From the NCBI RefSeq assembly GCF_010731655.1, contig NZ_AP022619.1:3906001-3970000 (forward strand): a stretch of 64,000 nucleotides of DNA. The letters are read 5' to 3'. Position 1 is the first letter of the stretch; every line of letters starts with the position of its first letter. This document shows positions 1 to 64,000 of the stretch, piece by piece. The notes beneath the pieces were generated by a model, which searched no databases, was not told where the DNA came from, and saw nothing but the letters and a program-made list of their open reading frames with translations. Origin of the DNA: Mycobacterium paraseoulense. Lineage in GTDB: Bacteria > Actinomycetota > Actinomycetes > Mycobacteriales > Mycobacteriaceae. The translations under genes were made by a program, and so were the position numbers.

Positions 1-591
1 GGTCCGGCACGATAACCGCACCGATCACCTCGTCCACCAGCGGGTCCGCGGTGAGATCGGCCAGCGCGTTGACGCAGTCCGCGGGCCGATTGAACGTGGG
101 GATGCCGACGGCGATGTTGGCCGTGCCCGGGGCCGGCTCGGTCGCGTACCAGCCACCGCTGACCAGGCTGACGGCGGTGTCGGTGGTGATGTCGAACCAG
201 ATCCAGCCGCCGTCCTCGAACGGCTTGAGCGGCACCTCGATCTCCACGACGGCCGGCTGATCGTCGGTGCCGACGAACTGGCGGCCCTCCACGGAGATTC
301 GCACCCCGGTGGCCTTCGTCCGGTACACGTCGACGCGGCCGGTTCCGGTCAGCTCGACCCGCAGCACCACCGACGTGCAGATCGACCAACGGCGCCAATA
401 ACTGGCCGGGAACGCGTTGAAGTACGTGGCGAACGACACCTCGGACTCTTTGCCGATCTCCAGCGAGGTGCGGCTGGTCGCGTGGGCCCGCCGGGCGTTG
501 GTGGTCGACTCCTCCAGGTACAGCTTGCGCACGTCGAGGGGCTCGCCCGGACGCGGCAGGATGATCCTGGAAAGCAGGCTTACAGCAGTCA

Positions 592-592
<1 letters not shown>
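1..592 (-). CDS. glfT2: Galactofuranosyltransferase GlfT2, N-terminal part (cut by window edge)
   Basis: GlfT2 is the bifunctional UDP-galactofuranose transferase that polymerises the alternating beta-1,5/1,6 galactan of mycobacterial arabinogalactan at the inner membrane. Only about 197 N-terminal residues are inside the window; the C-terminal part lies beyond the left edge. The visible part reads MTAVSLLSRIILPRPGEPLD at the start, has the N-terminal beta-sandwich region, and reaches the start of the GT-A fold at NIAVGIPTFNRPADC, which is typical of GlfT2. Its ATG shares one base with the glf stop codon (TGATG), so the two are translationally coupled in a glf-glfT2 operon. The ortholog is Rv3808c. 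The N-terminus is a few residues different from the M. tuberculosis annotation. Confidence 0.95.
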
Positions 593-1866
<1,274 letters not shown>

Positions 1867-2100
1867 CTAACCCATTTGGCGAGGCCACGAAGTCCGCGTT
1901 GGGCCGAAGGCGGTCCGTTCGAGACGCCCCGGCTCGGCGATCACGGTCGGTGTCGCAATTACCTCACGATTCAATATCACCACTCTAGTCACAGCAATCT
2001 CACTCGTACCATCGACTCTGTGTGGTTCTCGCCAGGAAGACGGTTAGGCCGCACCGACACAACAAGTTGAGATTGAGTTGTCCAGATTGAGGAGACTTCC

Positions 2101-3090
2101 GTGCCGAACCGACGCCGACGCAAGCTTTCGACAGCCATGAGCGCGGTCGCCGCTGTGGCAGTGGCGAGTCCTTGCGCATACTTCCTTGTCTACGAATCGA
2201 CGGCGGGCAGCAAGCCGCCCGAGCACCACGACTTCAAGCAGGCGGCCGTGATGACCGACCTGCCGGGCGAGCTGATGGGCGCCCTGTCGCAGGGGTTGTC
2301 GCAGTTCGGCATCAACCTGCCCCCGGTGCCCGCGCTGGGTGGGGGTGCGGCAAGCACCCCGGGCCTCGGAACGCCGGGACTCGGGACGCCGGGTCTCACC
2401 AGCCCAGCGTTGACCAGCCCCGGTCTGACGAGCCCGGGCCTCACCAGTCCCGGCCTGACCAGCCCCGGCTTGACGAGCCCCGGTCTGGCGACCCCCGGTC
2501 TGGCGCCCACGACGCCGGGACTCACCGCGCCCGGCGCGCTGCCGACCACCCCGGGCGCCGGTGTGGCGACCCCGGGTGCGGGGCTCAACCCCGCGCTGTC
2601 CAACCCCGGGCTGACCAGCCCGGCCGGGATCGCGCCCGGACTGGGCACCCCGGCGGCTCAGGGTGAGGTGCCCATCACCGCTCCGGCGAGTTTGGACCCG
2701 GGTGCCGACGGCACCTATCCGATCCTCGGCGATCCGTCCTCCTTCGGTAACGGCTCACCGATCGGTGGCGGCACCGGCCTCGGCGGCGGCAGCGGCAGCG
2801 GTAGCGGCGGTGGCGGTCTCGTCAACGACGTGATGCAGGCCGCCAACCAGCTGGGCGCCGGTCAGGCGATCGACCTGCTCAAGGGCTTGGTGATGCCGGC
2901 CATCACGCAGGGCATGCAGCACGGCGCAGCGGGCGCTTTGCCGGGTGCCGCCGCGGGCGCTCTGCCGGCCGCCGCGGGCGCTCTGCCGGGCGCGGCGGGA
3001 GCCCTGCCGGGCGCGGCGGGAGCCCTGCCGGGCGCGGCGGGAGCTTTGCCGGCCGCCGCGGCTGCGGCGCCGGTCCTGCCCCCTGTCTAG
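2101..3090 (+). CDS. erp: Exported repetitive protein Erp (PirG)
   Basis: Erp is a secreted, surface-associated protein needed for normal envelope properties and virulence in mycobacteria; its biochemical activity is unknown. The 329-residue protein has an N-terminal signal (basic PNRRRRK, then a hydrophobic segment to about residue 38). It then has a central block of PGLTS/PGLGT-type repeats (about residues 82-140 and beyond), a Gly/Ser linker near residue 235, and a C-terminal Ala/Gly/Leu/Pro repeat region in place of the usual hydrophobic end. Translation starts at a GTG with GAGGAG about 6 bases upstream. The central repeat number and the C-terminal tandem repeats vary between species, which is why this gene is used for typing. 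The ortholog is Rv3810. Confidence 0.95.
   Translation: MPNRRRRKLSTAMSAVAAVAVASPCAYFLVYESTAGSKPPEHHDFKQAAVMTDLPGELMGALSQGLSQFGINLPPVPALGGGAASTPGLGTPGLGTPGLTSPALTSPGLTSPGLTSPGLTSPGLTSPGLATPGLAPTTPGLTAPGALPTTPGAGVATPGAGLNPALSNPGLTSPAGIAPGLGTPAAQGEVPITAPASLDPGADGTYPILGDPSSFGNGSPIGGGTGLGGGSGSGSGGGGLVNDVMQAANQLGAGQAIDLLKGLVMPAITQGMQHGAAGALPGAAAGALPAAAGALPGAAGALPGAAGALPGAAGALPAAAAAAPVLPPV
2350..2525 (+). repeat. Erp central PGLTS-type tandem repeats
   Basis: This stretch is a run of 15-base units, each encoding five residues of the form P-G-L-T/G-S/T. The units are imperfect at the DNA level but regular in the protein. They form the species-variable core of Erp. Confidence 0.85.
2929..3060 (+). 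repeat. Erp C-terminal GALPGAA tandem repeats
   Basis: Seven-residue units of the type G-A-L-P-G/A-A-A are encoded by 21-base units. At least three consecutive copies between about 2990 and 3050 are near-identical in DNA, suggesting recent expansion by slippage or recombination. Confidence 0.8.
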
Positions 3091-3116
3091 ACCTCCGGAA
3101 AACCCTTCAACCAGAC

Positions 3117-3143
3117 GGCACCGCAGATTTCTTCTGCGGTGCC
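3117..3143 (+). terminator. Hairpin terminator of erp
   Basis: A perfect 10-bp inverted repeat (GGCACCGCAG and CTGCGGTGCC) is separated by a 7-base AT-rich loop and followed by GTCGATTTT. It starts 26 bases after the erp stop codon. It is a good intrinsic terminator candidate with a weak U-tract, as is common in mycobacteria. Confidence 0.8.
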
Positions 3144-3221
3144 GTCGATTTTGTGCAGATTCCGGACGCCCAGGTCGTGTCGTCTCATCATTAACATTAG
3201 AAACACAAGTAACATCGCCTG

Positions 3222-4856
3222 GTGTCTCCTAGTCGTGGGCCGACGACGCTGCTCACCGCCATCGCCGCGACTGTCCTCATCGTCTCCTGGGTGGCGGACA
3301 CGACGCGCGAAGGCGGCGCGGCAGGCCCGCCGCCCGCCCACGACACCCAACTGGCCGAACAGCCGCTGATCGGGCTGGGCGGCGGCGTCACGGTTCGCGA
3401 CATCAGCCAGGACACCCCGTTTTCACTCGTGGCGCTCACCGGCGACCTGGCCGGTACCTCGACCCGGGTGCGGGCGAAGCGCCCCGACGGTTCGTGGGGG
3501 CCCTGGTATCAGACGGAGTACGAGACCGCGGCGCCCGACGGAGCGACGGCGGCCGGGTCACTCGAGGGACCGCGGGGCACCGATCCCGTGTTCGTCGGCA
3601 CCACCACGACGGTCCAGATCGCAGTCACCCGTCCGATGGATGCGCCGGTGACCCAACCGCCAGCCGTGCCCGCCACCGAGACCGGCCTCGGCTACAAGCC
3701 GGCATCCCGGGAACAACCCTTCGGGCAGAACATCTCCGCCATCCTGATCTCCCCGCCGCAGGCGCCGGCGAAAAAGCAGTGGACGCCGCCGTCCGGGGTT
3801 CTCATGCCCGGTCAGGCCCCCGCCATCATCAGCCGGGCGGAATGGGGTGCCGACGAGTCGCTGCGGTGCGGTAGTCCGCAGTACGACAACGGCATTCGCG
3901 CCGCCGTCGTGCACCACACCGCGGGCAGCAACGACTATTCGCCGCTGGAATCGGCCGGGATCGTCAAGGCCATCTACACCTATCACAGCAAGACCCTGGG
4001 CTGGTGCGACATCGCGTACAACGCCCTGGTCGACAAGTACGGCCAGGTGTTCGAGGGCAGCGCCGGGGGGCTCACCAAGGCGGTCGAGGCCTTCCACACC
4101 GGCGGGTTCAACCGCAACACCTGGGGTGTCGCGATGATCGGCAACTTCGACGACGTGCCGCCCACACCCATCCAGCTGCGCACCCTGGGCCGGCTGCTCG
4201 GCTGGCGGCTCGGCCTGGACGGCGTCGACCCCAAGGGCACGGTGGCGCTGGAGTCGGCGGGGAGCCACTACACCACCTTTCCGGCCGGCGCCGTCGCGAC
4301 GCTGCCGACGATTTTCACCCACCGCGACGTCGGCAACACCGATTGCCCGGGCAACGCGGCCTACGCGCTCATGGACGAAGTGCGCGACGTCGCTTCGCAT
4401 TTCAACGATCCGCCGGAGGAGTTGATCAAGGCCCTGCAGGGCGGCGCGATTTACGAGCACTGGCAGGCGATGGGCGGCATGAACAGCGTGCTCGGCGCGC
4501 CGACCTCCCCGGAGGACAGCGCCGAAGATGACGCGCGGTACGTCACGTTCGCCAGGGGCGCGATGTACTGGTCGCCCGACACCGGCGCCCAACCCGTCAC
4601 CGGCGCGATCTACGACGCGTGGGCGTCGCTGAGCTACGAACGCGGACCACTCGGCTTGCCGACCAGCGCGGAAATCCAAGAGCCGCTACAGATTACGCAG
4701 AACTTCCAGCACGGCACGCTGAACTACGAGCGGCTCACCGGGAACGTCACCGAGGTCGCCGAGGGAATCACGACTCCGCTTTCGACGCAATCGCCCAGCG
4801 GCCCGACCGTCCTGCCCGAACATTTCTCGCTGCCCGCGCACCCGTCCGCCACCTAG
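3222..4856 (+). CDS. N-acetylmuramoyl-L-alanine amidase (PGRP/amidase-2) with LGFP repeats
   Basis: This is predicted to be a secreted zinc amidase cleaving the bond between MurNAc and the stem peptide. The 544-residue protein starts with an N-terminal hydrophobic segment (residues 8-25). The amidase-2/PGRP domain begins near ISRAEWGA at 203. The zinc-ligand pattern is intact: His231/His232 in VVHHTAGS, then His367 and Cys375 in THRDVGNTDCPG. The C-terminal part (about 420-530) contains LGFP-type cell-wall repeats such as MNSVLGAPTSPE and YERGPLGLPTSAE. The GTG start follows the erp terminator by 78 bases. The ortholog is Rv3811. The PE_PGRS gene that follows it in M. tuberculosis (Rv3812) is missing here. 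Confidence 0.93.
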   Translation: MSPSRGPTTLLTAIAATVLIVSWVADTTREGGAAGPPPAHDTQLAEQPLIGLGGGVTVRDISQDTPFSLVALTGDLAGTSTRVRAKRPDGSWGPWYQTEYETAAPDGATAAGSLEGPRGTDPVFVGTTTTVQIAVTRPMDAPVTQPPAVPATETGLGYKPASREQPFGQNISAILISPPQAPAKKQWTPPSGVLMPGQAPAIISRAEWGADESLRCGSPQYDNGIRAAVVHHTAGSNDYSPLESAGIVKAIYTYHSKTLGWCDIAYNALVDKYGQVFEGSAGGLTKAVEAFHTGGFNRNTWGVAMIGNFDDVPPTPIQLRTLGRLLGWRLGLDGVDPKGTVALESAGSHYTTFPAGAVATLPTIFTHRDVGNTDCPGNAAYALMDEVRDVASHFNDPPEELIKALQGGAIYEHWQAMGGMNSVLGAPTSPEDSAEDDARYVTFARGAMYWSPDTGAQPVTGAIYDAWASLSYERGPLGLPTSAEIQEPLQITQNFQHGTLNYERLTGNVTEVAEGITTPLSTQSPSGPTVLPEHFSLPAHPSAT

Positions 4857-4869
4857 CGCCACAGCAGCG

Positions 4870-5685
4870 CTAGAGCCACCAGCGCTCCAGTACCCGTCCC
4901 ACCCCGTCGTCGTTGTTGGGGGCGGTGACCTCGTCGGCGGCGGCCAGCACCTCAGGATGGGCGTTGCCCATCGCGACCCCATGACCGGCCCAGCGCAGCA
5001 TCGGCAGGTCGTTGGGCATGTCGCCGAAGGCCACCACGTCCCCGCTCGTGATCTGCAGGGGCCTGGCGATTTCCTCCACACCGGTGGCCTTGCTGATGCC
5101 CAGCGGCACGATCTCCACCAGACCGTTGTTGGTGGAGTAGGTGATATCGCCTTCGATGCCGACATGCTTGGCCAGTTCGGCGGCCATGTCGGCGCTGCGG
5201 GCCCCGCTCTTACGGATCAGCAGCTTGATCGCCGGCGCGCTGAGCAGGTCCTCGATCGACACCTCGGTGTTGTCCGGGTTCAGCCAGGCGTGCTCGTAGC
5301 CGGGTGAGCTGATGAACTGCGGGGTCGCCGTGTCGTGGGCACGCTCGCCGATTCGCTCGACGGCCAGGCCGGCGCCGGGGATGACGCGCGTCGCGAGCTC
5401 CGCCAGCTCGGCCAGGGTGTCGACGGGCAGCGTGCGCGCCGACACCACCCGGTCGGCCGCCGGGTCGTAGACGACGGCACCGTTGGCGCACACCGCGATC
5501 GGCGCGAAGCCCAGCGCGTCGACGACGGGGCGAATCCACCGCGGCGGGCGGCCGGTCGCCACGACGAACGTCGCGCCGGCCGCGACGGCCGCACGCACGG
5601 CATCGCGGGTGCGCGGGGTGATGGTTTCGTCGTCGTCGAACAGGGTGCCGTCGACGTCGCAGGCTATGAGCGCCGGCAGGGTCAT
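4870..5685 (-). CDS. HAD-superfamily Cof-type phosphatase
   Basis: This is a HAD hydrolase of the Cof/IIB subfamily, a small-molecule phosphatase of unknown natural substrate. The 271 residues include motif I with the nucleophile and acid aspartates (IACDVDGTLFDDD, residues 8-20), motif II (VVATGRPP) and motif IV (VAFGDMPNDLPML, near residue 230), with the C2 cap between them. It is the last gene of a four-gene minus-strand operon behind three acyltransferases, with a 34-base gap. A role in phosphatidate or lipid-phosphate turnover is therefore possible but only inferred. The ortholog is Rv3813c. It converges with the amidase gene, with 13 bases between the two stops. Confidence 0.9.
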   Translation of the reverse strand: MTLPALIACDVDGTLFDDDETITPRTRDAVRAAVAAGATFVVATGRPPRWIRPVVDALGFAPIAVCANGAVVYDPAADRVVSARTLPVDTLAELAELATRVIPGAGLAVERIGERAHDTATPQFISSPGYEHAWLNPDNTEVSIEDLLSAPAIKLLIRKSGARSADMAAELAKHVGIEGDITYSTNNGLVEIVPLGISKATGVEEIARPLQITSGDVVAFGDMPNDLPMLRWAGHGVAMGNAHPEVLAAADEVTAPNNDDGVGRVLERWWL

Positions 5686-5719
5686 CGGGACGGTCCGCCC
5701 TGGCAGCTCGCCGGTCTGA

Positions 5720-6505
5720 TCAATGGACGCCGCTCTGGTTCTGTCCCGGTCGCGTCACGCCGTCGGTGCCGTATTTCTGCATCCGCGCCTGCAGCTCCGA
5801 CAGCCGGATCGCCCGGGAATCCTCCTGGGTGGGCGCGGCGCCGCCCAGCCGCCGCGGCACCCAGAACTCCCCTTCGGGGTGCGGGTATTCCTCCTGCACC
5901 CGGTACAGCAACGTGTTCATCGCCTCGCGTAGCGTCGCGTTGAGTTGCTCGGGCGTCCCGTGCGGCGGCAGCGGCCGCCCGGCCGCGACCGTGATCGGGA
6001 CCTTGTTGCGCCACACCTTTTTTGGCTGGTCCTTCGGCCAGATCCGATGCGCGCCCCAGACAATGATCGGGACGATCGGCACCTGGGCGTCCAGCGCCAT
6101 CCGGGCCGCGCCGGTCTTGAACTCCCGGAGCTCGAAGCTACGGCTGATCGTGGCCTCGGGATGCATCCCGATGAGCTCGCCCTGCCGCAGGCGCCGCACG
6201 GCCACCTCGAGCGCGTCGTGCCCGCTCCTGCGGTCCACCGGGATCAGCCTGGCGTGGTTGATCACGTAGTTGACCGCCTTCACGTCGGCCATCTCCGCCT
6301 TGATCATGAAGTACGCCCGCCGGCCACGCTCGCGCACGGCGAGCAGTGTCGGCAGCCAGTCCAGATAGCTGGTGTGGTTCTGGGCCAGCAGCGCGCCGCC
6401 CCGCTCGGGGATGTTTTCCAGACCGCGATAGGTGAACGTGGTTCCCTGCATCGCGACCATCGGCGGGACGACCCACTCGCACAGCCGGTAAAACCCCTCG
6501 GGCAT
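5720..6505 (-). CDS. PlsC-type 1-acylglycerol-phosphate acyltransferase (paralog 3 of 3)
   Basis: This is a membrane-associated acyltransferase of the LPLAT/PlsC fold, expected to acylate a glycerolipid intermediate; the exact acceptor is unknown. The 261-residue protein shows motif I NHTSYLD (His44, Asp49), the PEATISRS form of motif III near residue 118, and the PIVPIIVWG motif IV. The C-terminal tail after GEFWVPRRLGG is a signature shared by the three tandem copies. A strong GGAGGAG ribosome site precedes the ATG. It is the third gene of the operon, with 14 bases between it and the preceding copy. The ortholog is Rv3814c. Confidence 0.92.
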   Translation of the reverse strand: MPEGFYRLCEWVVPPMVAMQGTTFTYRGLENIPERGGALLAQNHTSYLDWLPTLLAVRERGRRAYFMIKAEMADVKAVNYVINHARLIPVDRRSGHDALEVAVRRLRQGELIGMHPEATISRSFELREFKTGAARMALDAQVPIVPIIVWGAHRIWPKDQPKKVWRNKVPITVAAGRPLPPHGTPEQLNATLREAMNTLLYRVQEEYPHPEGEFWVPRRLGGAAPTQEDSRAIRLSELQARMQKYGTDGVTRPGQNQSGVH

Positions 6506-6519
6506 GTCTTCTCCTCCAC

Positions 6520-7275
6520 CTACCGCGACGGTCGTCCACTGCGGCCGGCGGCCCGCGCCGCGGCCTCGTCCGCCTCCATCCGCGCAGCCTCCGCCATGGT
6601 CGGTGCCCCTCCGCCCAGCCGGCGCGGCGTCCAGTACGCGCCCGGCTCGTGCGGATAGCCCTGCTGCGCCTGGTGTAGCAACCTGGTCATCGATTCGCGC
6701 AGCGCGGCGTCGGTCCGCGCGATGTCTTCGGCCGCCCGCACCGCCGCACCCACCTGCACATGTATCGGCACTTTCGCGCGGCCCAGTGTATGCGGGTGGT
6801 CCTTGGTCCAGATCCGGTGTGCGCCCCAGACGATCAACGGGATGATCGGCACATCCGCCTCGATGGCCATGCGGGCGGCGCCGGTCTTGAACTCCTTGAG
6901 CTCGAAGCTGCGGCTGATCGTGGCCTCCGGATACACCCCGACCAGCTCGCCTTCGCGGAGCCGCTGCACGGCCACCGCGTACGCGCCGGCCCCCGCGCCG
7001 CGGTCCACCGGGATGGTCCGGGTGTGCTTGATCAGGAAGTTGACGATCTTCACCTGCTGCATCTCGGCCTTGATCATGAACCTGAGCCGCCGGCGGCGCC
7101 GATGCACGGCCAGCGCCGCGGGCAGAAAGTCGACGTAGCTGGTGTGGTTGATCGCGATCACGGCGCCGCCGGAGGCGGGGATGTTCTCCTCGCCGCCGTA
7201 GGAGATCCGGGTGCCGGTGGCCAGCACCGACAGCCGCGCCAGAACCTCGAGCGTGCGGAAGATCGGCTCCACCAT
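6520..7275 (-). CDS. PlsC-type 1-acylglycerol-phosphate acyltransferase (paralog 2 of 3)
   Basis: This second member of the tandem acyltransferase set has 251 residues. Motif I is NHTSYVD (His44, Asp49), motif III is GVYPEATISRSFELKEFKTG, and motif IV is PIIPLIVWGAHRIWTK. It shares most of its core with both neighbours, so the three genes arose by tandem duplication and are all apparently intact. It starts at an ATG six bases after the stop of the upstream copy, so it is co-transcribed and probably coupled. The ortholog is Rv3815c. The different N-terminal segments may give different acyl or acceptor preferences, but the sequence does not reveal them. Confidence 0.92.
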   Translation of the reverse strand: MVEPIFRTLEVLARLSVLATGTRISYGGEENIPASGGAVIAINHTSYVDFLPAALAVHRRRRRLRFMIKAEMQQVKIVNFLIKHTRTIPVDRGAGAGAYAVAVQRLREGELVGVYPEATISRSFELKEFKTGAARMAIEADVPIIPLIVWGAHRIWTKDHPHTLGRAKVPIHVQVGAAVRAAEDIARTDAALRESMTRLLHQAQQGYPHEPGAYWTPRRLGGGAPTMAEAARMEADEAAARAAGRSGRPSR

Positions 7276-7281
7276 CGATCG

Positions 7282-8049
7282 CTACTCCGGCGCTCCCGCG
7301 GGTCGAGCCCGGCGCGCCGCGCGGGCGGCCGCCTCCTCGGCGTCCATCCGGGCGGCTTCGGCCAGCGATGGGGCGCTGCCGCCCAACCGCCGCGGCACCC
7401 AGAACTCCCCGGCCGGATGCGGACCGTACATTTCCTGGGCCCGCTCCAGCAGGTGTTGCATCCGCGAGTGCAGCAGCCCCTTCAGTTCCTCGACGCCCAG
7501 AGTCGGTTCGATCGGCTCACCGACAAGCACGATGATGGGCACCTTCGGGCGCAGCAGCTTCTTGGGGTGCCCCTTGGTCCAGATGCGCTGCGCGCCCCAG
7601 ACGATCACCGGAACGATCGGCACCCCGGCATCTACCGCCATCCGCGCGGCCCCGGACTTGAATTCCTTGATCTCGAAGCTGCGGCTGATCGTGGCTTCCG
7701 GATAGACGCCGACGAGCTCACCGTCCTTGAGATTCCTGACGGCTTCCTCGTAGGAGGCGGCCCCGTCCTGCCGGTTCACCGAGATGTGCCGCAGGCTGCG
7801 CATGATCGGCCCGGTGATTTTGTGGTCGAACACCTCCTGCTTGGCCATGAACCGCACCTTGCGGCCCAGACCCTGCTGGTAGGCGGGCAGACCGGCGAAG
7901 GTGAAGTCGAGGTAGCCGGTGTGGTTGATGGCGATGACCGCACCGCCGCTCTTGGGCAGGTTTTCGACGCCCGCGACGGTGATTTTGAGGCCCTGCACGC
8001 GCCAAACCAACCGGGCAAGCTGGATGACAGTCCCGTATACCGGTTCCAC
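7282..8049 (-). CDS. PlsC-type 1-acylglycerol-phosphate acyltransferase (paralog 1 of 3)
   Basis: This is the first gene of the four-gene minus-strand operon. The 255-residue LPLAT-family protein has NHTGYLD (His43, Asp48), GVYPEATISRS and PIVPVIVWGAQRIWTKG, with the family C-terminal block GEFWVPRRLGGSAPSLAEAA. An N-terminal amphipathic or hydrophobic stretch (residues 5-20) suggests monotopic membrane association. The operon promoter should lie in 8050-8230, a divergent region shared with the Rieske/MBL gene and containing a very stable hairpin. The ortholog is Rv3816c. The aminoglycoside-phosphotransferase-like Rv3817 found next in M. tuberculosis is absent here. Confidence 0.92.
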   Translation of the reverse strand: MEPVYGTVIQLARLVWRVQGLKITVAGVENLPKSGGAVIAINHTGYLDFTFAGLPAYQQGLGRKVRFMAKQEVFDHKITGPIMRSLRHISVNRQDGAASYEEAVRNLKDGELVGVYPEATISRSFEIKEFKSGAARMAVDAGVPIVPVIVWGAQRIWTKGHPKKLLRPKVPIIVLVGEPIEPTLGVEELKGLLHSRMQHLLERAQEMYGPHPAGEFWVPRRLGGSAPSLAEAARMDAEEAAARAARRARPAGAPE

Positions 8050-8118
8050 AGCTGATCAGCCTAGTGCTCCCGGCTGTGAGTCACCCTAAGTGCCGAAAAG
8101 AGGCGGCTGGCCGACCTG

Positions 8119-8159
8119 CACCGCCGGCCCGCCCCGACGGTCGCGGCGGGCCGGCGGTG
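8119..8159. repeat. Perfect 15-bp GC-rich inverted repeat in divergent promoter region
   Basis: CACCGCCGGCCCGCC and its exact reverse complement are separated by an 11-base loop. The hairpin lies between the starts of two divergent genes (8049 and 8235), so it is not an ordinary end-of-gene terminator for either. It would fold at the 5' end of a transcript in one direction, or could act as a DNA cruciform or a protein site. Confidence 0.75.
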
Positions 8160-8234
8160 CCGCCCCGCGCTAAGCTCGGGGGCTGAAAAGCCGTTACCGG
8201 GCCGTGCGCCGTCAAGGCCCCGAGGAAGGTGTTT

Positions 8235-9785
8235 GTGCAGGTCACGAGCGTAGGTCACGCCGGATTTCTGATCGAGACCCCCGCGGGCAGCATCCTTTGC
8301 GACCCCTGGGTCAATCCCGCGTACTTCGCCTCGTGGTTCCCCTTCCCGGACAACAGCCAGCTGGACTGGGACCGGCTGGGCGACTGCGACTACCTCTACG
8401 TCTCGCACCTGCACAAGGATCATTTCGACGCCAAGAATCTGGCCGAGCACGTCAACAAAGACGCGGTGGTGCTGCTGCCCGACTTCCCGGTGCCGGACCT
8501 GCGGAACGCGTTGCAAGAGCTCGGTTTCCACCGGTTCTTCGAGACCTCCAACTCGGTCAAGCACCGGCTCAGCGGCCCGAAGGGCGACCTCGACGTCATG
8601 ATCATCGCCCTGCGGGCCCCGGCCGACGGCCCGCTGGGCGACTCGGCGCTGGTGGTTTCCGATGGCGTGACAACGGCTTTCAACATGAACGACGCCCGGC
8701 CCGTCGACCTGGACGTGCTGGCATCGGCCTTCGGTCACATCGACGTGCACATGCTGCAGTACTCCGGCGCGATCTGGTACCCGATGGTCTACGACATGCC
8801 GGCCCGCGCCAAGGAGTCGTTCGGCGTGCAGAAGCGGCAGCGGCAGATGGACCGCGCCCGCCAGTACATCGCGCAGGTGGGCGCGACGTGGATCATCCCG
8901 TCGGCCGGCCCACCGTGCTTCCTGGACCCGGAGTTGCGTCATCTCAACGACGACCACGGCGATGCGGCCAACATCTTCCCGGACCAGCTGGTGTTTCTCG
9001 ACCAGATGCGCCGCAACGGGAACGACGGCGGCCTGCTGATGATCCCCGGCTCGACCGCGGACTTCACCGGTAATTCCCTGAATTCGCTGCGCCATCCGCT
9101 GCCCGACGACCGGGTCGAGGCGATTTTCACCACCGGGAAGCAGGCCTACATCGCGGACTACGCCGAGCGGATGGCCCCCGTGCTGGCCGAGGAGCGGGCG
9201 AGCTGGGCCCCCGCCACCGGCGATCCGCTGCTGGAGCAGCTGCGCGCGCTGTTCGAACCGATCATGTCGCAAAGCGACGAGATCTGCGACGGCATCGGCT
9301 ATCCCGTCGAACTCGTGCTCGGCACCGAGACGGTCGTGCTGGACTTTCCGAAACGCGCCGTGCGCGAACGCATTCCCGATGAGAAGTTCCGCTACGGATT
9401 CGCGATCGCGCCGGAGCTGGTCCGCACCGTGCTGCGCGATCGGGAACCGGACTGGGTCAACACCATCTTCTTGTCCACCCGATTCCGGGCGTGGCGCGTG
9501 GGCGGTTACAACGAGTACCTGTACACCTTCTTCAAATGCCTGACCGATGAACGGATCGCCTATGCCGACGGCTGGTTCGCCGAGACGCACGACGATTCGT
9601 CGTCGGTGACGCTGGACGGGTGGGAGATTCAACGCCGGTGCCCGCACCTGAAGGCCGACCTCTCGAGATTCGGTGTGGTGGAGGGCAATACGCTGACCTG
9701 CAACCTGCACGGGTGGCAGTGGCGATTGGATGACGGGCACTGCCTGACCGCCCGGGGTCACCAACTGCGGAGTTCACGAGCATGA
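8235..9785 (+). CDS. Metallo-beta-lactamase-fold protein with C-terminal Rieske [2Fe-2S] domain
   Basis: This is a two-domain protein of unknown substrate. The N-terminal part is a metallo-beta-lactamase fold with the HxHxDH signature (SHLHKDHFDA, near residues 60-69). The C-terminal part is a Rieske domain whose cluster ligands are CPH (RRCPHL) and CNLHGW about 20 residues later. This resembles the UlaG-like or CMP-Neu5Ac-hydroxylase architecture, suggesting an iron-sulphur oxygenase-type enzyme. The GTG at 8235 has AGGAAGG five bases upstream. An in-frame GTG at 8229 lies inside that ribosome site and is less likely. It overlaps the next gene by ATGA. The ortholog is Rv3818. Confidence 0.9.
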   Translation: MQVTSVGHAGFLIETPAGSILCDPWVNPAYFASWFPFPDNSQLDWDRLGDCDYLYVSHLHKDHFDAKNLAEHVNKDAVVLLPDFPVPDLRNALQELGFHRFFETSNSVKHRLSGPKGDLDVMIIALRAPADGPLGDSALVVSDGVTTAFNMNDARPVDLDVLASAFGHIDVHMLQYSGAIWYPMVYDMPARAKESFGVQKRQRQMDRARQYIAQVGATWIIPSAGPPCFLDPELRHLNDDHGDAANIFPDQLVFLDQMRRNGNDGGLLMIPGSTADFTGNSLNSLRHPLPDDRVEAIFTTGKQAYIADYAERMAPVLAEERASWAPATGDPLLEQLRALFEPIMSQSDEICDGIGYPVELVLGTETVVLDFPKRAVRERIPDEKFRYGFAIAPELVRTVLRDREPDWVNTIFLSTRFRAWRVGGYNEYLYTFFKCLTDERIAYADGWFAETHDDSSSVTLDGWEIQRRCPHLKADLSRFGVVEGNTLTCNLHGWQWRLDDGHCLTARGHQLRSSRA

Positions 9786-10117
9786 ACGACCAGTCGTACG
9801 ACGACGGCCTGATCCAACTGGACCGCGCGGCAATCACACTGCGCCGCTACCACTTTCCGTCCGGCACGTCGAAAGTCATTGCGCTGGGCGCGGTCCGTGG
9901 GTACAAGGCCGAGGGCCTGGGCCTGTTCACCCACCGGTTCCGGATCTGGGGCAGCTCCGATTTCCGCCGCTGGCTGCCGCTGGACGTCGGCCGGCCATTG
10001 AAATCGACGTTGATCACCTTGGACGTGCCGGGCACCCGGCCCAGCCCCGCCTTCACACCGGCGCGGCCGGAGGAGTTCACCGCACTCCTGGATGAGCTGC
10101 TAAGTCAGCGCGGTTAG
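9782..10117 (+). CDS. Conserved hypothetical protein (Rv3819-like)
   Basis: This small soluble protein of 111 residues has no recognised catalytic motif; the sequence looks like a mixed alpha/beta domain with a YKAEGLGLFTHRFRIWGSSD segment. Its ATG overlaps the stop of the Rieske/MBL gene (ATGA), so the two are co-translated and may work together. Its 3' end overlaps the convergent papA2 gene by 18 bases. The ortholog is Rv3819. I do not recognise a function. Confidence 0.85.
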   Translation: MNDQSYDDGLIQLDRAAITLRRYHFPSGTSKVIALGAVRGYKAEGLGLFTHRFRIWGSSDFRRWLPLDVGRPLKSTLITLDVPGTRPSPAFTPARPEEFTALLDELLSQRG

Positions 10118-11524
10118 CGGCGTGCGCGAGCGCGCAAACACCGGCCTGCCGTCGGCCACCCGGACGTATGCCGACTTCATCGCGTGGATGTACCGGCCCA
10201 CCGATTCGCGGGCGACCGGGTTGTCGGGGAAGAGCACCGTCACCTTGGTCTCATGCTGGAGTCGGATCACCCACAGGGAGACCTGGTGGGAGACCCTGCC
10301 CTCGTCGTAGATCCGAAAGTTCAGGTCGGAGTTGGCGACAGCGGACAGCGGCGCGATGCTCGCGTCCAGGAACGACATCACGAAGTTGCCCGGCCGCGGC
10401 CGGCCCAGGCCCGCCTCCGCAGGCGCCAACTCCAGCACCCGGTCGAACGGCACGATCGCCAACTCGATGCCCGCGTCGAAGGACGCCTGGGCTGATTGCG
10501 CCGCCTCCTCGAACTGCCCCGCGCCGACGCCGACGGTGACCGGAACCAAACCGGTGAACCAGCCCGTCGTCATCAAGTCCGTCGGCGTCCTGCGGGTATC
10601 GGTGGTGGTGACCACGGAAAACGTTTCTGCTCCGGTCAATTCACGCTGGGTGAGGCCCGCGCAACCGAAGACGCCGCCGCTGAATCGGGCGCCCGCAGCG
10701 ACGCAGGCCCGTTCGAATCGCTCCGTCTGCCGTTCGTCCAGCAGTGTCTCCGTGACGAGCTTGCCGGCGTAGGGCACCGAGAGGTCGCCCAGGGGCAGCG
10801 GAAAGTAGGGCAGCGTTCCACCGTTGTCGGCGGCGAACTCGATCCATGCGAGCACCTCGGGGGAGTCGGCCGTCAACGCATCCATCTCCGCGCGCTGCCG
10901 GACGCAGTAGTCGCCGTACCGGCCGGCCTCGGGGAGTTCGACGGGAGCGTCGCCGCCGACCAATGCGGCGTACATCATGTGGATCTCCGAGAAGAGCACA
11001 CCGACGATCATCGGGTCGACGCACAGGTGCGCGATGCTCGCGTAAAAGGTGAAATGGCGGTCGCTTTGCACCACCCCGAAGAAGAAACAATCCCACTGCA
11101 GCGGCTGTGGGGTCGAAATGTGATCCCGCAATGCCTCCGGCGTGAGCTTCCCGTGCGCGATCGGGACGAGTTCGATGTCAGCGGGGTCCGCGATCGTGTG
11201 GCGGACGATGCGTCGCGCGTCGCGGTACTCGAACCAGCTGTGGTAGGTGTCGTGTCGACGAATGTGAGCATTGATCGCGTAATTCATGGCGCGGATGTCG
11301 CAGCGGCCCGGGACGTCCCAGGTGAAGATCATCAAGCGCGACATGTCCAGGCCCCGGGCCGCGTGATCGCTGTAGCGCCGCAGGTGCTGTGTTTGCTGAT
11401 AGCTGGGCGGCACCGGACTGGCCGGCGCCTCGGCCGCTTTGGCCTTCGCCGCGGGTGAAGCATGCCAGCAGATCACGGGTCCCGCTTGCGGTGTCCAGTC
11501 GTGGAGCGTCGTTATGCCGAACAC
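10100..11524 (-). CDS. papA2: Polyketide-associated acyltransferase PapA2
   Basis: PapA2 transfers palmitate or stearate to the 2'-position of trehalose-2-sulfate, the first acylation of sulfolipid-1. The 474-residue condensation-fold protein has the HxxxD catalytic motif as HLCVD with His166 and Asp170, the numbering reported for M. tuberculosis PapA2. The N-terminus (MFGITTLHDWTPQAGPVICW) and most of the protein match PapA2 rather than PapA1. The second family motif is visible near the DGR/EGRVSHQVS segment. It is divergent from sap, with 440 bases between them. The ortholog is Rv3820c. Its presence without pks2 suggests a mono- or otherwise acylated trehalose product; that is inference. 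Confidence 0.93.
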   Translation of the reverse strand: MFGITTLHDWTPQAGPVICWHASPAAKAKAAEAPASPVPPSYQQTQHLRRYSDHAARGLDMSRLMIFTWDVPGRCDIRAMNYAINAHIRRHDTYHSWFEYRDARRIVRHTIADPADIELVPIAHGKLTPEALRDHISTPQPLQWDCFFFGVVQSDRHFTFYASIAHLCVDPMIVGVLFSEIHMMYAALVGGDAPVELPEAGRYGDYCVRQRAEMDALTADSPEVLAWIEFAADNGGTLPYFPLPLGDLSVPYAGKLVTETLLDERQTERFERACVAAGARFSGGVFGCAGLTQRELTGAETFSVVTTTDTRRTPTDLMTTGWFTGLVPVTVGVGAGQFEEAAQSAQASFDAGIELAIVPFDRVLELAPAEAGLGRPRPGNFVMSFLDASIAPLSAVANSDLNFRIYDEGRVSHQVSLWVIRLQHETKVTVLFPDNPVARESVGRYIHAMKSAYVRVADGRPVFARSRTPLTALT

Positions 11525-11964
11525 TGGATACCCTGCACCTCCGCGCTATTCGGCTCGGCACGGCGGAAGCTAGTGGCCCGCCGAGCGATGCTTCAGGCGA
11601 CCTGCCGTCCGCGCCGTCGCCACGGAGTCGAGCCCGCCGCCCGCAGCAACCCACGCGGCCAGGGCGTGGTCACGCTCCGCCGCGAAACCCCTTGGTGGAC
11701 ACCAAATGATGGCGGGCACCGAACCGGTAGGTCCGGCTGCCCCCGGGATTTCTCCAGCCGAAAGTGGAGCTGCGGGAATCTTCAGCATAACCGCTTGGGT
11801 CGTCGGTCGCCCCGCGAAACCCCGTGCGGGCGTTACGTGTGAATTACGGCCACCTGAACGTCAGACGCCGAAACCCGGTATCCCCGCGCCTGATCAGCGG
11901 CGGACCGGTTGGGCCGGGCGGGTTTGCGCCCGGAGCTTCCCCGCGTGCGGTACGGTTGCCCAGC
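11525..11964. promoter_or_regulatory. 440-base divergent region papA2/sap with a TTGGTG-GA-CACCAA palindrome
   Basis: I see no credible gene here. The region must contain the divergent papA2 and sap promoters. A perfect palindrome with arms TTGGTG (11692-11697) and CACCAA (11700-11705) is a possible regulator site. The string CCGCGAAACCCC appears twice, about 130 bases apart (near 11680 and 11813). An in-frame GTG at 11824 could extend sap by 47 codons, but the added residues look non-coding. Confidence 0.45.
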
Positions 11965-12693
11965 ATGTGGATCACCGTGCTGGTATTGGCCGGCTCGGTG
12001 ATCTTCGAGCCGATACGCCTCGGTTTGGTGATCCTGCTGCTGAGCAGGCGGCGCCCCCTTCTGCAACTGCTCGTGTTTCTGTGCGGTGGCTTCGCGCTGG
12101 GAGTCGGCGCCGGCCTGGTGGTGCTCTTCGGCCTCCGGGCAGCCCCGGTCGTCGGCCAGTTGAGCGTGGCGGAGGTCCAGATCGGGTCGGGACTGGTGGC
12201 TTTGCTGATCGCCGTGGCGCTTGCCACGACCGTTTCGCTGCGCAAGCAAGTGCGCCCCGTCCCGGCTGGCGCGGCGGTCGGCGGTGGCGGAGGCGTCGTC
12301 CTGCTGGAACGGACGCCGCCGCGCGGCCGGCAGCGGCTGGCCGACCGCGCACGCATGTTCTTACGGGGCGATTCCCTAAGTGTCGCAGCGGTTAGCGGGA
12401 TGGGGGCGTCGCTGCCGTCCGCGAACTACATGGGCTCAATGGCCGCCATCCTCGCCTCGCACGCCGCTCCCGTCGCGCAGGTTCAGGCGCTGGTGGCGTT
12501 CAACCTGGTGGCGTTCACCGTGGCCGAGATCCCGCTGATCGGCTACCTGGCCGCGCCGCAGAAGACGCGCGCCCTCATGGCCGCGCTGCAGAACTGGCTG
12601 CGATCTCGCGGTCAGCGCGACGTGGCCGTGTTGGTCGCGGCCGGGGGCTGCTTCATGCTCGTCCTCGGGCTGACCGGCCTCGGCGCGAGGTAG
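11965..12693 (+). CDS. sap: Sulfolipid-1-addressing protein Sap (GAP family membrane protein)
   Basis: Sap belongs to the GAP family of small polytopic membrane proteins that help MmpL transporters export surface glycolipids. The 242-residue protein has about six hydrophobic segments, starting directly at MWITVLVLAGSVIFEPIRLG. A central cytoplasmic Arg/Pro-rich loop (about residues 95-130) is followed by SANYMGSMAAILASH. I chose the ATG at 11965 because it starts at the first membrane helix and matches the Rv3821 start; upstream in-frame codons give an implausible Arg/Pro-rich extension. It lies 41 bases before chp1 on the same strand. It most likely cooperates with MmpL8 encoded opposite. 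Confidence 0.9.
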   Translation: MWITVLVLAGSVIFEPIRLGLVILLLSRRRPLLQLLVFLCGGFALGVGAGLVVLFGLRAAPVVGQLSVAEVQIGSGLVALLIAVALATTVSLRKQVRPVPAGAAVGGGGGVVLLERTPPRGRQRLADRARMFLRGDSLSVAAVSGMGASLPSANYMGSMAAILASHAAPVAQVQALVAFNLVAFTVAEIPLIGYLAAPQKTRALMAALQNWLRSRGQRDVAVLVAAGGCFMLVLGLTGLGAR

Positions 12694-12734
12694 CATCCCT
12701 GCTATAGCTCGATCGACAGGCCTGAGGGGAGCTC

Positions 12735-13832
12735 GTGAACAAACTGCTCGCCGGGGCCGTCGCCGTTGGAATGCTGGCGTGCGCAACGGTTTTCGATGGC
12801 GGCGTCGCCGGCGCCGACACCGCCCTGATAGTGCCCGGCACGGCGCCCTCCCCGTACGGGCCGCTGAGGTCGCTGTATCACTTCAACCCCGCGATGCAGC
12901 CCCAGATTGACGCGAACTACTACAGTCCAGCGGCTGTCCGGCGCGTGGTGCCCTATCCGGGCAGCTTCTGGCCGGTCACGGGCCTGAATTCACCGACCGT
13001 CAACAGCTCCGTCACGACCGGGACGAGCAATCTCGACGCCGCGATCCGCAACACGCCGGGCCCCATCTCGGTGGCCGGCCTGTCCCAGGGCTCGCTGGCG
13101 CTCGACCGCGAGCAGGCGCGCCTGGCACACGATCCGACCGCGCCGCCGCCGGGTCAGCTCACGTTCATCAAGGCCGGCAACCCCGACAACCTGCTCTACA
13201 AGGTGTTCGGGCCCGGGACGCATGTGCCGATCATCGACTACACGGTCCCCGCTCCGGTGGAGAGCCAGTACGACACCATCAACATCGTGGGCCAGTACGA
13301 CCCGTTCTCCGACCCGCCCAACCACCCCGGCAATCTGCTTGCCGACCTGAACGCGGTTGCCGCCGGGGGTTATTACGGCCACAGCGCCACGGCGTTCTCC
13401 GATCCGTCCCGTGTCGCGCCCTGGGACATCAAGCGCACCACCAACAGCCTGGGCGGCACCGAGACGACGTATTTCATCCGGAACTCCGAGCTGCCGCTGG
13501 CCCGCGCACTGGTCGACGGCGCGGGCATGCCCCCGGAGGCGGTCGGCCCCATCGACGCGGTGCTGCGGCCGATGATCGACAGGGCCTACGACCCGGGGCC
13601 GGCACACGACCCCGTCCAGATGATCAACGGGATCGCCCACATTCCCACGATCATCTCCGCCGTTTCCTGGCCCGTCCGGGGTGCGAGCGCCGGCATCAAC
13701 CTGGCCACCAACTCACTGGCGGTCGCCAACCTGGCCCGAATCGTCGCCCCGGGTCCCGGGCTCGGCAAGGGCGCCAAGGGTGTGTTGCCGAAAGTCGTCC
13801 GCGCGGTCGTCAAAGCCAAGAAGTACAGCTAG
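12735..13832 (+). CDS. chp1: Chp1-like PE-PPE-domain acyltransferase/hydrolase
   Basis: Chp1 is the membrane-associated acyltransferase that completes sulfolipid-1 by moving acyl chains between diacylated intermediates. The 365-residue protein has an N-terminal signal or anchor (residues 1-27) followed by a PE-PPE serine-hydrolase domain. Its nucleophile elbow is GLSQG with Ser117, and a conserved [14 protein letters not shown] block and GHSATAF supply acid and base candidates. The C-terminus is basic. The GTG start has a GAGGGGAG ribosome site. It follows sap by 41 bases and shares a CTAG with the convergent mmpL8 stop. The ortholog is Rv3822. Confidence 0.9.
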
Positions 13833-16800
13833 AGCCTCAGCCCGTCACGCGGCGAAAAGCCGACCAGCTGCTCGGCCGTCCACGCCGGTGACCTCTCTTC
13901 GTCGGGCAGCAGCGGCTTGCGTTTGACCGGCCCGCGGCGCCGCCACAGCGGCCACCGAGCCGCGGCGGCCCAGCCCGGCGGGCGCCACCAGTTCGCCCGC
14001 CCGACCAGCACAGCGATCGCGGGCACCGTCACCGTCCGCACCAGGAACGTATCCAGCAGCAGCCCCGTCCCGAGGACGAATCCGCTCTGAATCACCGTGG
14101 ACAGGGTGGCGAAGACGAGGCCGTACATCGACGCGGCCATGATCAGGCCCGCGGCGGTGATTACCCCACCGGTCGAGGACACGGTTCGGATGACGCCCGA
14201 GCGCATTCCCCATACGGATTCGTCCCGCAGCCGGGAAATGAGCAGCATGTTGTAGTCGGCGCCGACCGCGACCAAGATGATGAAGGTCAATCCCGGTACG
14301 CTCCAATGCATTTCCTGGCCGAGAAGGAATTGGAAGACGATGACGCCGATGCCGATGGCGGACATGTAGGAGAGGATCACTGTTCCGACCAGGTACAGCG
14401 GTGCGATGACCGCGCGCAGCAGGGCGATGAGAATGACCAGCACCACGCAAATGGTCATCACGATGATCAATCGCAGATCGTGCCGGTAGTAGTCGCGCGT
14501 CTCCTTCAGTACGACGGGCAACCCCACCACCGACACCTTGGCATCGGCCAGCGTGGTGTTCGGCCGCGCCCCCTGCGCGGCGGCCTTGATCGCGTCGACC
14601 TGGTCCATCGCCGCGGTGCCGAACGGATCGAGATCGGTCTGGATCAGGTACCGCATGGCGTGGCCGTCCGGCGAAACGAAGGCGGCGGCAAGCCTTTTCA
14701 GCTGCCCGGCGCTCATGCCCCCCAGCAGGTCCGGCACCCCGCCCGGCAACACCTCGGGCTTGCCGCCCTCGCCGGTGGCATACGACAACGCCTGTGCGGG
14801 AATGTAGAAGCCCGCCATCGCCGGCGTCGTCGCCTCCTTCTTAATCGAAAGTAGGAACGCCGACGCCTCGCTCATCCCGAAACCCATCTTCTTGACCTGG
14901 TCGACCAATTGCTGTACACCGTCGGCTAATTGGCGGCTGCCGTCCGCGAGGCTGTTGGTCCCCTGCTGCAGGAAGGTGATCTTCGCCCGCATTCCGCCCG
15001 GGCTGCCCATCCCCAGGGAGCCCATCGCGGCGACGACGGTGGACAATGCCCGGCGCAACCCGGAAACCGTTGCCGCCAGCGTCTGCACGGCCTGCGTCGC
15101 CCGCAGCTGGCGCGCCAGCTCCGATATCTTGCCCAGCGTTCCGTCGTCGCGGGCCGTCACCAGTCGCCGCAGCTCCTCGCGCGCGTTCACGCAGGCGGGC
15201 TCGGCGCCGCACATCGGGCTGTTGTCCAGCGCCCCCAGCACCGGGTTGGCCCAATCAGAGTTGTTGGCAACGAAGTTGGCATTCGCGCCGATGGCGTCGC
15301 CAAGCGATCGCATGCCGTCGACGAGCCGTTCGGCACCCTCGAGTTCCGCCAGCGCCCGGTTCCCGCCGAAGATGTTCTGCAGCGTCGCCAGCGCGTCGAC
15401 CAGGCCGCCGACCGCGGACACGGCCTGATTGACCTGCGTCCGCACGTCTCCGAGCTTGCCCGCCATCACGTTCGCGCCGCCCGCCAGCCGATCGAGATCA
15501 CCGGTGTGGTCGGCGATTTGCTTGGAACCCGCGTCCAGCTTGCCGCCGACTTCGCCGGCCTGCCAGGACGTCTTGGCCTGCTCCAGGGACTGGCCGGTGG
15601 GCCGGGTGATGCCCCTGACCATGGCGACGCCCGGGACCTGGCTCACCCGTTGCGCCATCTGCTCGAGGTCGGCCAGGGCCCTCGCGGTGCGCAAGTCCTG
15701 CGGCGAGGAGATGAACAGATACTCCGGGACGATCAGGTTCGTCGAGAAGTGCTTCGCCAGCGCGGCATAGCCGACCGAACTCTCCACGTCGCCCGGCAGG
15801 GCCTTGCGATCGTCGTAGTTGTACCGGGCCAGGCCCGCGCACCCGGCCAGGATCACCAGCACCAGCAAGCTGGCCAGCAGGTGGGTCTTGGGCCGCCGCA
15901 CGATGTTGACGCCCGAACGCCGCCAGAAGCGGCGGCTGAGATCATCGCGCGGCGCGATCCAGCCGCGGCGGCCGGCGAGCACCAGCAGGGCCGGCAGCAG
16001 CGTGATCGCGGCGATGAAGACGACAGCCACCGAGATGCCCAGCACCGGTCCGACGGTTCGCAGGATTCCCAACTGGGTGAACACCATCCCGAGGAACGTG
16101 ACCGCCACGGTGGCCGCCGACGCAGCGATGACCTTGCCGATGGACGCCAACGCCTTGATGACCGCCTGGTCGGAGTCCATGCCCTGGCGCACGTGGTCGT
16201 GATAGCGGCTGATCAGAAAGACGGCGTAATCGGTTCCCGCGCCGACCATCAGCCCGCTCATGAAGATGACGGTCTGGTTGGCGATGCCCAGGCCGGCCAG
16301 CCCGACCAGGGCCACCACCCGCTGGGCCACCACCGCGGACATGCCGATCGTCAGCAACGGCAGCACCATCGTGACCGGGTTCCGGTAGATCACCAGCAGA
16401 ATGACGAACAACAGCGCGACGATCGCCAGCTCGATCCGCGTCCTGTCGCGCTGGCCGGTGACGTTCAGGTCGGCGACGGTGGACGCGGGTCCGGTCAGGT
16501 TGACCGTCAGCGTCGATCCCGCCACGGTCTGCTTGACGATCGTGGCCACTCGCGCGTACGCCTGCTTGGACTGCGGCGATCCCAAATCGCCGGGCAGCCC
16601 CACGGGCAGCATCCAGGCCCGGTGATCCTTGCTGGTCATCAGGTCGCGCACCGGCGGTGTGGCGACGAAATCCTGCACCATCGCCACGTCCCGGGTGTCC
16701 CGGCGCAACGCCTCGACCAGTTTCCGGTAGGTGCCTTCGTCGGCCGCGCTCAGCCCGTTGGCGTCGCTGAGCACCACCACCGCGATGCTCTGCAATCCGG

Positions 16801-17035
16801 CCTCGCCGAACGCGGCGTTCATGGTGCGGGTGGCGGACAACACCGGCGCGTCGGCCGGCAGGATGGCGACCGGGTGTTGCTGGGAGATCTCCTCCAGCGA
16901 CGGCGCCGTCAGCGCAAGGACGCAGGCCAGCGCGCTCCAGACGCCGATCACCAGCCACGGCCTTCGCCCGACCAGGTGCCCGAGGCGGGGAAAGAGGCCC
17001 ACGGGGTTGCCCCGGCCGGTCTTCACTCGTGACAT
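13829..17035 (-). CDS. mmpL8: RND lipid transporter MmpL8
   Basis: MmpL8 is the inner-membrane RND-family transporter that exports sulfolipid precursors. From the ATG at 17035 the protein is 1068 residues with two RND repeats of six helices each. The proton-relay Asp-Tyr pairs sit in [17 protein letters not shown] (Asp269-Tyr270) and [17 protein letters not shown] large periplasmic region between helices 7 and 8 includes a helical hairpin. The extreme C-terminus DGLRL matches M. tuberculosis MmpL8. An upstream in-frame start at 17101 would overlap papA1 by 44 bases; the internal ATG 22 bases after the papA1 stop is more likely. It is downstream of papA1 in one operon. The ortholog is Rv3823c. 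Confidence 0.94.
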
Positions 17036-17057
17036 GGGAACCGCATTCTTTTCGGCG

Positions 17058-18494
17058 TCAGTGCGCCGCCTGCCGGTGGCGGTCGGCGACGTTACGCGCA
17101 CGCTCCGCCGCCCCGCCGTCGGCGATGCGGACGCACACGGATTTTATGGCACCCAGGTACCGGGTGACGTTATTTCGGGCCTCGGGATGGTTGGGGAACA
17201 GCACGCTCGCCGCCGTCTCGTCGAACCGCCCCACCATCGTGCTCAGCGGGTAGGTGACCCGGCCGTCACTGTGCGCACCGACGGTCAGGCCGTCGAACAA
17301 CTTGGTCATCATCGACAGCGGACTGGCCTGCGCGTCAAAGAAATTCACCAGCGAGAACAACGGCGGGGGCCTGCGCAGCGACGGCGCCAATTCCACGACC
17401 CGCTCGAAGGGCACCCGCGCCAGGTCCGAACCGTCATCGAACGACGCCTGCGCCCTTCTGGCCATGTCGTTGAACGACGCCCCGGCGACCGGAACGGTGA
17501 TCGGGATCTGTCCGGTGAACCAACCCTGCGTCGTGAGGTCGGCCGGGGTGCTGCGGGTGTCTTTCGGGGTGATGGCGAAATAGGTCCCCGCGCCGGTCAA
17601 CTCGTGAACGGCCAGGGCGAGGCACGCGAACATGCCCCCGACGAAACGGGCACCGGCGGCCACACAGGCCGTTTCGAATCGATGCGTTTGATCCTCGTCC
17701 AGCAGGGTCACGCCCAGCAGATCGCCGCCATAGGGGACGTCGCCGAGGGGGAGCGGGAACGCCGGGAACGTCCCGTCGTTGAGTTCGGCGAAGTCGATCC
17801 AGGCACGCACCTCCGGCGACTCGACGGTCAGCGCCTCGGTGTACTCGCGCTGCCGCAGGCAGTAGTCGGCGTAGTCGCCGGCAGGGGGCAGTTCGACCGG
17901 TGGGTTTCCCGCGATCAGCTCGGCGTACATCGTCTGGAACTCGATGAGGCCCATCCCGACGAACTGGCCGTCGGCGTGCAGGTGATCGATGCTCGCATAG
18001 AACGTGAAACGGTCCGGGCGCTGAATCACCCCGAAGCTGAAGCAATCCCACTGCAGTGAATCGGGGGTGGCCACGATGTGCTCCTGCAGCTGCGCACTGG
18101 TCAGCTCGCCGTGTTCGGTGGGCTCGAACTCGATGTCGGCGGGGTCGGCGACGGTGCGCCGCACGATGTGGTCGGCGTCGCGATACTGAAACCAACTGCG
18201 GTAGGTGTCGTGCCGGCGCAGGTGTGCGTTGATGACGTAGGTCATGGCGCGCAGATCGCAGCGGCCCGACACCTCGACGGACGCGATCAACAGCCGCGAA
18301 TGATCCAGGCCGCGGGCGGCCTGTTCACGCAGGCTGCGCAGGTGCCGGGCCTGGACGTAGCTGGGGGGCACGGCGCTTACCGGCGCTTCGAGGGCCTTGG
18401 CGCGGGCGGCGGGCGACGGGTGCCACGAGAACAACCTGCCCGGCGCCGGCGCCCATTCGTCGACCGTTGAGACATCCAATGGGCCGATCCGCAC
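17058..18494 (-). CDS. papA1: Polyketide-associated acyltransferase PapA1
   Basis: PapA1 adds the polyketide-derived (hydroxy)phthioceranoyl chain to the PapA2 product in sulfolipid-1 synthesis. The 478-residue protein carries a canonical HxxxDG motif ([13 protein letters not shown], near residue 170) and closely follows PapA1 through [29 protein letters not shown] and [20 protein letters not shown]. The C-terminus is shorter than in M. tuberculosis. Twenty-two bases separate it from mmpL8. In M. tuberculosis the pks2 synthase that makes its acyl donor lies directly upstream; here the next gene upstream (18662) is an unrelated oxidoreductase. The acyl donor must come from elsewhere in the genome or be different. 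The ortholog is Rv3824c. Confidence 0.93.
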
Positions 18495-18661
18495 CGCTAC
18501 CTCCCGTGCTTCAGCACCGACGGCGGTGCGTGGAGAACGGCAGCTGGCTGCGTACGGGGGGATCCGCCAAGCACCGGTAGTGCTGAGGTTCCTGGGTAGC
18601 CTAGCCCGGGTTGCCCCGGACGGCTCGGTTCGACGTACCGCTCATCCGGCGGCTCGAATCG

Positions 18662-20236
18662 CTAGGCCGTGCGGTCGGCGAGCGCCTGCCGGGCCGCGTT
18701 GTAGCCGGGAATGAACGTGATGCCCGGTCCGCCGTGGCAGCCCGCGCTGCCCAGGTACAGGCCCTCGATCGGAATCGGCTGACCGCGAAAACCTCTCGGA
18801 CCGGGCCGATTCGGGCCGATCTGGTCGGGGTTCAGCAACCCGTGGCAGTAGTCGCCCCCGGGGGCGCCGAACATCACGCCCATGTGCCTGGGCGTGAAGG
18901 TGGTGTGCCGGGTGATGCTGCGCTCGAAGTTCGGCGCCAGGCGCGTGATCTTGTCGATCACCCGCTGCCCCATTTCGACCTTCGCGGCGCCGTAATCGAC
19001 GCCGCCCTCAATCGGGAACCACAACGCGAACGCCGAGGCGGCGTGCTTGCCCGCGGGCGCCAGGTCCGGATCGTTCTGCGTGGGAATCTGCAGCACCACG
19101 GTCGGGTCCGCCGGGACGATCCCGCGGCGGCAGTCCTCCCATTGCTGCTGGACTTCCTCCGGCGTGCAGAACAGGCCGATCGATGCCTGCATGGCCGGGT
19201 CGTTGAGCGACTCGTAGGGCGCGACGAACTCCGGCGCCTCCTCCAGCGCGAAGTGCATCTGCAGATAACTGCCGCGGTGGTCGGTGCGCGCATAGCGCTC
19301 CCGAATGTCGCCGGGCAGCAGAGCCGGGTCGATCAGTTCGTTGAGGGTGACGTCGGGCGCGATGCCGGAAACGACGATCGGGGCGGTCAAGGTCTCGCCC
19401 CCCTCGGTGCGGACCCCACTCACCCGCCCTCCGGGCTGGGAATCGTCGACCAGGATCTCGGTCACCTGGCTTCGCAGCCGGACTTCGCCGCCGTGGCTCT
19501 CCAGCAGTTTGCACAGGTGCGAGGTGAGTGCCCCGATGCCGCCGCGCAGCTTCTTCATCTGCATGGTATCCCCGTCGGGGACGCCCAGCCCGAAGGCCAG
19601 CGCGGCCGCGCTGCCCGGCGTAGCGGGACCGCGATAGAGGGTGTTGACGGCCAGCACGGTCATCGAACCGCGCAGCGCACCGTGCTTCTCGCGGTCGGGA
19701 AGGTAGCGGTCCAGAACGTCGGTGACCGAGCCGAACAGCATCTCGTCGATAGCTGAACGTTCGAATTCGTTTGTCGCACAGGCGTACATCTCGTCGAACG
19801 TCTTGGGCTCGGTTCCGGCCTCGAACCGGCCCAGCGCCCGGGTGGGCGCCTGGCTCCAGGCCATCAGCCCCGCCATCCCGTTGACGGCGTCCGCCCCGTG
19901 CACCTCGTTGAGATGGGTGAACAACTTGATGGGGTCGCTGTACTGGATCAGCGGGTCGTCGCCGACGCCGCGCACCGCCACCGACATCACCTCGAGGTCG
20001 ATCGTCGGCAGGGTGTCCAGGCCGAGTTCCTCGACGACCACCATCGAGGTGGGGAACTGCACCGAGCCGGCGATCTCGAACCGGTACCCGTCGAAAAGCT
20101 CCACCGTGGAAGCCATTCCACCGGCGTAGAGCTTGGAATCCAGACACACCGTCCGCAGCCCGGCCTTCTGCAGCACCACCGCGGCGGCCAGACCGTTGTG
20201 CCCGGCACCGATAACTATCGCGTCATAGTCAGTCAT
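18662..20236 (-). CDS. FAD-dependent phytoene-desaturase-like oxidoreductase
   Basis: This is a CrtI/phytoene-dehydrogenase-type FAD oxidoreductase of unknown substrate. The protein is 524 residues from the ATG at 20236. I chose that start because GGAGGGCAGG lies just upstream and MTDYDAIVIGAGHNGLAAAV begins directly with the FAD-binding beta-alpha-beta motif. The C-terminal FAD motif is GLYLGSAGCHGGPGITFIPG. A TetR operator-like palindrome lies 37 bases upstream and overlaps the stop of tetR, so the gene is probably repressed by that regulator, with which it may also be co-transcribed. The ortholog is Rv3829c. Confidence 0.9.
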   Translation of the reverse strand: MTDYDAIVIGAGHNGLAAAVVLQKAGLRTVCLDSKLYAGGMASTVELFDGYRFEIAGSVQFPTSMVVVEELGLDTLPTIDLEVMSVAVRGVGDDPLIQYSDPIKLFTHLNEVHGADAVNGMAGLMAWSQAPTRALGRFEAGTEPKTFDEMYACATNEFERSAIDEMLFGSVTDVLDRYLPDREKHGALRGSMTVLAVNTLYRGPATPGSAAALAFGLGVPDGDTMQMKKLRGGIGALTSHLCKLLESHGGEVRLRSQVTEILVDDSQPGGRVSGVRTEGGETLTAPIVVSGIAPDVTLNELIDPALLPGDIRERYARTDHRGSYLQMHFALEEAPEFVAPYESLNDPAMQASIGLFCTPEEVQQQWEDCRRGIVPADPTVVLQIPTQNDPDLAPAGKHAASAFALWFPIEGGVDYGAAKVEMGQRVIDKITRLAPNFERSITRHTTFTPRHMGVMFGAPGGDYCHGLLNPDQIGPNRPGPRGFRGQPIPIEGLYLGSAGCHGGPGITFIPGYNAARQALADRTA

Positions 20237-20272
20237 GTCCTGCCCTCCAGCAATGCAGGCTGGCATGATCGC

Positions 20273-20300
20273 AAAGTTTTGTCAATTATGACGAAACTTT
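20273..20300. promoter_or_regulatory. TetR-type operator upstream of the FAD oxidoreductase
   Basis: The arms are AAAGTTTTGTCA and TGACGAAACTTT around a 4-base centre, an almost perfect 12-bp inverted repeat with one mismatch. The core GTTTTGTCA-N4-TGAC matches the palindrome at 20944-20963 in front of tetR itself. Confidence 0.8.
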
Positions 20301-20919
20301 AGTCGGCTTGCGTGACCCAGGCGTCGGTGATGCCCGCCCGCAGGGACTCCAGCGCCGCGTGGCACATGCGCGCCAGCTCGCCCAGCGATCGATCCCCCCC
20401 GAGCATCCAGAACTCCATCGCGCCGAAGACGCCGGCGGCGATGCAGCGCGCGGTCACCGCGGCGCGCAACCGCGCGTCCTGCGTCTCGCGCGCCGCACAG
20501 CTACGCCGGCGCAACTGCTCCTGGATGGCATCGGCGAAGTCGCCCTGGACTTCCTGCATATGGCGCACGATGCGGCCCGGGTCGAGCTCGCCACCGCGTA
20601 GAGCAGCGATTTTCGCCACGGCCTCAACGTCATACGGAAACGAGAAGATGGCCGACTGCACCGAATCGATGATCGCTTCGGTATCGGGCCTGGCATCCAA
20701 GGCGGCGCGAAACCAGTTCAGTCCGGTGTAGTCGGCAAACAACAGGTCATGCTTGGACTTGAAGTGCCGATAGAACGTCCGGAGCGACACCCCGGCGTCC
20801 GCAGCGATCTGCTCGGCCGAGGTCTCCTCGACACCCTGGCCCAGGAATCGCACCATGGCGGCCTGGATCAGCGCCTCCCGGGTGCGCTCGCTGCGCACCG
20901 TCTGCGCCGGCCTGACCAT
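20299..20919 (-). CDS. TetR-family transcriptional regulator
   Basis: This one-component repressor has 206 residues from the ATG at 20919. The N-terminal helix-turn-helix is typical (EQIAADAGVSLRTFYRHF, about residues 31-48). The C-terminal ligand domain has no recognised signature. A perfect TTTTGTCA-N4-TGACAAAA palindrome lies 25 bases upstream, and a matching operator sits over its stop codon before the next gene. Autoregulation and control of the FAD oxidoreductase downstream and the divergent DUF2834 gene are therefore likely. An in-frame start at 20961 would place the operator inside the coding region and is less likely. The ortholog is Rv3830c. Confidence 0.88.
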   Translation of the reverse strand: MVRPAQTVRSERTREALIQAAMVRFLGQGVEETSAEQIAADAGVSLRTFYRHFKSKHDLLFADYTGLNWFRAALDARPDTEAIIDSVQSAIFSFPYDVEAVAKIAALRGGELDPGRIVRHMQEVQGDFADAIQEQLRRRSCAARETQDARLRAAVTARCIAAGVFGAMEFWMLGGDRSLGELARMCHAALESLRAGITDAWVTQAD

Positions 20920-20943
20920 GCAATTAAGGTACCCCACCCGGTC

Positions 20944-20963
20944 TTTTGTCACTATTGACAAAA
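20944..20963. promoter_or_regulatory. TetR-type operator between tetR and the divergent DUF2834 gene
   Basis: This is a perfect inverted repeat, TTTTGTCA and TGACAAAA around CTAT. It lies between the divergent starts at 20919 and 20991 and could repress both directions. Confidence 0.82.
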
Positions 20964-20990
20964 CTCTGGCTACGGGGTGAGACTGCGCGC

Positions 20991-21476
20991 ATGGTCTCGC
21001 TTCTTGTGCATGCAGTTCTCGGGCTCAGCGTCATCGGCTGGATCGTCGCCGCGAACTCGAAGGTCTTCGCCCGACCCGCCGGGGGCCCGTTGTTCTCCCC
21101 GCTGGAGTGCGTCTACTACCTGGTCGGGATCGCGTCGGTCGCGCTGGGCTGGTACTTCAACATCACCTACGTCTCGCAGTATTCGCACGGGTCCACCAAC
21201 CCGCTGTGGGGCGAGCACGGCAGCTGGGCCGAGTACATCAGGCTGATGTTCACCAACCCGGCCGCGTCCTCCGCCAGCCAGGACTACACGATCGCGAATG
21301 TCGTTCTGCTGCCGCTGTTTACGATCGTGGACGGTTACCGCCGCGGGCTGCGGCACCCGTGGCTGTACTTCGTGTCCAGCCTCTTCACCAGCTTCGCGTT
21401 CGCGTTCGCCTTCTACTTCGCCACCATGGAGCGGCAGCGCCGGCACGAGCAGGCCCGCGAGACGGTGGACGCCTAG
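20991..21476 (+). CDS. DUF2834-like membrane protein
   Basis: This 161-residue membrane protein has three or four helices: MVSLLVHAVLGLSVIGWIVA at the start, a second near residues 40-60, a third near 105-120 and a fourth near 125-145. It resembles the DUF2834 family, whose function is unknown. I chose the ATG at 20991 because an upstream in-frame codon at 20946 would lie inside the operator. It is divergent from tetR across a shared operator. Its stop overlaps the convergent HxlR stop as CTAG. The ortholog is Rv3831. Confidence 0.85.
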   Translation: MVSLLVHAVLGLSVIGWIVAANSKVFARPAGGPLFSPLECVYYLVGIASVALGWYFNITYVSQYSHGSTNPLWGEHGSWAEYIRLMFTNPAASSASQDYTIANVVLLPLFTIVDGYRRGLRHPWLYFVSSLFTSFAFAFAFYFATMERQRRHEQARETVDA

Positions 21477-21793
21477 GTTCGCTCCGCCCAGCGACGGGCC
21501 CACTGGTCCAGGGGATTTAGGGCCTCGCCCAGCGACAGGCCGGCCTCACTGAGCTCGTAACACTGGTCGTCCCGCTGGACGACCAGGCCCGCGCCTGTCA
21601 GGTCGCCGAGACGGTCATACAGAACGCTGGGAGACATGCCGTCGCAGCGCTCCCGCAAGGACCGCGCTCCCAGCGGACCGTCGCGAAGCTCCCACAGGAT
21701 CCGCAACGCCCAGCGCCGCCCCAGGAGATCGAGGGCCGCCATGAGCGGCCGCCCTGTTGTCGACCCCCGCACCGGACGCCCCGGTCGAGCCAC
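21473..21793 (-). CDS. HxlR-family winged-helix regulator
   Basis: This is a MarR/HxlR-type repressor of 106 residues from the GTG at 21793. The family core is clear: ALDLLGRRWALRILWELRDG, the SLRERCDGMSPSVLYDRLGDL recognition region split by a short turn, and a C-terminal LNPLDQWARRWA helix. An in-frame ATG at 21835 would overlap the start codon of the divergent gene and read through the likely operator, so I prefer the GTG. There is no counterpart at this place in M. tuberculosis H37Rv, so the pair with the decarboxylase-like gene is an insertion here or a loss there. Confidence 0.82.
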   Translation of the reverse strand: MARPGRPVRGSTTGRPLMAALDLLGRRWALRILWELRDGPLGARSLRERCDGMSPSVLYDRLGDLTGAGLVVQRDDQCYELSEAGLSLGEALNPLDQWARRWAERT

Positions 21794-21809
21794 CGATTGA
21801 CGTTTCGGA

Positions 21810-21853
21810 TTCCGTAACGTAGCTTTCTTCTCCATGGTTACGGAAATAGTAAC
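21810..21853. promoter_or_regulatory. HxlR-type operator and leaderless promoter
   Basis: TTCCGTAAC (21810-21818) and its exact reverse complement GTTACGGAA (21837-21845) flank the start of the divergent gene, followed by a third half site GTAAC at 21849-21853. A TANNNT box (TAGCTT, 21820-21825) lies eight bases before the ATG at 21834, as expected for a leaderless mycobacterial transcript. Confidence 0.65.
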
Positions 21854-22415
21854 GCCTCGCATCGGTGGCCTCGAACCGCCGTACGAGCCCTCGGTGGCGG
21901 CGCAACTGCAAAAGATGATGCCGCCGAACGTGCCGCCCATCGCCCTGTTTCGCGTCGTGGTGCGCAACATGCCCATGGCCGAGGCCATGACGCTCTGGGG
22001 CGGCTACGAGCTGAGCCGCAAGTTGTCGCTGTCCCTTCGCGATCGCGAGATCGTCATCGACCGCACCTGCGCTCGCTGCGGCTGTGAATACGAATGGGGC
22101 GTGCACGTCGCGTTTTTCGCGGAGAAGGCGCGCCTCGACCGCGAGCAGGTCCGCTCCTTGACCCACGGCGGCGCCGACGATCCCTGCTGGAGCGCCGGCC
22201 GAGATCGGCTCCTGGTCCGCGCCGTGGATTCGCTCTGCGACCGTCGCGACATCGACGATGCCCTCTGGACGGCGCTGCGCACCGAGTTCGACGAACGCGA
22301 GATTCTCGACCTCACGATGCTGTGCGGGTGGTATCACGCGATCAGCTTCACCGCACGCGCCGCCCGGGTGCCGCTCGAGGCGGGCAGCCCCACGTTCGGC
22401 GGCATCGGTCGCTGA
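21834..22415 (+). CDS. Carboxymuconolactone-decarboxylase (AhpD-like) family protein
   Basis: This CMD-fold protein has 193 residues. The family motif ExxCxxCxxH is represented by RTCARCGCEYEWGVH (near residues 81-95), followed by the conserved helix with ARLDREQVRSL. Related proteins act as alkylhydroperoxidase-type thiol peroxidases or decarboxylases; the substrate here is unknown. The ATG has no ribosome site but has a TANNNT box eight bases upstream, suggesting a leaderless mRNA. The first seven codons contain operator half sites for the divergent HxlR regulator, which is its likely repressor. Confidence 0.87.
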   Translation: MVTEIVTPRIGGLEPPYEPSVAAQLQKMMPPNVPPIALFRVVVRNMPMAEAMTLWGGYELSRKLSLSLRDREIVIDRTCARCGCEYEWGVHVAFFAEKARLDREQVRSLTHGGADDPCWSAGRDRLLVRAVDSLCDRRDIDDALWTALRTEFDEREILDLTMLCGWYHAISFTARAARVPLEAGSPTFGGIGR

Positions 22416-22422
22416 TCCACGC

Positions 22423-22992
22423 TCAGGTCGGTTTGATGGCGCGCCACCGTTGCCGCCCACCGGAAGAGTCGATCTGGACATCGGCGAATCCCGCGTTCCG
22501 CAGGCGCGCGCCCAGATGCTTCGGCTCGATTGGGTTGTACGTGTCGGCGATGTGAAGGAGCCGGAAGGTCAGGGACGGGACGCCGTCGCTGCCGGCGAAT
22601 GCCCCGCCCGGCTGCAGCACCCGGAACGCCTCGGCGAAGAGCCGGTCCTGCAAGTCGGCGCTGGGAACGTGGTGCAGCATCGTGAAGCACACCACCGAGG
22701 TGAAGTGATCGGTGGGCAGGCCGGTGTCGGTGCCGTCGCCGTGGATGATGCGGGCCCGGTCGCCGTAACGGCGCTGCAGGCGATCGGCCATCGCGGCATC
22801 GACCTCGACGGCGGTGAGCGAATCGGCCCTGTCCAGTAAAGCGCGCGTCGTCGCCCCGTAGCCCGGGCCGATTTCCAAAGTCCGCGAGCCCAATTCGACG
22901 CCGTCCAGCGCCCAGGGCAACAGCTGATGGGCCACCGCTTTCTCCCAGCCCGCCGAGCTACACCGGCGCCGGTGCAAGAGATTCATCGCCAT
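22423..22992 (-). CDS. SAM-dependent class I methyltransferase
   Basis: This is a Rossmann-fold methyltransferase of 189 residues. Motif I is LEIGPGYGATTRAL (near residue 40), motif II ends in the acidic residue of LTAVEVDAAMA, and a later HGDGTDTGLP gives the adenine-binding Asp. The sequence continues through VVCFTMLHHVPSADLQ and the PGGAF turn. The substrate is unknown. It converges with the CMD gene with seven bases between stops and is divergent from the AraC gene, with 55 bases between starts. The ortholog is Rv3832c. Confidence 0.9.
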   Translation of the reverse strand: MAMNLLHRRRCSSAGWEKAVAHQLLPWALDGVELGSRTLEIGPGYGATTRALLDRADSLTAVEVDAAMADRLQRRYGDRARIIHGDGTDTGLPTDHFTSVVCFTMLHHVPSADLQDRLFAEAFRVLQPGGAFAGSDGVPSLTFRLLHIADTYNPIEPKHLGARLRNAGFADVQIDSSGGRQRWRAIKPT

Positions 22993-23047
22993 AACGCGGA
23001 CATTAGGCGCACGCGCCTCCTGCGAGCTTCCGATATTCTGCCGTGTT

Positions 23048-23797
23048 ATGTCGGAAATCGGCCATCATCGCTTGGTGACGTCGTCACAGGCGCTGCCGCC
23101 GGGAGCCCGCATCCAGCGGCACCGACATCCCTTGCATCAGATCGTCTACCCGTCCTCGGGCGCGGTCTCGGTCACCACCCCGGCGGGAACCTGGATCACG
23201 CCCGCGAATCGGGCGATCTGGATACCGGCGGGCTGCTGGCACGAACATAAGTTCCACGGCCACACGCAGTTTCACGCCGTCGCACTGGACCCAAGCCGGT
23301 ACCGTCGCGGCCCGGCGGCGCCGGCCGTGCTGGCGGTCAACCCATTGATGCGCGAACTCATGATCGCGTGTTCGCAGACCGACGGAACCGACACGGACGA
23401 GCACCACCGGATGCTGGCCGTGTTGCACGATCAGTTGCAGGCGACCAGCGTCGGCGAGCCGCTGTGGATTCCCACACCCGTCGACGGCCGGCTGTCCGAA
23501 GCGTGCGCGTTGATCGCCGGCAACCTGCGCGAGCCGCTGACGTTGCAGCAGATCGGTCACCGGATCGGTATCAGCCCGCGCACGCTGAGCCGCCTGTTCC
23601 GCGACGAGCTGGCGATGACCTTCCCGCAGTGGCGCACCCAGCTCCGGTTGCAGCATGCCCTGGTGCTGCTGGCCGAGCGCCGAGATGTCACGTCGGTGGC
23701 GTCCGAATGTGGTTGGGCCACACCGAGTGCCTTCATCGACACCTATCGGCGCGCCTTCGGCCACACCCCGGGCCGGCTGACGCCGAAGACACCCTAG
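23048..23797 (+). CDS. AraC/XylS-family transcriptional regulator
   Basis: This 249-residue regulator has an N-terminal cupin sensor (HRHPLHQIVYPSSGAVSV, then AIWIPAGCWHEHKFHG) and a C-terminal pair of helix-turn-helix motifs. The first is TLQQIGHRIGISPRTLSRLF and the second is VTSVASECGWATPSAFIDTY, followed by RRAFGHTPGR. Such cupin-AraC proteins often control neighbouring efflux or metabolism genes; here the divergent methyltransferase is the nearest candidate. Its stop codon falls in the first copy of a 54-base tandem repeat derived from the end of serS. The ortholog is Rv3833. Confidence 0.9.
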   Translation: MSEIGHHRLVTSSQALPPGARIQRHRHPLHQIVYPSSGAVSVTTPAGTWITPANRAIWIPAGCWHEHKFHGHTQFHAVALDPSRYRRGPAAPAVLAVNPLMRELMIACSQTDGTDTDEHHRMLAVLHDQLQATSVGEPLWIPTPVDGRLSEACALIAGNLREPLTLQQIGHRIGISPRTLSRLFRDELAMTFPQWRTQLRLQHALVLLAERRDVTSVASECGWATPSAFIDTYRRAFGHTPGRLTPKTP

Positions 23798-23920
23798 CCA
23801 ATGGTGGCGACCCGCAGCGCCCGGCTACGCCGCGCTCGCGATCCCCACTAGCCAATGGTGGCGACCCGCAGCGCCCGGCTACGCCGCGCTCGCGATCCCC
23901 ACTAGCCAATGGTGGCGACC
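23794..23920. repeat. 54-bp tandem repeat, 2.35 copies, between araC-type gene and serS
   Basis: Two identical 54-base units start at 23794 and 23848. They are followed at 23902-23920 by the first 19 bases of a third unit. The first unit carries the stop codon of the AraC gene, and the partial third unit is the last 19 bases of serS (VATIG and stop, read on the minus strand). The length and position at a 3' end resemble mycobacterial interspersed or VNTR units. Confidence 0.92.
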
Positions 23921-25170
23921 GGCTCGAGCAGCTCGGTGCCGACGAACGGCACCAGCGCCTCCGGAACGCGCACGCTGCCGTCGGGGCGTTGGTGGTTTTC
24001 CAGGATCGCCACCAGCCACCGGGTGGTGCCCAGCGTCCCGTTGAGGGTGGCCGCGGTCTGGGGCTTGCCGCCCGAGTCGCGGTAGCGCGTCGCCAGCCGG
24101 CGCGCCTGGAAGGTCGTGCAGTTCGACGTCGACGTCAGCTCGCGGTAGGCGCCCTGGGTGGGAACCCATGCCTCGCAGTCGAATTTGCGGGCGGCCGACG
24201 ACCCGAGATCGCCCGCCGCGACGTCGATCACCCGATAAGGCACCTCGATGCGGGCCAGCATCTCGCGTTGCCAACCCAAGAGCCGCTCGTGCTCGGCCTC
24301 GGCCTCCGCGGGGGTGCAGTAGACGAACCCCTCCACCTTGTCGAACTGGTGCACCCGGATGATGCCGCGGGTGTCCTTGCCGTAGCTGCCGGCCTCCCGC
24401 CGGAAGCACGACGACCAGCCCGCGTAACGCAGCGGCCCACCGGACAGGTCCAGGATCTCGTCGGCGTGGTAACCGGCCAGTGGCACCTCGGAGGTGCCGA
24501 CCAGGTAGAGGTCGTCGGCGTCGACCCGGTAGATCTCGTCGGCGTGCGCGCCGAGGAACCCGGTGCCGGCCATCACCTCCGGGCGCACCAGCACCGGCGG
24601 GATCATCGGGATGAAGCCGTTCTCGACGGCCAGCCGCAAGGCCAGCTGGAGCAGCCCCAGCTGCAGCAGCGCGCCCCGGCCGGTCAGAAAGTAGAAGCGC
24701 GACCCGGACACCTTGGCGCCGCGCTGCATGTCGATGAGGCCCAGTGATTCGCCGAGTTCGAGGTGGTCCTTCGGGTTCTCGATCGCAGCGGGTTCGCCCA
24801 CGACCTCCAGGACGCGGTAGTCGTCCTCCCCGCCGGCGGGCACCCCGTCGATGACGACGTTGGAGATCGCCATGTGCGCCGCCGTGAGCGCCGCCTCGGC
24901 CTCGGCCTGCTCGCTCTGGGCGGCCTTGACCTGCTCGGCCAGCTCCTTGGCGCGCGCCAGCTTGGCCGGGCGCTCCTCGGGCGACGCGGAGCCGACGCTC
25001 TTGCTGGCGGATTTCTGTTCGGCGCGCAGCGCGTCGGCCGACGAGATCGCCGCCCGGCGGGCGGCGTCGGCCGCCAGCAGCGTGTCAACCAAGGTCGGAT
25101 CCTCGCCTCGACTGGTCTGCGACCTGCGTACGACGTCGGGGTTCTCGCGGAGCAGCTTCAGGTCGATCAC
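23902..25170 (-). CDS. serS: Seryl-tRNA synthetase
   Basis: This class II aminoacyl-tRNA synthetase charges tRNA-Ser and the selenocysteine tRNA where present. The protein is 422 residues from the GTG at 25170. The N-terminal long coiled-coil arm spans about residues 30-100. Motif 2 is CFRREAG and motif 3 is [21 protein letters not shown] and the FDCEAW region complete the serine site. I preferred this start because [11 protein letters not shown] is the conserved SerS N-terminus; a start 39 bases upstream adds unrelated residues. The last residues VATIG lie in the tandem-repeat unit. The ortholog is Rv3834c. Confidence 0.96.
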
Positions 25171-25281
25171 GGCCCTGAGACTACTTTCACCGGCTCGGCC
25201 CGTTCGCACGCCGCCCGGCCCCGCCAGTCCCAGGACTCACATCAGTAACTTTTGTCACGCCGCACAGGCGCTCCTGTCAGA

Positions 25282-26640
25282 ATGGACCCGATGTCGCAAG
25301 CGCCCGAGACGGAAGCCGCGGAGGCTGACGCCCGCACCGCCGCGCCGGAACAGCCGCACGCCGGCTTCCGGTGGCCGCGCAGTCTGCAGGCGCAGGCCAC
25401 CCGCCGTGCCCTGCTGCTGACAGCGCTCGGCGGCCTGCTGATCGCCGGGCTCGTCACCGCGTTGCCGGTCGGCGGCACCGGGCCGGGACGGTTGTCCGGG
25501 TATCTCAACGGCAACCCCGTGCCCACCACCGGAAGCCGGAGCGACGCCGCGTTCAACAAGGCCGCCAGCGGTGACTGCCTGATGTGGCCGGACAGCACCC
25601 CCGAGTCGGCGAGGATCGTCAACTGCGTCGACGACCACAAGTTCGAAGTCGCCGAATCCGTCGACATGCGGACGTTCCCGGGCTCCGAGTACGGCCCCGA
25701 CGCCGCTCCCCCGTCGCCGGCTCGCATCCAGCAGATCACCCAGGAGCAGTGCGAGTCCGCCGTGCGCAACTACCTGGGCCCCAAGTTCGATCCCAACAGC
25801 AAGTTCACCGTCAGCCTGCTGTGGCCAGGTGACCGGGCCTGGCGCCAGTCGGGCGAGCGCCGCATGCTGTGCGGTCTGCAGCTGCCCGGCACCAACAACC
25901 AGCAGCAGGCCTTCAAGGGCAAGGTCGCCGACGTCGACCAGTCCAAGGTCTGGCCGGCGGGCACCTGCTTGGGCATCGACCCGACCACCAACCAGCCGAT
26001 CGACGCTCCGGTCGAGTGCGCGGCGCCGCACGCGATGGAGGTGACCGGCACGGTGAACCTGGCCGAGAAGTTCCCCGGCGCGCTGCCGGCGGAGCCCGAC
26101 CAGGACGGCTTCATCAAGGATCAGTGCACCAAGATGACGGACGCCTACCTGGCGCCGGTCAAGTTGCGCACCACGACACTGACGCTGATCTATCCGACCG
26201 TTCCGCTGGCCAGCTGGGCGGCTGGCAGCCGGGAGGTCGCATGCAGCATCGGCGCGACCCTGGGCAACGGCGGCTGGGCCACCCTGGTCAACAGCGCCAA
26301 GGGCCAGCTGCTGATCAACGGCCAGCCGCCGGTGCCGCCGCCCGACATTCCCGAGGAGCGGCTCACGCTGCCGCCGATACCGCTCCAGGTGCCGGCCCAG
26401 GCGCCGTCGCCGCAGGCCAGCTCGCCGCCGGAGATCCCGCCGAACAATCAGCACCTTCCGGGGCAGCAGCCGGTGGTCACCCCGCCCCAGGCGCCGGCCT
26501 CCGACTCCCCGGCCCCGCAGGCGCCACCCCCCGCGGATGCCGGGGCGCCGCAGCAGGCCCCGCCCCCCGCGGACGGTGGAGCGCCGCCGCCGGCCAATCC
26601 GGCGCCGGAGGCACCGCCCGCGGCGCAACCCGGGGGGTAG
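25282..26640 (+). CDS. Septum-formation-domain membrane protein
   Basis: This is a membrane-anchored extracytoplasmic protein. From the ATG at 25282 it has 452 residues: a short acidic cytoplasmic N-terminus, one membrane helix (RALLLTALGGLLIAGLVTAL), two septum-formation-type domains rich in paired cysteines (GDCLMW, NCVDDHKFEV, then GTCLGID and VECAAPHAMEV), and a long Pro/Ala/Gln-rich C-terminal tail from about residue 365. An ATG nine bases downstream (25291) is an equal alternative, since neither has a strong ribosome site. It is followed at four bases by a zincin gene on the same strand. The ortholog is Rv3835. The exact role is unknown. Confidence 0.88.
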   Translation: MDPMSQAPETEAAEADARTAAPEQPHAGFRWPRSLQAQATRRALLLTALGGLLIAGLVTALPVGGTGPGRLSGYLNGNPVPTTGSRSDAAFNKAASGDCLMWPDSTPESARIVNCVDDHKFEVAESVDMRTFPGSEYGPDAAPPSPARIQQITQEQCESAVRNYLGPKFDPNSKFTVSLLWPGDRAWRQSGERRMLCGLQLPGTNNQQQAFKGKVADVDQSKVWPAGTCLGIDPTTNQPIDAPVECAAPHAMEVTGTVNLAEKFPGALPAEPDQDGFIKDQCTKMTDAYLAPVKLRTTTLTLIYPTVPLASWAAGSREVACSIGATLGNGGWATLVNSAKGQLLINGQPPVPPPDIPEERLTLPPIPLQVPAQAPSPQASSPPEIPPNNQHLPGQQPVVTPPQAPASDSPAPQAPPPADAGAPQQAPPPADGGAPPPANPAPEAPPAAQPGG

Positions 26641-26644
26641 CCAC

Positions 26645-26995
26645 GTGCCCGCGCGGATGGATCCGCAGCGGTTCGACGAACTGGTTTCCGACGCGCTCGA
26701 CCTGATCCCGCCCGAGCTGGCGGCGGCGATGGACAACGTCGTCGTTCTGGTCGAGGACCGCCACCCCGAGGAGGGGGAGCTGCTCGGACTGTACGAGGGC
26801 GTCGCCCTGACCGAGCGGGATTCCGACTACGCCGGATCACTGCCCGACGCGATCACCATCTACCGCGAGGCGCTGCTGGACGTCTGCGAATCCGACGAAG
26901 ACGTCGTGGAGGAAGTGGCGATCACGGTGATCCACGAGATCGCCCACCACTTCGGCATCGACGACGCCCGGCTGGAAGAACTGGGCTGGGCCTGA
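26645..26995 (+). CDS. Small zincin-like metallopeptidase
   Basis: This 116-residue protein of the DUF1025/metallopeptidase family has a clear HExxH zinc motif (VIHEIAHHFGIDD, His and Glu near residues 98-103) in a minimal zincin fold. Related proteins in other bacteria have a conserved motif, but substrates are not established. The GTG at 26645 starts four bases after the preceding stop, so it forms an operon with the septum-formation protein. A hairpin terminator follows at 27006-27030. The ortholog is Rv3836. Confidence 0.9.
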   Translation: MPARMDPQRFDELVSDALDLIPPELAAAMDNVVVLVEDRHPEEGELLGLYEGVALTERDSDYAGSLPDAITIYREALLDVCESDEDVVEEVAITVIHEIAHHFGIDDARLEELGWA

Positions 26996-27005
26996 CCACC
27001 TGACA

Positions 27006-27030
27006 GCCGCGCCGGTTTTATGGGCGCGGC
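27006..27030 (+). terminator. Hairpin terminator after the zincin gene
   Basis: A perfect 8-bp stem (GCCGCGCC and GGCGCGGC) flanks the 9-base loop GGTTTTATG. It starts 10 bases after the stop of the gene at 26995. No T-tract follows, so it would be an I-shaped mycobacterial terminator. Confidence 0.6.
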
Positions 27031-27068
27031 ATCCCGGATTTGTCCGTGGCGGGTGCTATGAACGCGTT

Positions 27069-27260
27069 ATGAGTGCTGACTGCCGCGACTGCCGGGCAGG
27101 CCTAGATCACTGTCACGGCACCATCATTCGCCATTCACTGCGCCGCTCGGAATGCACCGAGCCGGATTGCTTCAGCCCCGAGCTGTTGCCGCACGCCTTC
27201 GTCGTCGACTGCGACGCGGTCGGCTGCGGATGCTCGGAGTCGGTCGCACTGGCCGTCTGA
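27069..27260 (+). CDS. Small cysteine-rich conserved protein
   Basis: This 63-residue protein contains many Cys and His residues arranged as C-x2-C (CRDC), DHCHG, CTEPDC, and a final VDCDAVGCGCSES. The spacing is suggestive of a small zinc-binding fold. I recall similar short proteins in other mycobacteria but do not know a function. It lies between the terminator of the zincin operon and the convergent phosphoglycerate-mutase gene. No ribosome site is evident, so the message may be leaderless. Confidence 0.65.
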   Translation: MSADCRDCRAGLDHCHGTIIRHSLRRSECTEPDCFSPELLPHAFVVDCDAVGCGCSESVALAV

Positions 27261-27267
27261 TCGGGCG

Positions 27268-27954
27268 TCAGCCCATCGGGTCGGTGCTCGAGTGCACCGC
27301 GTCCGCGACCGGGGTTGCCTCGGTCTCCGGATAGAACGGCGGCGTCAGGGTCCCCCACCGCACGCAGCTCCACCGTCCGTCGGTGATCGGCGCCAGCACC
27401 ACGGATTCGGCGTTGTCGATGTGATTGTCCAGCGCAAAGCCGGCGTCCACACCGGCCAGCACCGCGGCGGCCAGGCGGATGGCGGCGCCATGGCTGACAA
27501 CGACGATGTCGCCGGTCCAGTCGTGGTCATCGAGGTAGCGCAGCCGCAGGTCGGTGAGCACCGGCACGTAGCGGTCCAGCACGTCGTTGCCGGTTTCCCC
27601 GCCGGGCAGCGGGACATCGAGGTCACCGTGATGCCATCGCCGGTAGACCTCGTTGAACTCCGCGACCGCGTCGTCGTCTTTGCGATTTTCCAGCCCGCCG
27701 ACCTGAACTTCGTGAACGCCGGCCACCTCGACGGCGGACATCCGCAGCTCGCCGCCGATCACCCCGGCCGTCTGCGACGCCCGGATCGCCACCGAATGGG
27801 CCAGCAGCGAGGGCCGTCCCGCCCGGCGGGCGAAGGCGCGGGCCTGGTCGCGGCCCAGCGGCGTCAGTTCCGCCCCGGGTGGGCGGGTGTCCAGCCTGCG
27901 CTCGACGTTGCCGTAGGACTGGCCGTGTCGCAGGAGCACCAGTCGGCCCGTCAT
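27268..27954 (-). CDS. Histidine-phosphatase (phosphoglycerate-mutase) family protein
   Basis: This is a branch-1 histidine phosphatase of 228 residues. The catalytic RHG motif is in LLRHGQSYGN (His near residue 9) and the second histidine is in IVVVSHGAAIRLA. Members include phosphoglycerate mutases and broad phosphatases; the substrate is not determined by the sequence. Its ATG overlaps the pheA stop (ATGA), so it is translated from the pheA message. In M. tuberculosis the same pair occurs as Rv3838c-Rv3837c. Confidence 0.92.
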   Translation of the reverse strand: MTGRLVLLRHGQSYGNVERRLDTRPPGAELTPLGRDQARAFARRAGRPSLLAHSVAIRASQTAGVIGGELRMSAVEVAGVHEVQVGGLENRKDDDAVAEFNEVYRRWHHGDLDVPLPGGETGNDVLDRYVPVLTDLRLRYLDDHDWTGDIVVVSHGAAIRLAAAVLAGVDAGFALDNHIDNAESVVLAPITDGRWSCVRWGTLTPPFYPETEATPVADAVHSSTDPMG

Positions 27955-28901
27955 CCCACGATCCCCCCGGCCGTGGTCTCCGGTTTGCCGTCGCGCAGCC
28001 GCGCCAGCCAGCGGGCCGCCTCGTCGGCCGGTGGCGGCAGCACCCCGGCGGGGGAGCCGGTCGGCCAAGATCCCAGGTATCGCACGTCTGCACAACGTCG
28101 GTGCAGCGCTTTGAGTGCCTCGGCGACGGCGTCGTCGTCGATGTGGCCCACACAGTCGGCGAAGAACACGTAGGTACCCAGCGCCGTCCGGGTCGGGCGG
28201 GATTCGATCCGGGTCAGGTCGATGCCGCGGATCCCGAACTCGGTCAGCGCGCCCAACAGCGCACCGGGCGCGTTGTCGATGCGCAGCACCACCGACGTGC
28301 GGTCGGCACCGGTGCGGGCCGGCGGCGGTCCGGGCGGGCCGACCAAGAGGAAACGCGTCCGGGCGTTGGGCTCGTCGACCACGCCGTCGGCCAGCGCGGC
28401 CAGCCCCCAATGCGTGGCGGCCAGCGGCGACGTCACCGCGGCGTCGGCTTGCCCTTCGGCCACCTGCCTCGCGGCGTCGGCGTTGGAGTACGCGGGTCGC
28501 AGCTCGGCGTCGGGCAGGTGGGTGGCGACCCAATGCCGCACCTGCGCCGCCGCCACGGAGAATGCGGCCAGCGTGCGCACGTCGGCGGCGGTGCGACCGG
28601 GTTTGACGACGATCGTGAATGCGACGTCCAGGGTGGTCTCGGCGAACACCTGCAGCGGCGAACCGATCGCCAGGCTGTCCAGCGTGGGCGTCACTGACCC
28701 GTCGATCGAGTTCTCGATGGGGACACAGGCGTATTCGGCGCCGCCCTCGCGGACGGTGTCCAGCGCCGCGGCGGTGCTGTCGAAGGGCATCCGCCCAACC
28801 TCGTCCGTCCCCTGGTCGGGAATCAGGCCGGCGGCCTTGATCTGCAACAGCGCCGCCTCGGTGAAGGTCCCCTCCGGACCGAGATAAGCGATGCGGATCA
28901 C
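27951..28901 (-). CDS. pheA: Prephenate dehydratase
   Basis: This enzyme converts prephenate to phenylpyruvate in phenylalanine synthesis. The 316-residue protein has the dehydratase domain from IRIAYLGPEGTFTEAAL, through CVPIENSIDGSV and YSNADAARQVAEG, to the TRF-type catalytic motif (NARTRFLLVG near residue 185). A C-terminal ACT domain with the phenylalanine-binding ESRPTR motif follows. This is the monofunctional type lacking a chorismate mutase domain, as in other mycobacteria. The start codon is GTG. It overlaps the downstream mutase gene by four bases. The ortholog is Rv3838c. Confidence 0.95.
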   Translation of the reverse strand: MIRIAYLGPEGTFTEAALLQIKAAGLIPDQGTDEVGRMPFDSTAAALDTVREGGAEYACVPIENSIDGSVTPTLDSLAIGSPLQVFAETTLDVAFTIVVKPGRTAADVRTLAAFSVAAAQVRHWVATHLPDAELRPAYSNADAARQVAEGQADAAVTSPLAATHWGLAALADGVVDEPNARTRFLLVGPPGPPPARTGADRTSVVLRIDNAPGALLGALTEFGIRGIDLTRIESRPTRTALGTYVFFADCVGHIDDDAVAEALKALHRRCADVRYLGSWPTGSPAGVLPPPADEAARWLARLRDGKPETTAGGIVG

Positions 28902-28959
28902 GCCCCAACCCTAGCGGCGACCGCGAGCAGACGGCTCTTGCGGCGCTCGGCCTTCTAAG

Positions 28960-28978
28960 TTAACTTAGGCTTACCTAA
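28960..28978 (+). promoter_or_regulatory. IdeR iron box
   Basis: The sequence TTAACTTAGGCTTACCTAA matches 16 of 19 positions of the mycobacterial IdeR consensus. It lies 13 bases before the start codon of the downstream gene, so iron-loaded IdeR should repress that gene. Confidence 0.9.
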
Positions 28979-28991
28979 CTGAAGGAGAACG

Positions 28992-29795
28992 GTGTTACCG
29001 CTGACGTGCCCCGCCCCGACGACGGCCGAACGCATCCGCAGCGCGTGCGTGCGCGCCGGTGGCGCGCTCCTGGCCCTGGAATCCGTGCACACACGCCAGG
29101 ATCCGGTCGTGACGCCCGTACATCACCTGCTGCCCGACGGGTCGTTCGCGCTGGCGCTTCCGAGTGGGCGCGACGGCCGGCCGGACCGCGGCGTCGCCGG
29201 AGCGCAGGCACTGCTGGAGTTGACCGACTACGCGCCGCTTCCGCTGCGGGAGCCGGTGCGCTCGCTGGTGTGGGTGCGCGGGCGCCTGCAGGAATTCCGC
29301 CCGGACGAGGTCGCCGACACCGTCGACCTGATCGCCGCCGACTGGCCCCACCCCGCACTGCTTCAGGTCGACACGCCGCGCTGCGCCCCGCCGGACGGCG
29401 ACGAGCCCCGGTACACGCTGATCCGGCTGGAGATCGCGTCCGTCGTCGTCACCGACGCCACCGGCGCCGAGCCCGTCAGCGTCGAGGATCTCCTCGCGGC
29501 CCGGCCCGACCCGTTCTGCGAGATCGAGTCGAACCTGCTGTGGCATTTGGACACCGCCCACAGCGACGTGGTGGCGCGGCTGGTGTCGCGGCTGCCGGCC
29601 CCGTTGCGCCGCGGCCAGGTACGCCCACTCGGGCTCGACCGCTACGGCGTGCGGTTCCGCGTCGAAGGTGCCGACCGCGACCACGACGTCCGCTTGCCCT
29701 TCCACAAGCCGGTGGACGACATGACCGGGTTGAGCCAGGCCATCCGGGTCCTGATGGGGTGCCCGTTCATCAACGGCCTGCGCGCCCGTCGGTAG
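28992..29795 (+). CDS. Iron-regulated DUF2470/heme-utilisation-like protein
   Basis: This 267-residue soluble protein has a C-terminal DUF2470 domain (about residues 185-265, with LDTAHSDVVARLVSRL and HKPVDDMTGLSQAIRVLMG) of the type found at the end of HugZ-like heme-utilisation proteins. A role in heme or iron use is inferred from the family and from the IdeR box directly upstream; the catalytic step is not known. The GTG start has a GAAGGAG ribosome site. The ortholog is Rv3839, an iron-responsive gene in M. tuberculosis. Confidence 0.88.
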   Translation: MLPLTCPAPTTAERIRSACVRAGGALLALESVHTRQDPVVTPVHHLLPDGSFALALPSGRDGRPDRGVAGAQALLELTDYAPLPLREPVRSLVWVRGRLQEFRPDEVADTVDLIAADWPHPALLQVDTPRCAPPDGDEPRYTLIRLEIASVVVTDATGAEPVSVEDLLAARPDPFCEIESNLLWHLDTAHSDVVARLVSRLPAPLRRGQVRPLGLDRYGVRFRVEGADRDHDVRLPFHKPVDDMTGLSQAIRVLMGCPFINGLRARR

Positions 29796-29840
29796 CCGAA
29801 CCCGTCTTGCCGGGCCGCCGCCGCCGCGTACGTTAACCGG

Positions 29841-31049
29841 GTGAACGGCGATCAACCACCGCACCGGCCCGACCCGCCTACCGAGCCGTCACCGGTGATT
29901 CGCCGCGGGGCTCGACCGCCGGCCCCGGCCGAGCAGACCGCGCCGCTGCGGCGGCCCATGCCACCACCCGCGCCGCCGGTGCCGCCCCGCGCCGTCGACA
30001 CGCCACGCCCCGCCCCGCCGGGGCCGCGCACCCGTCGATCGCCCGGACCCCCACCTCCGCCCGCCGCGCCCGGCGCGCGACGCCGACGCGGGTGGCGCCG
30101 GTGGCTTCGGGCGGCCACTTCGGCGTTGGTGATTTGTGCGCTGCTGATCGGCATTGCCGCCGTGTGCGGGGCGGTCTGGTTCGACAGCAGGCTGCACCGC
30201 GACGACATTTTGACCGACTACCCCGGACGCCCGGGACCCGGCCGAGGCACGAACTGGCTGCTCGTCGGCTCCGACAGCCGCCAGGGGCTCAGCCCCGAGC
30301 AGCAGCAGGACCTGGCCACCGGCGGTGACCTCGGCAGCAGCCGGACGGACACCATCCTGCTGGTGCACCTGCCCGAGCTGTGGTCCGGCGGTCGGGTGAC
30401 GATGGTGTCGATACCGCGCGACTCCTACGTGCCGATCCCCGGGCACGGCAAGGACAAGATCAATGCGGCCTTCTCGATGGGCGGGGCCGGCTTGCTGGCC
30501 CAGACGGTGGAGCAGGCCACCGGGCTGCGCCTCGACCACTACGCGGAAATCGGATTCGGCGGCTTCGCCGGCGTGGTCGACGCGCTGGGCGGGGTGACGG
30601 TGTGCCCGACGACCCCGCTCAACGACCCCTTGGCCGGCATCGACCTGCCGGCCGGCTGCCAGAAGCTGAACGGCCGCAACGCCCTCGGGTACGTCAGGAC
30701 GCGCGACACCCCCCGGGCGGATCTGGACCGGATGGTCAACCAGCGGCAGTTCGTCGCGGCGCTGCTGCGCGCCGCCGCCAGCCCAGCGGTGTGGCTGAAC
30801 CCGTGGCGCTGGTACGCGGTGCCGCGTGCGGTCGCCGATGCCCTGACCGTCGACCGCGGCGACCACGTCTGGGACCTGGGCCGCCTGGGCTGGGGGCTGC
30901 ACGGCTCTCCCACCACGATGACGGTGCCCATCGGGGAGTTCACCAGCGGTGACGCCGGATCGGTGGTGGTGTGGAACCACGACGAGGCCAGCCGGCTGTT
31001 CGAGGCGCTGGCCAACGACGCGCCGGTGCCCACCGCCCCGCCGGACTAG
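29841..31049 (+). CDS. LytR-CpsA-Psr (LCP) family cell-wall ligase
   Basis: LCP proteins attach secondary polymers such as arabinogalactan to peptidoglycan outside the membrane. The 402-residue protein has a Pro/Arg-rich cytoplasmic N-terminus (1-85), one transmembrane helix (about 91-114), then an LCP domain with LVGSDSRQGL, SSRTDTILLVHL, VSIPRDSYVPIPG and GYVRTRDTPRADLDRM, whose Arg/Asp residues bind the lipid pyrophosphate. The corresponding M. tuberculosis gene Rv3840 is much shorter, so this copy appears more complete. Its stop shares CTAG with glpQ1. The bfrB ferritin gene that lies between these two in M. tuberculosis is absent. Confidence 0.88.
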   Translation: MNGDQPPHRPDPPTEPSPVIRRGARPPAPAEQTAPLRRPMPPPAPPVPPRAVDTPRPAPPGPRTRRSPGPPPPPAAPGARRRRGWRRWLRAATSALVICALLIGIAAVCGAVWFDSRLHRDDILTDYPGRPGPGRGTNWLLVGSDSRQGLSPEQQQDLATGGDLGSSRTDTILLVHLPELWSGGRVTMVSIPRDSYVPIPGHGKDKINAAFSMGGAGLLAQTVEQATGLRLDHYAEIGFGGFAGVVDALGGVTVCPTTPLNDPLAGIDLPAGCQKLNGRNALGYVRTRDTPRADLDRMVNQRQFVAALLRAAASPAVWLNPWRWYAVPRAVADALTVDRGDHVWDLGRLGWGLHGSPTTMTVPIGEFTSGDAGSVVVWNHDEASRLFEALANDAPVPTAPPD

Positions 31050-31858
31050 CCGCCCCGGCCGTTTTGCAGGTAGGCCTTCGTTCGGCCGGGGTGGTGGGTG
31101 GCAAGCCAGGCCACCCCGACATCACGGCAGAAGTCGAGGTCTTCGTACTCGTCGACGTTCCAGCAGTAGACGGCCCGGCCCTGGGCGATCGCGCGATCCG
31201 CCAGCTGGGGATATTCCTTCAGCGTCGCGAGCGAAGGCCCGACGGCGGTGGCGCCGACGGCCGTGGCCGCGCCGCTGGTCAAGTAGCGCGCGGTTCTGCC
31301 GAGCAGCACGGTCGGCAGCAGCGGAGCGGCTCGCCGGATCCGCCAGACCGCGGCCGCCGAAAACGACATCACCACCGCGCGGGACCGGTCGGCGGAGGCT
31401 GGGGCGGCGATGCCGAAGCGGTGTAGCAGCGCGAGCAGCTTGGTTTCCACCAGCGAGCCGTATCGCACCGGGTGCTTGGTTTCGATGAACAGCTTCACCG
31501 GCCGGCGCCAGTCCAGGACGAGCGAAACCAGGGCGTCCAGCGTCAGCAGGCTGGTGTCACCGTGTGTGCCGTCTTCACGCCAGCTGTCGTGCCACGCTCC
31601 GTACTCGAGCTCACGCAGCTCAGCGAGGGTCATCGTGCTGACCAGCCCGGCCCCGGTCGACGTGCGGTCCAGACGCCGGTCGTGCACGCACACCAGGTGG
31701 CCGTCGCGCGTCAGGCGCACGTCGCATTCCACGCCGTCGGCGCCCTCCCTGAGGGCGAGGTCGTAGGCGGCCAGCGTGTGTTCGGGCCGAGCGGCCGACG
31801 CGCCGCGGTGGGCTACCACAAAGGGGTGCCCGGCGAGCACCTCCTCGGCCCACGTCAT
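31046..31858 (-). CDS. glpQ1: Glycerophosphodiester phosphodiesterase
   Basis: This enzyme hydrolyses glycerophosphodiesters to glycerol-3-phosphate and an alcohol, supporting phospholipid recycling. The 270-residue GDPD domain has the catalytic set: HRGASAARPEHTLAAY near residue 17, GVECDVRLT with the metal-binding Glu/Asp, and VHDRRLDRTSTG. No signal peptide is seen, so it is probably cytoplasmic. Its ATG overlaps the stop of the upstream membrane-protein gene (ATGA). The ortholog is Rv3842c. Confidence 0.93.
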   Translation of the reverse strand: MTWAEEVLAGHPFVVAHRGASAARPEHTLAAYDLALREGADGVECDVRLTRDGHLVCVHDRRLDRTSTGAGLVSTMTLAELRELEYGAWHDSWREDGTHGDTSLLTLDALVSLVLDWRRPVKLFIETKHPVRYGSLVETKLLALLHRFGIAAPASADRSRAVVMSFSAAAVWRIRRAAPLLPTVLLGRTARYLTSGAATAVGATAVGPSLATLKEYPQLADRAIAQGRAVYCWNVDEYEDLDFCRDVGVAWLATHHPGRTKAYLQNGRGG

Positions 31859-32901
31859 ACGCCTAATGCTGCCGCTTCCTGCCCCTCCAGCTCAACCGGG
31901 CGCGATGTGGGCACCGGGTCGTCGGTGACCACAACCCAGCGGTGCGCGGGCCGTTCGACCGGCTTCCGCTCGAAACCCTCGAAGACCCGGGCGGCCGCGG
32001 CGATCGTCAGCGCCGCGAGCAGGTACGCGAAAACCATGGTGATCGTGTTGTTGGCGATACCCTGCGCGTCCCTGGCGAAGCTGGTGACCATGGCGAAGAC
32101 GGAGACCAGGTAGCTGGCCACCCACGCGACCCACCACTGGACGATTGGTCGCCGTATCCGGGCGTAGTACTCCTCCAGGATCGCCAGCTCGATGACGTAG
32201 ACCGGCGCCCACAACAGATTGGCCAGCGGCACCACGCACCCCGCCCACAACGTACGGGTGGACCGCGGCTCGGGCAGGCCGTGATGCGCGAACACGGCGG
32301 CGCGGCGAGCGATGAGCCAACGGATCAGCATCACCCCGGAGGTGAACACCGCCGCGATCGCGGCCGCGCTGGCCAGGACGCCGAGCCAGTCCGCCCCTGC
32401 GGCGATCCAGGAGTTCAGCAGGGTGTTCCGGTTGATGATCAGCAGCAGGTATCGCACGACATAGACCAGAGCCGCGATGCCGAGGACGAGCACGCTCACA
32501 AACAGCGTGGTGCGAATTGTCGGTACGGCCGGCCCGGGGCGCGCGGCCGCCTCGGCCGCCGCCGGCGTTGGCTCGACGCGGTCGGCCAGGCCCCAGCGCG
32601 GCATCACGGCATAACGCGGAGTGGGGCCGAGGGGACGTCGTCCGCGCCGGGTGGGCGGCGCGGCACCGGGACGCACCGCTATCCAGCGAAAGCCCGGCGG
32701 TAGGCGCGGCGGCGTGCGCTGCCATCCCCGGGCCCCGGACGGTCGGCTCGCCGGCGCGGCGGTTTGTGCGCCCCACCGCGGATCGGGCGCCGGCGCGTCC
32801 GGCAGCGGGGCCAGCAGGGCTCCCCGACAACGGGGACACCACTCGCGTTGCCGCTCGCGCACGTTCCACCGGGTGCCGCATTGGGAGCACACCTGGATCA
32901 C
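31855..32901 (-). CDS. DUF4328-like membrane protein with N-terminal zinc ribbon
   Basis: This 348-residue protein starts with a CxxC...CxxC zinc-ribbon-like segment (VCSQCGTRW and EWCPRCRGA, residues 4-27). A Pro/Arg-rich linker and about six membrane helices follow between residues 125 and 325 (for example FVSVLVLGIAALVYVVRYLL). The C-terminal membrane region resembles DUF4328. Function is unknown. It starts at a GTG and is the first gene of a two-gene operon with glpQ1. The ortholog is Rv3843c. Confidence 0.88.
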   Translation of the reverse strand: MIQVCSQCGTRWNVRERQREWCPRCRGALLAPLPDAPAPDPRWGAQTAAPASRPSGARGWQRTPPRLPPGFRWIAVRPGAAPPTRRGRRPLGPTPRYAVMPRWGLADRVEPTPAAAEAAARPGPAVPTIRTTLFVSVLVLGIAALVYVVRYLLLIINRNTLLNSWIAAGADWLGVLASAAAIAAVFTSGVMLIRWLIARRAAVFAHHGLPEPRSTRTLWAGCVVPLANLLWAPVYVIELAILEEYYARIRRPIVQWWVAWVASYLVSVFAMVTSFARDAQGIANNTITMVFAYLLAALTIAAAARVFEGFERKPVERPAHRWVVVTDDPVPTSRPVELEGQEAAALGV

Positions 32902-33308
32902 CGGACTAGCCTAACCGCGCGGTGATATCCGCCGCCGGATGCGGCGTCGGTGGCTGGAGGTCGGGGCCGCCGGCTATCTACTCGGCTGCCGTGACTATCC
33001 ACAGTTTCCACAGGTTTATCCACATCCGGATAACGGGTAAGGGGAGCGTTACCACAGCGCTATCGGGGTAGCCGTGGTTCGACATGTGGATAACACCACG
33101 GGCTTGCCGGTGTGCCATCGACAGCCCGGAAGGGCCGTTGAGCGAATGGATGACCTCCGGTCACAAATGTCCTTGCCCGCCCCGCCCCAACGCGCACGTC
33201 AGCGGGCCGTTTTCCAACCCCGGTTTGAAGCGCTATGATCGCGTTCGCGAAAAATTGTTTGTGACTCACCTCACTACCGCGGGGTGAGGGGCGGGTGAAA
33301 GGCGATTG
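32902..33308. promoter_or_regulatory. 407-base intergenic region with clustered DnaA-box sequences
   Basis: No credible gene is seen. Three DnaA-box-like 9-mers stand out: CTATCCACA (32995-33003), a perfect TTATCCACA (33016-33024), and TGTGGATAA on the opposite strand (33085-33093). A weaker GTTTCCACA lies at 33004-33012. These sit within 100 bases in a locally AT-richer segment. The end of the region should carry the promoter of the small membrane protein at 33309. Confidence 0.65.
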
Positions 33309-33464
33309 ATGGCCACGCATTCGTTCGGTCCGGGTTCACCGGCCCCCTCGAAGTCGTACTCCGGCTCGCCCGCGTGGAATCACAGCTACAGCGTCGCCGC
33401 ACTGCGCGCCGGGCTCATCGCGCTCGCGCTGCTGGCGATTCTCGCCCTCATCGTTTTGTCCTGA
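33309..33464 (+). CDS. Small single-pass membrane protein
   Basis: This reading frame encodes 51 residues: a polar Ser/Pro/Gly-rich N-terminus ([19 protein letters not shown]), then one hydrophobic helix ([17 protein letters not shown]) at the extreme C-terminus. GAAAGG lies six bases before the ATG. The composition is that of a tail-anchored small membrane protein. I do not recognise a family. It is upstream of sodA, with 163 bases between them. Confidence 0.6.
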
Positions 33465-33627
33465 CTCGTTCGGGCTTGATTCGGCGCCGAACGGGTACCC
33501 GCGTTCGGGGCTCATAGCGGCCGTTCTTGCGGTCCGTCCGGTCATGGAGCAGGGTTGTCTACGGCTGGCCGCCGCGTTGGCGGGCCCGCGCAATGAGCCT
33601 AAGAAGACAATCGAAGAAAGGAACGCC

Positions 33628-34251
33628 GTGGCTGAATACACCCTGCCCGATCTGGACTGGGACTACGCAGCGCTGGAACCGCACATCTCGGGGCAGATCA
33701 ACGAGATTCATCACACCAAGCACCACGCCGCGTACGTCAAGGGCGTGAACGACGCGGTCGCCAAACTCGAAGAGGCACGCGCCAATGACGACCACGCCTC
33801 GATCTTCCTGAACGAAAAGAACCTGGCGTTCCACCTCGGCGGCCACGTGAACCACTCGATCTGGTGGAAGAACCTGTCGCCGGACGGCGGCGACAAGCCG
33901 ACCGGAGAGCTGGCCGCCGCGATCGATGACGCGTTCGGATCGTTCGACAAATTCCGCGCGCAGTTCAGCGCGGCCGCCAACGGCCTGCAGGGTTCGGGCT
34001 GGGCGGTCCTGGGCTATGACACGCTCGGTGACAGACTGCTCACCTTCCAGCTGTATGACCAGCAGGCCAACGTCCCGCTCGGCATCATTCCCCTGCTGCA
34101 GGTCGACATGTGGGAGCACGCTTTCTACCTGCAGTACAAGAACGTCAAGGCGGACTACGTCAAGGCGTTCTGGAACGTCGTCAACTGGGCCGACGTGCAG
34201 AAGCGGTACGCGGCCGCCACGTCGAAAACCAGCGGGCTGATCTTCGGCTGA
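33628..34251 (+). CDS. sodA: Superoxide dismutase, Mn/Fe family (Gln145 type)
   Basis: SodA dismutates superoxide and is an abundant extracellular protein exported by SecA2 in pathogenic mycobacteria, without a classical signal peptide. From the GTG at 33628 it has 207 residues. Metal ligands are His28, His76, Asp160 and His164 (DMWEH). Residue 145 is Gln ([11 protein letters not shown]), where M. tuberculosis FeSOD has His; Gln at this place is the Mn-preferring form of other mycobacteria. GAAAGG precedes the GTG, and an upstream in-frame ATG at 33544 gives an unlikely extension. A terminator follows. The ortholog is Rv3846. Confidence 0.96.
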
Positions 34252-34270
34252 GGCCTCCTCGAATCGGCAC

Positions 34271-34299
34271 GGGGCGTCGCGCGGCATGCGCGGCGCCCC
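34271..34299 (+). terminator. Hairpin terminator of sodA
   Basis: Two 12-base arms, GGGGCGTCGCGC and GCGCGGCGCCCC, pair with one G-U wobble around a 5-base loop. The hairpin begins 19 bases after the sodA stop and is followed by TGTCGTTTG. Confidence 0.75.
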
Positions 34300-34447
34300 T
34301 GTCGTTTGTCCGGCCGCGAATCGGGCATTCCGAGAAGATGTGCGCCACTAGCCGTGTCGGGTTGCACGGCGCCGAACCCGCAGGCATGCTTAGTCATTCG
34401 AGCTACCAGTGTGGTTAATCGGACGGAGGCGTCGCGCGGAGGTCGAA

Positions 34448-34981
34448 ATGGAGACTGGGTCTGACCGCCCGATAGGGGTTTCCCCTTTCCATGCTCGTGG
34501 TGCCCTGAAAGGGTTTGTGATCTCCGGGCGTTGGCCCGATTCGACCAAGGAGTGGGCCCAGCTGCTCATGGTAGCCGTGCGGGTCGCGTCGTTGCCCGGA
34601 TTGCTCTCCACCACAACGGTGTTCGGTGCCCGCGAGGAGCTACCCGACGCGCCCGAGCCGGGCACCGTCGGCCTGGTGCTCGCCGAGGGTACCGTCTTCG
34701 GTGAATCGGCAATCCAGCCAGGATATTTCGCCGACCACCAACCGCCCGCGCTGTTGATGTTGCATCCGCCCTCGGAGACCACGCCTTCCCTGCCGGAATG
34801 CAGCGGCGCGGCGTCTGGTTGCGTGCTGCTGCCCGGCTTGCCATACCTGGGGCTCGAGCATCGGGCGGCCTGGGTGGAAGCCGAGGCCGACGGCACGATC
34901 ACGTCCATGGTGAGCCGGGTCGGCGTCGATCCCATCAGCCATCCCGACACCGCGATTCTGGCGATGCTGCTGGCGGCATAA
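34448..34981 (+). CDS. Conserved hypothetical protein (Rv3847-like)
   Basis: This 177-residue protein has no recognised catalytic motif or membrane segment. It contains ISGRWPDSTKEWAQLLMVAV near the N-terminus and HPDTAILAMLLAA at the end. The ATG at 34448 follows a GGAGG sequence; an upstream in-frame ATG at 34409 gives a basic extension that does not fit the family. The ortholog is Rv3847, of the same length. The membrane-protein gene Rv3848 that follows it in M. tuberculosis is missing here. Confidence 0.88.
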   Translation: METGSDRPIGVSPFHARGALKGFVISGRWPDSTKEWAQLLMVAVRVASLPGLLSTTTVFGAREELPDAPEPGTVGLVLAEGTVFGESAIQPGYFADHQPPALLMLHPPSETTPSLPECSGAASGCVLLPGLPYLGLEHRAAWVEAEADGTITSMVSRVGVDPISHPDTAILAMLLAA

Positions 34982-35471
34982 GCGGTTGCCGCTTCGCCCG
35001 GACGGCCTTTCTCGACACCGCACAGCGTTCGTTCTGCGGTGCCCCCGCGGGCGCCCCCATCGCCCACGAGCTCCGATTCGTGTTTCCCGGCGCGTCCGCG
35101 TGCTGCTGTTTCGGGACGCAGCAGGCGTCCGACAGCAAATAAGGCGTTAAGCAATCATAAATTGCTGTCCGGTTGCGGTGCGACCGCACAGCACGTCGCC
35201 ATCCCACACGTCGCCCCGACCGGCGCCGCCGGTCGGCCACCGTGTGCCCGATCCCCAATTCTGCGTATAACCTGTGAGTTCCGTGGATTTAGTGGACACC
35301 TCAGCGAATCAGTTAGACGCTCGTCAAGTGTGGCATCGGCACGTTCCAGCTACGTCCGACGCATATCCGTGGGGGTTTGCACCTGGTTAGGCACACAAAC
35401 CCTCGCTACCATGATCAGCAAATACACCTAGGTAATAGTTCACTTCTACAGCCCAGTGGAGGTCATATCCA
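34982..35471. promoter_or_regulatory. 490-base region upstream of espR
   Basis: I see no credible gene. A weak hairpin (CACCGCA at 35016-35022 and TGCGGTG at 35035-35041) could end the Rv3847-like transcript. The rest is locally AT-richer than its neighbours, for example around 35150-35165 and 35395-35450, as expected for a long espR promoter region. In M. tuberculosis the espR promoter is bound by EspR and PhoP, but I cannot assign sites here. Confidence 0.5.
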
Positions 35472-35870
35472 ATGAGCACGACGTTCGCTGCTCGCCTGAA
35501 CCGCCTGTTCGACACGGTGTATCCCCCGGGACGGGGGCCGCACACCTCCGCGGAAGTGATCGCGGCTCTCAAGGCGGAGGGCGTCACGATGTCGGCTCCC
35601 TACCTGTCGCAGTTGCGGTCGGGGAACCGCACCAACCCGTCGGCGGCCACCATGGCCGCATTGGCCAACTTCTTCCGCATCAAGCCGGCCTACTTCACCG
35701 ACGACGAGTACTACGAGAAGCTCGATAGGGAGCTGTCGTTCCTGGCCACGATGCGCGACGACGGGGTGCGCCGTATCGCCCTGCGCGCATCCGAGTTGTC
35801 CCCCGAGGCCCAGCACGAGGTCATGCAGCGGGTCAACGAACTGCGCCGCGCGGAGCACCTGGACGCGTAG
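35472..35870 (+). CDS. espR: Nucleoid-associated ESX-1 regulator EspR
   Basis: EspR is a dimeric nucleoid-associated DNA-binding protein that activates espACD and many cell-wall and ESX-1-linked genes. The 132-residue protein is complete: an N-terminal helix-turn-helix (TSAEVIAALKAEGVTMSAPY, followed by SQLRSGNRTNPS) and a C-terminal dimerisation region with LSPEAQHEVMQRVNELRRAE. The ATG is preceded by GGAGGTCAT. Its presence fits the ESX-1 locus at the right of the window. The ortholog is Rv3849. Confidence 0.96.
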   Translation: MSTTFAARLNRLFDTVYPPGRGPHTSAEVIAALKAEGVTMSAPYLSQLRSGNRTNPSAATMAALANFFRIKPAYFTDDEYYEKLDRELSFLATMRDDGVRRIALRASELSPEAQHEVMQRVNELRRAEHLDA

Positions 35871-36005
35871 CTGTACCGGTTACGGACGCCCACCCCGGCC
35901 GCCCCGACCTGGAGGGCTTCCGCCCGCCCACGCCGATTAGGGTGGCTCACGGATCGCGCACGCGCGAAAGCGATAGTCCACAACAGACCGGGGAGGCGGC
36001 CGGGA

Positions 36006-36662
36006 ATGGGCCTGTTCCGCAAGCGAAAGAGTCGCGCGACGCGTCGCGCCGAAGCCCGTGCGATCAAGGCCCGCGCGAAGCTGGAGGCCAAGCTCGCCGC
36101 CAAGAACGAGACCCGCCGATACAAGGCGGCCCAGCGGGCGGAGGCCAAGGCACTGCGAGCGCAGATCAAGGCCCAACGGGACACCGATCGAACGGCGTTG
36201 AAGGTCGCCGAGGCCGAACTCAAAGCGGCGCGGGAGGGGAAGATCCTCTCCCCGACGCGGATCCGCCGGGCGCTGACCGTGTCCCGGCTGCTCGCGCCGA
36301 TCCTCACTCCACTCGTCTACCGTGCCGCCGTCTCAGCGCGCGCGCTGATCGATCAGCGCCGCGCGGACCGACTCGGGATCCCGTTGGCCCAGATCGGGCA
36401 GTTCTCCGGCCACGGCGCGCAGCTGTCGGCCCGGATCGCCGGCGCGGAGAAGTCCCTGCGGGCCGTGCAAGACAAGAAGCCCAAGGACGCCGAGACCAAG
36501 CAATTCGTGTCGGCCATCAGCGAGCGGCTCGCCGATCTGTCGGCGGCCGTCACCGCCGCGGAGAACATGCCGGCCGCGCGGCGCCGGGCGGCCCACGCCG
36601 CGATCGCGGCGCAGCTCGACGGCATCGAGGCGGACCTGATGGCCCGGCTCGGGCTGGGCTGA
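36006..36662 (+). CDS. Conserved coiled-coil protein (Rv3850-like)
   Basis: This 218-residue protein has a highly basic helical N-terminus (GLFRKRKSRATRRAEARAIK onward, about residues 1-65), predicted to be long coiled coil. A middle hydrophobic stretch (LLAPILTPLVYRAAVSARAL) and a C-terminal helical region follow. No enzymatic motif is seen. It could interact with nucleic acid or membrane through its basic helices. The ortholog is Rv3850. It is followed six bases later by a YcnI-like gene. Confidence 0.85.
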   Translation: MGLFRKRKSRATRRAEARAIKARAKLEAKLAAKNETRRYKAAQRAEAKALRAQIKAQRDTDRTALKVAEAELKAAREGKILSPTRIRRALTVSRLLAPILTPLVYRAAVSARALIDQRRADRLGIPLAQIGQFSGHGAQLSARIAGAEKSLRAVQDKKPKDAETKQFVSAISERLADLSAAVTAAENMPAARRRAAHAAIAAQLDGIEADLMARLGLG

Positions 36663-36668
36663 CCGCGG

Positions 36669-37358
36669 ATGGGATCCGGCATGTCGATCCGCGCGCGGCG
36701 GACGGCCCGCCTGCCGATCGCGGTGGCCGCGGCCGTCGCGCTCTATGTCGGCGCGGCGGCGCACCTCCCCGCGGCATGGGCCCACGTCCACGCCACCAGC
36801 GACGACGCCGTGCGGGGCGCCATGGCGGTCGTCACCTTTCAGGTCCCCAACGAATCGAACGTGGGCGCGGCGACCACCGCGCTCAGCGTCGCGCTGCCCG
36901 ACGTGGCCTCGGCGCGCGCCGAAACCATGCCGGGGTGGACGACCAAGCTCGACCGCGACGCGGTATCGGGCGCCGTGCGCTCGGTGACGTGGACGGCGGC
37001 GCCGGGCGGCGGCATCGGGGCTGATCAGTTCGCGCTGTTCCGGATGTCGGTGAAATTGCCCGACACCGAGACGGTGAGCTTTCCGGCCACGCAGACCTAC
37101 TCCGACGGCACGGTGGTGAAGTGGGACCAGCCCCCGAAGCCCGACGGTGGCGAGCCCGAATATCCCGTGCCCACGCTGACGCTTGCCGCGGCACCGGCGG
37201 CCTCGCAGAGCCACCATCCGCCCTCCGCGGCGCCGGCCCGGCAGGCGACCGCGCCACAGCCCAAGTCGTCGGACAGCACCGCCCGACTGCTCGGCGGCGC
37301 GGCCTTGGTCGTGGCCGCGCTGGGCGTCTGCCTCGCGCTGATCCGCCGACGGACATGA
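36669..37358 (+). CDS. YcnI-like (DUF1775) copper-binding exported protein
   Basis: YcnI-family proteins bind Cu(II) outside the cell through an N-terminal histidine exposed after signal cleavage. This 229-residue protein has a signal segment (about residues 8-36) ending in AWA-HVHATSDD, leaving His at the new N-terminus. A DUF1775 domain (VTFQVPNESNVGAATTALSV and later VSWTAAPGG-type residues), a Pro/Ala-rich linker and a C-terminal membrane helix (LLGGAALVVAALGVCLALI) follow. The CopC-like gene overlaps it by ATGA. An ATG at 36681 is an alternative start. Confidence 0.82.
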   Translation: MGSGMSIRARRTARLPIAVAAAVALYVGAAAHLPAAWAHVHATSDDAVRGAMAVVTFQVPNESNVGAATTALSVALPDVASARAETMPGWTTKLDRDAVSGAVRSVTWTAAPGGGIGADQFALFRMSVKLPDTETVSFPATQTYSDGTVVKWDQPPKPDGGEPEYPVPTLTLAAAPAASQSHHPPSAAPARQATAPQPKSSDSTARLLGGAALVVAALGVCLALIRRRT

Positions 37359-37855
37359 GGCGGTTGGCGATCACCGCATGCGTCGCTGCCCTGCTGGTGA
37401 TCGCAACGCTGACCGCGCCCGCGGCGTCGGCGCACGCAACGCGGATAGCCAGCGATCCGGCCGACAGGGCCGTCCTCGCGGCCGGTCCCGCGCGAGTGAG
37501 CGCCACCTTCAACGAACAGCTGCAAACCACGTTCGCTGCCATGACGGTCGTCGGGCCCGACGGCAACACGTGGTCGGCCGGCGACCCCGTGGTGCGGGGT
37601 GCGGTGGTCGGCATCGACCTGCGGCCGCTGGGCCCGGCCGGGACCTACACGGTGAACTACCGGGTGACGTCCGCCGACGGTCACGTGGTCTCCGGCTCGT
37701 GGTCGTTTCGGTTGACGGTGCCGGGCACCGGGACGCCGGGCCCCCCGGCTGGCGGCGCCCCCGCCGGCGGTGACGTCCCGGTGTGGCCGTTCGTCGTGGT
37801 GGCGGGGCTGCTCGTCGCTGGAGGCGCCCTGTGGTCGGTGCGGCGCAGACCGTGA
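37355..37855 (+). CDS. CopC-domain copper-binding membrane-anchored protein
   Basis: CopC proteins bind copper in the extracytoplasmic space. The 166-residue protein has a signal peptide ending in ASA-HATRIASDPAD, so the mature chain starts with His, one of the usual Cu ligands. The CopC beta-barrel is visible in VSATFNEQLQTTFAAMTVVG and YTVNYRVTSADGHVVSGSWSF, which carries the second conserved His. A Pro/Gly linker and a C-terminal membrane helix (WPFVVVAGLLVAGGALW) complete it. Its start overlaps the YcnI-like stop. In M. tuberculosis the same slot holds only a short membrane ORF (Rv3851), which may be a remnant; that is inference. Confidence 0.85.
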   Translation: MRRLAITACVAALLVIATLTAPAASAHATRIASDPADRAVLAAGPARVSATFNEQLQTTFAAMTVVGPDGNTWSAGDPVVRGAVVGIDLRPLGPAGTYTVNYRVTSADGHVVSGSWSFRLTVPGTGTPGPPAGGAPAGGDVPVWPFVVVAGLLVAGGALWSVRRRP

Positions 37856-37951
37856 CCGGCGCCCGAGGCGCCCGCACTCCTGCTGGCATGATGGGTTCGA
37901 AGAACCCGCGTGGGCTAGAAAACGACTGAAGAAAGCTCAAGGAGCGGCCGC

Positions 37952-38419
37952 ATGGCAGACCCGCAAGATCCACCCAACAGCGAACCCGAGAACGCATCGA
38001 ACCCGCCTCCGGAGCCGCCCGCGCCGGCCGCCCCGCCGGAAAAGAAGCCCCCGGCCAAGGCGGTCAAGAAGACCGCGAAGGCACCCGCCAAGAAAGCGCC
38101 CGCGAAGAAAGCGCCCGCCAAAAAGGCGCCCGCGAAAAAAGCGCCCGCGAAGAAGGCGCCCGCGAAAGCCGCCGCGGCCCCGGCGAAGGCCGCCGAGCCG
38201 CCCGTCGAGGTGCAGCGCCGGATCGAAAGCAACGGCGACCTCGCGGCGGCCGCCAAAGACGCTGCAGCACAAGCGAAATCAGCTGTCGACGCCGTCAACA
38301 ACCCGGTTTCTCCCGAGGTTCCCGCGGCGGCCCTGACCCAGTCGCCGGTGCCGTTGATCGTCGCCCTGGCCGTCAGCCTGCTGGCGATCCTGTTGATCCG
38401 GCAGCTGCGGCGCCGCTGA
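37952..38419 (+). CDS. hns: H-NS-like nucleoid protein with Lys/Ala/Pro repeats and C-terminal membrane helix
   Basis: This is the mycobacterial H-NS-named protein (Rv3852 family). The 155-residue protein has an acidic Pro-rich N-terminus, then a histone-like run of KKAPA repeats (about residues 40-75) expected to bind DNA. An alanine-rich helix follows, and then a hydrophobic C-terminal segment ([17 protein letters not shown]) that could tether it to the membrane. The repeat DNA is a 15-base unit. The ATG follows AGGAGCGG. Confidence 0.87.
38082..38167 (+). repeat. 15-base KKAPA-encoding tandem repeat
   Basis: Five to six units of the form AAGAAAGCGCCCGCC encode K-K-A-P-A. The units differ only at third positions. 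Copy number is likely to vary between strains. Confidence 0.85.
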
Positions 38420-38447
38420 CCGGGACCTGGCCGCTACCGTGTCAGAC

Positions 38448-38927
38448 GTGACCGTGCTCTTCAAGCCGACCGCCGACCTCGTCGACGACATCGGAGCCGA
38501 CGTCCGCAGCTGCGACGTCCAATTCCGCCAATTCGGTGGCCGCCCGCAGTTCGCCGGACCCATCAGCACGGTGCGCTGCTTCGAAGACAACGCGCTGCTG
38601 AAATCGGTGCTCTCCGAGCCGGGTGCGGGCGGAGTGCTGGTCATCGACGGCGGCGGCTCCCTGCATTCGGCGCTGGTCGGAGACGTGATCGCCGAGCTGG
38701 CCCGCTCGAACGGGTGGGCCGGGCTGGTCATCAACGGGGCGGTGCGCGACGCTGCCGCGCTGCGTGGCCTCGACATCGGCATCAAAGCGCTGGGCACCAA
38801 CCCCCGCAAGAGCAGCAAGACCGGCGCCGGCGAGCGCGACGTCGAGGTCACGCTGGGCGGGGTGACGTTCGTGCCGGGGGAGATCGCCTACAGCGACGAC
38901 GACGGCATCGTCGTCGTCAAGCCCTAA
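38448..38927 (+). CDS. rraA: RraA-like protein (ribonuclease E inhibitor/aldolase family)
   Basis: This protein belongs to the RraA fold, a trimeric family that includes RNase E regulators and HMG/CHA aldolases; it was formerly called MenG. From the GTG at 38448 it has 159 residues. It has the family blocks [39 protein letters not shown] and [21 protein letters not shown] prefer 38448 over the GTG at 38439 because a TANNNT box (TACCGT, 38435-38440) is seven bases upstream, fitting a leaderless start. The ortholog is Rv3853. Its stop overlaps the ethA stop (CTAA). Confidence 0.92.
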
Positions 38928-40393
38928 ACGGCGACCGGCGCCCGCCTTTTCGCGAATCGCAGACCCTCGTCGGCGACCTTGCCGCGGCGGATCGTGCGCA
39001 TGTCGAAGAAGTAGTTCTGCTTGAGCCGCCACGGTGCGCGCGACCCTGACTTGGGCAGCATGTCCATCGCCCGCTGGAAATACCCGGGGCTGAAGTCCAT
39101 GAACGGCAGCTCGTCGACGTCATCGCCGGGATGCTCCGGCTCGACGAAGTCAAAACCCTTGTCGTCCATGTAGTTCAGCAGCCGGCAGACGAACTCGGAG
39201 ACCAGGTCCGCCTTCAGCGTCCACGAGGCGTTGGTGTAGCCGAAGGTGATCGCGAAGTTGGGAACCCCGGAGAACATCAGGCCCTTGTAGGTCATCAACG
39301 ACGTCAGTTCGATCGGCTCATCGTTCCTGGTGGGCTTCACCCCGCCGAGCAGCTGCATGTTCAAACCCGTTGCGGTGATGATGATGTCGGCCTGCAGCTC
39401 CTCACCCGAGGTGAGCCTGATGCCCGTCTTGGTGAACCGGTCGATGGTGTCGGTGACCACGTCCGCCTTGCCGTGCCGGATGGTCCGGAAGAAATCGCCG
39501 TCGGGAGCCAGGCACAGTCGCTGGTCCCACACGTTGTACCGCGGCCCGAAGTGCTTCTCGACGTCGTAGCCCTGCGGCAGGCGTCGCTTGGCCATGGTCA
39601 TCAACGTCTTGCGCATGTAGGCCGGGCGTTTCCGCGACAGCTGGTACTGGAACGTGCTGAAGGCGATCGCTTTCCAGCGGTTGGCGATGTGCGCCAAGCG
39701 GTCCGGCAACCACCGGTTGAACCGCACGGCGAACGGGTCGACCCCGGGCAGCGAGCCGATGTAGGTCGGCGAGCGCTGCAGCATCGTGACGTGACCGGAG
39801 CCCGAGTTCACCAGGGCCGGAATCAGGGTGATCGCGGTGGCGCCGGACCCGATGACGACGATCTTCTTGCCCGCGTAGTCGAGGTCCTCCGGCCAGTGCT
39901 GCGGGTGGATGATCTGGCCCTCGAAGTCGTCGGCGCCGGGGAAGGTGGGCGAGTACCCCTCGTCGTAGTTGTAGTAGCCGGTGCACGCGAACAGGAATGA
40001 GCAGGTGAGTTCGCGCTGTTGGCCATCGGACTCGACGGTGAGGGTCCAGCGGTTGTCGGTGTCGGACCAATCGGCGGCCAGGACGCGCTGGCGGTAGCGG
40101 ATGTGCCGGTCGATCTTGTTCTCAACCGCGGCCTCGTTGATATAGGCCTTGATGTCGGCGCCGTCGGCGATCGATTTCGCCGAGTGCCAGGGCTTGAACC
40201 GGAACCCCAGGGTGAACATGTCGGAGTCCGACCGGATGCCCGGGTATTTGAACAGGTCCCAGGTGCCGCCCAGGTCGTCGCGGCGCTCGAGAATGGCGTA
40301 GCTCTTGGTCGGGCAGCGCTCTTGCAGGTGCCACGCGGCGCTGATCCCCGAGATGCCGGCGCCCACGATGATCACGTCAAGGTGCTCAGTCAT
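38924..40393 (-). CDS. ethA: Baeyer-Villiger monooxygenase EthA
   Basis: EthA is the FAD/NADPH monooxygenase that activates ethionamide and related thioamides; its natural substrates are ketones or lipids. The 489-residue protein has the FAD motif [13 protein letters not shown] near residue 11, the second nucleotide motif [14 protein letters not shown] near 180, and the BVMO fingerprint FxGxxxHxxxWP ([12 protein letters not shown] near 160). It is divergent from ethR, with only 76 bases between starts, and the operator lies in that gap. The ortholog is Rv3854c. Confidence 0.95.
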
Positions 40394-40405
40394 GCGGCCA
40401 CGTTA

Positions 40406-40452
40406 TCAACGCTGTGTCGACGCAGTCAACGCTGTGTCGAAACTTTCGACAC
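40406..40452. promoter_or_regulatory. EthR operator
   Basis: Two direct copies of TCAACGCTGTGTCGA start at 40406 and 40426, 20 bases apart. The second overlaps an inverted repeat GTGTCGAA (40434-40441) and TTCGACAC (40445-40452). Such repeated GTGTCGA half sites match cooperative binding of several EthR dimers. Confidence 0.85.
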
Positions 40453-40469
40453 TGTGTAAAGTAACGGTC

Positions 40470-41111
40470 GTGACTACCGCCGGCCAGACCCGTGCCCTGC
40501 GTGGGCGCCGCGCAATCCGTCCCTCGGGAGACGACCGTGAGCAGGCGATCCTGGCGACCGCCGAACGGCTGCTGGAGCAGCGCTCGTTCGCCGACATCTC
40601 CGTCGATGACCTGGCCAAGGGTGCCGGACTGTCGCGCCCGACGTTCTACTTCTATTTCAAGTCCAAGGACGCGGTGCTGCTCTCGCTGCTGGAACCGGTG
40701 ATCGCGCGCGCCGACTCCGAGTTCGACGGCGCGGTGCAGCGGTTGCCCGAGGACCCGCGCAGGGTGTGGCGAAACGGCATCAAGGCGTTCTTCACGGCCT
40801 TCAGTTCACACCGCCGGCTGGCCCGCGCCGCGACAGAAGCGCTGGCGACGAGCTCCGAACTGCGCGTCGTGTGGTTGGGCTTCATGCAGAAGTGGATCGA
40901 CCAGACGGCGGCCATGATCACCGCCGAACGCGCTCGCGGCGCCGCACCGGAGACGATTCCGGCCGCGGACCTGGCCACCTCGCTGAACCAGATGAACGAG
41001 CGCACGATGATGGCCGCCCTGTCCGCCGAGACGCCGGCGGTCGATGAGGACCGGGTGGTCGACACCCTCACCCACATCTGGGTGTCCAGCATCTACGGCG
41101 AATCCGGCTAG
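40470..41111 (+). CDS. ethR: TetR-family repressor EthR
   Basis: EthR represses ethA and so sets ethionamide sensitivity. The protein is 213 residues from the GTG at 40470. The helix-turn-helix is DISVDDLAKGAGLSRPTFYF (about residues 43-62). The ligand-binding C-terminal domain has MQKWIDQTAAMITAERARGA and LNQMNERTMMAALSAETP, as in M. tuberculosis EthR. The operator is directly upstream. Earlier in-frame starts would place coding sequence across the operator and into ethA. The ortholog is Rv3855. Confidence 0.95.
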   Translation: MTTAGQTRALRGRRAIRPSGDDREQAILATAERLLEQRSFADISVDDLAKGAGLSRPTFYFYFKSKDAVLLSLLEPVIARADSEFDGAVQRLPEDPRRVWRNGIKAFFTAFSSHRRLARAATEALATSSELRVVWLGFMQKWIDQTAAMITAERARGAAPETIPAADLATSLNQMNERTMMAALSAETPAVDEDRVVDTLTHIWVSSIYGESG

Positions 41112-41127
41112 CCGTCACCGGCGCGTG

Positions 41128-41141
41128 CGAACATATGTTCG
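41128..41141. promoter_or_regulatory. LexA-type SOS box overlapping the dinB3 start codon
   Basis: CGAACATATGTTCG is a perfect 14-base palindrome fitting the actinobacterial LexA core CGAAC-N4-GTTCG. The ATG at 41135 lies inside it. LexA bound here would block initiation of the polymerase gene. Confidence 0.8.
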
Positions 41142-42340
41142 TGCGGTGCGACGCGTCCATCCTGCACGCGGACCTGGATTCCTTCTACGCGTCCGTCGAA
41201 CAGCGCGACGACCCGACGTTGCGGGGCCGCCCGGTGATCGTCGGGGGCGGGGTCGTGCTGGCCGCCAGCTATGAGGCGAAGGCCTACGGCGTGCGCACCG
41301 CGATGGGCGGCGGCCAGGCGCGGCGGCTCTGCCCGCATGCCGTGGTGGTGCCGCCGCGGATGCGGGCCTACAGCCGCGCCAGCGACGCCGTGTTCGAGGT
41401 GTTCCGCGACTGCACACCGATCGTGGAGCCGCTTTCGGTGGACGAGGCGTTCCTCGACGTCGGCGGGCTGCGCCGGGTGTCCGGGACGCCGGTCCAGATC
41501 GCCGCGCGGCTGCGTGCCGACGTGCGCGAGCGGGTCGGGTTGCCCATCACCGTGGGCATCGCCCGGACGAAGTTTCTCGCCAAGGTCGCCAGCCAGGAGG
41601 CGAAGCCGGACGGGCTGCTGCTGGTGCCGCCCGACCAGGAGCTGGCCTTCCTGCACCCGTTGCCGGTGCGGCGCCTGTGGGGCGTGGGCGCCAAAAGCGC
41701 CGAGAAACTCCACGCCCACGGCCTGGTGACCGTCGCCGACGTTGCCGAGCTGAGCGAGTCGACCCTGGCCTCGCTGCTGGGCGGCGCCATGGGCCGCCAG
41801 CTGTTTGCGCTGTCCCGCAACATCGACCGCCGCCGGGTGACCACCGGCGTCCGTCGCCGTTCCGTCGGAGCGCAACGGGCGCTCGGCAGATCGGGCAACA
41901 CCATCTCACCAGCCGAGCTCGACGCGGTGGTGGTCAACCTGATCGACCGCATCACCGGCCGGATGCGCTCCGCCGGGCGCACCGGCCGGACGGTCACGCT
42001 GCGCCTGAGGTTCGACGACTTCGGCCGGGCGACGCGGTCGCGGACGCTGCCGCTGGCGACGGCCTCGACGCAGCCGATCCTGGCCGCCGCCCGCCAGCTG
42101 GTCGCGGCGGCAGCGCCCGTGATCGTGCAGCGCGGGCTGACGCTGGTCGGTTTCGCGGTGTCGGGAATCGACCGCAGCGGCGCCCAGCAGCTGACGCTGC
42201 CCTTCGGCGACGACGAGAACCGGCTCGCGATCGACGCGGCGATCGACCGGGTGCGCGACCGCTACGGCAAGTCCGCGCTCACGCCCGCGGTGCTCGTGGG
42301 CCGCGACCCGGGACTGGAGATGCCGCACCTACCCGACTAG
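41135..42340 (+). CDS. dinB3: DinB-type (Pol IV-like) Y-family DNA polymerase, third mycobacterial clade
   Basis: This is a translesion polymerase. The 401-residue protein has the catalytic motif HADLDSFYASVE with Asp13, an aromatic steric gate (Phe17-Tyr18), and LSVDEAFLDV with Asp103 and Glu104. SYEAKAYGVRTAM and a C-terminal little-finger domain follow. A beta-clamp-binding type motif QQLTLPF is present near residue 347. It is not DinX or DinP by position; a DinB3 gene sits near ethR in M. smegmatis, so this assignment is by synteny. There is no counterpart here in M. tuberculosis. A GTG at 41141, just inside the SOS box, is an alternative start. Confidence 0.88.
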   Translation: MFVRCDASILHADLDSFYASVEQRDDPTLRGRPVIVGGGVVLAASYEAKAYGVRTAMGGGQARRLCPHAVVVPPRMRAYSRASDAVFEVFRDCTPIVEPLSVDEAFLDVGGLRRVSGTPVQIAARLRADVRERVGLPITVGIARTKFLAKVASQEAKPDGLLLVPPDQELAFLHPLPVRRLWGVGAKSAEKLHAHGLVTVADVAELSESTLASLLGGAMGRQLFALSRNIDRRRVTTGVRRRSVGAQRALGRSGNTISPAELDAVVVNLIDRITGRMRSAGRTGRTVTLRLRFDDFGRATRSRTLPLATASTQPILAAARQLVAAAAPVIVQRGLTLVGFAVSGIDRSGAQQLTLPFGDDENRLAIDAAIDRVRDRYGKSALTPAVLVGRDPGLEMPHLPD

Positions 42341-43338
42341 CGGGTCCACTCCAGCAGCTTGTCGGCCGGCCAGGTGTTGACGATGCGCTCGACGGGCACG
42401 CCCATGTCCAGGGCGCGTTGCGCGCCGTAGCCGAGGAAGTCGAGCTGGCCGGGCGCGTGCGCGTCGGTGTCGATGCTGAACACGCAGCCGATCTCCAGTG
42501 CCAGCTTGAGCAGGCGGGTCGGCGGGTCCCGGCGTTCGGGACGCGAGTTGATCTCCACGGCGGTGCCGTGCTCCCGGCAGGCGGTGAACACCGCTTCGGC
42601 GTCGAACTTCGACTCCGGCCGGATGCCCCGGTTTCCGGAGACCAGCCGTCCGGTGCAGTGGCCCAGGACGTCGGCATGGGGATTGGACACGGCCCGCACC
42701 ATGCGTCGCGTCATCGCCGCGGCATCCATCGACAGCTTCGAATGGACGCTGGCCACGACGACGTCGAGGCGCTCGAGCAGCTCGGGCTCCTGGTCGAGGT
42801 CGCCGTCCTCGAGGATGTCCACCTCGATCCCGGTGAGGATGCGCATCGGGGCGAACTGGTCACGCAGCCTGTCGATGACGTCGAGCTGGGCGCGCAACCG
42901 TTCCGGCGACAGCCCGTTGGCGATCGTCAGCCGCGGCGAGTGATCGGTCAGCGCGCAGTACTCGTGCCCCAGTGCGGACGCGGCCGCCATCATCTCGTCG
43001 ATCGGCGCCGACCCGTCCGACCAGTTCGAATGCAGATGCAGGTCCCCGCGCAACGCCGCACGGATGTCGCCCCCGCCGAGATCCTCAGCCGTCGAACGCA
43101 ATTCGACCAGCATGTCGGGTTCACGACCGGACCAGGCCTGATCGATCACCTTGGCGGTCTTGGGCCCGATGCCGGGCAGCGACTGCCAGCTGTTGGCCTG
43201 GCCATGCCGCTCCCGCGCCGCGTCGTCAAGACCCTCGACGATGTCGGCCGCGTTGCGGTACGCCATCACCCGCCGGGGATCGTGGCGGCTCCGGTCCTTG
43301 TAGTAGGCGATCTGCCGCAAGGCCTCTACGGGATCCAT
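42337..43338 (-). CDS. PHP-domain protein with N-terminal helix-hairpin-helix (PolX-like)
   Basis: This 333-residue protein combines an N-terminal PolX-type helix-hairpin-helix region (WQSLPGIGPKTAKVIDQA, residues 47-64) with a PHP metal-dependent phosphoesterase domain. The metal ligands appear in DLHLHSNWSDG, LTDHSPRL, GIEVDIL, ASVHSKL, NPHADVLGHCTG and DTDAHAPG. The polymerase palm of PolX is missing, so this is the stand-alone PHP form, a likely nuclease or phosphatase in DNA repair. I chose the ATG at 43338. It is convergent with dinB3, sharing CTAG. The ortholog is Rv3856c. Confidence 0.9.
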   Translation of the reverse strand: MDPVEALRQIAYYKDRSRHDPRRVMAYRNAADIVEGLDDAARERHGQANSWQSLPGIGPKTAKVIDQAWSGREPDMLVELRSTAEDLGGGDIRAALRGDLHLHSNWSDGSAPIDEMMAAASALGHEYCALTDHSPRLTIANGLSPERLRAQLDVIDRLRDQFAPMRILTGIEVDILEDGDLDQEPELLERLDVVVASVHSKLSMDAAAMTRRMVRAVSNPHADVLGHCTGRLVSGNRGIRPESKFDAEAVFTACREHGTAVEINSRPERRDPPTRLLKLALEIGCVFSIDTDAHAPGQLDFLGYGAQRALDMGVPVERIVNTWPADKLLEWTR

Positions 43339-43370
43339 GGCTCCAGTGTGCCCACGCGCCGCCATCCCGT

Positions 43371-43802
43371 TCAGATCAGCTGGCCCACGACGAAACCGGC
43401 GAGCAGGACGCTGAAGCCCCCGATCTCGCCGGCGATGAGCAGCGCCATCACCAGCCCGGTGCCGGGGGCGGGATCCTCGAATTGGTTGACGGTGTCGCGG
43501 CGCGCCCCGTGGCCGATGTAGCTCAGGATGGCGCCGACGAAGAAGAAGACGACCACGCCGGCCGCGGCCAGGTTGACCCACGCGGGCCACGCGCTGAGCT
43601 CGACGAAGACCGCCAGCAGCAGCGTCGCGAACGAGTAGAGCAACGCCGCCCGGTGCGCGATGTCGACGTAGGGATGGGCGCGATGGTCGGCGGCGGTCAT
43701 GATCTGCCGGTACTTCCACACCCCGAGGATTAACGCCAGCAGAAAGATCAGACCCGCCGCCAGCAGGGTGATCTTGGTGTCGAGTCCCGGGGAGTAGCTC
43801 AT
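43371..43802 (-). CDS. Four-helix membrane protein of unknown function
   Basis: This 143-residue integral membrane protein has four hydrophobic segments: ITLLAAGLIFLLALILGVW, a second around residues 47-63, a third around 70-88, and a fourth near the C-terminus (GEIGGFSVLLAGFVVGQLI). No catalytic residues are recognised. It is divergent from an F420-type oxidoreductase gene, with an inverted repeat between them, so the two may be co-regulated. It may correspond in position to the short Rv3857c; I am not certain. Confidence 0.8.
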   Translation of the reverse strand: MSYSPGLDTKITLLAAGLIFLLALILGVWKYRQIMTAADHRAHPYVDIAHRAALLYSFATLLLAVFVELSAWPAWVNLAAAGVVVFFFVGAILSYIGHGARRDTVNQFEDPAPGTGLVMALLIAGEIGGFSVLLAGFVVGQLI

Positions 43803-43815
43803 CGCCCGGCTGAGT

Positions 43816-43843
43816 TTAGTTGCCCTTCATAAAGATCAACTAA
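43816..43843. promoter_or_regulatory. Inverted repeat between divergent genes (operator candidate)
   Basis: TTAGTTG (43816-43822) and its exact reverse complement CAACTAA (43837-43843) are separated by 14 bases in a 51-base divergent gap, an AT-rich stretch for this genome. This could be a dimeric regulator site. Confidence 0.55.
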
Positions 43844-43853
43844 CGTCGATTGC

Positions 43854-44705
43854 ATGCGATTCGCGTTCAAGACCTCACCGCAGAACACCACCTGGGCCGA
43901 CATGCTCGCCGTCTGGCAGGCCGCCGACGATATCGACGTCTTCGAGTCCGGGTGGACGTTCGACCACTTCTACCCGATCTTCTCCGACAGCACGGGGCCC
44001 TGCCTGGAGGGTTGGACGACGCTGACCGCGCTGGCGCAGGCGACGAAGCGGTTGCGGCTGGGCACCCTGGTCACCGGGATCCACTACCGCCACCCCGCCG
44101 TGCTGGCCAACATGGTCGCCGCGCTGGACATCATCTCGAACGGGCGACTCGAGCTGGGGATCGGCGCCGGCTGGAACGAGGAGGAGTCGGGCGCCTACGG
44201 GATCGAGCTGGGCAGCCTGCGGGAACGCTTCGATCGATTCGAGGAGGCGTGCCAGGTGTTGACCAGCCTGCTCAGTGAGGAGACGACCGACTTCGACGGC
44301 ACGTACTACCAGCTCAAGGGTGCCCGCAACGAGCCCAAGGGCGTGCAGCGCCCCCATCCGCCGATCTGTATCGGCGGCAGCGGGGAGAAGCGAACCCTGC
44401 CGATCACGGCACGCTATGCGCAGCACTGGAATTTCGCGGGCGGCCCGCCCGATCTGTTCGCGCGCAAGCGCGACGTGTTGGCCGCGGAGTGCGAGAAGAT
44501 CGGGCGCGACCCCAAGGAGATCACGCTGTCGGCCCACCTGCGCCTGGACCAGGAGCGCAACTACGAGCAGGCCATCGGGGAGGCGGCCGGCCTGGCCGCC
44601 GAAGGCCTGGACCTGGGCATCGTGTACATCAATCCACCGCATGACCCGGCCGTCCTGACACCGCTGGCCGAGGCCATCCGCGATTCGGGGCTGCTGGACG
44701 GCTGA
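43854..44705 (+). CDS. LLM-class F420-dependent oxidoreductase
   Basis: This luciferase-like monooxygenase-fold protein has 283 residues and is probably F420-dependent, as are most mycobacterial members. Family blocks include MRFAFKTSPQNTTWADMLAV at the N-terminus, RLRLGTLVTGIHYRHPAVLA, RLELGIGAGWNEEESGAYGI and HPPICIGGSGEKRTLPITAR. The substrate is unknown. It is divergent from the four-helix membrane protein. There is no matching gene between Rv3857c and gltD in M. tuberculosis, so it is a local insertion or a lineage loss there. Confidence 0.88.
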   Translation: MRFAFKTSPQNTTWADMLAVWQAADDIDVFESGWTFDHFYPIFSDSTGPCLEGWTTLTALAQATKRLRLGTLVTGIHYRHPAVLANMVAALDIISNGRLELGIGAGWNEEESGAYGIELGSLRERFDRFEEACQVLTSLLSEETTDFDGTYYQLKGARNEPKGVQRPHPPICIGGSGEKRTLPITARYAQHWNFAGGPPDLFARKRDVLAAECEKIGRDPKEITLSAHLRLDQERNYEQAIGEAAGLAAEGLDLGIVYINPPHDPAVLTPLAEAIRDSGLLDG

Positions 44706-44774
44706 CCGCCGGCCGCTCGCCCGAAAAGGATTTGAGCAAACCCCCCTGGCGCCGTGCGCGGCCACATCAGCTGG

Positions 44775-44915
44775 TCATACCCCGAACAGCAGCAGATCCT
44801 CGGCGGTGACCAGACGTTCGTGCTTGGCGGGAAACTCGCGGCTCTTTACCGGGTGACGAAGCCACGACCAGGCCATTCGCCCCACCCGCGTTCGAGGTAA
44901 TGGATTCATATGCAC
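44775..44915 (-). CDS. Possible small basic protein (46 residues)
   Basis: This short frame reads HMNPLPRTRVGRMAWSWLR after its start, then PAKHERLVTAEDLLLFGV at the end. AGGAG lies eight bases before the GTG at 44915, a good ribosome site for so short a frame. The composition looks coding and not random. I recognise no family. It occupies the gap between the F420-type oxidoreductase gene and gltD; the rest of that gap (44706-44774 and 44916-45057) shows nothing else. Confidence 0.45.
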   Translation of the reverse strand: MHMNPLPRTRVGRMAWSWLRHPVKSREFPAKHERLVTAEDLLLFGV

Positions 44916-45057
44916 AGTGACCACTCCTGCGACGGTCTGTTCAGCCGGGGCCTCTGTGGCATGAAGCCCACAGCGGTCCATTAGACACCTACGTCCTGGC
45001 AAACTAGGGCAGGCTCGCCGAATAATTCTCGGCGTGTTTCTGGTGTGACTGGTGTGA

Positions 45058-46524
45058 TTACTGGAGCGGTACTGCGGTCGGCTTGACCGGCGCCGGAAGC
45101 GCGGTCGCACCCATCAGGTACCGGTCCACCGCGGCGGCCGCGGCCCTGCCTTCAGCTATCGCCCACACGATCAGCGACTGGCCGCGCCCCATGTCCCCGG
45201 CCACGAACACACCGGGAACCGACGTGTCGAAGTCGCCCCCGCGCGCAACGTTGCCGCGGTCGGTGAGCTTGACCTCGAGGTCGGTGAGCAGGCCCTCCCG
45301 TTCCGGTCCGACGAATCCCATGGCCAGTAACACCAGATCGGCCTCGAGTTCGAAGTCCGAGCCCTCGACCTTGACGAACTTGCCGTCCTGCATGGTGACC
45401 TCGTGCGCCTTGAGCGCGGTCACGCGGCCGTCTTCGCCGATGAAGCGCTCGGTGTTCACCGAGAACACCCGCTCGCCGCCCTCTTCGTGCGCCGACGACA
45501 CCCGGTACATCAGCGGATAGGTCGGCCACGGGGTCGACTCGGCGCGCGTGTCCGGTGGGCGCGGCATGATTTCGAATTGGTGCACGATGGTCGCGCCCTG
45601 CCGGTGCGCGGTACCCAGGCAGTCCGCCCCGGTGTCACCGCCGCCGATGATGACGACCTTCTTGCCTTTGGCGGTGATGGGAGGCTGGCCGTCGGGCCCC
45701 AGAACGTCGTCACCCTCCTGCACCCGGTTCCCCCACGGCAGGTACTCCATCGCCTGGTGGATCCCGTCCAGGTCACGACCCGGAATCGGCAGGTCCCGCC
45801 CGGCGGTGGCGCCACCGGCCAGCACCACCGCGTCGAAGTCGGCACGCAACTGTTCGGCGGTGATGTCCACGCCGACGTTGACCCCCGCGCGGAATTCGGT
45901 TCCCTCGGCCCGCATCTGGTCCAGACGCCGGTCGAGGACGCGCTTCTCCATCTTGAATTCCGGAATGCCGTAGCGCAGCAGCCCGCCGATGCGATCCGCC
46001 CGCTCGAAAACGGTGACCGTGTGGCCGGCGCGGGTCAGTTGCTGGGCGGCGGCCAGACCGGCCGGGCCCGAGCCCACCACCGCGACCTTTTTCCCGGTCA
46101 ACTTGTCCGGGGGCAGCGGGACGACAAAACCTTCATCGAAGGCGTGGTCGATGATCTCCAGCTCGATCTGCTTGATCGTCACCGGATCCTGGTTGATGCC
46201 AAGAACACACGCCGGTTCGCACGGCGCCGGACACAGCCGGCCGGTGAAGTCAGGGAAGTTGTTGGTGGCGTGCAACCGTTCGATCGCGTCGCGCCAACGG
46301 CCCCTGCGCACCAGGTCATTCCATTCCGGGATCAGGTTGCCCAACGGGCACCCGTTGTGGCAGAACGGAATCCCGCAATCCATGCAACGGGTCGCCTGCT
46401 CACGCAGGGTGCCCTCGTCGAAGTCCTCGTAGACCTCGTGCCAGTCCTTCAACCGCAGCGGGACGGGCCGACGCTTCGGCAGTTCCCTGTGGGTGTACTT
46501 CAGGAAGCCGCTCGGATCAGCCAT
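45058..46524 (-). CDS. gltD: Glutamate synthase small subunit
   Basis: GltD passes electrons from NADPH through FAD to the large subunit for glutamate formation from glutamine and 2-oxoglutarate. The 488-residue protein has the cysteine-rich N-terminal 4Fe-4S region ([17 protein letters not shown] and [12 protein letters not shown]). The FAD site is [15 protein letters not shown] near residue 149 and the NADPH site is [15 protein letters not shown] near 296, followed by the final FAD motif [15 protein letters not shown]. It is the second gene of gltBD, overlapping gltB by eight bases. The ortholog is Rv3858c. Confidence 0.97.
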
Positions 46525-49500
46525 GCGCGGCCGCCATGATCGCCTTGTCCACGTCGGTGCCGTCGCGCTCGGCTTCCGCGATCGCTTGCAGCACCTTCTT
46601 GTAGTCGCGCGGCATCACCTTGACGAAGTGGCGCAGTTGGGAGCGCCAGTCGGCCAGGATCCGCTGGCCGACAGCGGAATCGGTCGCGTCGACGTGCGCC
46701 TGGATGATTCCGTGCAGGAACTCGGCGTCGTCGGGGTCCACGGTCTCCGTGTCGACCATCTCGATGTTGAGGTTGTCGGGCAGTTCCTCGTTCGGGTCGT
46801 ACACGTAAGCCACACCGCCCGACATCCCCGCCGCGAAGTTGCGGCCGGTCGGCCCGAGAATCACCACCCGACCACCCGTCATGTATTCGCAACCATGGTC
46901 ACCGACGCCCTCGACTACGGCGTGGGCGCCGGAGTTGCGGACGGCGAACCGTTCGCCGACCACCCCGCGCAGGAAGGCCTCCCCGCTGGTCGCGCCGAAC
47001 AGGATCACGTTGCCGCCGATGATGTTGTCCTCGGCCACATAGTCCTGCGGGGCGTTGTCCGACGGCCGGACCACGATCCGGCCCCCGGACAGGCCCTTGC
47101 CCACGTAGTCGTTGGCGTCGCCGTAGACGCGCAAGGTGATTCCCTTCGGTACGAAGGCCCCGAAGCTGTTACCCGCCGATCCGTCGAAGGTGATATCGAT
47201 GGTCCCGTCCGGAAGCCCTTGGCCGCCATAGGCTTTCGTCACCTCGTGGCCGAGCATGGTGCCCACCGTGCGGTTGACGTTGCTGATCGTGGTGGAGAAT
47301 CGCACCGGTTTGCCGGAATCGAGTGCCTCCCGGCTCATCACGATCAACTGCTGATCGAGCGCCTTGTCCAGGCCGTGGTCCTGCCGAGAGCTGCAGTACA
47401 GGTCCTGGTTCATGAAGGCCGACTCCGGCTCGTGCAGCACCGGCGTGAGATCCAACTTGTGCGCCTTCCAGTGCGCGCGGGCCAGGGTGGTGTCCAGCGC
47501 CCCCACCTGGCCGACGGCCTCGTTGAGGGTGCGGAAGCCCAACTGCGCCATGTACTCCCGCACCTCTTCGGCGATGAACATGAAGAAGTTCTCGACGAAC
47601 TCGGGCTTACCGGTGAACCGCTCGCGCAGCACCGGGTTCTGGGTGGCCACACCGACCGGGCAGGTGTCCAGGTGACACACCCGCATCATGATGCAGCCGG
47701 CCACCACCAGCGGCGCAGTGGCGAAGCCGAATTCCTCGGCGCCCAGCAGCGCGGCGATCATCACGTCGCGGCCCGTCTTGAGCTGGCCGTCCACCTGAAC
47801 CACGATCCGGTCGCGTAAGCCGTTGAGCAGCAGGGTCTGCTGGGTCTCGGCCAGGCCCAACTCCCACGGCGCACCGGCGTGCTTCATCGACGTCAGCGGG
47901 GTTGCGCCGGTGCCACCGTCATGGCCGGAGATCAACACCACGTCCGCATGGGCCTTGGAGACACCGGCCGCGACCGTGCCGACCCCGTTCTCGGAGACCA
48001 GCTTGACGTGCACCCGCGCCGACGGGTTGGCGTTCTTCAGGTCGTGGATCAGCTGCGCGAGATCCTCGATCGAATAGATGTCGTGGTGCGGCGGCGGCGA
48101 GATCAGGCCGACACCGGGCGTGGAGTGCCGAACCTCGGCGACCCACGGGTACACCTTGTGTCCGGGCAGCTGGCCCCCCTCACCGGGTTTCGCGCCCTGC
48201 GCCATCTTGATCTGGATGTCGGTGCAGTTCGTCAGGTAGTGCGACGTGACACCGAAGCGCGCGGACGCGACCTGCTTGATCGCGCTCCGCCGCCAATCAC
48301 CGTTGGGGTCGCGGTCGAAACGCTTGACGTCCTCGCCGCCTTCGCCGCTGTTGGATCGCCCACCGAGACGGTTCATCGCGATGGCGAGCGTCTCGTGCGC
48401 CTCGGCCGAGATCGATCCGTAACTCATTGCCCCGGTGGAGAAGCGCTTGACGATCTCGCTGGCCGGCTCGACTTCGTCCAGCGGAACCGGGGGACGCACA
48501 CCGCCGCGGAATTTGAGCAGGCCGCGCAGTGAGGCCATCCGCTCGCTCTGGTCGTCGACCAGGCGGGTGTAGTCCTTGAAGATCTTGTATTGGCCGGTGC
48601 GGGTGGAGTGCTGCAGCTTGAAGACGGTCTCCGGGTTGAACAGGTGGTACTCGCCTTCCCGGCGCCACTGGTACTCACCGCCCACCTCGAGCTCGCGGTG
48701 CGCGCGCTCGTCCCGGCGGTCCAGGTAGGCCAGCCGGTGCCGGGTGGCGACGTCGGCGGCGATGTCCTCCAGGGTGATCCCGCCGATCGGGCAGCTCAGC
48801 CCCGTGAAGTACTCGTCGAGCACCTCCTCGGAGACTCCGACCGCCTGGAACAGCTGCGCGCCGGTGTAGGACGCCAGCGTCGAGATGCCCATCTTGGACA
48901 TCACTTTGAGCACGCCCTTGCCGGCGGCCTTGACGTAGTTGTTCAGTGCCTTCTCGCGGTCTTGCCGATCGACGAAGCCGTCGATCGCGCCACGGTCGAG
49001 CATGTCCTCGATCGACTCGAACGCCAGGTAGGGGTTGATCGCCGCCGCCCCGCATCCGATCAGCATCGCCATGTGGTGCACCTCGCGGGCGTCACCGGTC
49101 TCCGCGACCAGACCCACCTGGGTGCGCGTCCGGTCGCGCACCAGATGGTGGTGCACACCGGCAACGGCGAGCAGCGACGGGATGGGGGCCAGCCGCTCGT
49201 CGGACTCGCGGTCCGACAGGATGATCAGGCGCGCGCCGTCCTCGATCGCGGCCGACGCCTGGGCGCGCACGTCGTCGAGTGCCGCGGCCAGGCCGGCGCC
49301 GCCCTCCGCGACCGGGTACAGGCAGCGAATCACCTTGGACCGCATGCCATGCGGACGCCCGTTGACCTCGTCGTCGGGATTGAGGTTGACCAGCTTGGCC
49401 AGCTCGTGGTTGCGCAGGATGGGTTGCTGCAACGAGATCTGGTGACAGGAGTACTCGGTCGGCGTCAGCAGGTCGCACTCGCCGCCGGTGGTGCCCTGCA

Positions 49501-51112
49501 GGCTGGTCACCACCTCCTCGCGGATGGCGTCCAGCGGCGGGTTGGTCACCTGGGCGAAGAGCTGCTGGAAGTAGTCGTAGAGCATCCGCGGCCGCTGCGA
49601 GAGCACCGCGACCGGGGTGTCGGTGCCCATCGAACCGATCGGCTCCGCGCCGGTGCGCACCATCGGCGACACCAAAAGGTTGAGCTCCTCATAGGTGTAG
49701 CCGAATGTCAACTGCCGCTTGACGAGTCGCTCGTGGGGCATCCGCACGTAGTCGCCCTGTGGCAGCTCCTCGAGGGGAACCAGGTTGCGGTCGAGCCATT
49801 CCTGGTACGGGTGCTCGGCCGCGAGCTCGGCCTTGATCTCCTCATCGGCGACGATGCGCCCTTGGGTGGTGTCCACCAAGAACATCCGGCCGGGCTGCAG
49901 CCGCATCCGGCGGACCACCTTGGCCGGGTCCAGGTCCAGCACGCCGGCCTCGGAAGCCATCACCACCAAGCCGTCATCGGTGACCCAGATCCTGGACGGG
50001 CGCAAGCCGTTTCGGTCGAGCACCGCTCCGACGATGGTGCCGTCGGTGAAGGTGATAGACGCCGGGCCGTCCCAGGGCTCCATCAACGAGGCGTGGTACT
50101 GGTAAAAGGCGCGCCGGGCCGGGTCCATGGAATCGTTGCGTTCCCACGCCTCGGGAATCATCATCAGCACCGCGTGGGCCAGGCTGCGGCCACCCAGGTG
50201 CAGCAGTTCGAGCGCCTCGTCGAACCGCGCGGTGTCCGAGGCGCCCGGCGTGCAGATCGGGAACAGCTTTTCCACGTCGGCTTCCGAACCGAAGACGTCG
50301 GTCTTGATCAACGCCTCGCGGGCCCGCATCCAGTTCTCGTTGCCGGTGACGGTGTTGATCTCACCGTTGTGGGCCACCCGACGGAACGGGTGGGCCAGCG
50401 GCCAGGACGGGAAGGTGTTGGTGGAGAACCGGGAGTGCACGATGCCGAGCGCACTGGTCAGCCGATCGTCCTGCAGGTCAAGGTAGAACGCCTTCAGCTG
50501 CGGGGTGGTCAACATGCCCTTGTAGACCAGGGTCTGACCGGAAAGGCTTGGGAAATAGACGGTTTCGCGACCGGGACCGTCCTGCCCCGGGCCCTTGGTG
50601 CCCAGTTCGTGCTCGGCGCGCTTACGGACCAGGTAACACCGGCGCTCCAGCGTCATGTCGGACGCGCCCGCCAGGAACACCTGGCGGAACGTGGGCATCG
50701 CATCGCGGGACAGCGCGCCCAGCGAGGAGTCGTCGATGGGCACGTTGCGCCAGCCCAGCACGGTCAGACCCTCGGCTTCGGCGATCTTCTCCACCGCGTC
50801 GCAGGCAGCCGCTGCGTCCTTGGACGACTGCGGCAGGAAGGCGATACCGGTGGCGTAGCTGCCCGCCGGAGGCAGCTCGAAGTCGACGACGGACCGCAGG
50901 AACTCATCCGGGACCTGAATCAGGATGCCGGCGCCGTCACCGCTGCGCGGCTCGGCGCCCTGAGCACCCCGGTGTTCGAGGTTGAGCAGCGCGGTGATTG
51001 CCTTGTCCACAATGTCGCGGCTACGACGGCCGTGCATGTCGACGACCATGGCTACCCCGCACGAATCGTGCTCGAACGCGGGGTTGTATAACCCGACGCG
51101 CTTGGGCGTCAT
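46517..51112 (-). CDS. gltB: Glutamate synthase large subunit
   Basis: GltB hydrolyses glutamine and transfers the ammonia to 2-oxoglutarate, using FMN and a 3Fe-4S cluster. The protein is 1531 residues from the ATG at 51112. The amidotransferase nucleophile is Cys18 in [10 protein letters not shown]; unlike many homologs it is not the second residue, so N-terminal processing is expected. The FMN/synthase domain includes [20 protein letters not shown] and [20 protein letters not shown], and the cluster cysteines are in [16 protein letters not shown]. The C-terminal beta-helix has [24 protein letters not shown] at 51130 is an alternative start. The ortholog is Rv3859c. Confidence 0.97.
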
Positions 51113-51749
51113 ATGCACCTGACCCTTCACCTGAACGTTTCGAGCGGCGTTAACAGCTGCTTCGATGAGGCCGTACCCGGAGGTTGCGGGCTAAGACCCC
51201 TCGGTCTTGTCTCGATAGGCTGTCCCCCAGGCGGAGACCATCCTGTTGGGGATGCGTCCGTGCAGCTCTGAACGGTGGCCTGGAAACCGGTCTCGACAAG
51301 TCGTAAAACGATATGACAATACCCGCCTGACATGCCAACTTCGTCAAGTCTAACCGCCACCCGGCAGCACCGTAAATTTCGCGGCGGCCGACGGTGGGCA
51401 ACCCCGCCGACCGGCCGTTCCGGGGCTGCCGCCTGCGTCACAGTCGCGCCGCGGTCAGCGGTCCGGTGCGCCGGATACGGGGCCGCCACATGTTTGCTGG
51501 CAACACCCGAGGGAGCATCTGGGGCCCGCGCGCCAGGACGCTCGATCGTGCTCAGCGGGCAGCTCGAGCCGCCCGCGGGCGTACTGCAGTAAGCGCTGCT
51601 AAGTTTGCACGGTGGCGGCGCGAGGCGCGGAGGAGATACTGGACGGGTACTGGTCCCCATCCGGCGCCGGTGGAAGGCCCGTGGCGCTAATCACTGGCCC
51701 CGGACCAACCACATAACCGACGATCGACCGCCTGGCACCCGAGGAGCCC
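51113..51749. promoter_or_regulatory. 637-base region between gltB and the EspI-like gene
   Basis: I see no credible gene. On the minus strand a possible long gltB leader contains a perfect 6-bp stem (AAGACC and GGTCTT at 51193-51208, 4-base loop), with further local hairpins near 51240-51260. An AT-rich segment around 51305-51330 could hold the gltB promoter. The plus-strand promoter of the next gene should lie close to 51750. Confidence 0.4.
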
Positions 51750-52877
51750 ATGAACGTGCGCGACGAATTCCTGCGGGACCGTCTGCGGCCCCCGGGCGGC
51801 GCGCCGCCGCCCCCGCCCGGCCCCCCGGCCATGAGTGCGCCGCCTCCGCCGCACCCGCTCGGCCAGCGCGCCGCACCGCGGCCCCCGTCGGCTTTCCCGC
51901 CCCCGGCGCCACCCCCGGAGCGCCCGCCCTCACCGCCGCAGCACCCACAGGCACCGCCCCAGCGGCCGGCGCCACCGGCCAGCGTCGTGCCCGACCGCGG
52001 CTGGCGGCGCGTTCTGCGGCTCGTGACCTTCGGCCTCGTCAAGCCGGGCCCGTCGCCGGCACAACAGCAGGACGCCCAGTTCGAGGCCGCCATCCGGACC
52101 CGCCTGGTCGGCAACTACAAGGTCGGCGTCCTGGGCAAGGGTGGCGTAGGGAAGACGTCGGTTGCCGCCAGCGTCGGATCCCTGTTCGCCGAACTCCGCA
52201 GGCAAGACCATGTCGTGGCCGTCGACGCCGATACGGCCTTCGGCCGACTCAGCAGCCGCATCGACCCGGGGGCGACGGGGTCGTTTTGGGAACTGACCGC
52301 GGACAAGAACCTGCAGTCCTTCGGCGACGTGGTTGCCCGGGTGGGCCGTAACTCCGCCGGGCTGCACGTGCTCGGCGGCGAGCCCGCGACCGGCCCGCGC
52401 CGCGTGCTCGACCCGGCGATCTACCGGGAGGCCGCGCTGCGCCTCGACCGGCATTTCGCGATCTCGGTCATCGACTGCGGCTCGACGATGGACGCCCCGG
52501 TCACCCAGGAGGCGCTGCGCGATTTGGACGCGCTGATCGTGGTGTCCTCACCGTGGGCGGACGGGGCGAATGCGGCCGCCAGGACCATGGAGTGGTTGGC
52601 CGATCAGGGCTTTGCATCGCTGCTGCAGAACAGCGTCGTCGTGCTCAACGATTCAGACGGCCACGCCGACAAGCGCACGCGGGCGCTGCTGGCCCGCGAG
52701 TTCACCGATCACGGCCGGCCCGTGATCGAAGTGCCGTTCGACCCGCACCTGCGGCCGGGCGGCGTCATCGATGTGAGCCATGAAATGGCCTCTGCGACGC
52801 GGCGGAAATTCCTCGAGGTCACGGCTACTATCGCCGGGTACTTCGCGGCGCGCGCCGAGGATCGGCGGACGGGCTAG
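51750..52877 (+). CDS. EspI-like P-loop ATPase with proline-rich N-terminus
   Basis: This 375-residue protein has a long Pro/Ala-rich N-terminus (residues 13-80), then a MinD/ParA-type ATPase domain with a deviant Walker A motif (KVGVLGKGGVGKTSVAAS, about residues 124-141). DADTAFGRLSSRIDP and IDCGSTMDAPVTQE follow as switch regions. It resembles EspI of ESX-1 and sits in the same place as Rv3860, outside the main locus. An ATP-dependent regulatory role for type VII secretion is plausible but not shown. Its stop shares CTAG with the convergent sigma factor gene. Confidence 0.87.
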   Translation: MNVRDEFLRDRLRPPGGAPPPPPGPPAMSAPPPPHPLGQRAAPRPPSAFPPPAPPPERPPSPPQHPQAPPQRPAPPASVVPDRGWRRVLRLVTFGLVKPGPSPAQQQDAQFEAAIRTRLVGNYKVGVLGKGGVGKTSVAASVGSLFAELRRQDHVVAVDADTAFGRLSSRIDPGATGSFWELTADKNLQSFGDVVARVGRNSAGLHVLGGEPATGPRRVLDPAIYREAALRLDRHFAISVIDCGSTMDAPVTQEALRDLDALIVVSSPWADGANAAARTMEWLADQGFASLLQNSVVVLNDSDGHADKRTRALLAREFTDHGRPVIEVPFDPHLRPGGVIDVSHEMASATRRKFLEVTATIAGYFAARAEDRRTG

Positions 52878-53752
52878 GTGTACTCGGCCACCTGGCCCGC
52901 GCGCGCCGACGGGTCGGCTATGGCCTGGATCTTGACCACGCGGGACCCGCGGATGCTGAGCACGATGACCGCGAAAAGACGGCGCCCGCTGAACGCCAAC
53001 AGGGCCGGCCCCCCGGCAGGGCCGACGACCAATGTCACGCCCGGCCACAGGTAGCGCAGCAGGTTGGTGGCCACCGCCTGTGGCCCGTGGTTGATCTGCG
53101 GCGGCGGCGCGGGGTCGGCGAGGATCGTGCCCACGCCCCACACCGTCGGGTCCAGAACGGCGGCCAGACCGGTGAGGTCACCGTTGGCACATGCGGTGAT
53201 GAATTTGTCGGTGACGAGCTGATGCTCGGCAGACGCGACTGAGTTCGTTTTAGGTTGCGCGGCAAGAAATTTGGCTCGTGCACGCCGCGCCAGCTGACGG
53301 CAGGTGCCGACGGGGCGGCCCACGGTGTCGGAGATCGAGTCGAAAGGGACGCCGAAGACGTCGTGCAGCACGAAGGCGACCCGTTCGGCCGGGCTGAGCC
53401 TGCGCAAGACTTCGAGCAGCGCGGTACGGATCTCGTCGTCGAGGGTGACGCGGTCCGCCGGGTCGGTGCGCTGGGGCGCGGGCAGCTCGCTGACCTCACC
53501 CGGGCGTTCGTAGCGGGCGCGGGCCGAGCGCACCTGGTCGAGGCAGAGCCGGCTTGCCACCACCGTCAGCCAGCCCCGGACGTCCCCGATCTCGTTGATG
53601 TCGGCTCGCGAGAACCGCAGGAAGGCCTCCTGCACAACGTCTTCCGCGTCACCGACATCCCCGAGCATTTGGTAGGCAAGGTTGACCAGATACGGGCGGT
53701 GCTGACGCCAGGCCTCGGCGACCTGGTCGCCCGGTGACTGCGACTCGTTCAT
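52874..53752 (-). CDS. ECF sigma factor with C-terminal SnoaL-like domain (SigI/SigJ type)
   Basis: This 292-residue ECF sigma factor has region 2 (LVNLAYQMLGDVGDAEDVVQ, followed by EAFLRFSRA) near residue 20. Region 4 has a helix-turn-helix (VPFDSISDTVGRPVGTCRQL) near residue 135. A C-terminal SnoaL-like domain (DKFITACANGDLTGLAAVLD) can modulate activity in place of a separate anti-sigma factor. It resembles SigI and the ECF41-like groups, but lacks the WLPEP linker of true ECF41. The divergent NmrA-like gene is its most likely target; ECF41-type sigma factors are usually beside epimerase, oxidoreductase or CMD genes. There is no M. tuberculosis gene at this position. Confidence 0.88.
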   Translation of the reverse strand: MNESQSPGDQVAEAWRQHRPYLVNLAYQMLGDVGDAEDVVQEAFLRFSRADINEIGDVRGWLTVVASRLCLDQVRSARARYERPGEVSELPAPQRTDPADRVTLDDEIRTALLEVLRRLSPAERVAFVLHDVFGVPFDSISDTVGRPVGTCRQLARRARAKFLAAQPKTNSVASAEHQLVTDKFITACANGDLTGLAAVLDPTVWGVGTILADPAPPPQINHGPQAVATNLLRYLWPGVTLVVGPAGGPALLAFSGRRLFAVIVLSIRGSRVVKIQAIADPSARAGQVAEYT

Positions 53753-53862
53753 GACTCTATCGACGATCTGCTGGGGCAAAAAGTTACGGGTTGTCCGGGG
53801 TAACTTTCCCACCTTTCGCCCCGTCCTTGGAGCACATAGAAATTCCCGAAAGGAGCCATGCC

Positions 53863-54705
53863 ATGACCATCGTGGTAACCGGGGCGACCGGCAACGTCGG
53901 GCGTCCCCTCGTCGGCGCACTCGCCGACGCTGGAGTGTCGGTGCGTGCGGTGACCCGCACGCCGGAAGCGGCGGGGCTTCCCCCGGCCGTGGAACTGGTC
54001 GGCTCGGCGGCCGAGGCCCTGCCCGGTGCGTCGGCGGTGTTTCTCAACTCCCGGGCCCTGGGTGATGATCTGGAACCCGTGGTTGCCCAGTGCGTGCGCA
54101 CCGGGGTCACCAAGCTGGTGGCCCTCTCGGCGATCAATGCCGACGACGACTTCTCCCGCCAACCATCCCGCTTCCGCGGGGACCGCAACAAGGAGGTCGA
54201 GCGGCTCGCCGTCGACTCCGGGCTGGCCTGGGTGAGCCTGCGGCCGACGGTCTTCGCGACGAACTTCGCCGGCATGTGGTCACCGCAGATCCGCGCGGGC
54301 GACGTTGTTTTCGGGCCGTACGCCGCGGCTTCGACCGCGCCGATCGTGGAGACCGATATCGCGGAGGTGGCGGCGCGGGCGCTGCTGACCGATGAGCTTG
54401 TCGGGCAGCGCATCCCGCTGACCGGTCCGCAGGCGTTCACCAACGCGGAGCTGGTCGAGCTCATCGGCACCGTGCTGGGCCGACCGCTGCAGTATCGCGA
54501 AATCCCGAACGCCCCGGTGCGTCAACGTTTTATCAGCTTGGGCTTCAGCGCGGACTTCGCCGACGCCTACATCGGCATGCTTGGCGCGACCCTCGATACC
54601 CCCGCGCTGGTCACCCACGACGTGGAGAAGATCCTCGGGCGGCCGGCGCTCCCGTTCGCCCAGTGGGTTGCCGAGCACCGCGGCGTGTTCGCCCGCGCGC
54701 AGTAG
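53863..54705 (+). CDS. NmrA-like NAD(P)-binding reductase/epimerase
   Basis: This atypical short-chain dehydrogenase of 280 residues starts with the nucleotide motif MTIVVTGATGNVGRPLVGAL and an Arg-rich site VRAVTRTPEAAG that suits NADPH. SLRPTVFATNFAGMW and the PLTGPQAFTNAELVELIG block are typical of the NmrA/HSCARG group. The substrate is unknown. The ATG at 53863 has GAAAGGAG upstream, and the gene is divergent from the ECF sigma factor with 110 bases between starts. A Ddn-like gene follows 15 bases later in the same operon. Confidence 0.88.
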   Translation: MTIVVTGATGNVGRPLVGALADAGVSVRAVTRTPEAAGLPPAVELVGSAAEALPGASAVFLNSRALGDDLEPVVAQCVRTGVTKLVALSAINADDDFSRQPSRFRGDRNKEVERLAVDSGLAWVSLRPTVFATNFAGMWSPQIRAGDVVFGPYAAASTAPIVETDIAEVAARALLTDELVGQRIPLTGPQAFTNAELVELIGTVLGRPLQYREIPNAPVRQRFISLGFSADFADAYIGMLGATLDTPALVTHDVEKILGRPALPFAQWVAEHRGVFARAQ

Positions 54706-54720
54706 CGAAGGAGGTCTGAC

Positions 54721-55161
54721 ATGTCCGAACCGCGTCCGCCGCGCTACCTCAAGCCCATGAACAGGGTGATGATGGCCGTCCAACGGCTCGGGATTCCCAC
54801 CGGCCCCGCGATGGTGTTGACAGTGCGCGGCCGCAAGTCGGGCCGGCCCCGCAGCACCCCGATGACGCCGTTCGAATTCGAGGGCGGCCTTTATGTCGTC
54901 GCGGGCTATCCGGGTGCGGACTGGGCGGCGAATGCTCGGGCGGCGGGTACCGGCACGCTCAGCCGCGGCCGGCGGTCACGGGAAGTCCGGATCGTCGAGC
55001 TCTCCGCCGGCGAAGCCCGGCCGGTGCTGCGGGAATTCCCCGCCAAAGTCCCCGTCGGGGTGTCGTTCGCGAAACGGTCCGGGATGGTGCGCGATGGAAC
55101 GGCTGACGAATTCGAAGCACTGGCGGGGCGGCTGGCCGTGTTCCGCTTCGAGCCGGCGTAG
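54721..55161 (+). CDS. Deazaflavin (F420)-dependent nitroreductase-like protein
   Basis: This Ddn/FDOR-A-like split-beta-barrel protein has 146 residues. Characteristic blocks are VLTVRGRKSGRPRSTPMTPF, YVVAGYPGADWAANARAAG and the C-terminal LAVFRFEPA. Such proteins bind F420 and reduce quinones or nitroimidazoles such as pretomanid. It has an excellent GAAGGAGG ribosome site and is co-transcribed with the NmrA-like gene, giving a sigma-factor-linked redox module. Confidence 0.87.
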   Translation: MSEPRPPRYLKPMNRVMMAVQRLGIPTGPAMVLTVRGRKSGRPRSTPMTPFEFEGGLYVVAGYPGADWAANARAAGTGTLSRGRRSREVRIVELSAGEARPVLREFPAKVPVGVSFAKRSGMVRDGTADEFEALAGRLAVFRFEPA

Positions 55162-55256
55162 CGGCCGCCTGCTCGGTCGCCTGAAAGAGAAAGCGCCGCA
55201 GCGGTTTCGGCCACCGCCGCCCGCCGCCGGTCCAGAATCGGCGGCCATGGGCGGGG

Positions 55257-55538
55257 CTAAGCCGACTTCGCCGTCTCGCGCACGGGGTAGCCGTTGCGCT
55301 CGGCCAGCGATCGCAACTGGCGCAGCGCGAACGCGCGCGGGCGGCCACTTTCGGGGATCACCACTCCGGCCCACAAGCCTTCCGCGCCGGGCGACTCCAC
55401 GGCGTCCCGCGCGCACATCCAGCGACGGGGGCAGGCTCGGCAGGCGGCGATGGCCTCGGCGTCGGGCGCAGTCGTCCAACGGTCGGGGTCCCGCGTGCAG
55501 GCGCCGAGTGGGGTGTTGAACAAAGGTATAGCGGTCAT
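55257..55538 (-). CDS. whiB6: Iron-sulphur transcription regulator WhiB6
   Basis: WhiB6 is a 4Fe-4S Wbl protein that senses redox signals and controls ESX-1 genes. The 93-residue protein has the four cluster cysteines Cys14, Cys33, Cys36 and Cys42 (CRACPRRWMC), the turn motif GLWAGVVIPESGR and a basic DNA-binding C-terminus (RAFALRQLRSLAERNGYPVR). The ATG has a GGAGG site nine bases upstream, and the protein is shorter at its N-terminus than the M. tuberculosis annotation. It lies just left of the ESX-1 genes. The ortholog is Rv3862c. Confidence 0.94.
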   Translation of the reverse strand: MTAIPLFNTPLGACTRDPDRWTTAPDAEAIAACRACPRRWMCARDAVESPGAEGLWAGVVIPESGRPRAFALRQLRSLAERNGYPVRETAKSA

Positions 55539-56044
55539 GTCGCTCGTTCCTCCAAAGCATTGCGTTGTGCTTCTATGTCACGCAACGGTATAGCACTAAC
55601 CGCTGCAACGCAACAGTTTTATCTCGGTACCGCCACGGTACCGATCCGCGTCGCGTTGCTGAGGCTTCGACGCGATGGAGCGCTGTCCTCAGAAATTGGC
55701 CGTTGCGCTGGGCTTTTATCGGCGCGGCGGCCCAACTCCCCTTGCTCAGCAGACGGTTACGTAACCGTAGCGTTGAGTGATCCAAGGGCTCGAATCGCGT
55801 CCGAAAGTTGGCGAATCGGCGTATGAAACCGTAGCGCGGCGACGGACCCGGCGCCACGGCATAGCCGGCCGCGGTCCGCCCCAACCGGCCGGGCCGGTGA
55901 ATAGCCGTCGCGTTATCACGACACAGCACCCAGACCGCGCTTCAAAACGTAGCGGTGCGCGATGGAAATCAGGGTGGTGCGACGGTTAGACTGACGAAGG
56001 GCGGAAGGCCCGCCACGCCACCCTCTATCGAGGAATCACCGCTG
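55539..56044. promoter_or_regulatory. 506-base region between whiB6 and the FHA/HTH gene
   Basis: I see no credible gene. Close to whiB6 (55560-55620) the sequence carries several GTTGCGT/ACGCAAC half sites in both orientations, a plausible regulator cluster. Further right, GTAGCG recurs at about 55769, 55832 and 55950. In M. tuberculosis the whiB6 promoter is a target of PhoP and EspR. I cannot assign which protein binds here. Confidence 0.45.
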
Positions 56045-57145
56045 ATGCCACGCGCCGAGTCGACTGCCGAGCACGCGCTGCTGGTCGTGCACAGCGGTGA
56101 CACCTCACATGCGATCCCGCCGGGGCAGGGTGTGGTCACCATCGGCCGCGACGCGCAGGCCGACGTGCGGATCCACGATCTCCCGATCGGCGCGGAGCGC
56201 TTTCAGGCCGAGGCCGTCGACGGTTCATGGCGGATCGTCGACGAGGGTCCGAACGGGATGTTCGTCGACGGACAACGGACGAGTTCGGTGACGGTGACGG
56301 ACAAGACGACGGTCCGGCTCGGTGATCCCGCCACCGGCGAGCTCCTGACGTTTGAAGTCGTCAGACCCTCGACTGCCGATGGACGCCCCGACGCGCAGAG
56401 GCCCGGCGCGGGCGAACCGGATCCGGGGATGGCGCGTGCCGGCGCGGCCGCCGCCGCGCGCCGCCGCGAGCTGGGAATCAGCCAACGCAGCCTGGCGGCC
56501 GACGGGATCATCAATGCGGGCGCGCTCATCGCTTTCGAAAAGGGGCGCAGTTGGCCGCGCGAGCGAACCCAGGCCAAGCTCGAACAGGTTCTGCAATGGC
56601 CCGAGGGGACCATCGCACGGATCCGCCGCGGGCAGCAGGACGCCGGCGAAGCGATCACCCGGGACGGCGCGGTCGAGGCCGCAAAGGCGCCCGCCCAGAC
56701 CAGTCAGGCGGATGCCCCGGCATCGCTGATCGCGCAGGCGATCGTCGCCGCAGTGGACGGCTGCGTCCTGGCCATCGCCGCCTTACCGCCGGCCGACGAC
56801 CCCGAGTTCACCGAGCGGGCGACGCCGATCCTCGCCGACCTGCGCCAGCTCGAGGCGATCGCCGTGCGGGCGACCCGCATCAGCCGCATCACCCCCGAGC
56901 TGATCCGGGCCTTGGGTACCGTCCGCCGGCACTACGACCAACTGATGACGCTCGGCGCGACCGCCCCGGGTGCCCCGCTGGCGCAACGCCTGTATGCGGC
57001 CCGGCGGCGGGCGAATCTCTCGCCGGGGGAGACCGCCGAAGCGGCCGGGGTCACCGAAGAAATGATCGTGCGCGCGGAGGCCGACGAAGCGGTGCCCGCC
57101 GGCGTTGCCGACGCGATCGAAACGCTCATCGGCCACATCCACTGA
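56045..57145 (+). CDS. FHA-domain protein with helix-turn-helix region (Rv3863-like)
   Basis: This 366-residue protein has an N-terminal FHA domain (VVTIGRDAQADVRIHDLPIG, then DEGPNGMFVDGQ; residues 20-105). An XRE-like helix-turn-helix follows (RRRELGISQRSLAADGIINA, near 143-162), and a second HTH-like segment lies at the C-terminus (RRRANLSPGETAEAAGVTEE). FHA domains read phosphothreonine, so this may link a Ser/Thr kinase signal to DNA binding near the ESX-1 locus; that is inference. The ATG at 56045 starts just before the FHA domain. The ortholog is Rv3863. Confidence 0.86.
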   Translation: MPRAESTAEHALLVVHSGDTSHAIPPGQGVVTIGRDAQADVRIHDLPIGAERFQAEAVDGSWRIVDEGPNGMFVDGQRTSSVTVTDKTTVRLGDPATGELLTFEVVRPSTADGRPDAQRPGAGEPDPGMARAGAAAAARRRELGISQRSLAADGIINAGALIAFEKGRSWPRERTQAKLEQVLQWPEGTIARIRRGQQDAGEAITRDGAVEAAKAPAQTSQADAPASLIAQAIVAAVDGCVLAIAALPPADDPEFTERATPILADLRQLEAIAVRATRISRITPELIRALGTVRRHYDQLMTLGATAPGAPLAQRLYAARRRANLSPGETAEAAGVTEEMIVRAEADEAVPAGVADAIETLIGHIH

Positions 57146-57185
57146 GCTCGCTCAAACCCCTCGGGTGGAAGCCGTTGGCTATCCC

Positions 57186-57225
57186 GAAAATTCGTGCACG
57201 GGCCTCAGCCGGACCGCGTTACGCT
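57186..57225 (+). promoter_or_regulatory. espE promoter with shared 13-base element
   Basis: GAAAATTCGTGCA (57186-57198) is followed 21 bases later by a TANNNT -10-like box (TACGCT, 57220-57225). The same 13-mer and a TANNNT box with the same spacing lie upstream of the second espE copy. The element ends 92 bases before the start codon. Confidence 0.75.
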
Positions 57226-57289
57226 AAACAGGCGATGAATACGCGGTGCGGGACTCAAGCGCACAAAGGCATGAGGTAAGGACCCACGG

Positions 57290-58672
57290 ATGTCAGTACT
57301 TACAGAAGCGGCCAAGATTATCGCCAACTTAGGCGGCTTAGCCCAAAATTTCGGCGGCCCCAACGGCCCCCAAGTCGATTTTGGGAACAGTGAATACCTT
57401 GCCTCGAGTGTGATGAGTATGGGCGCAGACGCCACGGCTTTGGCGCTGAATGCCCGGCGTCTCTATAAGCTCCGGCAGGCCCACGTGTTGGCGCGCGGAG
57501 TTTCCGCCACGAGGCGCAACGCCATGATCAAAAAGGGTCAATCCAGGGTCAGGGGCGCCAGCATCATCCTGGCGACTCTCAGCATCGTCGAGGTCATGGA
57601 ACTGACCGCCGGCTTCGGACCGCCGACCGACGGCAGCGACCTCGTTGAAGGCTCGGAGCAATTCAGTAGTCTCTCAGAGCAGTTGGCGGCCGCCCTTCCC
57701 ACGGAGAGCTGGCAAGGTAGCGGGTCGGAAGCCTATGCCGACCTCGACGCCGCACTGCAGAGCATTGCGCTGACCATGGCCGAGCTGGATATCCAGCTGG
57801 CAGCCGTGGTGGGGAATCAGGCCGACTGGGTCAACCATATGAAGTTGGGCTTTGGCATTTTGAAGGATTTGCTTATCGCGGCATTCTTCATCGAGATGGC
57901 GATCAGGAGTCTTGTGCCTCCGCCGGCCAATATCCCAACGGCAGTCGCTTTCGGTATCGCGGTGTGCGCGGCGGGGATCACGGTGGCCACGGGTTTCCTC
58001 AGTACCTTGGTCGCGATGTCCGTGCAAAACGCCAACAAGGCCAATGCCCTGGCCGCCCAATATTCCCAGCTGGCCGCCGGAACGGTTCAACACGGTTCGC
58101 CGGCCCAGTCGAAGGTAGCGACGGCGGGACAATCCACGGTTTCCAGCTTTGAGGCCATCTCCAACAGCATGTCCGGAGTGTCCGCTTTGGCTCAGACGTC
58201 GTCCGTCACCGAGCCGGTCGAGGCGGACGGCGGATCGGAGAACGAACGCGCTCCTTTGAGCGCCCGGATGAGTGCTTCGGAAACGTCTGAGGACGGTTCG
58301 CTGGAGGCACCGAAGACGTCGGATACGACGGCATCATCCCCATCGGGCGCAACCATGCCCACCCTGGCGCAGGTCGCCGCGATGGCGGGACAGAGTTCGA
58401 AGTTGTCCGGTCAGGTTTCCCAGCACATGAACCTCTTCAACCAGGCGATGGGCCAGATACAGCAACTCAGCCAAATGGCCAAGCAAGGTCCAGAGGCTGC
58501 GATACCCGGCGAGGAGGCGGAAGCCGCCGGCGGCGAGGCCGTGCTGACGGGTGATGCCGCGGGCGCCGAAGCGGGCCTGGGCGCGGCGGGTGCCGAACGT
58601 GCTCCGCTGGCGGCCGCGGCGGCCGGCACCGAATCAGCGCAACAAGCCGGCCCGGCCGCTCGCGTCCTCTGA
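57290..58672 (+). CDS. espE: ESX-1 secretion-associated protein EspE
   Basis: EspE is a large ESX-1 substrate secreted with EspF and needed for full ESX-1 function. The 460-residue protein has a helical N-terminal domain with the WxG turn (Trp141-Gly143 in TESWQGSGSEAYADLD) and a YxxxD signal at Tyr149-Asp153 directly after it. A hydrophobic region (residues 190-250) and a long Ala/Gly/Glu-rich C-terminus follow. The conserved N-terminus MSVLTEAAKIIANLGGLAQN is shared with the decayed copy at 59271. espF follows after 63 bases. The ortholog is Rv3864. Confidence 0.94.
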   Translation: MSVLTEAAKIIANLGGLAQNFGGPNGPQVDFGNSEYLASSVMSMGADATALALNARRLYKLRQAHVLARGVSATRRNAMIKKGQSRVRGASIILATLSIVEVMELTAGFGPPTDGSDLVEGSEQFSSLSEQLAAALPTESWQGSGSEAYADLDAALQSIALTMAELDIQLAAVVGNQADWVNHMKLGFGILKDLLIAAFFIEMAIRSLVPPPANIPTAVAFGIAVCAAGITVATGFLSTLVAMSVQNANKANALAAQYSQLAAGTVQHGSPAQSKVATAGQSTVSSFEAISNSMSGVSALAQTSSVTEPVEADGGSENERAPLSARMSASETSEDGSLEAPKTSDTTASSPSGATMPTLAQVAAMAGQSSKLSGQVSQHMNLFNQAMGQIQQLSQMAKQGPEAAIPGEEAEAAGGEAVLTGDAAGAEAGLGAAGAERAPLAAAAAGTESAQQAGPAARVL

Positions 58673-58735
58673 TGCCGGCGGACCGGTGAAGACCCCTGCG
58701 AACCAACTTCAGCTAGACATTAAGGAGTACGAATC

Positions 58736-59050
58736 ATGGCCGATGTAGCGGTAACACCAGAACACCTGGACAAGCTGGCAATGACGCAAGAACAGGCGTC
58801 GAGCCAAGCCGGGACGGCAGCTTCGGCGGCGTCCGGCCTCGAAACCGATGTCTGGGTGACCCACGGCGTGGTCTGTGCGGCGTCGAACCTTGCCTTTACC
58901 AATGCCGCGAATGCACGCAAAAGCACGGGCGACGCCATGAGCAGAGCCTCCACCCAACTCGCGGACAAGCTGCGCACCGCCAAGAGTGCTTACGCGAGCA
59001 CCGACGAGCAGTCGGGCAAGAACATAGCCAAGCAGGTGCTTGACCGCTAA
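58736..59050 (+). CDS. espF: ESX-1 secretion-associated protein EspF
   Basis: EspF is the small partner of EspE. The 104-residue protein is helical and Ala/Ser-rich, with a VWVTHGVV block (Trp40) as the turn motif and a C-terminal YxxxD secretion signal at Tyr86-Asp90 (SAYASTDEQ). It belongs to the DUF2580 family. It has a TTAAGGAG-type ribosome site. A second copy of exactly the same length occurs at 61712. The ortholog is Rv3865. Confidence 0.94.
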   Translation: MADVAVTPEHLDKLAMTQEQASSQAGTAASAASGLETDVWVTHGVVCAASNLAFTNAANARKSTGDAMSRASTQLADKLRTAKSAYASTDEQSGKNIAKQVLDR

Positions 59051-59270
59051 TCCGGTCGGATGCGTTGTCGGTCCGCGCCGGATGCGAACGCTTCGGTGCC
59101 ACATCATCAGCGCGTGGCAACGCTCACCAGATGTTGCGAGGCGCCGCTCTAGTGCGAATCAACAAGGGTGGCAACGAAATTAGTCATGCCACGCCCCCCT
59201 AAGTGCTACATTCAGGCGCCTCCGGTTCACTCACTTGGGGTGCGCGGAGCCGGTAAACGTAAGGACCTGC

Positions 59271-60069
59271 ATGTCTGTGTTAGCCGACGCAGCCCGGCTC
59301 ATTGTGAACCTGGGCTTTCTGGGCCAGGAGTTCGTCGGTGTCGACAGCCCCGATTTCAGTGGCGAATACCTTGCGGCGACGGCGAGCAGCATGGCCGGAG
59401 ACGGCTTGGCCGCCACGGCTACGGCCGGCAAGGTGATCGGCCCGCGCCTGTACCGGTGGCAGTTGGACCGCATGACGGGCGGGTTGATGACCGATCGCAA
59501 TGCAGCCCGGTACAAAGCCGCGGAAGACGTAGGCAAGAGCACGGATCTCATCCTTTGGACCCTGACCATCGTCGAAGTCCTGGAGCTGACGACCGGATTC
59601 GGCCCACCAACCGAGGGCGCCGTCCTCGAGGACGGTTCCCAACAATTCGCCGCAACTTCGTGGGCATCTGAAGTCAGCCCTTCCCAACGCTGACAGCTGG
59701 GCGGGTACGGCACCGCGGGCGTCTCGGCCGAAGACCTCGATGTGATAAGCGCTTTCGGTGGCGACGCTTCCACGGGTGGTCCGACGGCGGCCGCGACGTC
59801 GGCCGGGCCGGCGTTCACACCCCCCACCATGACCCAGGCGGCCGAGGCGTCCTCGCACGCCGCAAGGGTTTCCGGGCCCGCGTCCCAGCACATGAGCATG
59901 ATCAACCAGGCAACGGGCCGGGCGCAGCAACTCGCCCGGAGACAGCGCCCGCCGAGGAGCTCCAAGCCGCGGGGGCCGCTCCGGGCGCGGATGGCAACGA
60001 ACGGGCCCCATCGAAGCCCCGGCGGCCGGCGTCGACGAGGAGGCGGCCCGGCGCGGCCGCGTCCGTTGA
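59271..60069 (+). pseudogene. Decayed espE copy
   Basis: The 5' part encodes MSVLADAARLIVNLGFLG and continues like EspE to GFGPPTEGAVLEDGSQQFAA. The frame then ends at 59693. The WxG region ALPNADSWAGTA appears in another frame at about 59675-59710, after which several hundred bases of espE are missing. The C-terminal tail resumes near 59800 (TMTQAAEASSHAARVSG, MSMINQATGRAQQLA). Two more frame shifts follow before a final RGRVR-stop at 60069. There is no espF copy after it. The homology to the first espE even extends a little beyond the stop. It is clearly a degraded duplicate. Confidence 0.88.
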
Positions 60070-60243
60070 CGCCACCGGCGGACCGAAGTCTCCGGAGCCC
60101 CTGGAGCAATACGATCGTTGCCTATCGACTCGGCTCGCCGGCTGAATCGTCGGTCTTCAGCACCGGCCGCTCTCCGGACGTAGACCCTCCCTTTTTGTTA
60201 CGGCCGCGTTCACCGTTTGTTAGCCGAACCCTTTGTGCCCCGG

Positions 60244-60284
60244 GAAAATTCGTGCAGCGGGCCCTCGCCTCCGGGGGTTAGGCT
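60244..60284 (+). promoter_or_regulatory. Second espE promoter with the shared 13-base element
   Basis: GAAAATTCGTGCA (60244-60256) is followed 22 bases later by a TANNNT box (TAGGCT, 60279-60284). It lies 90 bases before the start at 60346, the same arrangement as at the first espE. Confidence 0.75.
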
Positions 60285-60345
60285 CAACCTACCCTCCTCA
60301 ACACGAGTACAACATCAATCAGCGAGCGTGAAGGGATACACCGCC

Positions 60346-61638
60346 GTGAGCCGTCTTGCAGGTATTCACGATCTGGCCTACTGCTTCACCCGCCTACAGG
60401 CCGGTGGGGGTGCCGCATATTCGGGGGACTGGCTGGGCCTGGGAGCGAACTTGGGCGCGCTCGCCGGGAAAGCGATGTGGTACGGCAGGAACCAGATCAA
60501 GGTCCTCGCGGACGCGCTGAAAACCCAGGGCACCAAGACGCTGCCGACACCGACGGCGATCATCGACGTCGCGATGGTGGCGATCTCGGCGGTCGACCTT
60601 CTCAATGGGTTCTGGACTCCCGACAAGGGCGCCTCATTCACCAGCGGCGCTGACAAATACGAGACCGTGTACCTCTACCTGAACGATGCCGCCCCGGACC
60701 CGCGGGACTGGAGCGGGGACGCGGCCAAGGCGTACGCCGACGCGACCGCCGCACTGCAGGCACTCGTGCAGACGATGCAGGATCTGGACAAGAAGATGCA
60801 GACGCTCATGGCCGACCAAGGCTCCGAGGTCGCCAAGGCGCACAACTGCATCGCGATGACGCTGCTGGGGCTCGTCATCGCCCAGGGCATTGCCCTGGCG
60901 CTCTACCTCATCCCCGTGGTCGGCCATGAAATCTCGGCGGCGTGGCAGATCATTGCCGCCTTCGCGGCATGCGCCACCGTCTTGGCGTTCGAGATGTTCA
61001 CGCTGTCCAACTCGATGTCGCTGTCGAGCCAGATCCACGCGGTCGCCCTCGAGTACGGTGTGGTCGCCGAGAAGGCGATCCCCACCAGCTCGTTCGCTCG
61101 GATAGAGGTGAAGGGGGCCGACGAGACCACGGCGGGCGACTTCAAGGCCATCTCCGCCAGCATGTCGGCCTTCACCGCCGCGCCCACGGTCGCCTCATTG
61201 GCCGGGCTGGCGCCGACGACCGGCGATTCACCAGAGGAACGCGGCGTCCTGGGTGCGCTCAAGAGCGACGGCGCGACACCCGTCGAAACCGCCGCGGCGG
61301 CCACGACACCGGCGGCGACAGCGCCCACCCTGAGCCAGGTCGCTCAGGCGTCCGGGCAGCTGGGGCAGATGTCCGGGCAAATCTCTCAGCCGATGAACTT
61401 CGTCAACCAGATGATGGGGCAGGTCCAACAACTCGCCTCCACGGGTCAGCAGCGCCAGGGCGCAACGCCGCCCGTCGAGAATGCCACCGAGGAGCCGGCC
61501 CCGGCGGAGGCCGCCGCGGCGGGTAACGGCGACGGGGCGGCGTTGGGCACCGCCGGCGCCGGGCGCGCACCGATCGACGGCGCTGCGGTCGGCGACCAAG
61601 CGGCGCACGCGCCGGGCCGGCCGCAGCGCGTCCTTTAG
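60346..61638 (+). CDS. EspE-like protein, second divergent copy
   Basis: This 430-residue EspE paralog has the same plan: a helical N-terminus, WxG (Trp122-Gly124 in PRDWSGDAAKAYADATAAL), hydrophobic helices at about 185-240 and an Ala/Pro/Glu-rich C-terminus ending PGRPQRVL. The region after the tyrosine (Tyr130) has Thr at the +4 position where EspE has Asp, so the canonical YxxxD/E is lacking here. The GTG at 60346 has AAGGGA nine bases upstream. It is more distant from the first espE than the decayed copy is. Its espF partner is 73 bases downstream. Confidence 0.9.
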   Translation: MSRLAGIHDLAYCFTRLQAGGGAAYSGDWLGLGANLGALAGKAMWYGRNQIKVLADALKTQGTKTLPTPTAIIDVAMVAISAVDLLNGFWTPDKGASFTSGADKYETVYLYLNDAAPDPRDWSGDAAKAYADATAALQALVQTMQDLDKKMQTLMADQGSEVAKAHNCIAMTLLGLVIAQGIALALYLIPVVGHEISAAWQIIAAFAACATVLAFEMFTLSNSMSLSSQIHAVALEYGVVAEKAIPTSSFARIEVKGADETTAGDFKAISASMSAFTAAPTVASLAGLAPTTGDSPEERGVLGALKSDGATPVETAAAATTPAATAPTLSQVAQASGQLGQMSGQISQPMNFVNQMMGQVQQLASTGQQRQGATPPVENATEEPAPAEAAAAGNGDGAALGTAGAGRAPIDGAAVGDQAAHAPGRPQRVL

Positions 61639-61711
61639 CCCTGGCCAGTGCGGCAAAAACCGATACGAGTCAAGGCAACAGCGAGTAGAAATATCCGTTG
61701 AGGAGATTCCC

Positions 61712-62026
61712 ATGGCAACGTTGAACGTCGACGAAAACTATCTCGAGAAACTGGCGACCAAACAGGGGCAAGCCGCCACCAAGGCCGCCGAAGCGGCGTC
61801 GGCCGCCAGCAACACCGAGACCGCGGTGTGGGTAACCCACGGCGTCATCAGCGGAGCGTCCAACGGCGCGTTCGTCACCGCCGAGAAGCAGCGCCGCGGC
61901 GCGGGCCAGAACATCGGGCAGCACGCGTCGGATCTCGCCGCGAAGTTGCGCGTCGCCAGGCAAACATACGGCGGCGTCGACGAAGAGTTGAGCGAAAACC
62001 TCAACAAGCAGATGCGCGACAGCTGA
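61712..62026 (+). CDS. EspF-like protein, second copy
   Basis: This 104-residue EspF paralog has VWVTHGVISGASNGAF at the turn (Trp40) and YxxxD at Tyr86-Asp90 (QTYGGVDEE), in the same positions as the first EspF. The N-terminus (ATLNVDENYLEKLATKQGQA) is clearly diverged. An AGGAG ribosome site precedes it. It lies two bases before espG1, so this second pair, not the first, occupies the position of espF in the M. tuberculosis operon. Confidence 0.92.
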   Translation: MATLNVDENYLEKLATKQGQAATKAAEAASAASNTETAVWVTHGVISGASNGAFVTAEKQRRGAGQNIGQHASDLAAKLRVARQTYGGVDEELSENLNKQMRDS

Positions 62027-62028
62027 CC

Positions 62029-62865
62029 ATGTCCGGTCCCCTCTCTCCCGGCCTTGCGGGCCTCGACGATGTCGTCGGGGTGGAGGTGACCGTCGACGGC
62101 ATGCTGGTGATCGCCGACCGGCTGCACCTGGTCGACTTCCCGACGGTGCTCGGGATCCGCCCGAACATCCCTCAAGAGGAATTGCGGGATCTCGTCTGGG
62201 ATCAGGTGCAGCGCGACCTCACCGCGCAGGGGGTGCTGGACCACCGGGGCCAACCCCACCCGGCAGTGGCAGCGATGGTCGACACGATCAGCAGGCCCGA
62301 CCGCAGCCTCGAGTGCCGTTGGTGGCGGCGCGATCTCGGCGGCGTCATGGTGCGTTTTGCGGTGTGCCGCAAGGGTGAACGCCACGTCATCGCCGCGCGT
62401 GACGGCGACCTGGTGGTGCTGCAACTGGTGGCCCCGCAGGTGGGGCTGGCCGGCATGGTGACGACCGTGCTCGGCCCGGCCACGCCCGCCAACGTCGAGC
62501 CGCTCACGGGTGTCGCGGCCGAGCTGGCCGGATGCAGCACCGCCGGCCAACTGGTCCAGCACGGCGCCACGCCGGCATCGGCCCGCGTCTACGCCGAAAT
62601 CATCAGCGATCCAAGCAGTTGGGTGGAGATCATCGCCGGCCAGCGGCACCCGGGAGGAACGTCCACGCATACCGAGGTCGCCGCCGGTGTCCTCGACTCG
62701 GTGCACGGCAGGCTGGTCTCGCTCCCCCGCCGCGTCGGTGGCGAGCTCTACGGCAGCTTCCTGTCCGGCACCCAAGAAAACCTGCAGCGCGCGCTGGACG
62801 GCCTCATGGAGTTCCTCCCGGCGGGCGCCTGGTTCGACCGCGTCGAAGCCTCCGCCGGGGGCTGA
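62029..62865 (+). CDS. espG1: ESX-1 chaperone EspG1
   Basis: EspG1 is a cytosolic chaperone that binds PE/PPE-type substrates and delivers them to the ESX-1 machine. The 278-residue protein keeps the family core: VGVEVTVDGMLVIADRLHLV, RDLTAQGVLDHRGQPHPAV, RWWRRDLGGVMVRFAVCRKG and GGELYGSFLSGTQENLQRAL. The ATG at 62029 lies two bases after the second espF-like stop, and upstream in-frame codons belong to that gene. The ortholog is Rv3866. Confidence 0.95.
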   Translation: MSGPLSPGLAGLDDVVGVEVTVDGMLVIADRLHLVDFPTVLGIRPNIPQEELRDLVWDQVQRDLTAQGVLDHRGQPHPAVAAMVDTISRPDRSLECRWWRRDLGGVMVRFAVCRKGERHVIAARDGDLVVLQLVAPQVGLAGMVTTVLGPATPANVEPLTGVAAELAGCSTAGQLVQHGATPASARVYAEIISDPSSWVEIIAGQRHPGGTSTHTEVAAGVLDSVHGRLVSLPRRVGGELYGSFLSGTQENLQRALDGLMEFLPAGAWFDRVEASAGG

Positions 62866-62902
62866 CCCATAGCCCCGATCGATAGTTCAGAAAGAAGGAA
62901 CC

Positions 62903-63502
62903 ATGCCGCAGTACGACGACCGCGATGATCTGGCCGCCCTGGATTTCTCCACCACCGAATCCGGTGCCGACACCCTCGAACAGTCAGACGCGCTGGACTT
63001 CTCGACCCCCGCAGAGGATGACGAGGAGTCGGCCGTCGATGCGTTGCACGACTACGCGCCGAGCGAACCCGAGGATCTGGACACCGACCTCGCCGCGATC
63101 GAGTCGCAGACCGAAGCCACCCAGGAGGCCGGCGAGGGCGACGAGGAAGTCCCCCAAGAGTTCACGGTGACCAATCCCCCCGAGACGGTGTCGGTGTCGG
63201 CGCTGATGGACGGAAGGACGCAGCGCGTCGAGCTGTCCCCGAAGGTGACGAGCATGAGCGAGACCGAGCTCGCCGAGGAGATTCTCGTCATCGCGGACCT
63301 GGCCAGGCAGAAGGGCCTGGCCGCCCAGCACAGCTACCTGTTGGGAGACGATTCCCTGTCGGAAACCATGCGGGAGATGGGAATTGACGGCAACGACGTC
63401 GTACGCGACTTCATGGAGAACGGCATCGGTTTGACGACGCCGGAGCAGGCTGCCGCGGCGCAGGCGGAAGTGTTCGCCACCCGATACTCGACCGATAAAT
63501 GA
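62903..63502 (+). CDS. espH: ESX-1 secretion-associated protein EspH
   Basis: EspH is an acidic protein that supports ESX-1 substrate stability or export. The 199-residue protein has a very acidic N-terminal half with two LDFST-type repeats (LAALDFSTTESG and DALDFSTPAEDD). A conserved core follows (VSVSALMDGRTQRVEL, TSMSETELAEEILVIADLAR) and ends in EQAAAAQAEVFATRYSTDK. A GAAAGAAGGA site precedes the ATG. Its stop overlaps the eccA1 start as ATGA. The ortholog is Rv3867. Confidence 0.94.
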   Translation: MPQYDDRDDLAALDFSTTESGADTLEQSDALDFSTPAEDDEESAVDALHDYAPSEPEDLDTDLAAIESQTEATQEAGEGDEEVPQEFTVTNPPETVSVSALMDGRTQRVELSPKVTSMSETELAEEILVIADLARQKGLAAQHSYLLGDDSLSETMREMGIDGNDVVRDFMENGIGLTTPEQAAAAQAEVFATRYSTDK

Positions 63503-64000
63503 CGGAACATCTGGCCGGCCTGTTCGAAAGCGCGGTCGGCATGCTGCCCGTGTCGGAGGCACGGGCGCTGGATCTGTTCACCGAGATCACCAACTACGAC
63601 GAATCCGCCTGCGACGCATGGATCGGCCGCATCCGCTGCGGAGACACCGAACGGGTCACGTTGTTTCGGGCCTGGTACTCGCGAACCCATTTCGGCCAGC
63701 TTGCCGGGACCGCCCAGCTTTCGATGAACGCCGTCGGCGCGCGGCTCCCGATCGGCGGCCCCTACGGCGACATCACCTACCCCGCCAACTCGCCCCTGGC
63801 GATCACCATGGGCTTCGCCGTAAATGAGGCGGCGCAAGGGAATTACGCCGACGCGATGGAGGCCATCGAGAACACTCCGGCCGCAGGCGCCGAGCACCTC
63901 CTGTCGTGGGTCAAGGCGGTGATTTACGGCGAGGCTGGGCGCTGGACCGAGGTCATCGACGAAGTCAGGGGCGCCGGGAGGTGGCCCGACGAGTTCTTGT
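63499..64000 (+). CDS. eccA1: ESX-1 AAA+ ATPase EccA1, N-terminal part (cut by window edge)
   Basis: EccA1 is the cytosolic AAA+ ATPase of the ESX-1 system. Only the first 167 residues are in the window, which cover the N-terminal tetratricopeptide-type domain and not the ATPase domain. The part visible (AGLFESAVGMLPVSEARALD, ITNYDESACDAWIGRIRCGD, GGPYGDITYPANSPLAITMG) is highly typical. It is coupled to espH by a four-base overlap. The ortholog is Rv3868. Confidence 0.95.
   Translation, partial: MTEHLAGLFESAVGMLPVSEARALDLFTEITNYDESACDAWIGRIRCGDTERVTLFRAWYSRTHFGQLAGTAQLSMNAVGARLPIGGPYGDITYPANSPLAITMGFAVNEAAQGNYADAMEAIENTPAAGAEHLLSWVKAVIYGEAGRWTEVIDEVRGAGRWPDEFL

Follow-up and report, generated by a model that had tools for sequence, protein, structure and literature searches.

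A predicted compact promoter of mycobacterial dinB3, with a LexA half-site as putative -10 and a PafBC-like element upstream

Mycobacteria have two DNA-damage responses, and recA is the textbook gene under both, as described in PMC11804915: it has separate promoters, P1 being PafBC-dependent and P2 LexA-controlled. Sigma adaptation, involving a -26 element, is described as the way in which PafBC acts (PMC11804915); the PafBC motif is given as tTGTCRgtg-8nt-TannnT (PMC5656591), with variants in PMC8151990. The dinB3 locus explored here would likewise bring both damage regulators to one gene but, unlike recA, through one apparently shared promoter whose putative -10 is a LexA half-site. A second comparison is offered by Streptomyces venezuelae dinP, a Pol IV gene under LexA, as dinB3 is predicted to be, which the relevant part of PMC9380542 lists with dnaE2 and its SOS boxes, with no mention there of a PafBC element. 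The name dinB3 belongs to MSMEG_6443 of M. smegmatis (PMC4176160), a third mycobacterial DinB, like ours, with published damage induction and partial RecA dependence. Its expression was reported to be induced by UV and ciprofloxacin, the UV induction being reduced, and in the passage concerned not stated to be abolished, in a recA mutant (PMC9346131). Ofloxacin raised it 3.7-fold (PMC11653572), and BRACO-19 also raises it, with no significant change in recA and lexA according to the part of PMC8931766 that concerns them; it further appears among biofilm-changed genes, listed at 6.2 (PMC12702967). The comparison with M. smegmatis is one of published expression; neither an operator nor a PafBC element or transcript start is given for the gene in the relevant passages of PMC9346131 and PMC11653572. 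Inducibility of dinB3 is not new, and neither is its partly RecA-dependent character in M. smegmatis; the original prediction that such control of this gene would be unusual is not supported and is in part pre-empted by these expression data (PMC9346131; PMC11653572). No description of a fused operator and promoter was found in the literature searched, within which the fused geometry and the PafBC half of the control seem new; dual control as such may be published already. UV-induced mutagenesis was reported as not significantly lower after triple dinB deletion (PMC9346131).

In the window, the whole 64 kb stretch of DNA that was analysed, dinB3 encodes a Y-family DNA polymerase IV at 41141..42340 on the + strand, with 399 codons when read from a GTG and 401 from an upstream ATG. 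The NCBIfam model PRK03858 (DNA polymerase IV; cut-off 367) matches its product at 690 bits, and the product contains the Pfam domains IMS and IMS_C. The genome holds three DinB-family matches at E<=1e-10, of which dinB3 is the third. We regard MSMEG_6443 as its M. smegmatis counterpart, presumably with the same gene neighbourhood. Neither of the other two DinB loci (L167, L168) has GAACN4GTTC within 1500 bases on each side; the L168 region has a pair of TGTCR-type matches, both on the strand that does not carry the gene. Across genus loci, 6 to 32 codons separate the GTG from the HADLD codons, and the long versions of this N-terminal tail resemble repeated GC-rich units (L079, L083, L105, L115, L129 and others). 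In the C-terminal part, the window gene encodes QQLTLPF at 42185-42205, and QLxLPF occurs in 93 of 110 full-length loci; it resembles a sliding-clamp binding motif, although DinB3 is said to have no C-terminal clamp motif (PMC9346131).

At the start of the gene lies the exact 14-mer CGAACATATGTTCG (41128-41141, + strand), which runs from -13 to +1 when the G of the GTG (41141) is numbered +1 and overlaps both an ATG (41135-41137) and the in-frame GTG (41141-41143). The original prediction, that an exact LexA-type palindrome containing the ATG overlaps the start of a third DinB polymerase, is thus confirmed in both respects. CGAACATATGTTCG is the single occurrence of exact CGAACN4GTTCG in the window. 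Shuffled windows contained 0.12 on average, with at least one in 11 of 100 shuffles, and chance occurrence judged from the window alone is not negligible. Against the 16-mer TCGAACN4GTTCGA, GCGAACATATGTTCGT has two mismatches, both at the outermost bases, and an exact 14-bp core, making it a close variant of the LexA (SOS) box; the outer bases depart from the 16-mer because the GTG and a TG pair occupy those positions. A degenerate second site at 23242 was dropped; it falls inside an open frame resembling, by eye, an AraC-type regulator.

Conservation within Mycobacterium bears directly on the nature of this palindrome. A protein search at E<=1e-100 found dinB3 in 247 of 297 genus genomes, and 148 loci were read, drawn from the top-scoring listed matches in those 247 genomes, so that near relatives are over-represented; left out of these were G076, where the place has stop codons, and the second copy in G014. 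Within the 180 bases that precede the HADLD codons, GAACN4GTTC occurs in 141/148 loci (the others being L003, L004, L062, L066, L073, L104 and L115), and 139/148 have the composite element in full, GTCR-N8-TGCGAACATNNGTTCGTG. Among 80 named-record loci, many from the same genomes as the 148, 74 have the composite element, so that the conservation in orthologs proposed as a check was found in both sets. In L219 of this second set the palindrome has a single altered spacer base, and no palindrome is present in five of the 80: M. parascrofulaceum, M. scrofulaceum, M. kyorinense E861, M. ostraviense and Mycobacterium sp. 1274761.0. In M. parascrofulaceum (L195/L003) and M. scrofulaceum (L196/L004), dinB3 is kept with its ATG and GTG, and the upstream DNA is different, with no operator and no GTCR at -27. 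Counted over all 297 genomes with a stricter pattern than in the reading of the 148 loci, the composite occurs in 199. A spacer one base longer gave 0/297, and the pattern read backwards gave none in the 297 genomes. Crossed by hand with the protein search, the element is present in 198 of the 247 genomes with dinB3 versus one (G292) of the 50 without dinB3 at that threshold; two elements occur only in G014 and G167, the two genomes with two dinB3 matches. Within the window's own genome, the pattern TGTCN12GAACN4GTTC occurs at three further places (L149-L151). Judged by this conservation, CGAACATATGTTCG is under selection and behaves like a LexA-type operator of dinB3, and we regard LexA control of the gene as very likely.

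Ownership by another regulator, for instance an ArsR-type protein or the product of the neighbouring gene, has to be weighed here. ArsR sites are reported to resemble the mycobacterial SOS box (PMC8151990), and just upstream of dinB3 the window carries an EthR-like TetR regulator (40305..41111, + strand; longest open frame, start putative; Pfam EthR_C and TetR_N), with an EthR-like match no more than 1000 bases upstream in 99/105 loci, some genomes being counted under two locus ids. Yet the 14-mer is identical to the LexA consensus core, a frame of the same genome that is ruvC-like by eye has a one-mismatch 16-mer in front of it, and recA-dependent induction is published (PMC9346131), all of which makes another owner very unlikely. 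The same neighbour could supply the transcript: on the same strand in the window, the EthR-like stop stands 29 bases before the GTG, as would suit an operon read from the ethR promoter in which the operator were a minor internal site. This is highly improbable, however, given that six of the 105 loci have no such EthR-like match (L003, L195, L246, L249, L260 and L263, with L003 and L195 being one genome) and that L246, L249 and L263 still carry the composite element.

How the promoter may be built was read from upstream DNA aligned on the HADLD codons, which gave 145 alignable loci and 143 distinct sequences; the loci are related by descent, and the counts are not independent events. Background conservation, over positions -75 to -31, averages 0.29 bits. 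GTC at -27 to -25 is present in 143/143 distinct sequences and is followed at -24 by a purine (47 A, 96 G); by locus, GTCR stands at -27 in 145/145, compared with 0-2/145 at each of the remaining offsets between -45 and -16. This putative PafBC -26 element (-28 to -24; 41113..41117, + strand) reads CGTCA in the window and most commonly TGTCG in the genus, T at -28 being found in 94/143 distinct sequences while the window itself has C. A TG at -15/-14 (41126..41127, + strand), which we take to be the extended -10 position, is invariant in 143/143; its T lies outside the 16-bp LexA site and its G replaces the LexA consensus T. The putative -10 hexamer, GAACAT (-12 to -7; 41129..41134, + strand), is made of the left LexA half-site and two spacer bases. 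A-11 and T-7, the critical bases of a -10, are invariant in 143/143, and the consensus T-12 is absent, G standing at -12 in all 143 because the LexA half-site demands it. Spacing matches the published PafBC motif exactly, TANNNT falling on GAACAT; the window departs from that consensus at -28 (C) and -12 (G), and across the 143 sequences GTC, R, A-11 and T-7 are constant at an exact register, with T-12 in none and T-28 in 94. The LexA spacer adds a further sign of double use. Over 145 loci its left pair is A in 144 and T in 145, against A in 130 and T in 136 for the right pair, an asymmetry expected if the left-pair T doubles as the T-7 of a -10; among the genome's six perfect 16-mers, in their listed orientation, the left spacer pair is not constant. 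Two things were missed in the original prediction, the likely PafBC element at -27 and the possibility that a LexA half-site doubles as a -10.

These features can also be laid out as a plain SOS gene, with LexA acting on an ordinary sigma-A promoter and PafBC playing no part: -35 TTGTCR, a 16-bp spacer and -10 TATGTT inside the palindrome. The T before GTCR in 94/143 sequences and the next T in 58/143 do yield TTGTCR-like hexamers 16 bp before TATGTT, and RecA dependence is published (PMC9346131). Against this layout, GTCR is invariant, its purine included, whereas the two preceding bases vary, the pattern of a PafBC element and not of a -35. Transcription would, moreover, start downstream of both start codons. 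The second base of a -10 hexamer is its most critical base, but in TATGTT that position (41135) is G, C or T in 15/143 sequences. We consider the sigma-A arrangement unlikely and rank it below the shared promoter, which lacks a conserved -35 hexamer where one is usually found, has a poor -10 (GAACAT) and so would need PafBC. PafBC dependence is accordingly predicted as likely from the register of these motifs. As to the regulators themselves, LexA was found in the genome, together with two adjacent WYL-domain frames that are presumably PafB and PafC.

Which codon starts the protein is suggested by the same alignment. At the ATG position (41135..41137, + strand), inside the palindrome, the 145 loci have 121 ATG, 11 GTG, 9 ACG, 2 CTG and 2 TTG, that is, no ATG in 24/145, and this codon is probably not the start. 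Two codons further on, 143 have GTG, one has ATG and one (L104) is aligned as TCG; in L104 two bases are inserted, the ATG is out of frame, and an in-frame GTG follows two bases further on. RTG is thus present in 144/145, and in 144/145 the reading frame runs from the GTG into the polymerase without a stop. ATG 41135 was rejected as the start in Mycobacterium on its ACG, CTG and TTG variants and its frame in L104. Because the later codon stays RTG and in frame while the ATG position varies, it is the GTG that selection holds, and the ATG looks to be mostly a by-product of the palindrome spacer. The palindrome could instead have been kept as coding sequence (an N-terminal MFV and the start codon) and not for LexA, its right half being translated if the protein starts at the ATG. 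An invariant left half and a GTCR that precede any likely start, a palindrome mostly kept where the ATG codon differs, and downstream residues and length that vary leave this reading with almost no credit; it was rejected, the ACG variants contradicting it. In mycobacteria, messages are reported to be read leaderless only when their 5' end is an ATG or GTG (PMC4633059). The GTG (41141..41143, + strand; +1 to +3) is therefore proposed as both transcription start and leaderless start codon, and a message beginning there, with G41141 as +1, is predicted with good confidence. The alternative first offered, a leaderless message or initiation at the GTG, leans towards both together, with RTG in 144/145 loci as the ground for the prediction.

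Outside the genus the two signals come apart. Other genera of the order gave 113 matches, of which 42 were read (2 loci and 40 fetched regions), comprising every one of the 15 from the same family and a further 27 hand-chosen for spread. GAACN4GTTC is found in 27/42; in 12 of the 27 it is accompanied by the PafBC register with an RTG in frame at +1 or +2, and in the other 15 it is not. The latter, a palindrome without the PafBC register in 15/42 loci, speak for the ordinary sigma-A promoter; they may be under LexA alone, or their start may lie elsewhere. In four of these 15, all of one sister genus (L275, L283, L286, L289), GAA replaces the GTG and TAATGT or TAGTGT stands just before the operator, so that the central ATG looks to be the start there; at several more loci operator and GTG are kept with no GTCR. 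Conversely, the PafBC register is present in 7 of the 15 loci without a palindrome; in L290 and L296 the GTC is owed to a displaced LexA-like half-site and is doubtful, which leaves five. L278, L281, L284 and L287 have no LexA site and keep GTCR, A-11, T-7 and an in-frame RTG exactly at +1, and L310, also without the LexA site, keeps the register with RTG at +2. When an in-frame start, A-11 and T-7 are required, GTCR stands at -27 in 19/42 loci versus at most 2/42 at other offsets from -45 to -16, and among the 15 without a palindrome the rule holds for 7 at -27 versus at most 1 at any other offset. To us, this comparison of offsets, which tells the promoter signal apart from the operator signal, gives the register its best single support.

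Overall, we put a probability of about 0.72 on the prediction that dinB3 is read from one compact promoter, activated by PafBC and repressed by LexA on its -10 and +1, with a message that is leaderless and opens with the GTG. The DNA itself shows the layout, its register and conservation, and the natural variants; that LexA binds, that PafBC is needed, where the transcript begins and how the two inputs combine are inferred from these. In undamaged cells, a LexA dimer over about -13 to +1 would exclude RNA polymerase. Upon damage, RecA-stimulated LexA cleavage would free the -10 and +1, and PafBC, activated by single-stranded DNA, would read GTCR at -27, recruit the housekeeping polymerase by sigma adaptation and so switch the promoter on; the message would begin at G41141 and be translated leaderless from the GTG. 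Whether the two inputs form a strict AND gate of RecA/LexA and PafBC is a prediction that we hold at slightly under even odds. The reduced but not abolished induction without recA counts against a strict two-input gate, unless the LexA block leaks, and residual induction in the recA mutant may reflect such a leak. Tentatively, and with no greater confidence, we suggest a deeply conserved hybrid promoter, working as an AND gate, in which one DNA word serves as repressor half-site, -10 and neighbour of the start codon and which other lineages would have split, some keeping only the PafBC promoter and leaderless start and others only the LexA site.

A related arrangement may exist elsewhere in the same genome. 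Four of its six perfect SOS 16-mers (L152-L157) front DUF222 genes, which we take to be 13E12-type: L153, L155, L156 and L157 (- strand); L154 is DUF222-like by DNA layout only. In L153, L155 and L156, around 1502-1515 (+), and at the same place on the - strand in L154 and L157, the start ATG lies inside the perfect 16-mer, and TGTCR-N11-TANNNT directly precedes the box at L153, L154, L155 and L156. Like dinB3, these genes have an SOS box at the start, a -10-like TANNNT and TGTCR in the PafBC register (L153-L156); in the DUF222 genes, however, the -10-like hexamer precedes the LexA site and the ATG in mid-box is the start, whereas in dinB3 the -10 would lie inside the site, with the GTG on the site's right edge as the start. 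The L157 box is flanked by the DUF222 gene and by an open frame that resembles dapB by eye. Around 1502 in L158, the frame that is ruvC-like by eye has its one-mismatch SOS box after CGTCG-N11-TAGGGT, and is another candidate dual-control promoter.

If our reading of dinB3 is true, the start codon of DinB3 would have to be corrected by two residues, and its message would be leaderless. Set beside recA and its separate promoters, dinB3 would then be a minimal case of double control in mycobacteria, with both damage responses apparently on the same 40 bases, in an arrangement whose strict form is present in 198 of the 247 genomes that hold the gene.
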